DNA of 33,695 nt, from the NCBI GenBank assembly GCA_014376445.1, contig JACMRM010000070.1, forward strand, positions 1 to 33,695. Direction: 5' to 3'. Both the position numbers and the translations under genes were made by a program. Of the stretch, positions 1 through 33,695 are shown piece by piece. Source of the stretch: Bacteriovorax sp. GTDB taxonomy: Bacteria; Bdellovibrionota; Bacteriovoracia; Bacteriovoracales; Bacteriovoracaceae. The notes under the pieces are model-generated. The model worked only from the letters and a program-made list of their open reading frames with translations, was not told the origin of the DNA and searched no databases. Position 1 is the stretch's first letter. Each line of letters starts with the position of its first letter.

Positions 1-223
1 AGGGCGAGCTAGAAAGGTTCAAAAATTCCTTTCTCAACCGTTCTTCGTAGCTGAGCAGTTTACAGGTCTAAAAGGTAAATTCGTAAAGATGGAAGATACA
101 ATTAAAGCATTCAAGGCAATTCTTAACGGTGAAGTTGATGAATTACCAGAGCAAGCTTTCTACCTTGTTGGTGGACTTGAAATGGTTTACGAAAAAGCTG
201 CACAAATTAAGGCCGGAAAATAA
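1..223 (+). CDS. atpD: F1 ATP synthase beta subunit, C-terminal end (partial)
   Basis: The reading frame is open from base 2 and ends with TAA at 221-223, giving the last 73 residues of the catalytic beta subunit of F1 ATP synthase. The segment with [18 protein letters not shown] and the [16 protein letters not shown] stretch is the family's characteristic C-terminal helical domain. The nucleotide-binding part lies upstream of the window. It is followed 15 bases later by atpC, the usual beta-epsilon order at the end of an atp operon. The identification is by recognition of the conserved C-terminal sequence and the gene order. Confidence 0.97.
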
Positions 224-238
224 TTAACTAGGTAGAAA

Positions 239-664
239 ATGAAATATTATACAGTTGATATTCTAACGCCTTCGAAAATTATTGCTAAAGCAATTCCCGC
301 TGAATCGTTGCTAATCCCAACGGTTCGCGGGCAGATCAACGTTCTTGAAAACCACACGCATATCGTGTCGAAATTATCGACTGGTGTCCTGACTGTTTTC
401 GGTGGACCTGATTATGCTGATAGAAACTTCATCGTCTCTGGTGGTGTTTGTAAAATTCTAGAAGGAAAAGTCGTGGTTCTTGCAAATACTGCAGAAGAAA
501 GCACGGACATTAATATTGAGAGAGCTAAGCTGTCTCTTCAAAATGCAGAAGAAAAATTAAAAAATACAGATGGTCTGTCTATCGACGACGTTGATCAGTA
601 TGTACAGAAAGCTGAGCGTGCAAGACTTCGTATCCAGCTGGCCGAGTTTAACAGAGCACAATAA
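239..664 (+). CDS. atpC: F1 ATP synthase epsilon subunit
   Basis: A 141-residue protein, normal for the epsilon subunit of the F1 rotor stalk, which couples gamma rotation and can inhibit ATP hydrolysis. The N-terminal half (about 1-85) is the beta-sandwich with the typical pattern VDILTPSKII, LIPTVRGQINVLENHTHIV and the later FIVSGGVCKI. Residues from about 88 onward are the two-helix C-terminal domain, rich in Ala, Glu, Lys and Arg. It starts 15 bases after atpD and has only a weak GGTAG upstream. It is the last gene of the atp operon here, since a hairpin terminator follows at 673-716. Confidence 0.97.
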   Translation: MKYYTVDILTPSKIIAKAIPAESLLIPTVRGQINVLENHTHIVSKLSTGVLTVFGGPDYADRNFIVSGGVCKILEGKVVVLANTAEESTDINIERAKLSLQNAEEKLKNTDGLSIDDVDQYVQKAERARLRIQLAEFNRAQ

Positions 665-672
665 TCCATTGT

Positions 673-716
673 TTGAGTACTCATCATCTTTCGAGTTATG
701 AGTACTCAATTTCTTT
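673..716 (+). terminator. Rho-independent terminator of the atp operon
   Basis: Perfect 12-bp inverted repeat: TTGAGTACTCAT at 673-684 and ATGAGTACTCAA at 698-709, with a 13-base loop, followed by TTTCTTT at 710-716. A short outer complement CATTGT (668-673) / ACAATG (717-722) could extend it. It lies 8 bases after the atpC stop. Each arm carries the self-complementary decamer TGAGTACTCA, so the arms can also pair with themselves. Confidence 0.75.
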
Positions 717-746
717 ACAATGACCTAGGCAAAACTCGCTCTTTCC

Positions 747-774
747 TTGCAACCAATCCAAGACACATTAAAAT
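747..774 (+). promoter_or_regulatory. Candidate sigma-70 promoter for the 787-2949 gene
   Basis: TTGCAA at 747-752 (4 of 6 to the -35 consensus), a 16-base spacer and TAAAAT at 769-774 (5 of 6 to the -10 consensus). If used, transcription would begin around 780, leaving a very short leader before the ATG at 787, which lacks a clear Shine-Dalgarno sequence. Position after the atp terminator supports a separate transcription unit. Eye-read hexamers only. Confidence 0.4.
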
Positions 775-786
775 TTAACAAGAACT

Positions 787-2949
787 ATGAAGAAATCATT
801 TCTTGTAAAATCCATTACGGGACTTTTGGCGACCACAATTATTGTGTGCGCAATTACGTATTCGATTGTGAGAATTAATGAGCCACAATTGATAGATTTT
901 TCGGCGTTTAAAAACGCTGCCGCTAACATCCAATACATTTCTGAGTCTCGTGAAAATAAATTAGCCGGCTCCGTTGCAGATGTGACTGGTTCGATTGTTA
1001 AAACGATTGAAAAAGAAGTGAGAGAAAAAATTCTTCGCTCACGTTATTCTGTGAAGCCGAAAACCGTTATTGTTGAAAAAGTTATCGCGAAAAATTGGAA
1101 TGATATTAAGCCTGCGTTTGCAGCGGTTGATATGAAGCTTGATGAAGTTAAGCTTTCTGTTGTTGCATTTACTAATGATGAAGCTTTTGAATTTGAAATT
1201 AACAATAGAGAACTTATTAAGCTTTATGGACTTGAAGTGGATTCACTTCAATATGAAAGTTTTACGAATACCCAGGTTGCGAGTGCTGATGTTCCGTCTT
1301 TAGATGTTATAAAAGAAGATATGGTTCAGATTGCACAAGCTTCAACAACAACTCAAGTTCAAGATGTTATTGCTCCTGAGACTGCGATTCCGGCGGCACC
1401 ACCAGCAGAGACTCAAGAAGAAATTGCCCAAGCAGAAATCGCAACGAAAGCCAATCTTGTAAATGATGATCTTGTGGTTTTTGACTACTCATCAGATAAG
1501 AAGGCAGCGGCATCAAATGCTGTTAAGGATAACGCAACACTGAAAAAAATGTTTGATGTTCCACTTTCAAGTTCGGTAAAAGAGGCAATTGCTAGAGAGG
1601 TTGGAAAACCTCCAGCGGTTGCAATGAATGTGAATACTCAGAGAAAAGCTTTTGTAGATACACAGACTGAAAAATCAGATTTAGATAAAGTGATGGAAGA
1701 TGAAGACAACCTTGTTTTTGACTACTCAAAACAATCTGCAGCAGCAGTCTCGAAAAAAGAAACCGTTGATAGCGCAGTCTCTGCTTTCACGGCAGCAAGC
1801 GCGCCAAATACGGCAGCTCAAGCAGATTTCATTATTAAGGTGAAAGAGATTAATTTGAATACTCTTAAATCTCGTCAGTCATTTGGATTCGAATTTGTTC
1901 CTGATTACGATAGAGCTGAGAGAACAGATGATCAGACTTCTGGAGAAATTAAACTTGGATACTCACTTTCCGGAGATGTGAATACTCAGACGGGTGTGGT
2001 TCAGTCGCAAGGACTTATCTCTACTAGAGTGGAATTGAATCTCCTTAGTAATGGAGTTGAAGTTCCAATGTTTAATGAAGAAGGGATTCAGAAATTTTTA
2101 GAGAAAAATAAAACGGATATACAAGGCAATCTTCTAATGGTTGCACTTGATCCAAGTATCGTTGATGTTGAGATTGATTCTGAATATCAATTCAAGTTAT
2201 ATCTTTCTGATAAATTTAAGTTAATGGACTCACAAGTTAATGCATCTTATGTTCTTTTCCTTGGAGTTAAAACGGGTAACGTTGCTTTAAGGTATTTATT
2301 ATCTAATAAAGAAAGCGCGCAGAAGATTGTTTATGTTGGTGACGGAGAAATGTATTTTGAAGACCCGGATTTTGTGAACACCCAGAGAGAGATGTATACG
2401 TTTACAACGAGAAGTCTTCTTGGGCGTAAAGTGAAAGAGTTAAACATTAATGGTTCTGATATTTCATTCTTTGGAACAAAAACTTTTGCGAAGAAAAAAG
2501 CATTAAATGTGTACGAAATTAAAGTGCCTGAGCTTGTGAATAACACGAGAAAATATCTTGAGTTTAAGCATCTTGGAAACAGTCTTTTTGTTGGGACAGA
2601 TAGCGCGAAAGAAATCGAAATCCCTGGAAAAGATTTTATCGGAAAAGTTCTTGAAGCAAACGATATGAGTGAAATTGGATCTCGTTGTCTGGTTCAAATT
2701 AACCTTACAAAAGATCTTCGCGACATTAAAGCCAATGGAAAGAATAAAAATGGCGAGATGTTTACTGAGACAACTTATTTAGATAACGACGGAAATTTTT
2801 CGAGAGATAACCTGGAATTATCTGAAAAGGTTTTCGTAACAGGAGATATGGAAGGGCTATTTAATGTCCGTCTTGATTACACTGATGGAACAACTGATTT
2901 CCTTAAGACGTTTTGTTCTGAAGGGTCTTATCTAATCGAGCAATTATAA
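787..2949 (+). CDS. Large membrane-anchored or exported protein of unknown function with two VFDYS repeats
   Basis: I do not recognise a family. The 720-residue product starts with Lys-Lys and a hydrophobic stretch at about 10-28, an uncleaved membrane anchor or signal peptide, so the rest is probably periplasmic. Residues 170-345 look disordered, rich in Ala, Thr, Gln, Val and Pro. They contain two copies of one motif, DDLVVFDYSSDKKAAAS (227-243) and EDNLVFDYSKQSAAAVS (306-322), about 80 residues apart; the underlying DNA is also similar (1471-1491 and 1711-1727). Residues from about 348 to the end look like folded beta-rich material, with only two Cys (near 684 and 708). The gene stands alone between the atp terminator and a convergent gene. 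A structural envelope role is possible but not shown. Confidence 0.85.
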   Translation: MKKSFLVKSITGLLATTIIVCAITYSIVRINEPQLIDFSAFKNAAANIQYISESRENKLAGSVADVTGSIVKTIEKEVREKILRSRYSVKPKTVIVEKVIAKNWNDIKPAFAAVDMKLDEVKLSVVAFTNDEAFEFEINNRELIKLYGLEVDSLQYESFTNTQVASADVPSLDVIKEDMVQIAQASTTTQVQDVIAPETAIPAAPPAETQEEIAQAEIATKANLVNDDLVVFDYSSDKKAAASNAVKDNATLKKMFDVPLSSSVKEAIAREVGKPPAVAMNVNTQRKAFVDTQTEKSDLDKVMEDEDNLVFDYSKQSAAAVSKKETVDSAVSAFTAASAPNTAAQADFIIKVKEINLNTLKSRQSFGFEFVPDYDRAERTDDQTSGEIKLGYSLSGDVNTQTGVVQSQGLISTRVELNLLSNGVEVPMFNEEGIQKFLEKNKTDIQGNLLMVALDPSIVDVEIDSEYQFKLYLSDKFKLMDSQVNASYVLFLGVKTGNVALRYLLSNKESAQKIVYVGDGEMYFEDPDFVNTQREMYTFTTRSLLGRKVKELNINGSDISFFGTKTFAKKKALNVYEIKVPELVNNTRKYLEFKHLGNSLFVGTDSAKEIEIPGKDFIGKVLEANDMSEIGSRCLVQINLTKDLRDIKANGKNKNGEMFTETTYLDNDGNFSRDNLELSEKVFVTGDMEGLFNVRLDYTDGTTDFLKTFCSEGSYLIEQL

Positions 2950-3007
2950 AATTTAAATAAGTGCTGAAACACATCGAATGCAAAAAGAAATGTACAATCA
3001 ATTTTTT

Positions 3008-4141
3008 CTAAGAATTTTGAGAATTTGCGTGGGTTAAAGTCTGAGCTTTCAAAAGTTGAAAACTTCTCCATGCAATGAAGATCAATCCAAGATTTTTCAA
3101 AAATAAAAGAATTTGCCATGGACCGCGGCCAGCGATAAAGTCCCGGTAGTTTATAAAAATTAAACTAGTACTTAAATAAATAAATCCAAGAATCATTTTA
3201 TCTGTAATCTTCATTTGTGTTATTGAGTGACCTAAAAAAATCAAAGCGAGAGGCCAGAGAAAATATTGATCGCTTAAAACTTTTGAAAAAACCATAAGAG
3301 CTAAAAGAAGTGTTGTCGTCATGTCGAAAAGATTGATTCGACATTTATTTTTATAATAAAAAATTAAAAGATATGCGAAAGAAATAAAAAGAAGAATGCT
3401 AAAAAGCTTTAAAATAACTTCATTGTAATTGAAAAGAATGTTTTGCGATCCAAAGCTATTAACGATACTGAAAGGGATAGAGAAAATTTTTGAAGCGCCA
3501 AAAATGAGTGAAGCCATTACAGATTCAACCTGGAAGGGGCGATTCAGGTGATATTTTAAAAAGTCGAACATGTTTGAATAAAAAGAAATGCTGAAGATTG
3601 TTAGTATAACGAGATTAAGAATAATTATTTTGGTAAGTGTGCGAGTAAAGTTTTTGTCTTTCCATAAACCAATGTAAGTGATGAATGGAATTAATTTTAG
3701 CCATCCACCGAGTGTCGAGTAGATAGCACCTTTAGTATACTCCTTCCTTTGGTAAGCAAGGATGGCAAGAATGATGGGAAGAACCATGAAGATATCTAAT
3801 CTTTCTAGAGCGAATGGGAGAAGGAATGAGCTTAAAACAACATAGAGTAATAGTTCTTTACCTTGTTTTTTGATTTCCCAAAATATAGTGAAGTCAAAAA
3901 TGAAGGCAAGGCACATAAACCACAAGCGATAACTTTCAGTGCTGATAACACCAGGAAGATAAATTGGAAAAATAGCAAAGGGTGGGTATTCGAAAGGAAA
4001 ATCTATGTAAGGGACTGCACCGGCAAACATTTTTTGAGCAAGCGTAGAGTAGTAAAGAGTGTCGGTTAAAATGGCAGACATAAAGAAAATAGCAAAAATT
4101 CTTGTGATAAGAAAAAGAGCTAGTGGCAGATGTTTTTTCAT
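3008..4141 (-). CDS. Polytopic membrane glycosyltransferase, GT87/DUF2029-like
   Basis: A 377-residue, very hydrophobic protein with about ten predicted membrane spans. Near the N-terminus (about 26-55) it has TDTLYYSTLA followed by VPYIDFPFEYPPFA, resembling the first-loop signature of GT87/DUF2029 polyprenyl-phosphate-sugar mannosyltransferases, whose acidic residue in this loop is catalytic in the wider GT-C fold. By family it would transfer a sugar from a lipid carrier to an envelope glycan or lipid on the outer face of the inner membrane; the actual acceptor is unknown. The start codon overlaps the stop of the upstream patatin-like gene by one base (TAATG), indicating translational coupling. 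It converges with the 787-2949 gene, with no clear terminator in the 58-base gap. Confidence 0.75.
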   Translation of the reverse strand: MKKHLPLALFLITRIFAIFFMSAILTDTLYYSTLAQKMFAGAVPYIDFPFEYPPFAIFPIYLPGVISTESYRLWFMCLAFIFDFTIFWEIKKQGKELLLYVVLSSFLLPFALERLDIFMVLPIILAILAYQRKEYTKGAIYSTLGGWLKLIPFITYIGLWKDKNFTRTLTKIIILNLVILTIFSISFYSNMFDFLKYHLNRPFQVESVMASLIFGASKIFSIPFSIVNSFGSQNILFNYNEVILKLFSILLFISFAYLLIFYYKNKCRINLFDMTTTLLLALMVFSKVLSDQYFLWPLALIFLGHSITQMKITDKMILGFIYLSTSLIFINYRDFIAGRGPWQILLFLKNLGLIFIAWRSFQLLKAQTLTHANSQNS

Positions 4142-5319
4142 TATTCTAATTTCTTAAAGACTTCCAACGTTTTTTTGTAGCCGGCAGTCATAATGTATTT
4201 AGATTTCTGAGGATCTAGAGAAAATGAATTTGTGAAAAACAACTTATAGTGAGAGTGATCTGGATAGATGTCGATAAACTTTACGTTGGGATTGTAGTTT
4301 AGTTTACGTTCCAGAATCGAGACTATTTTGTTTCTGTCTTTCACACTAAAGTTTTGTGAAGACATATAGTCGTTCACAGTATCGATAATATCTTTAGAAA
4401 GAATATTCTGGCTTCTCGCCGCGACAATTTTCTTTTGAATCATAAGATATATCGCCTGCATACAAATTGCGGGAAGGCCGAAATTAATCAGGGATCCGAC
4501 TTCGTCATGATAATGGTATGGAGTGTGGGTCCATGAGCTGATGACGTAGTCGCATTTATTATCAACGGCAACGTGAGTAGAGAGGGTTTCTCTGATTTCT
4601 CCATCGATATAATAATCTAGCTGAGACGTGCGCGGATTTTGTATCGGGTAAGGAGCATAAAAAGGAGGCACACTCATGCTGGCAGAAACTGCCTTTGAAA
4701 CATCAACACCAGTGTAGTATTCAGCAGTAGAATCGTGAATCGGACTTGGATAATTATATTTTCCGAAAATTACTTTTCGTGAGTGATCGAGTTGAGTAGC
4801 TACGACAAACATGTCGGCGGCATATTCTTCAAAAGATTGTGAAAGAATCACATTCTTCTGCATATATTGATTTAAGCCCTCTGTTGAAAATAAGCCAGAG
4901 ATAGAAAGGAGAGGTTTTGACATTTGCTTTAATAGAGATGGAAAACCTTCAAATGGATTATAGAAATCAAAATTAAATGGATTACGTGAGGGCATCTTTC
5001 TTGAAAGCATGTCCGAGTATGTAATGGCCTTCAAAGAAGTCTGTGCATTTTTTCTGTTAATTGTTGCATCAATTACATCGATCGGGCGAAATCCGGAAGC
5101 AAAATAAAGATTGATTAAAGAGCCAGCGCTAGAGCCGACATAGGTTGAAATTTCACAATCAGCATCACTTGGAGATTTGTTATGTTTTAAAACAAAACCA
5201 AGTTCTTCCAGAGCGAGTGCGACACCCAAGTGCCATGAAGCTGCTTTGACAACTCCACCCGATAGGACCAGTGCTGTTTTCTTATTTTTGAATTGGCTTA
5301 AATCAACGTCATGATACAT
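4141..5319 (-). CDS. Patatin-like phospholipase
   Basis: A 392-residue protein with the patatin fold signatures. It has a Gly-rich oxyanion region LSGGVVKAASWHLGV (about 19-33), the nucleophile elbow GSSAGS with catalytic Ser64, and the Asp of the dyad in the DG pair at Asp239-Gly240 (YYIDGEIRE). Patatins hydrolyse acyl esters of membrane phospholipids. No signal peptide is visible, so it is cytoplasmic unless exported another way. The usual GGGxRG oxyanion loop is GGVVKA here, lacking the third Gly and the Arg, which may alter activity. It is co-translated with the GT87-like enzyme downstream, hinting at a lipid or envelope role for the pair. The first ATG was chosen; its ribosome site is poor. 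It diverges from the HTH gene at 5451. Confidence 0.88.
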   Translation of the reverse strand: MYHDVDLSQFKNKKTALVLSGGVVKAASWHLGVALALEELGFVLKHNKSPSDADCEISTYVGSSAGSLINLYFASGFRPIDVIDATINRKNAQTSLKAITYSDMLSRKMPSRNPFNFDFYNPFEGFPSLLKQMSKPLLSISGLFSTEGLNQYMQKNVILSQSFEEYAADMFVVATQLDHSRKVIFGKYNYPSPIHDSTAEYYTGVDVSKAVSASMSVPPFYAPYPIQNPRTSQLDYYIDGEIRETLSTHVAVDNKCDYVISSWTHTPYHYHDEVGSLINFGLPAICMQAIYLMIQKKIVAARSQNILSKDIIDTVNDYMSSQNFSVKDRNKIVSILERKLNYNPNVKFIDIYPDHSHYKLFFTNSFSLDPQKSKYIMTAGYKKTLEVFKKLE

Positions 5320-5420
5320 GTCTGCTAGAATAGCACTGCTTAATATGAATTTGAAAATAATAAAAATATCAGAGTAATATAGACGGATTTAAAAATTTTC
5401 TACGCAGCTTAAATCTAAGA

Positions 5421-5445
5421 TAGAATATGAGTACTCACAATGGAG
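5421..5445 (+). promoter_or_regulatory. -10 element, palindrome and ribosome site deciding the start of the HTH gene
   Basis: A TAGAAT hexamer at 5421-5426 (5 of 6 to -10) is followed at once by the perfect palindrome TGAGTACTCA (5428-5437), which would sit near the transcription start and could be an operator. A GGAG at 5442-5445 lies 5 bases before ATG 5451, while ATG 5427 has no ribosome site, so 5451 is the better start. No good -35 hexamer is visible at the right distance, so a factor-dependent promoter is possible. Confidence 0.4.
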
Positions 5446-5450
5446 ATACC

Positions 5451-5762
5451 ATGAATCAAGAAGGAATTTGGCTTTCTATACTCGATTACGCTAACGTAAA
5501 AAAGACGTCTATCTCGACAATTCGTCGTGCGATTAAATCGGGTCATGTTAAATGCAGAGAAGAAAATGGAAAGTACATGATCTGGACTAAAGAGATCACT
5601 GTGCAAAAAGAAGAGCTTTCACTAAAGCTAGAGAATGAATTTCTTAAAAAAAGAAATCGTGAACTCGATGAAGAAGTGAATGACTTAAAAATGCTTCTTC
5701 AGGTTTATGAATCTAATCTTCAGACAAAACAACTTCCACCGCTTCCAGAGATTGAATTATGA
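5451..5762 (+). CDS. Small HTH DNA-binding protein with C-terminal coiled coil
   Basis: A 103-residue protein from the ATG with a good GGAG ribosome site; an in-frame ATG at 5427 would add 8 residues. Residues about 5-45 resemble a MerR/excisionase-type winged HTH: WLSILDYANVKKTSISTIRR, then AIKSGHVKCREENGKYMIW, i.e. a recognition helix and a short wing. Residues about 55-90 form a heptad-rich coiled coil (Leu/Lys/Glu), probably a dimerisation zipper. There is no ligand domain. Its stop overlaps the start of the outer-membrane protein gene by four bases (ATGA), so the two are translationally coupled and likely work together. It could regulate its own operon through the palindrome at 5428-5437. 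The domain call is by pattern, not alignment. Confidence 0.8.
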   Translation: MNQEGIWLSILDYANVKKTSISTIRRAIKSGHVKCREENGKYMIWTKEITVQKEELSLKLENEFLKKRNRELDEEVNDLKMLLQVYESNLQTKQLPPLPEIEL

Positions 5763-7219
5763 AAAAATTTCTAATTCTAGCCGCGATGGTTTTTTCAATG
5801 AATGCACATACAACTGAATCGATGAGAAGCTGCATGCTTCTTCCCGTAACAGACGGGGTAGATAATAAAATTGGATTTAGAGTTTTCGAAGATATCGAAA
5901 ATTATATCAAAGATGGTTCTTGGTGTACTTACAGATCAAATTCAGAATTGATTAATATTCTTGGTCAGTATTCGAAGACATTAGAAACTCATTTAAATAA
6001 TAAAGATGTTTTAAAAGTTGTTGCGGACAAAACCAAAGCTGGGACAATGATCCGAATCGGATTAATTCTTGCAGCGAACACAACAGATGTAAAAGTTGAA
6101 ATTATCGGAGAGAACGGTGAAGACCGCTACTTTAAAGAACAGACGCTTTTAAAAACGACAGATACAAGTGTGATTTCCCAGACAGTAAAAAATTGGCTGG
6201 AGATGTACGAAAAAACAATTCCATATAATGGAAGAGTTAAAGGCGTGCTAGGTGATCAATTTACAATTGATATCGGAAAAAAGTCACAGATCTTCAGTGG
6301 AAGTGAAATTACGATTGAAAGGCCTACGGTTAAAAGACAACACCCGCTATTAAAAGAAGTTATTGACTGGCAATCAGAAAAAATTGCGGATGCGAAAGTA
6401 TTTGATGTTGGTGAAACTCAAGCGCAGGCAAAAGTTACAAGCTATGAAGGGAATAAAAAATTAAAGATTGATGACTGGGTAAAAGTTCGCTCAACAGAAG
6501 CGAGAAAAGTTGTTGAACAAGTCAACTACGGTGACAAAGAAGATAATCAATTCGGAAAATTAGGATCACTGGGAATATTTCTTAATATTGGAAGCGGATC
6601 AATCACGCAGAGCAGTTCTTCTGAGCGTTCATTGAGCGGCATGATGATCGGAGGAGATCTCGAGGGTGAGATTTGGGCAACCAGAAACTGGTGGGCAGGA
6701 CTGGATATTGGAAAAAAATTTGGAAGTTACAAAAAAGATGTCGGAACTTTTTCTCAAGAAACTAATACGACAGATAACTCGTATGCTCGTTTAAAGTTTG
6801 GATATAAATATCTGCCGATGGGATTTTTCTATGGGCCACAAGTTGATCTTTATGCCGGATATGCGACTTATTCATATGGAATGAGCTCAAATGTTATAGA
6901 TGGTTTTACGGATTTTACATTCAACGGAATTTTGTTGGGCGTACGAGGAAGTCTTCCTGTTTATGAAAAAATGCGTGCTTATTTATTGATCGATTTTCTT
7001 TTAACTTCTAAATATGAAGAAAAAACAATAGTATTCGGACCGGATGATTCAAGTTCAAACTATAGACTTGAAGTAGGTGCGCAATACGCATATGAACCGA
7101 ACATTACGTTGAGTGGCGGAGTACAAATCTTACAAAACAAAGCAAACTTCACTGGTTCGACAAAAGAAGAGCAATTCAAAGATACTTCTGCTAAAATAGG
7201 AGCGATATTTACTTTTTAA
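5759..7219 (+). CDS. Predicted outer-membrane beta-barrel protein of unknown function
   Basis: A 486-residue protein with a short signal peptide (MKKFLILAAMVFSMNAHT). The N-terminal third contains two Cys near 25 and 58. A region near 157-190 (NGRVKGVLGDQFTIDIGKKS) resembles the small beta domain seen at the C-terminus of FlgT-type proteins, a weak resemblance. From about 270 onward the sequence shows alternating polar and hydrophobic strands rich in Gly, Tyr and aromatic residues, and it ends in KIGAIFTF with a terminal Phe, the outer-membrane barrel insertion signature. It is co-translated with the HTH/coiled-coil protein upstream, and ligA follows almost directly. Substrate and role are unknown. 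Confidence 0.8.
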   Translation: MKKFLILAAMVFSMNAHTTESMRSCMLLPVTDGVDNKIGFRVFEDIENYIKDGSWCTYRSNSELINILGQYSKTLETHLNNKDVLKVVADKTKAGTMIRIGLILAANTTDVKVEIIGENGEDRYFKEQTLLKTTDTSVISQTVKNWLEMYEKTIPYNGRVKGVLGDQFTIDIGKKSQIFSGSEITIERPTVKRQHPLLKEVIDWQSEKIADAKVFDVGETQAQAKVTSYEGNKKLKIDDWVKVRSTEARKVVEQVNYGDKEDNQFGKLGSLGIFLNIGSGSITQSSSSERSLSGMMIGGDLEGEIWATRNWWAGLDIGKKFGSYKKDVGTFSQETNTTDNSYARLKFGYKYLPMGFFYGPQVDLYAGYATYSYGMSSNVIDGFTDFTFNGILLGVRGSLPVYEKMRAYLLIDFLLTSKYEEKTIVFGPDDSSSNYRLEVGAQYAYEPNITLSGGVQILQNKANFTGSTKEEQFKDTSAKIGAIFTF

Positions 7220-7237
7220 TCCATGGGGAGAAAGTAC

Positions 7238-9115
7238 TTGAGTCGCATCCAAAAATTAGAATCTGAAATTATTAAACATAAGGCGTTTTATTACCAAGGA
7301 CGCCCTCAAATCACTGATGCCGAATACGATAATCTCGAAGCGGATCTTAGAAAGCTTGATCCAAAAAATCCAACACTATTGATTGTCGGTTCAACAACAT
7401 CGGCTTCTGACAAAATTAAGCACGATAAAAAAATGCTCTCACTTGAAAAGACTTATGTGCTTGATGATCTTATTTCATGGAAGAGTGATGAAGATATTCT
7501 CAGTACGATGAAGCTTGATGGTATTAGTTGTTCGATTATTTTTCAGGATGGAGAACTTTTTTTGGCGAAAACCAGAGGTGATGGAAGTTTTGGGGAAAAT
7601 ATTACAAAAAAAGTAATGTGGATAACTAATGTTCCTAAGGTTATAGCTCAAAAAAATAAAGTTGAAATTCGCGGAGAACTTTTCTGCGACGAAAAAAGTT
7701 TTTTTGAACTTTCAAAAGAAATGACAGACATGGGTCTTGAAAAACCAACGAGCCAGCGTAATATCGTCGCGGGTTTAGTGGGAAGAAAAGATAATCTTGA
7801 GTTGTGCCGCTATATTAAATTTATGGCCTTTGATTACTTAAGTGAAGAAAGGCTAAAAACTGAAAAACAAAAATTTGATCTGCTTACGCAGATTGGTTTT
7901 TTGATTCCTGAAGTTGAGGTTCATAACGATAAAAAATCTATAGAGAGCACTATTGAGAAAGCACGCGATTTTATGAATGAAGGCGATTATCAGATTGATG
8001 GCGTTGTATTTACTTTCAATAAAATGGCGCTTCATGAAGAGCTCGGAGAAACATCTCATCATCCTCGCTACAAGATGGCCTTTAAATTTGCAGGTGAATC
8101 AAAGCAGACTAAGATAAAGGAAATCATATGGTCAGTGTCGAGAAATGGAATTCTAACTCCGGTTGCTGATGTTGAACCGGTTGAACTCTCGGGAGCCGTA
8201 ATTTCAAGAGTAACACTTCATAATTATGGGATGGTCGCCGCGAACAACTTAAAGACCGGGGATGAAATTGAAATTATCCGTTCAGGGGAAGTCATTCCCA
8301 AATTCTTATCAGTCGTGAAGCCATCAAAAAACAAATTCAAAGTTCCAGATCGTTGCCCGAGCTGTGATTCAAAAGTTGAGATGGTAGACATCAGATTATT
8401 CTGCAGGAATGATAATTGTCCCGGTAAAAACCTTGAGATCATTTTAAACTTCATACAGAAGATTGGCATTGAAGATTTAAGCGGGAAGCGTCTTGAAGAA
8501 CTGATCAATGCAAAACTAGTTAAGACAATTCCAGATCTTTATAAACTGGAAGTCGCTGACCTGATGAAGATTGATAAGGTTAAAGAAAAGTTGAGCAACA
8601 AGTTGATCGATTCGATTCAAAAAACGATGACAACTGATCTAATAACTTTTTTATCGGCATTGGGACTTACCGGCGGCGCTTACAGTAAATGCGAGAAGGT
8701 TGTACGAGCAGGATTCGACAGTATTAAAAAAATTGAGAACCTAAGTATTGACCAGCTTATGGGTGTCGAATCATTTGCAGAGAAGTCAGCGACAGAATTC
8801 ATGAATTCTTTAAAAGAAAAGAAGGATATGATTCAAGAGCTAGTGGAGCTTGGTTTTGAATTCACAGTTGAAGAAACGCGTGAAACTAAAGTCAGCGGAT
8901 TAAAAATCTGTATTACCGGTGCTCTTTCTGAAAAGAGACCCGTCATTGAAGATATGATTAGAGAAGGCGGAGGAATTGTTGTGTCGTCTGTATCGAAAAA
9001 CACAGATATATTAGTGACCAATGAAACTGATCCAAGTTCAAGCAAATTTAAGAAGGCATTAGAGTTAAAAATTAAAACCATCACAGAAGAGCAGCTCTTA
9101 AATTTATTAAAGTAA
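7238..9115 (+). CDS. ligA: NAD-dependent DNA ligase
   Basis: Seals nicks in DNA using NAD. Counting from the upstream ATG 7223: DAEYD of the Ia domain near 32-36, adenylation motif KLDG with Lys97, TRGDGSFGENIT and RGEL further on, an OB fold (SGAVISRVTLHNYG), a Cys4 zinc finger (378, 381, 394, 399), HhH repeats, and a C-terminal BRCT domain (about 556-630). All domains are present, but it is shorter than the usual 670 residues and departs from consensus in places, for example KKMLSL where PMLSL is usual and NIVAGLVGRKD in place of AAGSLRQ. The start is taken as TTG 7238 because GGGGAG at 7225-7230 stands 7 bases before it, whereas ATG 7223 has no ribosome site and is itself next to that GGGGAG. 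The product would be 625 residues. Confidence 0.95.
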   Translation: MSRIQKLESEIIKHKAFYYQGRPQITDAEYDNLEADLRKLDPKNPTLLIVGSTTSASDKIKHDKKMLSLEKTYVLDDLISWKSDEDILSTMKLDGISCSIIFQDGELFLAKTRGDGSFGENITKKVMWITNVPKVIAQKNKVEIRGELFCDEKSFFELSKEMTDMGLEKPTSQRNIVAGLVGRKDNLELCRYIKFMAFDYLSEERLKTEKQKFDLLTQIGFLIPEVEVHNDKKSIESTIEKARDFMNEGDYQIDGVVFTFNKMALHEELGETSHHPRYKMAFKFAGESKQTKIKEIIWSVSRNGILTPVADVEPVELSGAVISRVTLHNYGMVAANNLKTGDEIEIIRSGEVIPKFLSVVKPSKNKFKVPDRCPSCDSKVEMVDIRLFCRNDNCPGKNLEIILNFIQKIGIEDLSGKRLEELINAKLVKTIPDLYKLEVADLMKIDKVKEKLSNKLIDSIQKTMTTDLITFLSALGLTGGAYSKCEKVVRAGFDSIKKIENLSIDQLMGVESFAEKSATEFMNSLKEKKDMIQELVELGFEFTVEETRETKVSGLKICITGALSEKRPVIEDMIREGGGIVVSSVSKNTDILVTNETDPSSSKFKKALELKIKTITEEQLLNLLK

Positions 9116-9133
9116 TTTTTTACAGGAATACTC

Positions 9134-10510
9134 ATGGCCAAAAAACACAGCGTATATATTTGTCAAAGCTGCTCTTATCAAACTTCTCAGTGGATGGGAA
9201 AATGCCCAGAGTGCGGATCGTGGAACTCGTTTGTCGAAGAAACAACGGTTGCGGCAAAAGATTTAAATCGCGCTCACAAAAGAACAGCACAGGGAAGTGA
9301 AGTTCCAAAACTTATCAATGACATTGTTTTAGAGAAACAATTTCGAGTCGTCACGGGCATTGGAGAATTTGACAGGGTTGTCGGCGGCGGTGTTGTTCCA
9401 GGTTCATTAATTCTTATTGGGGGAGAGCCAGGGATCGGAAAGTCGACTCTTTTAACAAGTGTGATGGGAAAACTTTCGAACTCGCATGTCGGACAGACAG
9501 TGCTTTATGTTTCAGGAGAAGAATCTGTAAACCAGGTTGCAGAAAGATCAAAAAGAATGGGTGTAAACTCTCAGAATTTTTATATTTATAATGAAACTAA
9601 CTGGCAGAAGATTTTAGAACAGATCAATAAACTTCAGCCGCGTTTTCTGGTGATCGATTCAATTCAGACGACATCGTCTTCTGAGATTGATTCGGCCCCA
9701 GGAAGTGTTTCACAAATTCGTGAAGTTACTTATGAGTTAATGAATCATGTAAAAGCTAATGGGATTACGTGTTTTGTTATCGGCCACATAACCAAAGAAG
9801 GCTCGATTGCAGGGCCTAAAATTCTTGAGCATATGGTAGATACTGTAATCTATTTTGAAGGAGATCAGTTCGGTCACTACAGAATTTTAAGGGCCATGAA
9901 AAATCGTTTTGGGAACACCAACGAAGTTGGAATTTTTGAAATGAAGGACAGCGGCCTTAGTGAGGTGACGAATCCATCGCAGTATTTTTTAGATGATCAG
10001 TTAAAAGACTCTTTTGGAAGATCTCTGACATGTATCATTGAGGGATCACGCTCGCTCTTTATTGAAGTGCAGGCCTTGGTTGTCGATAATAAGTTTGGGA
10101 ATGGCAGAAGAACAACTCATGGGCTTGATAATAACCGGCTGTCTATGATGGTGGCAGTTATTGAAAAATATTTTGGACTTCCAATGGGATTTAACGATAT
10201 TTATCTGAACGTCGTTGGCGGAATGAAGCTTACGACTAGAGAGTCTGATCTTTCGATTATTGCTTCGCTTTTAAGTTCATATAGATCAAAGCCGATTGAT
10301 TCCAGCACAATTTTTGTTGGTGAAGTTGGTTTAACAGGTGAAGTGCGCTCAATTCCTCAGATGGAAATGCGGGTCAAGGAGATGGCGCAGCTCAATTATA
10401 AAAAAGTTGTGACCTCACAGAAAACAGCAACTGAACTGAAAGGAAAATTTGATATTGAAATTATAGGATTGAAACAGGCGAGAGACCTCGATCAATTTAT
10501 TGGCAGTTAA
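9134..10510 (+). CDS. radA: DNA repair ATPase RadA/Sms
   Basis: A 458-residue RecA-family protein that promotes branch migration and processing of recombination intermediates. The N-terminal zinc finger has Cys10, Cys13, Cys24 and Cys27 (CQSC...CPEC), the Walker A motif is GEPGIGKST (97-105), the RadA-specific KNRFG motif is at 256-260, and the C-terminal third is the Lon-protease-like domain (DIYLNVVGGMKL, IFVGEVGLTGEVR). Length is typical. An AGGA at 9124-9127 lies ahead of the ATG. It follows ligA by 18 bases, so the two repair genes probably share a transcript, and its stop overlaps the start of a micro-ORF. Confidence 0.97.
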   Translation: MAKKHSVYICQSCSYQTSQWMGKCPECGSWNSFVEETTVAAKDLNRAHKRTAQGSEVPKLINDIVLEKQFRVVTGIGEFDRVVGGGVVPGSLILIGGEPGIGKSTLLTSVMGKLSNSHVGQTVLYVSGEESVNQVAERSKRMGVNSQNFYIYNETNWQKILEQINKLQPRFLVIDSIQTTSSSEIDSAPGSVSQIREVTYELMNHVKANGITCFVIGHITKEGSIAGPKILEHMVDTVIYFEGDQFGHYRILRAMKNRFGNTNEVGIFEMKDSGLSEVTNPSQYFLDDQLKDSFGRSLTCIIEGSRSLFIEVQALVVDNKFGNGRRTTHGLDNNRLSMMVAVIEKYFGLPMGFNDIYLNVVGGMKLTTRESDLSIIASLLSSYRSKPIDSSTIFVGEVGLTGEVRSIPQMEMRVKEMAQLNYKKVVTSQKTATELKGKFDIEIIGLKQARDLDQFIGS

Positions 10511-10671
10511 TGTACAGAAAATATGCCATTAGAATTCTATTAGTTGCTATCGCGTTCGTTCTTTTCAGAATGTATTATAAAGTTAACAACTGTATTAATT
10601 CCGGTGGTGACTGGAATGCAAAGAGAGATTTATGCGAACAAAAAGTGTTGAAAAAGGAAGTGATAAAGTAA
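10510..10671 (+). CDS. Small membrane-anchored peptide with a Cys/Gly-Gly-Trp/Cys motif
   Basis: A 53-residue ORF whose ATG overlaps the radA stop by one base (TAATG) and which ends with TAA at 10669-10671. Residues 5-21 (YAIRILLVAIAFVLFRM) form one hydrophobic segment after a basic start, consistent with a signal anchor. This is followed by CINSGGDWNAKRDLCE, a CysX(n)GGxWxxxxxxCys spacing that recurs in small exported proteins and suggests a disulfide hairpin. The C-terminus is Lys-rich and overlaps the start of tag by 40 bases in another frame. Coupling to radA may be mere operon packing. I do not know a function. Support comes from the stop-start overlap, sensible membrane topology and the paired Cys. 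Confidence 0.6.
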   Translation: MYRKYAIRILLVAIAFVLFRMYYKVNNCINSGGDWNAKRDLCEQKVLKKEVIK

Positions 10672-11231
10672 AACGATGCTTCTGGGCCGAAGGCAAAGAA
10701 GATTATTATGTAAAATATCATGACAAAGAATGGGGAAGACCAGTTCGTAGTGATAAAGTCCATTTCGAGTTTATGATTCTCGAAGGAGCACAGGCCGGGT
10801 TAAGTTGGGCCACTATCCTTTCACGAAGAGAAGCTTTTAGAAAAGCTTATTCAGACTTTGATGTTAATAAAGTCGCAAAATATACATTGAAAAAAATTGA
10901 AAGCATGATGAATAATGAAGCCATCATAAGAAACAGATTGAAGATCACTTCGAGCGTCAATAATGCCAAGCTTTTTATTGAAATTCAAAGAGAGTTTGGA
11001 AGCTTTAATAAATACATCTGGAGTTTTGTTGGTGGCAAACCAATCATTAACAAAAGAAAATCAGTTAAAGATTACGTTGCCACTTCAAAAGAAAGTGATG
11101 CACTTTCTGCAGATTTAAAAAAACGCGGATTCAAGTTTGTCGGCAGTACAATTATGTATTCGCATATGCAGGCATGTGGTCTCGTGAACGATCATGAAGT
11201 TGGATGCATCTGTTATAAAAAACTTACTTAA
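10632..11231 (+). CDS. tag: DNA-3-methyladenine glycosylase I
   Basis: A 199-residue base-excision enzyme that removes 3-methyladenine from alkylated DNA. Signatures are RCFWAEGKEDYYVKYHDKEWG at the N-terminus, the substrate-pocket region LEGAQAGLSWATIL, and NDHEVGC near the C-terminus. The Tag zinc-binding residues are all visible: Cys in RCFW, His in KYHDKEWG, His in NDH and Cys in EVGC. The start gives about 14 residues before the conserved RCFW; the overlap of 40 bases with the preceding micro-ORF is unusual but no later start exists. It follows ligA and radA, forming a DNA-repair group, and converges with glpK with an 8-base overlap of the 3' ends. Confidence 0.95.
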   Translation: MRTKSVEKGSDKVKRCFWAEGKEDYYVKYHDKEWGRPVRSDKVHFEFMILEGAQAGLSWATILSRREAFRKAYSDFDVNKVAKYTLKKIESMMNNEAIIRNRLKITSSVNNAKLFIEIQREFGSFNKYIWSFVGGKPIINKRKSVKDYVATSKESDALSADLKKRGFKFVGSTIMYSHMQACGLVNDHEVGCICYKKLT

Positions 11232-12714
11232 AAAAGCCCTGAATTGTTTTATCCCAAAGAATTTTTTTATCTTTGATATAGGGAAGAAGTTCCTGTTCGA
11301 TCGAGAACTCTCTATCCTTTTTCCATGTCGTCGATAGTTTTTCAAAATCAGTCAAACCTGCGCCGATGGCCGCGGCCATAGCAGCACCCAAAGCTGTCGT
11401 CTCGATTACTTTCGGGCGGATAATAGTAGTTTCAGAAATTGTCGCCTGCAGCTCCATCAATAAACTGTTGGCAGAAGCTCCACCGTCAACCTTGAGAGAT
11501 TTAATGGCAAGGCCTGTATCTTTTTTCATCGCATTTAGTAAATCATTAATCGACATGGCCACGCCTTCGAGGCAGGCGTAAGCAATGTGAGATCGGGAAG
11601 AGTCTCTAGTAAGTCCAGTGATCGCACCTTTTGCTTCTGCATTCCAAAAGGGTGATCCAATTCCTGCAAAAAATGGAAAAAATTGAATATGTTTTAAATC
11701 ATCCATATTCGATACTTCACGGGCCAGAGGTTCAACCTCTGCGCTTTTTGAAATAATTTTTAAGTTGTCGCGAAGCCACTGTATCGCGGCACCTGCAATA
11801 TAGCTTGAGCCTTCAAGAGCATAGACGGTTTTGCCCTTATGTTTATATTCCACTGTCGTTAAAAGACCTGATTTAGAATACACAAGGTCTGTACCGGTAT
11901 TTAATAAAACAAAAGCACCTGTTCCATAGGTGCATTTCATTTCACCTTTATGGAATCCGGCCTGGCCGAAAAGAGCAGACTGCTGATCACCTAAAATTCC
12001 GGTAATGGGAATTCCATCAGGTAAAAAAGATAAATCTTTTGTAACACCGAATTCACCAAATGAATCTTCAATCGAAGGGAGTGATTCCCTTTTAATCGAA
12101 AAAATTTCCAGAAGATCTTTATCCCATTCACAAGTTTTTAAATTCATCAGCATTGTTCGCGATGCGTTCGAAGCATCAGTCTTGTAAGAAACATTACCGC
12201 TTAATTTAAAAAGCAGGAATGTATCGATTGTTCCGAATAATAATTCACCTTTAATATTGGCAGATGAGACAGCAGAATTATTTTTTAACAACCAGTTCAT
12301 TTTTGTCGCAGAAAAATATGGATCAATAGGAAGACCGGTTTTTTCTTTGATTTTTTCAGTAAGGTTTTTATCTCTCAAATCCTGGCAAAACTCAGAAGTT
12401 CTTCTGTCCTGCCAAACAATGGCGTTTGCAAGAGGAGTGCCTTTTTTATCAAAGGCGCATGTCGTTTCACGCTGATTGGTGATTCCAATTGCCTTGATCA
12501 TGTGACCTTGAACATTGTGATGTTTTAAAAGTTCTGTCGCAGTTGACTCAACAGAGGCCCAGATGTCATTCAGGTTATGTTCGACCCATGATGGCTTCGG
12601 ATAAATTTGAGGATATTCTTTGCTGACCTGGCCTACCAAGGCAAATGTTTGAGCGTCAATCAGAACCGATCTCGTGCCAGTGGTCCCTTGATCAATAGAT
12701 AAAATATAATTCAT
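11224..12714 (-). CDS. glpK: Glycerol kinase
   Basis: A 496-residue FGGY-family kinase that phosphorylates glycerol to glycerol 3-phosphate for catabolism or phospholipid synthesis. It opens with the phosphate-binding motif DQGTTGTR (8-15), and has GITNQRETT, the substrate region VWQDRRT, the DQQSALFGQAGF block and the C-terminal DGGASANSLLMQ-like VDGGASANSLLMEL. Length is standard. GGGGA stands just ahead of the ATG. No glpF or glpD is seen beside it; the gene upstream on the same strand is the small prepilin-like ORF. It converges with tag, with overlapping ends and no separate terminator. Confidence 0.97.
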   Translation of the reverse strand: MNYILSIDQGTTGTRSVLIDAQTFALVGQVSKEYPQIYPKPSWVEHNLNDIWASVESTATELLKHHNVQGHMIKAIGITNQRETTCAFDKKGTPLANAIVWQDRRTSEFCQDLRDKNLTEKIKEKTGLPIDPYFSATKMNWLLKNNSAVSSANIKGELLFGTIDTFLLFKLSGNVSYKTDASNASRTMLMNLKTCEWDKDLLEIFSIKRESLPSIEDSFGEFGVTKDLSFLPDGIPITGILGDQQSALFGQAGFHKGEMKCTYGTGAFVLLNTGTDLVYSKSGLLTTVEYKHKGKTVYALEGSSYIAGAAIQWLRDNLKIISKSAEVEPLAREVSNMDDLKHIQFFPFFAGIGSPFWNAEAKGAITGLTRDSSRSHIAYACLEGVAMSINDLLNAMKKDTGLAIKSLKVDGGASANSLLMELQATISETTIIRPKVIETTALGAAMAAAIGAGLTDFEKLSTTWKKDREFSIEQELLPYIKDKKILWDKTIQGFFK

Positions 12715-12746
12715 AAATCCCCGTTGAATGTATTATGGAAATTCTA

Positions 12747-12953
12747 TTATGGAAGACGGACACTGTCTTGATTCGGCTTAGCAATAATTTGCAGCATGAT
12801 TTCCCAGCGTGATCCAACGAGACGACTGAAACCTTTCATGAATCCAAATGAGATGGTGACCAGTAACATAAGAACAAAAATAAATTCCAGAAAAGTTTGA
12901 CCTTTTTGGTTTTTTAAATTTGGTTGTTCTGGTTTTGATTCCGATATAATCAT
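12747..12953 (-). CDS. Small prepilin-like protein (TadE/class III type signal)
   Basis: A 68-residue ORF whose N-terminus is polar (ISESKPEQPNLKNQ) and is followed by KGQTFLEFIFVLMLLVTISF, then GFMKGFSRLVGSRWEIM. A Lys-Gly-Gln-x-x-x-Glu junction directly before a hydrophobic helix resembles TadE-like pseudopilins and prepilin (class III) cleavage sites, where a peptidase cuts after Gly and the Glu sits at about +5. No pilus genes are nearby. The ATG has no visible ribosome site and overlaps the promoter region of the divergent thioredoxin gene, so I am not sure it is expressed. The longer open frame beyond it is antisense to that gene and was not used. It is 32 bases upstream of glpK. Confidence 0.55.
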   Translation of the reverse strand: MIISESKPEQPNLKNQKGQTFLEFIFVLMLLVTISFGFMKGFSRLVGSRWEIMLQIIAKPNQDSVRLP

Positions 12954-12955
12954 AG

Positions 12956-12979
12956 TATAATTTTGAGACTGATTAGGAG
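12956..12979 (+). promoter_or_regulatory. -10 hexamer and ribosome site of the TlpA-like gene
   Basis: A perfect TATAAT at 12956-12961 lies 26 bases before ATG 12988; another TATAAT is at 12945-12950. The -35 candidates upstream (TTTTGA region, 12933-12938) are weak. AGGAG at 12975-12979 is 8 bases ahead of ATG 12988 and fixes that codon as the start, rather than the GTG at 12979 that overlaps the ribosome site itself. The region also contains the start of the divergent prepilin-like gene. Confidence 0.55.
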
Positions 12980-12987
12980 TGAGAGCA

Positions 12988-13545
12988 ATGAAGAAATTTT
13001 TACCATTTATTATATTTATTATCGCCTTTGCAGCCGTTTTAGCAGGACAAGTCGGGTATAAGATGTTTTTTGCGGAACATCCGGCCGTTAAATATAACAA
13101 TGAGTACCAAGGATATGAAAATTTATTTCTTCATGCCAGCTATAAAGATGTTCAAGGTCGGCCGGTTGAGATGACAAAAATAAGTTCTCCGGTAGTTATT
13201 TATAACTTCTGGGCTTCGTGGTGTATTCCATGTCTTTCAGAGATGCCTTCTATGATTGAATTGAAAAATAAATTTCAACCGGACCAGATAACAATTATAG
13301 CAATCAATACTGATGAAGATGATCATATGAATGCAATTCAAAAAACTATGAAAAAAATAAATATGAAAGATGAGTTTATTGTTGTGCCGGATAAAGCAGC
13401 AAAAATCGTTATCGATTTTAAAATTTCAGCTATTCCTGTAACGATAGTTTTTAATAGAGGAAAAGTTGTTGAGTTTAGCAATGGACCGATGGATTTTAGT
13501 TCAGTAGAGTTTGTTGAAAAAATAAAAGAATGGATTAAGAATTAG
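12988..13545 (+). CDS. TlpA/ResA-type membrane-anchored thioredoxin
   Basis: A 185-residue protein with a basic start and one hydrophobic anchor (about 3-22), then an extracytoplasmic thioredoxin domain. The redox site WCIPC has Cys79 and Cys82 (ASWCIPCLSEMP), and the cis-Pro loop is SAIPVTIVF near 150. TlpA/ResA-like proteins reduce or oxidise disulfides outside the cytoplasm, often for cytochrome c maturation or secreted proteins. No ccm or ccd gene lies nearby to assign the partner. Neighbouring products such as the Kazal-domain lipoprotein and the micro-ORF peptide have paired Cys that could be clients, which is speculation. Its stop overlaps that of the convergent Kazal gene. Confidence 0.9.
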   Translation: MKKFLPFIIFIIAFAAVLAGQVGYKMFFAEHPAVKYNNEYQGYENLFLHASYKDVQGRPVEMTKISSPVVIYNFWASWCIPCLSEMPSMIELKNKFQPDQITIIAINTDEDDHMNAIQKTMKKINMKDEFIVVPDKAAKIVIDFKISAIPVTIVFNRGKVVEFSNGPMDFSSVEFVEKIKEWIKN

Positions 13546-13913
13546 TAAGAGCCGCCAGCGCAAGTTCCATATTTTTTAATAGTAATATGGTAAATTCTCG
13601 CTTCACATTCAGTATAGTCTCCGCCGTCAGTTCCACATACTCTGGTCGCTTCAGAACATTCGCAATTACCTTGAACAACGTTTGTTGCTTTATAACAGCT
13701 GGCGATACATTGATTGTCGTAAGAAATATTATTTCCAGCACTATTTTTTCCGCAGACAGGAGCATAGCTGGCGTTGCATGCGCACTCACCACCAGTCAGA
13801 GAATTAGATCCTGATGAACTTGATTTCGCGCCAGTTGTATTATCTGCTCCACATGAAGCAAGAATAAAAAAACATGCAAAAATAAATGAACGGAATAGTA
13901 GCATTCTTTTCAT
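13542..13913 (-). CDS. Kazal-type protease-inhibitor lipoprotein, two domains
   Basis: A 123-residue protein with a signal peptide ending in a lipobox LASC (Cys21 expected to be lipidated), followed by a Ser/Gly linker. The first module has the Kazal pattern CACNASYAPVCG, YDNQCIASCYKA and a closing Cys. The second is shorter (CECSEATRVCGTDGG, YTECEARIYH, YGTCAGG) and looks like a degenerate Kazal or follistatin-like repeat. Kazal domains block serine proteases by presenting a substrate-like loop with the P1 residue two positions after the second Cys of the module. It sits 57 bases downstream of hutI on the same strand and may be co-transcribed. Which protease is bound, its own or a foreign one, cannot be told. 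A terminator is not seen; it converges with the thioredoxin gene with a 4-base overlap. Confidence 0.88.
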   Translation of the reverse strand: MKRMLLFRSFIFACFFILASCGADNTTGAKSSSSGSNSLTGGECACNASYAPVCGKNSAGNNISYDNQCIASCYKATNVVQGNCECSEATRVCGTDGGDYTECEARIYHITIKKYGTCAGGSY

Positions 13914-13970
13914 AATGAATTATCGGTTGATGAATTGAAAAACTTAACCAACCTAATTTAGTTGAGTGTC

Positions 13971-15182
13971 TTAAAGAGCAAGGTTTTTACCCCAACTATA
14001 AGTAATTCTGTCGATGGAATCGGTATTGAAGATGCTAAATCGTGGTTTCATGCCTGGAACTATGGCCCCCTGATTTTTGATTCCTACGGCATGGGAGGCG
14101 TTCAAAGTAATTGCACACCAGAGTTCGGACAGGTTCATTTTATAAATGGGAGCAGCGAGAGCAGCGATCATTAAAAGGTTATCGCAATGACAAGATCCAG
14201 GATTGAAATCAGAACCGATAGCAACTTTAACACCAGCATCTAAGAAGGCGCGCGCATTGGCCTGGGTTTTTCCAAGAAATAATCCCGTACCAGGAAGAAG
14301 AGTGGCAACAGTAGAAGAATTTTTTAATGCTTCAATTCCATCAGCACCAGTTGATAACAAGTGATCAGCTGAAAGAGCATTATATTTGGCAGCAAGGATT
14401 GCGCCTTTATTATCATTGAACTCATCAGCATGAATTTTTACAGGAATGTTCCATCGTTGAGCGCGCTCAAACAATGAAGTAACATCTTCATCACTAAAAT
14501 AATTTTTTTCATGAAAAACATCTACGCAGTCAAGAATCTGCTCTTCACCAAGTTTATCAAGGAGAGGAAGAACAACTTCTTTCATATATTCATATGAACT
14601 TGAAAAGCTTTTTGGAACAGCGTGAGCGGCCATATAAGTATTAACGATTTGTACATCGGGACGTACAATGTTTTTCAGATCATGAATGATTCGGGAGATT
14701 TCATATTCTTTTTCGAAGTTTAATCCATAGCCAGATTTGATTTCAATTGTTCCTACTCCGTAAGATTTAATGGCCCTGATTCTATGTTGTCCGAGTTTCA
14801 AAAGGTCGCTGCGAGAAAGTGCATTGGTTCCTTTCATTGAATTTAAAATTCCGCCACCGGCAGCAGCGATTTCTTCATAACTTGAGCCATTAAGGCGCAT
14901 GCTGTATTCGAGAGCCCGGTCTCCGCCAAAAATAATATGAGTATGTGAGTCGACAATTTCTGGTACGCAGGATTTTCCTGCAACATCTACAGCATCCAGT
15001 CCCCGATAATCCTCAGGTAATTGCGAGTCGGGTCCAACCCATAAAATTTCTTCGTGATTGTAAACAATAGAGCCATTTTTTATTATACCCATATCTTCTG
15101 GAAGAAGATTGCGTCCGTCTTTCTTAAGAGCGGGAGCAAGAGTGGCGATTTCTGAAAAGTTGCGAAATATTTTAATATTCAT
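13971..15182 (-). CDS. hutI: Imidazolonepropionase
   Basis: A 403-residue amidohydrolase that opens 4-imidazolone-5-propanoate to N-formimino-L-glutamate, the third step of histidine degradation. The metal motif HxH is in VDSHTHIIFGGDR (His80 and His82), with HAVPKSF, the HADEF motif, SADHL and the terminal IGSDFNPGSCH block typical of HutI. The usual PG before VD-HTH is PE here. The start is the ATG giving MNIKIFRNF: the frame stays open 47 codons further upstream, but that extension has no HutI similarity and would lie in the hutU-hutI gap. Third gene of hutH-hutU-hutI, 162 bases after hutU. The Kazal gene follows. Confidence 0.96.
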   Translation of the reverse strand: MNIKIFRNFSEIATLAPALKKDGRNLLPEDMGIIKNGSIVYNHEEILWVGPDSQLPEDYRGLDAVDVAGKSCVPEIVDSHTHIIFGGDRALEYSMRLNGSSYEEIAAAGGGILNSMKGTNALSRSDLLKLGQHRIRAIKSYGVGTIEIKSGYGLNFEKEYEISRIIHDLKNIVRPDVQIVNTYMAAHAVPKSFSSSYEYMKEVVLPLLDKLGEEQILDCVDVFHEKNYFSDEDVTSLFERAQRWNIPVKIHADEFNDNKGAILAAKYNALSADHLLSTGADGIEALKNSSTVATLLPGTGLFLGKTQANARAFLDAGVKVAIGSDFNPGSCHCDNLLMIAALAAPIYKMNLSELWCAITLNASHAVGIKNQGAIVPGMKPRFSIFNTDSIDRITYSWGKNLAL

Positions 15183-15280
15183 AGCCCAGCAGTATAGAAC
15201 AAAATGATGATAGCAGAAAAGGTAAAAATACTGGCATTTACTTTGGTTGAGAGCTTTACTCAGATTAATTCTTCCTCGGT

Positions 15281-15329
15281 CTGGTAATGAGAATGCTTTT
15301 TGTAAGTATAAAGACAATTCCATTACCAG
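15281..15329 (-). repeat. Inverted repeat in the hutU-hutI gap
   Basis: CTGGTAATG at 15281-15289 and its exact complement CATTACCAG at 15321-15329, with a 31-base loop, lie in the 162-base gap between hutU and hutI. In the transcript this could form a 9-bp stem. No U-tract follows, so a terminator is unlikely; a processing or stabilising hairpin between operon genes is possible. Confidence 0.4.
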
Positions 15330-15344
15330 TGCAGGCGATCATTA

Positions 15345-17015
15345 CTAAGAATTAATTTTAAGTGACGGCAATTTTAATTTGCTATTTTTAGCTGTCGTAC
15401 GGGCCAGTTCATAGCCAGCATCCGCGTGACGGGCAACTCCCATTCCCGGATCAGAGTTTAAAACTCTCGAAAGTCTCTCATCCATATCTTTTGTTCCGTC
15501 TGCGCAGATAACCATACCAGAGTGCTGAGAGTATCCGATACCGACTCCACCGCCGTGGTGAAATGATGTCCAAGAGGCTCCGTTCATTGTGTTGATCATC
15601 AGGTTTAACAGCGACCAGTCAGAGACAGCATCTGATCCATCCATCATGCCTTCTGTTTCTCTGTTTGGAGAAGTGACTGAACCAGTATCTAAATGATCGC
15701 GACCGATAACAATTGGAGCTTTTACTTTTCCTTCTCTCACCAATTGGTTAAACATTAGCCCTGCTTTTTCACGCTCTCCATAATTCAACCAGCAGATGCG
15801 TGCAGGAAGGCCTTGAAATGCAACCATCTCACTGGCTTTGTTCAACCAGTTGTGAAGTTTTTTATTTTCAGGAAATAATTTTTTCATCGCTTCATCAGTT
15901 ACGCGGATATCATCAGGGTCTCCTGATAAGGCAATCCATCTGAATGGGCCAGATCCTTTGCAGAAAAGTGGTCGGATGTAGGCTGGAACGAATCCTGGAA
16001 AGTCGTAAGCGTTTTTAACACCAGAAACTTTTGCACCTTCGCGCAGGTTATTTCCATAGTCGAAAACATTTGAGCCAGCTTTTAAAAAAGCAAGCATTGT
16101 TATTACGTGATCCCCCATAGTTTTTTGTGAAAGTTCTACATATTTTTTTTGGTCTTTGGATCTTAAGGCAAGAGCTTCTTCTACGGTGATCTTGTTTGGA
16201 AGGTATCCGTTAAGTGGATCGTGAGCAGAAGTCTGATCTGTTACTAAATCAGGAACAATTCCTTTATCTAAAACGTATTTAAAAAAATCTGCTGCGTTTC
16301 CGACAACACCGATAGAGATAGCCTTCTGCTCTTTTTTAGACTTAAGAGCAAGATCGATTGCTTCATCAAATGTATTGCAGAGAACATCAAGATATTTAGT
16401 TTTTAATCTTTTTTCAATTCGCCATTTTTCAACATCACAAGCTAAGCACACACCATTTGCCATTTTTACAGCAAGAGGCTGAGCCCCGCCCATTCCACCG
16501 ATACCGGCAGTTAAAACTAATTTACCTGAAAGATCAGATCCATATCCATAATGTTTTTCAGCTGCGGCCATGAATGTTTCGTACGTCCCTTGAAGAATGC
16601 CCTGAGTGCCGATGTAAATCCATGAACCGGCAGTCATTTGTCCGTACATCATCAGTCCTTCATCTTTTAATTTATTGAAGTGATCCCATGTTGCCCAGTG
16701 AGGAACAAGGTTTGAGTTCGCAATCAAAACACGTGGACCGTGTTCATGAGAAGGCATGATCGCAACCGGTTTTCCTGATTGAATCAATAGTGTTTCATTA
16801 TTTTCTAAATTTTTTAATGAATGAATAATATCCTGAAGTGCCTGATGATTTCTTGCGGCCTGTCCGTTTCCACCGTAAACAATAAGATTGTCTCTATCTT
16901 CAGCAACATCCGGGTGAAGATTGTTTAATAAGCAACGAAGAGCGGCTTCTTGATGCCAGCCCTTACATGTTAGAGTGGAGCCCATTGGAGGAAGTGGGAT
17001 TATTGGTGTGCTCAT
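15345..17015 (-). CDS. hutU: Urocanate hydratase
   Basis: A 556-residue enzyme that adds water to urocanate to give 4-imidazolone-5-propanoate, using tightly bound NAD as an electrophile. Seen directly are the [14 protein letters not shown] start, the MTAGSW...[13 protein letters not shown] block and the NAD loop [10 protein letters not shown] (171-180), then SGMVICADG and [15 protein letters not shown] near the end. Length matches the family. Its ATG overlaps the hutH stop by one base (TAATG), so the two are translationally coupled. No truncation or frameshift is seen. Confidence 0.98.
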
Positions 17016-18550
17016 TAGTTTAATACTCCAGTGTGAATTTCAGCGGCCTTTACGATTTCACCACTGTTAATAACTTTCACAATATTGTTAATATCTTTAT
17101 AAAATATTCTGTCTTCATCGATTGTCGGAACGTACTTGCGAATCAGTCCGTAAACTTCTTCAAGGGCCGGAGAAGTTTTTAGCGGACGTTGAAGATCAAG
17201 CGCCTGAGTATTGCAGAGAAGCTCAATCGCTAAAACGTTTTTCGCGTTTTCTATAACTTCATGAAGCTTTCTTCCGGCCGTTACACCCATTGAAACATGA
17301 TCTTCTTTATCAGTAGATGTAGGGACTGAGTCCACACTTGCAGGATGACAAAGATATTTATTTTCTGAAACAAGGGCCGCAGCTGTGACGTGCGCGATCA
17401 TAAGTCCGGAATTTAATCCAGAATTTTTAGTTAAAAATGCTGGAAGCTCAGAAAATACAGGGTTCATCATTTTTTCAATTCTTCTTTCTGCAATGTTGCA
17501 GATTTCTGCAACACCCATTGCAAGATAGTCCATAACAAGTGCAAGAGCTTCACCATGAAAGTTTCCACCAGAAATAACCTCTCCAGTTTCAACGAAGATA
17601 AGTGGATTATCTGTAACAGCATTTAATTCTGTATTTAAAACTTCTTCTGCATGAATCAATGTTTGTCTACAAGCTCCATGGACTTGTGGAACGCAACGAA
17701 GCGAATAAGGATCCTGAACTTTGTGGCAGCCAGGATGAGAATCTTTAAGTGTTGAGCCGATAAGAATTTTATTCAGATTCTCCATACTCGCAATTTGTCC
17801 CTTGTGTGGCTTAAGAGCAGTTATTTTTGGATTGTATGCTTTGTCGGTTCCTTTAACAGAGTCCATTGTTAAAACAGCGCAAATATCGGCGAGCTTCATG
17901 ATCTGTCTTGATTCAAAAACAGCGAGAGCACCGAGTGCGGCCATACAAGCGGTTCCGTTAATAAGGGCAAGACCATCTTTCGGCCCAAGAACAGCAGCTT
18001 GTTTTCCAATCTTATCAATCGCTAATTTTGAATTGATAACTTTTCCATCATACTCAACTTCACCTTCGCCGATTAAGGCTAAAGCAATGTGAGATAGAGG
18101 TGCTAAATCTCCACTAGCACCAACAGATCCTTTTTCAGGAACAACTGGAGTGATATCATGATTTAAAAAATCTAAAAGCAATTCTACAGTGTGCGGCTCA
18201 ACTCCGGAAAATCCAGAGATCAGACAGTTCGCACGTAAAAGCATAATCGCGCGAGTGATCTCACAACTGAAGGCTTTACCCACACCAGTACAGTGAGAGC
18301 GGATTAAGTTTAATTGAAGTTGAGCAATATCGCCTTCAGCAATGTGCTTGCTCGAAAGAGCGCCGAAGCCGGTGTTGATTCCGTAAACCGGAGCACCCTT
18401 TTTTACGATCTCAAAAACGAAGGCACGTGAAGCTTTCATTTTTGTCATCGCTTGTGGATCGATAGAAAGTATTACACTTCCTTTTTTTGCATGGGCCACT
18501 TTATGGACTTGATCAATAGTAAGTGACTGGCCGTTTAGAATGATATTCAT
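17015..18550 (-). CDS. hutH: Histidine ammonia-lyase
   Basis: A 511-residue enzyme that converts L-histidine to urocanate and ammonia, the first step of histidine use. The MIO cofactor is formed from Ala145-Ser146-Gly147 in [16 protein letters not shown]. Typical are [10 protein letters not shown] at about 56-65, the QDPYSLRC motif, and EDHVSMG near 415. First gene of the hut cluster, which continues into hutU and hutI; no hutG, hutF or hutC is seen in the window, so the final step to glutamate is encoded elsewhere or absent. A short hairpin lies in its leader (18562-18577). Confidence 0.98.
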
Positions 18551-18561
18551 ATGTACTCACA

Positions 18562-18577
18562 AGGGTTAAAATACCCT
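18562..18577 (-). other. Small inverted repeat ahead of hutH
   Basis: AGGGT (18562-18566) and ACCCT (18573-18577) are exact complements around a 6-base AT-rich loop, 12 bases upstream of the hutH start codon. A further ACAAT/ATTGT pair lies at 18584-18605. Either could be an operator or leader structure for histidine-responsive control, but the arms are short and could be chance. No consensus promoter was convincing in this 89-base gap. Confidence 0.3.
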
Positions 18578-18639
18578 GATCCTACAATGAAAAGTTGTGA
18601 ATTGTAATGGTGTTTTGCTTCACATTTTTGAGCAGGAAA

Positions 18640-19095
18640 TTAAGCCGCCTGAAAAGCTTCTTTCGGGTATTTCTGGATCATCTGGTTGATCACCAGGATG
18701 GCCTTAGTATTGTTGTAGTGCTTGCACCAGTGAGTAAGGGATTTTTTCTTGTAATCGCAATAGAGAAGCTGAGGATTGGACTCAATTGCTTCTGTAAGGG
18801 ACTGGAGGTGGTTCATATGGATAAACAAGATGAGTCGGTCGATCTCTTTAGGCTGCTCATAGATTTCACGAAGGTCCGCACGTTTGTCGACTTTTTTAAT
18901 CTTAAAGGCCATATAAATAAAAACACAAAAAAAGAGTTTATGAACAAAAAGAGAAATACAGCAGATAAAAAGAAGCGCCCAGTAATCATTGGCAATCAAG
19001 CGCATTTCTCTTGGGTCAGTCATTTTTGAAAAACGCTTATTCCACAAAGAGTTTTTAGAGTAATTAAATAGTTTATTGAAATCTTTAAATCGCAT
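18640..19095 (-). CDS. Small membrane protein with a C-terminal ankyrin-like repeat
   Basis: I recognise no named family. The 151-residue product has a hydrophobic span at about 37-63 (YWALLFICCISLFVHKLFFC and on), then a charged region with KIDRL-like text. The C-terminal 45 residues (LQSLTEAIESNPQLLYCDYKKKSLTHWCKHYNN) read like one ankyrin unit: helix, ESNP turn, D-x-K-x-x-S-L-T-H-W-C. A single ankyrin unit is normally too few to fold alone, so it may pair with another protein. ATG 19095 is preferred over a GTG at 19137, which would put the palindrome at 19102-19121 in the coding part; neither has a clear ribosome site. It lies 89 bases upstream of hutH on the same strand. Confidence 0.65.
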   Translation of the reverse strand: MRFKDFNKLFNYSKNSLWNKRFSKMTDPREMRLIANDYWALLFICCISLFVHKLFFCVFIYMAFKIKKVDKRADLREIYEQPKEIDRLILFIHMNHLQSLTEAIESNPQLLYCDYKKKSLTHWCKHYNNTKAILVINQMIQKYPKEAFQAA

Positions 19096-19101
19096 TAGAA
19101 G

Positions 19102-19121
19102 CAGTCTAAAGCTTAAGACTG
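19102..19121 (-). promoter_or_regulatory. 20-bp near-palindrome upstream of the ankyrin-like gene
   Basis: CAGTCTAAAGCTTAAGACTG is self-complementary at 18 of 20 positions, with mismatches only at positions 7 and 14. It begins 6 bases upstream of ATG 19095, where a bound dimer or a hairpin in the leader could affect expression. It has the size of a classical operator, but it is a single copy. Confidence 0.35.
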
Positions 19122-19166
19122 TACATTCCAAGCACACATCTAACTAGTTAAATTTGGCACGCCGGT

Positions 19167-19208
19167 GGCAAAAGATTAGGCAAAAAATTGCCAGAAAAAG
19201 ATGGCAAA
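19167..19208 (-). terminator. Weak terminator or GGCAAA repeats after rpe
   Basis: The 78-base gap after rpe contains GGCAAA at 19167, 19179 and 19203, i.e. at multiples of 12 bases, with GGCAA/TTGCC at 19179-19192 forming a 5-bp stem around 4 bases on the minus strand, with T-rich sequence on both sides. It may end the six-gene operon weakly. The 12-base period may be chance. Confidence 0.35.
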
Positions 19209-19215
19209 CCAGTTT

Positions 19216-19872
19216 TTAAAATGATCGAAGAGATTCAACTTTATTTTTGTAGTTATCTTTGGTCGTTTTAAAAACGTATGAACCCGCAACTAGATTATCT
19301 GCCCCTGCCGCAATAAGCTCTTTGGCGTTCTTGTCAGTCACACCACCATCAACTTGAATTTGAAAATGAGCGCCGAGAGATTTTCTTTTTTTAGCAAGCT
19401 CTTTGATTTTATCATAAGCAGCAGGCATAAAAGATTGCCCGCCGAATCCTGGTTCAACAGACATGACTAAAACTAAATCTACTGCTTTTAAAATTTCATC
19501 AGAAAGTTTGCTTACAGAAGTTTTGGGTTTGATCGAAATTCCCACACTCGGATAATTTATTTTCAAGTTTTTAATCAGTGACATTGAATCAAGGGCGGCT
19601 TCAACATGAAAAGTAAAATTATGAATGCCGGCATTCTTTAAAGTTTCTCCGTAAAATTCCGGATTCGTTACCATGAAGTGAGCATCGCATTTATGGGGAG
19701 ATTTTTTTGTAATGAGTTCAATGACAGGGTGTCCGAAAGTCAGGTTAGGAACAAAGTGACCATCCATAATGTCTAAATGAAACCATAAATCCTTCACACC
19801 TTCAAAGGCCATGAGCTCAAATTCCATATTTAAAAAATCGCATGCTAAAAGACTTGGTGAAATAATTGTCAT
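19216..19872 (-). CDS. rpe: Ribulose-phosphate 3-epimerase
   Basis: A 218-residue TIM-barrel metalloenzyme that interconverts ribulose 5-phosphate and xylulose 5-phosphate in the pentose phosphate pathway. Family motifs are SPSLLACDF at the N-terminus, the metal-site HLDIMDGHFVPN (His and Asp ligands), CDAHFMV, SVEPGFGGQSF and QVDGGV, then a phosphate-binding GADNLVAGSYVF. Length is normal. It begins 6 bases after fmt and is the last gene of the tight minus-strand operon. Confidence 0.97.
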   Translation of the reverse strand: MTIISPSLLACDFLNMEFELMAFEGVKDLWFHLDIMDGHFVPNLTFGHPVIELITKKSPHKCDAHFMVTNPEFYGETLKNAGIHNFTFHVEAALDSMSLIKNLKINYPSVGISIKPKTSVSKLSDEILKAVDLVLVMSVEPGFGGQSFMPAAYDKIKELAKKRKSLGAHFQIQVDGGVTDKNAKELIAAGADNLVAGSYVFKTTKDNYKNKVESLRSF

Positions 19873-19878
19873 AAAAAT

Positions 19879-20826
19879 TTACGGATTGAGAGTAATCTCA
19901 CCGCCCTTATTTTTCAGGCCATTTAATAATTCAGTGTCAGTGCAGATTTTTTTTCCTTCTAACTGAACTTTCGTTAGTCGGATCGAGCAGTCAGAAAGGC
20001 CTACGGACAAAAATCCATGTTCGATGGAAGTTTCACCAGGCTTTAATATTCGTTGTAATTTTTCAATAGCATATACTTTCAAGCGCTGTGAGTTCAGGTA
20101 GCAGTAAGTTCCGGGCCACGGATCAAGCGCACGAACTTGATTATGAAGTTTTTTATAATCAGATTCTTTAAAGTTTAAAAATCCATCTTCTTTTTTTAAT
20201 GTCGGAGCGAAGCTTACATCAAAAGGATTTTGAGGTGTGAAAACCAATTTATTGTTTTGAATTTTTTCAATTAAAGCCTTTGTACTGATACCTGCCTGAA
20301 GTTTAAGTCGGTTGTATAAACTTTCTCCGTTTTCGTCAGGAGCAATATTAATCTCATCGAAGTGAACAAGGTCACCGGCATCCATTGTTTTTACCATCTT
20401 TTGAATTGAAACACCGGTCGATGAGTCGCCATTTAAAAGAGCGTATTGAATAGGTGCAGCCCCTCTATATTTTGGAAGAATAGAAGTGTGGATATTAAAA
20501 CAGCCAAGTTTTGGCATTGTCAAAACGCGTGAGCCTAAAAACTGAGCGAATGCTAAAACCAGATAAAAATCTATTTCCATGGTCTCAAGTTTCGTTAAAA
20601 TTTCTTCTTCGCGATTTATATTTTCAATCTGGAATAAGCGAATGTTGTGGGTCTTGGCAAACTCAGCAACGGGAGGAGATTTTAATTCCTGTCCACGGCC
20701 AGCAGGTCTGTCCGGCATAGTGATGACGCCGACGAGATTAATGGCCGGATTTTGATACAGCTCTTCAAGTGTGGGCACAGAAAAGTCAGGGGTCCCACAA
20801 AAAACAACGTTAAGTTTCTTAGTCAT
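19879..20826 (-). CDS. fmt: Methionyl-tRNA formyltransferase
   Basis: A 315-residue enzyme that formylates initiator Met-tRNA with 10-formyl-tetrahydrofolate before translation begins. The N-terminal domain has VVFCGTPDFSVPTL, and the active-site text FNIHTSILPKYRGAAPIQ with the conserved Asn and His, and TMDAGDLV. The C-terminal OB-like tRNA-binding domain contains VRALDPWPGTYCYL. Its ATG overlaps the def stop by one base (TAATG), the classic def-fmt pairing in which formyl is added and later removed. Length is normal. Confidence 0.97.
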   Translation of the reverse strand: MTKKLNVVFCGTPDFSVPTLEELYQNPAINLVGVITMPDRPAGRGQELKSPPVAEFAKTHNIRLFQIENINREEEILTKLETMEIDFYLVLAFAQFLGSRVLTMPKLGCFNIHTSILPKYRGAAPIQYALLNGDSSTGVSIQKMVKTMDAGDLVHFDEINIAPDENGESLYNRLKLQAGISTKALIEKIQNNKLVFTPQNPFDVSFAPTLKKEDGFLNFKESDYKKLHNQVRALDPWPGTYCYLNSQRLKVYAIEKLQRILKPGETSIEHGFLSVGLSDCSIRLTKVQLEGKKICTDTELLNGLKNKGGEITLNP

Positions 20827-21410
20827 TATTTCTTCTTTTGTTTTTTAAGGAATTTTTTCTCGATTAATTGTTTTTTTAAAAAACTAAGTCTTTCGATAAA
20901 AACAATTCCATCAAGATGGTCATTTTCGTGTTGAAGGCATACAGAGAGAAGTTCATCTGCTTCAATCTTGTGATGATTACCGAACATATCCTGGTATTCC
21001 ATTGTTACAAATTCAGCACGCTTCACATCTTCATAAACACCGGGGACGCTCAAGCATCCTTCTTCATGAATACTTTCACCGGATTTTTCTCTGAAGACAG
21101 GATTGATAACAACAATTGGCTTAAAGTCAAAATATCTATATTCTGTTATTCCATCAGGAAGAGTAACTTTTTCTCTTTCAAACTCTATGTCCATAACAAA
21201 CATTCTGATGCTCACGCCAACCTGTGGAGCGGCGAGGCCAATTCCAGGTGCATGGTACATAGTATAAAACATGTCTTTGATAAGACTTCTAAGTTCATCA
21301 TTAAATTCAGTAACCGGAGCGGCCACCTTTTTCAGGATTGGAGCAGGATAGGTTGAAATAGGAAGCTTTGTGCCAACTAATTCATAATTTTCTAAAAAGT
21401 TCTCTTTCAT
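20826..21410 (-). CDS. def: Peptide deformylase
   Basis: A 194-residue metalloprotease-fold enzyme that removes the N-formyl group from new proteins. All three family motifs are present: GIGLAAPQVG, EGCLSVPG (metal Cys) and QHENDHLDG (the HExxH pair of His and catalytic Glu). About 16 residues precede the usual I-x-x-YPAPIL start; the ATG has no well-spaced ribosome site but no better in-frame start is seen. The C-terminus is Lys-rich (KKQLIEKKFLKKQKKK). It precedes and is translationally coupled to fmt and follows lptF/G by 19 bases. Confidence 0.97.
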   Translation of the reverse strand: MKENFLENYELVGTKLPISTYPAPILKKVAAPVTEFNDELRSLIKDMFYTMYHAPGIGLAAPQVGVSIRMFVMDIEFEREKVTLPDGITEYRYFDFKPIVVINPVFREKSGESIHEEGCLSVPGVYEDVKRAEFVTMEYQDMFGNHHKIEADELLSVCLQHENDHLDGIVFIERLSFLKKQLIEKKFLKKQKKK

Positions 21411-21429
21411 CTCTATTAAATATCACAAA

Positions 21430-22533
21430 TCAACGCAATTTGCGATGGTAAATAAAATAGAAAGAAAGGTAGATAACAAACAAAGACGGTACACCAAAAG
21501 TGGCGACTACCGCTGGGATTTTGCTGGTTTGCCCTAAGGTCATAAAATACGAATAAACAAACCAATAGATAAAAGTGAAACTTAATACAAAAGCAATGTT
21601 TGATCCGAACGAGCTGTTTCTGCGGTTAGGATTAAACAGTGCCACAGAAGCAAGAATAGCGAGTACTAAACAAGTAAAACCTGAAGAAAACTTGTCGAGA
21701 AAGGTTACAAAATACTCACTATCATTGATTCCATTCGTGCGTAAAACAGCGATGTAATCATACAGACGCCAGATATTCAGCGTAGAAATATCAGCGTTGA
21801 TTTTTTTAAAATCATTTATTGTTTCTTTTAGTGGAAAAATTTTTTCATGAAACGGGCTGGGCTCAGGAAAAGTTTTATTCTCCAGATTTGTTACATGCAT
21901 TCCCTTATTTAAAAGCCATGAATTTCCTTCAATATACTTTGCTGAGTCTGCAGTAACTTCTTCAGAGAATTTAAAACTGGTATTGTAATAATAAAGTGAA
22001 AGATCATAGATAATATTTTTTTTATCGTCGAACGAGCTATATGAAAAGAAGTAATCTTGTCCTTTAAACCAAATTCGACCGGATTTCATGGCATTAATTG
22101 AGACGGAGCTGTTCTTTGCTTTGCGGACAATCGATGGAATATTTGTCATTTCTGATTGCTGATGTTTTGTATAGGGAACCAGATAGCCGTTGATGAAAAA
22201 TAGCGTGGTTCCAACTATTGCGCCGATGATCCCGATACAAAGAACAAACTGTCTTCTCGAAAACCCGCTGGCAAATATGGCCGTCAGCTCGTTTCGGCTT
22301 TTTAATTTGTTAATTGAGAATAGAGAAGCAATCAGGCAGGACACCGGAAAAATCCTGATCAAGAATGTCGGAATTTCCAATGCCAGGTCGATAAGAATAT
22401 TTCTTATCTCGTTGGTTGCTTTCAAGAGACCGGTTAAAATTTGTCCTAATGAAAGAACCATCAACAGGATAAACACGGCACCAAAAAAAAATGTAAGCCA
22501 TTCTTTAAGAATGAGTTTTCTTATCGTGAACAT
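21430..22533 (-). CDS. LptF/LptG family permease
   Basis: A 367-residue protein with the YjgP/YjgQ layout: two membrane spans, a Leu-Lys-Ser-Arg-Asn-Glu loop (LKSRNELTAIFASGFSRRQF), a third span, a periplasmic beta region (about 130-260) and three C-terminal spans. LptF and LptG form the inner-membrane channel of the LPS transporter with LptB, which drives lipopolysaccharide towards LptA and the outer surface. The sequence does not let me decide between F and G; the partner is not in the window. AAGG precedes the ATG, and its 5' end overlaps the upstream CFI-box-like gene by 29 bases. Confidence 0.9.
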   Translation of the reverse strand: MFTIRKLILKEWLTFFFGAVFILLMVLSLGQILTGLLKATNEIRNILIDLALEIPTFLIRIFPVSCLIASLFSINKLKSRNELTAIFASGFSRRQFVLCIGIIGAIVGTTLFFINGYLVPYTKHQQSEMTNIPSIVRKAKNSSVSINAMKSGRIWFKGQDYFFSYSSFDDKKNIIYDLSLYYYNTSFKFSEEVTADSAKYIEGNSWLLNKGMHVTNLENKTFPEPSPFHEKIFPLKETINDFKKINADISTLNIWRLYDYIAVLRTNGINDSEYFVTFLDKFSSGFTCLVLAILASVALFNPNRRNSSFGSNIAFVLSFTFIYWFVYSYFMTLGQTSKIPAVVATFGVPSLFVIYLSFYFIYHRKLR

Positions 22534-23242
22534 AAGACCTTATGAAAAAAACAAAAGTTGATAGAGTCGGACGCGCCACTAAAGAATTGAAAAGAAATTT
22601 TATCTTAGGTCGTTTTTCCAGCGATTCAACCAAAGCAGGAGAAAAAGAATAATAGAAGTCTATGAAATCCATGCCGAGATTGTATTTAGAGATTTTCATT
22701 TTGAAACGCCGAAGCACTTCAGTTTTCTCATCTTCAAAACCAAAACACATCGTTGCAACATAACAGCGTTTCGCACTGATCTGGATCTTGTGATAAGCAG
22801 CCTCAAAAGCTTTTATATTGTGAGCTTGCTTTTTATTGATGAATTTACGAATGATCTGAGCATTGACGTGTTGATATTTGAAGCCGATTGAAAATTTCAT
22901 AAATTGATCTAAACATCTGAAGCAGTCACGCTGAAGATTCGGGCTTCGGTCGTAAGCTTTCGCAAGATCCCAGTAAGCGTGGCTGATCAGTAGTAGCTCA
23001 GTCATATCTTTTACCGCGTTAAAGAGGGTGGGAGTCAGGCGGTCTTCTGTTGTATCGAAGTATAGAGCGAGAATACCAAGATATTTATTGTAGGAGTCCA
23101 CGGCCTGGGCCATGCGGTCTTCCTTAACAAATACCTGTGCACGCTTCAGGTGAGTCAGACGCGTTCGATAGAGCTCAACAACTTGCTCTCTTTTTTTCTC
23201 GTCTTTTAAATCTTTAGCGTCCGTTTTTTTCTTGATTGCCAA
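22505..23242 (-). CDS. Protein with a CFI-box-like C-terminal domain
   Basis: Function unknown. The 245-residue product begins with a Lys/Asp/Glu-rich stretch and has a helical, TPR-like middle part (about 20-125: repeated Leu, Tyr and Ala, as in AQAVDSYNKYLGIL). From about 157 it shows CYVATMCFG, then VLRRFKM, GMDFIDFYYSFSPALVESLEKRP, matching the order and spacing of the CFI-box C-terminal domain (Cys-Phe/Tyr-Ile/Val-Ala-Thr ... Leu-Arg-x-Phe-Arg ... Tyr-Tyr-x-x-Ser-Pro). The start is TTG (23240-23242) with AAGGA ending 7 bases before it; this ribosome site overlaps the upstream stop. It lies in the lpt-def-fmt-rpe operon, overlapping lptF/G. Confidence 0.75.
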   Translation of the reverse strand: MAIKKKTDAKDLKDEKKREQVVELYRTRLTHLKRAQVFVKEDRMAQAVDSYNKYLGILALYFDTTEDRLTPTLFNAVKDMTELLLISHAYWDLAKAYDRSPNLQRDCFRCLDQFMKFSIGFKYQHVNAQIIRKFINKKQAHNIKAFEAAYHKIQISAKRCYVATMCFGFEDEKTEVLRRFKMKISKYNLGMDFIDFYYSFSPALVESLEKRPKIKFLFNSLVARPTLSTFVFFIRSYVHDKKTHS

Positions 23243-23251
23243 TGCTGATCC

Positions 23252-24133
23252 TTAGAATCTTAATGAAACGCCAAAAGAAGCTTCTCTCATTTTTGTTTCG
23301 TTTCTAGCTAAAGCTGGACTCGCTTTTTGTTTTGTTTGTTTAAGCGCAAATTCAAATCCAAGACGTGGTGTGACCCAGCCAAGACCAAATGCATTTCCTT
23401 TTTCTTCCTGCTCTTTATCGTTGAAGCCACCAAATCGAAGGAAAAAATCTTCGAGAACTCTTACTTGAATGCTTCCACGATATAAAAGTGAATTTGAAAT
23501 TTCTTCTGCATTATAATTTCCACCGAGATCAAAAGAAACTGTTATGGCATCAACGAAAGCATGCTGAACACCGATGATTGCTTTTGTTGCCTTTCCCTTA
23601 GAGTTGAAAGCATCATAAGCAACAAGTCCAAGAGATGTTGTCTGATCAAGTGCATGAGTTAATCCAAAAACTGTTTGATAGTAATCAACTCTTTCACCTG
23701 TTAAAGAGTTTTCATCTTTTGTTTTACGGAAGCTTACACCAAAAGCATTTTTAGTGTCGAGTTGTGAAGAAGTCTGAAGACCCCAGCGCTTTCTGGAAAG
23801 AACGCCTTCTTCCTGCTTCACATAACTAAGTGACCCGCTCAGACTCTGATTTCCATCAGTGAGAACAACTCCCGTATTTTTCGGTTTTTGAACTACTTTT
23901 CCGGCCGCGTCTTTAAACTGAATCATGTCTCTTTGCACATAAACATCACCAACGGTGAAAAATGATAAGCTTGCCGGGTTTAAGAATGCGGCTTCTTCCA
24001 TGAAGATTCCGGAAACTCCCGTTCCTGCTTGAGATTTAAGGTGTGTAGTTTCGAACTCATGAATCTTTGCAAAAGCAAAGTTGGACGTGAGCACTATTGC
24101 CAAAAAAAAAGTTGTTTTGATTTGATTGCGAAT
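23252..24133 (-). CDS. Outer-membrane beta-barrel protein of unknown function, possible AUU start
   Basis: Lead gene of the six-gene operon. From residue ~25 on the product is strand-like, with Gly/Ala/Asn patches (GLQTSSQLDTKNAFGVSFRK) and a C-terminal Phe (ASFGVSLRF), as in outer-membrane barrels with an N-terminal plug-like part. No ATG, GTG or CTG lies in frame at the 5' end. TTG 24101-24103 would give MAIVLTSNFAFAK, a signal peptide with no positive charge and no ribosome site. Reading upstream gives IRNQIKTTFFLAIVLTSNFAFA, a textbook signal peptide, where the first ATT (24131-24133) stands 9 bases after AAGGA (24147-24143). I therefore show the AUU start, 293 residues; the TTG start would give 283. 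A run of nine T (24102-24110) lies in this signal-peptide segment. Function and partner unknown. Confidence 0.65.
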   Translation of the reverse strand: MRNQIKTTFFLAIVLTSNFAFAKIHEFETTHLKSQAGTGVSGIFMEEAAFLNPASLSFFTVGDVYVQRDMIQFKDAAGKVVQKPKNTGVVLTDGNQSLSGSLSYVKQEEGVLSRKRWGLQTSSQLDTKNAFGVSFRKTKDENSLTGERVDYYQTVFGLTHALDQTTSLGLVAYDAFNSKGKATKAIIGVQHAFVDAITVSFDLGGNYNAEEISNSLLYRGSIQVRVLEDFFLRFGGFNDKEQEEKGNAFGLGWVTPRLGFEFALKQTKQKASPALARNETKMREASFGVSLRF

Positions 24134-24154
24134 GTTACTAATTCCTTTTAAAAT
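24126..24154 (+). promoter_or_regulatory. Candidate sigma-70 promoter of galU
   Basis: TTGCGA at 24126-24131 (4 of 6), an exact 17-base spacer and TAAAAT at 24149-24154 (5 of 6). The start of transcription would be near 24161, leaving a short leader containing AAGAGGA (24167-24173) before the ATG at 24181. On the opposite strand this overlaps the 5' end of the divergent barrel gene. Confidence 0.5.
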
Positions 24155-24180
24155 TAATGTCAGCTTAAGAGGAAATTATA

Positions 24181-25068
24181 ATGAAGATAAGACGAGCCGT
24201 CATCCCTGTTGCAGGAAAAGGCACAAGATTTTTACCGGCGACCAAACAAACACCCAAGGAAATGATTCCGATCATTAACTTGCCAATGATCCATTACGTG
24301 GTTGAAGAAGCAATTTCGTCGGGTATTGAGCAAGTTATTTTTATAACTTCATCGGGCAAACACGCTGTTGAAGATTATTTTGATCGCAATTTTGAGTTGG
24401 AAGATTTTTTAATAAAAAATGGAAAAATTAAAGAGCTTGAACTGATTCAAAAAATCGGAAAAATGGTTGAAGTTACTTCTATCCGCCAAAAAGAGCAGCT
24501 TGGTTTAGGCCACGCCGTTTTAATGGCGAAAGATTTAGTCGGCAACGAGCCGTTCGCTGTTATCCTTGGTGATGAAATTGTAAGAGGTCCGCATCCGGTG
24601 ACTAAGCAGCTGATTGATGTGGCAAAAAAAAATAACGGTGCCAACGTCATCGGTGTAATGGAAATCGATCCGATGGAAACTTACAAGTATGGTATTGTAA
24701 AAGGTGATTATATCCCTGGTTCGAAAACAACCATGAGAATGAACACGATGGTTGAGAAACCAAAACCAGCTGATGCGCCCTCAAACCTGGCGACTCCCGG
24801 CAGGTATGTTTTTCGTTCAGAAATTTTTGATGCGCTCAAAGTTATTCCCAAAGGTGTCGGTGGAGAATATCAGCTGACGGATGCAATCAATCTTCTGGCC
24901 AGAGAAAGTGAAGTCTATGCTCATATATTTGACGGTGAAAGATTTGATACGGGAAACATTGAAGGGTATTTGAATGCAACAATCGAATTCGCATTGATGA
25001 ATAAAGACTCTGAAGCGATGATGAGAAAACTGATTAAAGAAAAAGTAGAAAAATATAAAATTAAATAG
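24181..25068 (+). CDS. galU: UTP-glucose-1-phosphate uridylyltransferase
   Basis: A 295-residue nucleotidyltransferase that makes UDP-glucose from UTP and glucose 1-phosphate for LPS, capsule and galactose metabolism. The N-terminal GAGKGTRFLPATK-type signature is here VAGKGTRFLPATKQTPKEMIPI, with GLGHAVLMAK, the Asp-containing VILGDEIV and VEKPKPADAPS (the catalytic Lys-Pro region), ending with GGEYQLTDAIN. Length is standard. A strong ribosome site is present. It fits the envelope-building theme of the divergent lptF/G operon; the small secreted-protein gene follows after 9 bases and priA after that. Confidence 0.97.
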   Translation: MKIRRAVIPVAGKGTRFLPATKQTPKEMIPIINLPMIHYVVEEAISSGIEQVIFITSSGKHAVEDYFDRNFELEDFLIKNGKIKELELIQKIGKMVEVTSIRQKEQLGLGHAVLMAKDLVGNEPFAVILGDEIVRGPHPVTKQLIDVAKKNNGANVIGVMEIDPMETYKYGIVKGDYIPGSKTTMRMNTMVEKPKPADAPSNLATPGRYVFRSEIFDALKVIPKGVGGEYQLTDAINLLARESEVYAHIFDGERFDTGNIEGYLNATIEFALMNKDSEAMMRKLIKEKVEKYKIK

Positions 25069-25077
25069 GTAATCGAT

Positions 25078-26004
25078 ATGAAAATGCTGATTTCAAAAAT
25101 TGCTGCAACCCTTATAATTTCTTCAAATGCCTTTGCGTCTGTTCCAACAGAAGAAGGTCTTCTTAGAAATTTAAGCAATGCCGATCTTCCCGGATCATTC
25201 ATAACTGTAAAAATGATGATGCAGTCGTTGAACGAGCAGGAGAGAAGCGATTACGTAAGACTTCAGCTTGCACTGGAAGGAGGTAATGTCAGCATCCTTC
25301 AGACAATTTATACAAACGGACAGATGCTTAACTCACAGGTAAAAAGCGTAAAATATTTCCCGGATCTTTTAACACAAATTAAAAGAGAAAAAGCTCCGGA
25401 AAAAAGTTTGTTCTACGGCGTGATGATGATGCTGACAACAAATCGTTCGCAAGGAATTGAAGCCTTTCTTGAAAAAAATGGTGTGGCGATTGTAAGAAGC
25501 AAAACTATTCTTAATGAAGATAAGATGAGACTTCTTCGCGCTTACAGAACCCATCTGGTTAATAGCAAAGGAAAAGGAGATGCTGGCTCGCCACTGAATC
25601 CTGAAGATCCAAAAAGCAAAGAAAAGATTCTGGATCTTTTCAGATCAAATACATTTAAGCGCGCTAAAAACGTAGAGCTGGTAAAAAAAGACAACGAGTT
25701 TATGTGGAAAGTGGACTGGAAGTCAGCACAGGGATTTTTCTCTAACGAGGAAAGACAATTCCGTGCAATTGACTACAGCACGGGCGATGCTCAGATAAAA
25801 CTTGAAGCAAGTAATTATTTATTATTCAACGGGACAAACGAGCTTCCGAAATATATGGACATGAAAGATGCCAAGGGCTCTCTCTACAAAATTCAGGTTT
25901 TAGGTCTTGATATCAAAAGAGCGGACAAACGATTAAGTGATACTTACGAAGAACTTAAAAAAACTCCAGGTCTGGAAGACACAACGAATTCGTTTTTATT
26001 TTAA
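25078..26004 (+). CDS. Secreted protein of unknown function
   Basis: A 308-residue product with a signal peptide (MKMLISKIAATLIISSNAFA, then SVPTEEG). I see no enzyme motif. The N-terminal half is helical with a Met-rich piece (KMMMQSLNEQERSDYVRLQL, and GVMMMLTTNRSQ near 113-125); the middle has a Gly/Pro/Asn/Lys linker (KGKGDAGSPLNPEDPKSKEK), and a last domain starts near 195 (KRAKNVELVKKDNEFMWKVDWKSAQGFF). No Cys occurs, so it is not a lipoprotein. It lies between galU and priA and is translationally near priA (3 bases). Confidence 0.8.
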   Translation: MKMLISKIAATLIISSNAFASVPTEEGLLRNLSNADLPGSFITVKMMMQSLNEQERSDYVRLQLALEGGNVSILQTIYTNGQMLNSQVKSVKYFPDLLTQIKREKAPEKSLFYGVMMMLTTNRSQGIEAFLEKNGVAIVRSKTILNEDKMRLLRAYRTHLVNSKGKGDAGSPLNPEDPKSKEKILDLFRSNTFKRAKNVELVKKDNEFMWKVDWKSAQGFFSNEERQFRAIDYSTGDAQIKLEASNYLLFNGTNELPKYMDMKDAKGSLYKIQVLGLDIKRADKRLSDTYEELKKTPGLEDTTNSFLF

Positions 26005-26007
26005 AGA

Positions 26008-28008
26008 ATGGATAAAACTCTTTTTCTCGTAGCTGTTAACACGCCTTTTAATGGTTCTATGCTGACGTATAGTGCAGGGTCGGATATTGCGCAGAAGATT
26101 CAAAAGGGCTCCCTTGTTAAAGTTCCATTGGGAAAAAGATCAGTTGATGGGTGTGTGTGGCAGGTGGCCTCAACTGAAAAAATTGATATCAGCAAAATAA
26201 AAGATATTCAGGCATCAAGCGAGGAGCTCTTTCTTTCAAAAGAAGAATGTGAGCTTTATCAATGGATGGCCAGTTATTATCACTATCCTTTAGGACAGCT
26301 AATCTTTGATATTCTTCCACCATTTTTAAAACGCCCGAGAAAACTTAATTTTGATCAGGGGAAAGGTGAAGAAAGCCACTTCGTTTTAAATCCGGAACAA
26401 AGTGAAGTCGTCGAAAAGATTTCATCTGCAGGATTTGATAAATTTTCGAAGTCCCTAGTTCATGGAGTGACGGGAGCAGGAAAGACTCTTATTTATCTGG
26501 AGTTGATTAAAAAAATTATCTCTGAAAAAAAATCAGTTCTCTTTCTTCTTCCAGAAATTAATTTAACACCGCAATTTTTAAAAACGTTTGAGACATACCT
26601 TGATGTGCCGATTTATTCTTACAACAGCTCTATCAGTAACTCGGATAAGTTTGGGTTGTGGAAACTGCTTCAGGAAGACTCTTCTCCAAAGCTTATTTTA
26701 GGGGTTCGAAGCAGCGTTTTTCTTCCGATAAAAAATCTGGGATTAATTGTTGTCGATGAAGAACATGATCAATCTTTTAAGCAGGACGACAGGTGCACTT
26801 ACAACGCCCGTGACATCGCAATTAAAAAAGCTTCTTTGCAAAAGATTCCGGTGATTCTAGGATCTGCTACACCGATGGTTGAAACATATAAAGCATTCGT
26901 AGATACACCTCAGTATTTTCCGCTACGAAACCGGGCCCAGTCAGCGAAGCTTCCGGACGTTGAGCTGGTTGATATGCGCGGAAGAGCGAGAGTTGAAGCA
27001 GAAAAACTTTTATGGCCATATAGCAGTGAAAGTATTTTTAAAATAAAAAAGGCGATGGAAAAAGGTGAGCAGGTGTTGGTGTTCATCAATAGGCTAGGTT
27101 ACGCCAGTTATCTGCAATGCAATTCTTGCGGGCATCAGTTCTCATGTCCTAATTGCAGCACCAACTTAAAGTATTTTAAAAAGCGTAGCGAGATGGTCTG
27201 CCAGACATGTGATTATAAATCACCTGCACCGGAAATGTGCCCTGAGTGCATGAATATCCAGCTCTCTCCAAAAGGCTTTGGAACTGAAAAAGCTCATGAT
27301 GTTCTAATGCAATTGTTTCCAGACAAGGTAATCAACCGCTTTGATCGTGACGAAATTAAAACTTTCACTAAACTTGAAGAAACTCTCGATCAGTTTCATC
27401 ATAAAAAAATTGATATGTTGGTTGGAACTCAGATGCTTTCAAAAGGACACAATTTTGAAAACGTAAACCTCGTCATCATATTGGGAATCGATTCGCAGTT
27501 AAATTTTCCGGACTTCCGTTCTAACGAAAGAGTTTATCAGACTCTCACTCAGGTTAGCGGAAGGGCAGGACGCTTCGGCAAAAGTGCAGAAGTTCTGGTT
27601 CACACTCTGGCACCTGAAAATAAAATTTTTACCTATCTAAAAAATCATTCGTTCGATGACTTTTATAAAGATGAAATACCGATGCGTGAAATGTGCTCGG
27701 CACCACCTGTAAAAAAACTTATTCTTTTATACTTTAATGGCAAACACCAGGCAGAGGTCATAAAGGAGAGCTCGGAGCAGTCGCAACGCCTTCGAGACAT
27801 GGCCGATACTCATTTTAATCAGGTTGAAATCCTGGGGCCACGTCCTTCAATGATAGAGAAAAAAGTTAACAAATTTACTTGGTCTTTAATGATTAGAAGC
27901 TCTGATATCAATCAACTTCATAATTTAATGAACACATTTGAAAAGAATTATCGTCCCCCTCACACTATCTCTTTGAAAATAGATGTAGATCCTTATTATT
28001 TTGATTAA
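26008..28008 (+). CDS. priA: Primosomal replication restart helicase PriA
   Basis: A 666-residue superfamily 2 helicase that reloads the replisome at stalled forks. Visible are Walker A GVTGAGKTLIY, the VVDEEHDQSFKQDD DExH box, GSATPM (motif III), the Cys zinc-binding block (CNSCGHQFSCPNC ... CQTCDY ... CPEC), a KGHNFENV motif with DSQLNFPDFRSNER, and QVSGRAGR (motif VI). It is shorter than the 730 residues of E. coli, mostly in the N-terminal 3'BD and C-terminal parts, but all core motifs are intact. The ATG has a weak ribosome site and may rely on coupling to the preceding gene. Confidence 0.97.
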   Translation: MDKTLFLVAVNTPFNGSMLTYSAGSDIAQKIQKGSLVKVPLGKRSVDGCVWQVASTEKIDISKIKDIQASSEELFLSKEECELYQWMASYYHYPLGQLIFDILPPFLKRPRKLNFDQGKGEESHFVLNPEQSEVVEKISSAGFDKFSKSLVHGVTGAGKTLIYLELIKKIISEKKSVLFLLPEINLTPQFLKTFETYLDVPIYSYNSSISNSDKFGLWKLLQEDSSPKLILGVRSSVFLPIKNLGLIVVDEEHDQSFKQDDRCTYNARDIAIKKASLQKIPVILGSATPMVETYKAFVDTPQYFPLRNRAQSAKLPDVELVDMRGRARVEAEKLLWPYSSESIFKIKKAMEKGEQVLVFINRLGYASYLQCNSCGHQFSCPNCSTNLKYFKKRSEMVCQTCDYKSPAPEMCPECMNIQLSPKGFGTEKAHDVLMQLFPDKVINRFDRDEIKTFTKLEETLDQFHHKKIDMLVGTQMLSKGHNFENVNLVIILGIDSQLNFPDFRSNERVYQTLTQVSGRAGRFGKSAEVLVHTLAPENKIFTYLKNHSFDDFYKDEIPMREMCSAPPVKKLILLYFNGKHQAEVIKESSEQSQRLRDMADTHFNQVEILGPRPSMIEKKVNKFTWSLMIRSSDINQLHNLMNTFEKNYRPPHTISLKIDVDPYYFD

Positions 28009-28012
28009 GTTT

Positions 28013-28040
28013 TAAAGTAAATCCCGAAAAGTTCCGTTAA
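28013..28040 (+). promoter_or_regulatory. Possible FliA (sigma-28)-type promoter
   Basis: TAAAGTAA at 28013-28020 (6 of 8 to TAAAGTTT), a 12-base spacer and TCCGTTAA at 28033-28040 (6 of 8 to GCCGATAA). The flagellar consensus spacer is 11. The start of transcription would be near 28047, leaving a 39-base leader with AAAGGG (28072-28077) 8 bases before ATG 28086. If real, the downstream protein would belong to the motility-phase regulon. Confidence 0.4.
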
Positions 28041-28085
28041 GTCCGAGGAGAGCAGTATAAGCTTAAGCCTCAAAGGGATTATTTT

Positions 28086-30167
28086 ATGAAATTTAATAAA
28101 AAAATGATGGCAGTTCACTTGTTAGCAAGCTTTCTGATTACAGAATCAGCTATGGCAAGAATTTCAGCGGGAGATAGAAAACCAACAAATGGTGAATCTA
28201 CTTCTTCTAGTGGAAGTAGTAGAGGCCAGCCGCCTTCTGGTTATAAAATATCACAGGCACCAAAAGACAATTATCAGGTTGTTCAAGGTAGCACATCGAT
28301 ATGTGATAGTGATCAATCAAAAGAAAAATATTTTCCGCAAAGTTTATTTCCACTTATTGCAAGAGATGAAGGGGCGAAGATTGATTTTTCAGTTAGACCG
28401 AATAATAAAATTGTAGTGAAAGTTCCACCAACGATCAATGTTTGTGGGCAATGGATCCCAGAATTCAGACAAGATAGAGTTACAAAAAATGTAACGATTT
28501 TTATGAAATTAAACGGAACGAAGTATACTCAGAATGTCGGTGCAGATGGAAAACCAATTCTTGATGTCAACAAGAAACCGATATATACAGAGACAAAAGA
28601 TGTATTGCTTTCAAATGCAGATTTCGAAGCATGTTTAGCAATGAAAGAGATTACTGATAAAGATGGAAAAATTGATTATTCAAAAGTTCCTTCCAACGGC
28701 TATTCGGAAAGTGTAACAACTTTCGATTACGACTTTGATAAAAAAATAGATATTAAAAAAACAGCTGCGATTTCTTTCGGTTACCCGAAATCATACAACT
28801 CTGCAGATGGTTATGCGCCTATGATTGGAATTGATGAAAGTGCTTCTGTTCCAGGTGAAGCCTGTATGGTTGCTGAAAAAATCACTGAAGTACCACTCTA
28901 TATCAATAAAGGTAAAGAGGTTTTAATCGAAGAGATCAATGCTACTTGTAAATCTGGTGATGCTCAAAAGATAGCAGAAGCAAGAGCTAATATTGGTAAC
29001 TACGATGCACTTAGAGACATTGCAGATAAAATCAGACAAGAGCTTGATGCCGGTTACTTGATCGCTGTTAAAACAGACGTGACAAGAATCGACGGCGAGA
29101 TGAAAGGAATCGAAGAAAAACTTAATAAAGAAAAAGACACTCTAGATGAGTCTTCAGCTAGAAAACTTATTGATAAATATGTTGCACTCGCAAAAGAACT
29201 TAATACTAAATTCTTAGACCCGGCGATTATGCGCCTTGATACTTTAATACAAAAGCGTGCAAAACTTGATGATGAAGACTCACAAGTAAAAGGTATCGAT
29301 GAAGAAATCAAAAAATTAAATGAAGATATAGCCCAGTTTGCAAAAAGAAATCCAACTTCATTTGCTAGTGTTTACTCTGTAATGGAAAAGTATGCATTCA
29401 CAGATTCTGCAAAAACGATCGAAGATATTCGTTTAAAATCTTACCTATATTCTAAAGTATATACTGGTAGAACAGACGAGAAACGTGGAAAACAAATGAC
29501 TTTGGAAAGTGCTAAGCAAAAACAGTACGAACAGCTTCAAAAATTTGATAAAACTTTAACTGACTGGTCAGATGTTTATCTGGTAGGACAAGGTAACACT
29601 TACCCAATTAAGAAAGTTGAAAGAGAACGTCAGGGATCAATTGATCGTATGAACACTCGTTGGGCAGCTTACGAGAAAAAAGAATCTACTGATTATGCAA
29701 ACTATTGCGGTTTCGGGATGCTTGGATCTATAAAAAATCCGGTTAAGTGTAAAGAGTGGAGTGAAGGTTTAAATAAACGCAGAACTGCAGAGTTAAAGAA
29801 GCGTGAAAAAGACCTGAATTACATCAGAGGTAAAAACGACAAACTCGAAAAAATGGGTACGAACTATAACGAACACCAGAGAAAACTTGCCTCGAGAGAA
29901 GAAGCAGAAGCTGATAACTATGAGCCATACGGATCATCTTATACAAGCTACGAAGATAATTTCTCTGAAAGGTTTCCCGGATACTATGGGCCAACGACGA
30001 CGACAAGTTACAATGCTGCTAACTACAACATGGGTGGAATGAGCAACTCGTTGCAAATGGGACAACAGCAGTACGGTCAGCAACAGTACATGGGACAACA
30101 GCAGCAACAATTCCCTCAACTGCAAATGGGGCAGGGGCAAGTGGCGGCTGGATGGCCAGGAATCTAA
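28086..30167 (+). CDS. Large secreted coiled-coil protein with Gln-rich tail, unknown function
   Basis: I recognise no family. A signal peptide (basic MKFNKKMM, hydrophobic, then AMA|R) is followed by a low-complexity Ser/Gly linker (about 33-50). Residues ~55-280 look like one beta-rich domain with several Cys. Residues ~290-430 and 560-620 are heptad-rich Glu/Lys coiled coil (RIDGEMKGIEEKLNKEKDTL and on). The C-terminal 50 residues are nearly all Gln, Met, Gly, Tyr and Asn: MGQQQYGQQQYMGQQQQQF. Such a tail is prion- or adhesin-like in composition. Size and shape suggest an extracellular or surface protein. It follows priA by 77 bases, has a strong ribosome site, and ends at a perfect terminator. 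Confidence 0.85.
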   Translation: MKFNKKMMAVHLLASFLITESAMARISAGDRKPTNGESTSSSGSSRGQPPSGYKISQAPKDNYQVVQGSTSICDSDQSKEKYFPQSLFPLIARDEGAKIDFSVRPNNKIVVKVPPTINVCGQWIPEFRQDRVTKNVTIFMKLNGTKYTQNVGADGKPILDVNKKPIYTETKDVLLSNADFEACLAMKEITDKDGKIDYSKVPSNGYSESVTTFDYDFDKKIDIKKTAAISFGYPKSYNSADGYAPMIGIDESASVPGEACMVAEKITEVPLYINKGKEVLIEEINATCKSGDAQKIAEARANIGNYDALRDIADKIRQELDAGYLIAVKTDVTRIDGEMKGIEEKLNKEKDTLDESSARKLIDKYVALAKELNTKFLDPAIMRLDTLIQKRAKLDDEDSQVKGIDEEIKKLNEDIAQFAKRNPTSFASVYSVMEKYAFTDSAKTIEDIRLKSYLYSKVYTGRTDEKRGKQMTLESAKQKQYEQLQKFDKTLTDWSDVYLVGQGNTYPIKKVERERQGSIDRMNTRWAAYEKKESTDYANYCGFGMLGSIKNPVKCKEWSEGLNKRRTAELKKREKDLNYIRGKNDKLEKMGTNYNEHQRKLASREEAEADNYEPYGSSYTSYEDNFSERFPGYYGPTTTTSYNAANYNMGGMSNSLQMGQQQYGQQQYMGQQQQQFPQLQMGQGQVAAGWPGI

Positions 30168-30180
30168 TTTAAAAATTTAA

Positions 30181-30230
30181 AGCAGAAGCAAAAGGCCCTC
30201 TTAACGAGGGCCTTTTGCTTCTGCTATTTT
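30181..30230. terminator. Bidirectional rho-independent terminator
   Basis: AGCAGAAGCAAAAGGCCCTC (30181-30200) and its exact complement (30206-30225) form a perfect 20-bp stem with a 5-base loop TTAAC, GC-rich at the tip. ATTTT follows on the plus strand and an AT-rich TTTAAATTTTTAAATT follows on the minus strand. It separates two convergent genes and the porin-like stop codon (30229-30231) lies in its tail. Confidence 0.92.
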
Positions 30231-31689
30231 AGAAAGTAACTGAAGTGTTTACCTGGATTAGCATTGAGCTTTTCTTTTCGTTCGTTATAGCTGCATTATT
30301 TGTGTAGCTATAATAATCACCAGTGATCAGGTAACCAAAACCACCACCGATTCTAATTTCATTGTTCCACTTGTATGTCGCATTCAAGTCGATCTCTGTT
30401 CCAAGATCTTTTGATTGAGATGTAGCGGCCGTGAAATTAGTATTCTTAGTATGATTGTAAGCCGCTTTTCCGGCAGTCGCAGCTTCTTCAGCTTTTGCGT
30501 AAATAACTGCAGTATCAAAAGTCCATTTCTCTGTGCTGTAGCTTGATCTAAGTTTGAGGTAAAGAGTGTTTGTAATGTATGAATCATAAATACTTTGAGC
30601 ATGATTTCCGATTGCGTTCAGATTGTAACGGAAAAGAATATTTGCCACTTGGTAGTTAGGGTTTAAATAAAGTGCTCCGAATTTTGTTGGAGAACCATCG
30701 TCACCAGCAATTTTTCCGCCGTCAAATCCGAAAGTCCAGAAATCACTGGCTTTGTAATTAGACTGAAGAACAACTGCTTTTGCAGAATAAGATCTAACTG
30801 ATCCTGCTGCATTTCTTCCCAGGTCACCGGATACCAGTGGAACTTCAATTGCAACGTCGAATTTTCCTAGTTCTTTTTTAAAATAAATGTCTGTGATTTT
30901 TACACTTGAATCTCCTAGAGGCAATGAAGTGTATGGAGCATCGATTGCTGTTTTGAGCGGGCTGTTTTGATTACTATTTCTTATTGTGTATAAAAGTCCG
31001 AAAGCAATATCTCTTTCCTGGTTGTCATAAAGGAAGCCAGCTCCAAATTCTTTGGCAGCTGTTCCCATTGTGATCCCGCCGCCGTTAGTAACTTTAGACC
31101 AGAATGGACTTACATAAAAATTTCCAATTTTTAATTTCATCGTAACACCATCACGAATTGATGAGTGACGGTCCCATGTATCGTTGCCATCGTTATAAAC
31201 AGCACCGAGTCCCCAGTTAATTGTATGGCGACCAATCTGGTAAGTCGCTGTATCAGAATAAAGCTCTAAGAAAGCTTTTCTAACGTTAATGTTTGAACCA
31301 CCAGTTGATTGAGTATGGTAATAAACTGGAACGTTATTTGTATTTACAGCATCAGTTGCAAAAGAGTCACCTAGGTATCCACCGTTTGCATATCCAGTTG
31401 TCAGTTCACCTTTAAAAGTAGCTGCGTCATTAATGATCATCGTTGGAGCTAATTTAAAAATATAACTTTGCCATTCTGCTGTTTGCTTTTCACCGGCATC
31501 AAGGGCCACTTCTTGTGAACCAGGATTTGCAGCAGTTAATGCAGCTTTAGATTTTACACGACGAGCTCCACTCAAAAGAGTTGTGTCAACACCGAAGGCA
31601 CCATGCCAATCAATTGGAAGAGCGAATGATGTAGCAGGAACAACTGCCAAAAGTGCGAGGACGCAGAATCTGTTCAGTGACATAGTCAT
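30229..31689 (-). CDS. Porin-like outer-membrane beta-barrel protein
   Basis: A 486-residue protein with signal peptide SLNRFCVLALLAVVPATSFA (cleavage after AFA|L). The mature part has a long set of alternating strands with aromatic girdles (QSYIFKLAPTM, FKGELTTGYANGGYLGDSF, YQIGRHTINWGLGAVYNDGNDTWDRH), the last being the QIGRHTINWG-type text common in DUF1302/alginate-export-like porins. It ends in VNTSVTF with a terminal Phe. The start is ATG 31687-31689 because GGAG lies 6 bases before it; the longer frame would need a TTG that is part of that site. It has its own strong promoter and is isolated between a terminator and a divergent PBP gene. Substrate unknown. Confidence 0.8.
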   Translation of the reverse strand: MTMSLNRFCVLALLAVVPATSFALPIDWHGAFGVDTTLLSGARRVKSKAALTAANPGSQEVALDAGEKQTAEWQSYIFKLAPTMIINDAATFKGELTTGYANGGYLGDSFATDAVNTNNVPVYYHTQSTGGSNINVRKAFLELYSDTATYQIGRHTINWGLGAVYNDGNDTWDRHSSIRDGVTMKLKIGNFYVSPFWSKVTNGGGITMGTAAKEFGAGFLYDNQERDIAFGLLYTIRNSNQNSPLKTAIDAPYTSLPLGDSSVKITDIYFKKELGKFDVAIEVPLVSGDLGRNAAGSVRSYSAKAVVLQSNYKASDFWTFGFDGGKIAGDDGSPTKFGALYLNPNYQVANILFRYNLNAIGNHAQSIYDSYITNTLYLKLRSSYSTEKWTFDTAVIYAKAEEAATAGKAAYNHTKNTNFTAATSQSKDLGTEIDLNATYKWNNEIRIGGGFGYLITGDYYSYTNNAAITNEKKSSMLIQVNTSVTF

Positions 31690-31740
31690 GAAATACTCCA
31701 AAAAAAGAAGTCAATTAACATTGTAAAGTTTTATAAAAAT

Positions 31741-31769
31741 ACTATATGAAATGGTAGTAGTTAAGTCAA
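31741..31769 (-). promoter_or_regulatory. Sigma-70 promoter of the porin-like gene
   Basis: On the minus strand TTGACT (complement of 31764-31769, 5 of 6) is followed by a 17-base spacer and TATAGT (complement of 31741-31746, 5 of 6). Transcription should begin near 31735, giving a leader of about 45 bases to the ATG at 31689. This is the clearest housekeeping promoter in the window. Confidence 0.75.
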
Positions 31770-31838
31770 AACGTGAAACCATAAAAAAAACTAGAGAAAC
31801 TTGTAGTTAATACAGAAGTTTATTGAGAAGATTTGAAG

Positions 31839-33695
31839 ATGAAGCAATGGGCAATTCGTATATTTATCACACTCCTTGGTTTAGTGATTCTTGTGTCTAT
31901 CGGGATATTCATTTTTGTCAAAACGACATTGAGTGAAACTTCAGTTGCTCTACTTGAAGAAAAAATTTCCAAGAATTATGACCCTTACACAACTCCAGCT
32001 TCATCAATTGTTCTAGAAGAAGGCTCGCTTGTTAAACGCGAAGAGCTTCAAAAGTTTTTTCTTTTTACTGTAGAAAAAAACAGCTTTGAAGATTTCATGG
32101 CCCGTACGCACGAGAGTGGTGATCTTACTGAACTAAAAAATGTTTCCGGCGTCCTTCAGGTTAATCACAACGTTGAATTAAAAAACCTGATGATTAACGA
32201 CTGCGCAGAACTTTATTGTTATCAGCATTATCTTCCTTTTGAATACATTCCTTCGATTTTCTGGAAAGGTTTAATCGGCGTCGAAGATCAGCGCTACCTC
32301 GACCATTTTGGTATCGATTTTAAATCTTTGTTTAGAGCTTTAGTTACAAATTTAAAAACAATGAAGTATACGCAGGGTGGATCAACGATTTCCCAGCAGT
32401 TGGTGAAAAATCTATTTTTTACTAATGAAAAAACGTTTTCAAGAAAACTTAAAGAGATGATTGTTTCAGTTTATATTGAAACAAAATTTCCAAAAGAAAA
32501 AATCCTTGAAGCTTATTTAAATGAAGTTCACTGGGGAGCACTTCAAGGAATAAAAATGAAAGGGGTCATGGCCGCATCACTTTATTATTTTGGGAAAAAA
32601 CCGGCCGACATTACTCCATTTGAAGGTGCCATCCTTATCGGCCTGTTGAAAGGCCCCGGATATTTTCACCCGCTAAAAAAAATTGAACGTTTGCAGGAGC
32701 GCGCTGAAGTTGTTTATAAAAAATTAATTCAGGAAAACTCAGTACCGAATGATTTAACATTAATCTGGAAGAAAAATGACTGGAATACATTCACGACCCG
32801 TTTGCAAAAACTGGAAAAGACCAGATACCACCAGTCGATCTGGAGAACTCTTAATGATCAGGAGCCGACTCTTTCAAACTACGAAAAGTTTGTTCTTATT
32901 CAAAAAGTAGCCGACGTTAAACAAAAAATTTCAGAACGCTTCAACGATAAATTCAACACAGTTGATATCTCGGTAAAAGTTATGCTTGGGCCGCTGAATT
33001 CTGATCAGTGGTACAGCTACTATTCGAGAGTAGAACGAAATAAAGAAAAAGCGCTAACGACGGAAAGGCATCAGGTAGGAAGTTCTATCAAGCCAATCAT
33101 TTACAGTATTTTTGAAGATCTTGGTCGCAGAATGGATGAGTATGTTTCCACTGATCAAATAACTATAAAATTAAAATCAGGGTCATGGACACCGAAAGAA
33201 GCTCATAAAATTGTAGAGCATCAGATCACAATGACTGAAGCACTGATGAAATCCTATAACCGTCCTGTCATCAGAGTGGCAAACGATTTAGGCTTTCCTG
33301 TAGTCGAAGAAAAAATGAAATTCTACTTCCCAGATCTTAAAACTCCATTGGGTGATTACCCATCAGAGCTTTTAGGAAGTATGGAACTCAGCATGAGTGA
33401 GCTTCGCGATATTTATGTAAAATTTATTAGAACAGAGTGCGGCAAAATAAAAAACAGTGAAAGATTTATGGATCAATCTGTTTTGAAGATTATGTCTGAC
33501 CCGAATCAAACGACGGTTGAGCGCGCAGTCGATATTGTAATGCAGAAGCTAAGATTCTTCGGGAAAACTGGAACTACCACCAATGGTTACGATAACTGGT
33601 ATGTTGCCATCGATGGAAAAAATATTACATTGATCTGGGCCGGATATGAAGGACAGCGTAAAACAAAATCTCTGGGATTATACGGTGCGACCACA
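31839..33695 (+). CDS. Class A penicillin-binding protein, PBP1-like (3' end beyond window)
   Basis: The frame is open from ATG 31839 to the last base (619 codons, stop not reached). It starts with one membrane anchor (about 5-27). The GT51 glycosyltransferase domain has catalytic Glu149 in VEDQRYLDHFGID and QGGSTISQQLVKN (about 179-191). The transpeptidase domain carries all three motifs: Ser415-x-x-Lys418 in QVGSSIKP, SYN (472-474), and KTG (576-578) in FGKTGTT. It therefore polymerises and cross-links peptidoglycan outside the inner membrane. GAGAAG at 31825-31830 serves as ribosome site. It diverges from the porin-like gene. Assignment to a particular PBP1a/1b subclass is not attempted. 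Confidence 0.95.
   Translation, partial: MKQWAIRIFITLLGLVILVSIGIFIFVKTTLSETSVALLEEKISKNYDPYTTPASSIVLEEGSLVKREELQKFFLFTVEKNSFEDFMARTHESGDLTELKNVSGVLQVNHNVELKNLMINDCAELYCYQHYLPFEYIPSIFWKGLIGVEDQRYLDHFGIDFKSLFRALVTNLKTMKYTQGGSTISQQLVKNLFFTNEKTFSRKLKEMIVSVYIETKFPKEKILEAYLNEVHWGALQGIKMKGVMAASLYYFGKKPADITPFEGAILIGLLKGPGYFHPLKKIERLQERAEVVYKKLIQENSVPNDLTLIWKKNDWNTFTTRLQKLEKTRYHQSIWRTLNDQEPTLSNYEKFVLIQKVADVKQKISERFNDKFNTVDISVKVMLGPLNSDQWYSYYSRVERNKEKALTTERHQVGSSIKPIIYSIFEDLGRRMDEYVSTDQITIKLKSGSWTPKEAHKIVEHQITMTEALMKSYNRPVIRVANDLGFPVVEEKMKFYFPDLKTPLGDYPSELLGSMELSMSELRDIYVKFIRTECGKIKNSERFMDQSVLKIMSDPNQTTVERAVDIVMQKLRFFGKTGTTTNGYDNWYVAIDGKNITLIWAGYEGQRKTKSLGLYGATT

Follow-up and report, generated by a model that had tools for sequence, protein, structure and literature searches.

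The window analysed here is the whole 33,695-nucleotide stretch of contig JACMRM010000070.1 (assembly GCA_014376445.1, Bacteriovorax sp.). On its minus strand a gene for an outer-membrane barrel protein (23252..24133) is followed by hyp245 (22505..23242, 245 aa, TTG start), an lptF/lptG-type permease gene (21430..22533; PF03739, 1.3e-58), def for peptide deformylase (20826..21410; PF01327, 1.2e-51), fmt for methionyl-tRNA formyltransferase (19879..20826; PF00551, 2.2e-33, and PF02911) and rpe. A galU-like nucleotidyltransferase gene (24181..25068, plus strand; Pfam PF00483, 2.6e-33) diverges from the barrel gene. The preliminary description had placed the barrel gene at the head of an operon with def and fmt, and this operon is real and conserved: the order from the barrel gene through hyp245, lptF and def to fmt is retained in nine of ten named loci (L033-L041) and also in L062 and L079, while the tenth named locus, L042, ends within the barrel gene. 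Both def and fmt have ATG starts of their own.

The barrel gene encodes 293 residues. The predicted structure of the protein (pLDDT 88.7) is an outer-membrane beta-barrel, and a Foldseek search with this model returned FadL (E 7e-12) as well as OmpG, BamG chains and, from the type 9 secretion system, PorV, at 10-14% identity, the labels PorV and BamG of single chains being taken in part from entry titles. Curated profiles do not name it. The sole Pfam match, Porin_4, scores 16.1 bits against a cut-off of 27, the window protein has no NCBIfam match, and among 29 members of the family one matches the BamG model and one the PorV_fam (PorV/PorQ) model, both weakly. Judged by the predicted model, the product is a FadL/PorV-like outer-membrane barrel.

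The reading frame of this gene has no usable ATG, GTG or TTG. It opens at an ATT (24131..24133, minus strand), which leads through RNQIKTTFFLAIVLTSNFAFA into an open frame that stops at 23252. The first 22 residues (24133-24068), with residue 1 read as Met if AUU is the start, form a normal signal peptide, IRNQIKTTFFLAIVLTSNFAFA. The Shine-Dalgarno (SD) sequence AAGGA (24143..24147, minus strand) lies 9 nt upstream of the AUU, with a duplex energy of -5.8 kcal/mol and a GGA that is invariant in 13/13 genomes. The coordinates and anatomy given in the preliminary description, including the signal peptide that appears when the frame is read further upstream, are correct. Its statement that the region holds no ATG, GTG or CTG stands in so far as none is usable, but it is not literally true, since an in-frame CTG (24163-24161) and an in-frame GTG (24094-24092) exist. 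The CTG lies upstream of the ATT, lacks a ribosome site and is unconserved, several relatives having an in-frame stop between its position and the ATT; the GTG falls within the hydrophobic core of the signal peptide and is likewise unconserved. The ORF caller had chosen a TTG (24101..24103, minus strand), which the preliminary description considered a poor start because it yields a signal peptide without a charged n-region and has no ribosome site. We agree, and add that it is unconserved, being absent from G009, G003, G008, G012 and others. As alternative starts, TTG 24103, CTG 24163 and the ATC at codon 5 (ACC in G013) were ruled out by non-conservation.

The SD is AAGGA or GGGA at 9 nt spacing, and its energies in the clade genomes without an ATG (n=11) are -4.2 to -5.8 kcal/mol. 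In a background of 189 ATG genes, with a median of -4.0, some two thirds have a weaker site than the window; these energies were computed against what we take to be the anti-SD tail. The SD is thus moderate and would offset a weak codon only in part.

A search for the barrel gene gave a match in 71 of 116 genomes, including all 14 of the genus, and the group's named records belong to Bacteriovorax sp. or are Bacteriovoracaceae MAGs. The start region was read in 65 of the 71, namely the 14 genus genomes, 16 others and 35 further ones, leaving aside two split matches (G014, G037) and four weak distant ones (G083, G090, G097, G112). An alignment of orthologs, the check that the preliminary description had proposed, places an in-frame ATT in ten genus genomes (G000, G001, G003, G004, G006, G007, G008, G009, G012, G013) and an ATG at exactly the aligned codon in two (G002, G005). 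G011, the genus member that is outgroup to the other 13, has an ATG in register. Loci of other genera have an in-frame ATG in 16/16 and 33/35 cases, the remaining two using TTG. In G066 and G021 (L099, L107; another genus) the stretch that was read has only TTG and GTG, with no in-frame ATG, and AGGA stands upstream of the TTG.

In a tree of the mature protein with the 14 genus members and seven outgroups, every one of the latter with ATG, the 13 genomes other than G011 form a single clade (support 100/99), and G002 and G005 are nested within it beside G001 and G013 (92/97). With G010 set apart, the most parsimonious history on this tree has two steps, a change from ATG to ATT on the branch leading to the clade and a reversion. 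Comparison of the sequences shows, then, where the AUU stands, that it arose once from ATG and that it has persisted; the reversion in G002 and G005 indicates that their lineage can tolerate a strong start. A change from AUG to AUU is extremely rare: a published reconstruction counted one among 61,358 ancestral AUG starts (PMC5622118).

We consider it nearly certain, from these alignments, that the AUU at 24133, rather than the TTG or an upstream codon, is the translation start. The rival view is that TTG 24103 or another internal codon starts translation and that the conserved upstream block is only a DNA or RNA signal; TTG is a permitted start codon and the block is indeed constrained at the DNA level, as described below. 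Against it, the TTG shows neither conservation nor a ribosome site, the ATG of G002 and G005 stands at the place of the ATT, and the R/S/H-N-x-I/T-K register at the N-terminus is retained in all genus genomes but G010, which makes an internal start highly improbable. A sequencing or assembly error would be conceivable in a draft genome of 284 contigs, but the identical ATT in ten separate genomes excludes it for practical purposes.

The exception is G010. Its conserved block (ATTCGCAATC) sits one base out of frame relative to the protein, and ATTCGCAA is retained despite this displacement. In the frame of the protein, a stop lies immediately 5' of the ribosome site, and ATG, GTG and TTG are all absent ahead of the mature protein. 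The sole near-cognate in-frame codon at ribosome-site distance is an ATA, 7 nt after AAGGA and 2 nt 5' of the former ATT, from which the product would be MFAIYSKNLFIAFFLLSATLANA. The one-base shift falls at a T-run (L005 1480-1484; L035 around 6000), and the other genes compared on the 12.9 kb record of G010 are in frame. Either G010 has really shifted to an AUA start or the T-run contains a one-base sequencing error; its start is non-canonical under both alternatives. If the shift is real, a block kept out of frame would serve as a DNA signal; an error would put the block back in frame and remove this argument.

Ribosomes of this genus read such codons elsewhere. The gene infC was located in 12 of the 14 genus genomes and starts with ATT or ATC in 12/12 loci found (L043-L054), so that the parallel with infC drawn in the preliminary description is apt. 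In nine of the twelve, ATT ATT or ATT ATC opens the frame immediately behind a stop, without any canonical codon before the IF3 body; in the other three an ATT or ATC occupies that position, with an in-frame GTG or TTG upstream. We also screened 40 stretches of 20 kb from G003 and G009 for AUH starts. This yielded 245 ortholog pairs, of which 220 were tested (24 were short or divergent and one was without any aligned canonical codon). Seven candidate rows emerged, and after sorting by eye only infC and the barrel gene were left without a canonical start, the other five being dismissed as misaligned, as having a nearby ATG or as internal sites. An earlier, looser screen gave 40 rows from the 245 pairs and was likewise sorted by eye. 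Among 207 pairs whose starts were picked with ATG favoured by a bonus, both members had ATG in 183 and a non-ATG codon in 19, while three pairs were mixed and two had no start. Within the operon, hyp245 starts with TTG (9) or GTG (4) in 13/13 clade genomes and never with ATG; it has ATG in G011 and, read by eye, in many outgroups. The pattern suggests that low output of the operon's first two genes is either selected or tolerated.

Two features that go beyond the preliminary description concern the DNA itself: codons 1-7 of the barrel gene are conserved at silent sites, and the start overlaps a predicted promoter of the divergent galU. In 11 genomes (without G005, G010 and G011), among columns in which at least nine share an amino acid, a single codon is used in 6/6 columns of the first eight codons and in 2/137 of the remainder (Fisher p 2.6e-9). 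Across 13 genomes, column identity averages 0.945 over codons 1-7, 0.70 over codons 8-19 and 0.73 in the leader from -38 to -19. The idea that the 21-base block is a regulon motif was rejected. A search for it, allowing at most 3 mismatches, found it at the barrel locus in 12 of 13 genomes searched, G011 having only two unrelated 3-mismatch sites. Other matches were mostly A-rich with 3 mismatches, and the reversed control gave fewer of them.

A scan of 23900-24300 found exactly two sigma70-like sites, with 0.8 expected in shuffles. The first, the predicted galU promoter P1 (24126..24154, plus strand; TTGCGA-17-TAAAAT, 9/12 consensus positions), has a -35 hexamer that ends on AUU base 3 and also takes in codon 2 plus two bases of codon 3. 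The second, a sigma70-type site predicted to drive the barrel operon (24175..24203, minus strand; ATGACG-17-TATAAT, 10/12), has its -35 within galU codons 6-8 and a -10 that abuts the galU ATG. These galU codons (GCC GTC ATC; window 24198-24203) are free of silent variation in 13/13 genus genomes, apparently owing to the barrel-promoter -35 box that lies in them; GTC ATC is unvaried in 12/12 of the family set, and Fisher p for the 14-codon galU stretch is about 0.02 in both sets. Judged by consensus only, P1 is conserved with a -35 and a -10 at 17 nt, within the range of 16-18 nt: all 11 clade genomes without ATG have TTG[C/T]GA-17-TAAA[A/G]T, and the -10 columns are nearly invariant between variable leader stretches. 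G002 and G005, which start with ATG, have TTGCTC-17-TAAAAT and have lost the last -35 bases. The best-scoring galU promoter candidate in 7/13 clade genomes is CTGACA-18-TATGAT, deeper inside the barrel gene; these cross-genome scores use assumed promoter weights. The predicted overlap of P1 with the AUU may be cause or by-product, or the two together.

We propose that the AUU at 24133 would be decoded as formyl-Met by initiator tRNA, that IF3 would discriminate against it, and that the resulting weak initiation would keep the level of the barrel protein low. The codon may be held in place partly because its third base, together with codons 2-3, would form the galU -35 element, so that a change to ATG would cost galU transcription. 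As a whole, a weak AUU start that keeps barrel synthesis low, with the promoter overlap helping to hold it, is our preferred explanation, with a probability of about 0.7. Its parts differ in strength. Low-level translation is probably a selected or tolerated consequence of the AUU. That the overlap contributes to its retention is possible, with the odds somewhat against it: a single base of the start codon lies inside the -35 box, P1 of G013 scores below that of the ATG pair G002/G005 (8.6 and 8.72), and the candidate deeper inside the barrel gene outscores P1 in 7/13 clade genomes.

A stronger role of the promoter is conceivable, in which the AUU has no regulatory value and is a trapped state: the galU -35 settled on the start, and loss of the ATG was tolerated at low demand for the barrel. 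The DNA-level constraint over codons 1-7, the P1 hexamers, the loss of the last -35 bases (TTGCTC) that accompanies reversion to ATG and the block that G010 keeps out of frame are all consistent with such a state. Yet the overlap amounts to one base and reversion to one event, the weak starts of hyp245 are unexplained by a galU promoter, and G010 has an ATA where an ATG was possible without touching the -35 hexamer. Low translation fits this last observation better than a promoter lock does, and we regard the trapped state as unlikely. A dual-coded AUU, acting at once as weak IF3-sensitive start and as part of the galU -35, with the barrel promoter embedded in galU codons 6-8, seems to us equally doubtful. 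If true, the two start regions would constrain each other, and synthesis of an envelope protein and of UDP-sugar would be balanced through shared bases.

By analogy the AUU should keep barrel synthesis low and IF3-sensitive; real IF3-dependent regulation of the barrel gene is a further step, which we think rather unlikely. Somewhat less likely still is the wider form, in which output of the barrel operon, perhaps including def and fmt via polarity, follows IF3 activity. In its favour, AUU is a codon of infC, which here starts with AUU or AUC, and def and fmt lie within the operon. Against it, G002 (L037) has the identical operon with an ATG start, so that a link to def and fmt does not explain the AUU; these two genes start with their own ATG; and no RNA structure was found at the start, 0/4 folded leaders being clearly better than their own shuffles and a leader alignment of six sequences giving no covarying pairs. 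The control link to def and fmt suggested by the preliminary description has thus gained no positive evidence.

An ORF caller restricted to ATG, GTG and TTG truncates the barrel gene within its signal peptide. The clade combines a single gain, a single reversion and a probable AUA shift, and offers a natural series in which selection for low output, response to IF3 and forcing by overlapping promoters may be separated as causes of weak starts. In the literature that we searched, we found no case of an overlapping promoter that keeps a start codon non-canonical, and nothing on AUU start codons in Bdellovibrio.

Among known systems, the AUU, AUC and AUA starts of infC resemble that of the barrel gene: in both, a ribosome site accompanies a near-cognate AUH codon, with conservation across many species. 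They differ in that the infC product is itself an initiation factor, whereas the barrel gene encodes an outer-membrane protein without known feedback. Outside infC, conserved non-canonical starts like that of the barrel gene are described for cvfC1 (AUU) and ccpN (AUA) of S. aureus, which give about 10% of the output of an AUG reporter in poor medium; these starts have extended SD pairing and ribosome profiling behind them (PMC13009471), whereas the SD of the barrel gene is moderate and its start is predicted from sequence comparison. In Streptomyces the GTC start of sigR is repressed by IF3 and sets a low protein level (PMC5472188). Both sigR and the barrel gene have non-canonical starts, but sigR encodes a regulatory protein, uses another codon and has had the effect of IF3 tested (PMC5472188). 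As to the product, the barrel protein shares its fold with the FadL/PorV/BamG superfamily, at a sequence identity of 10-14%.
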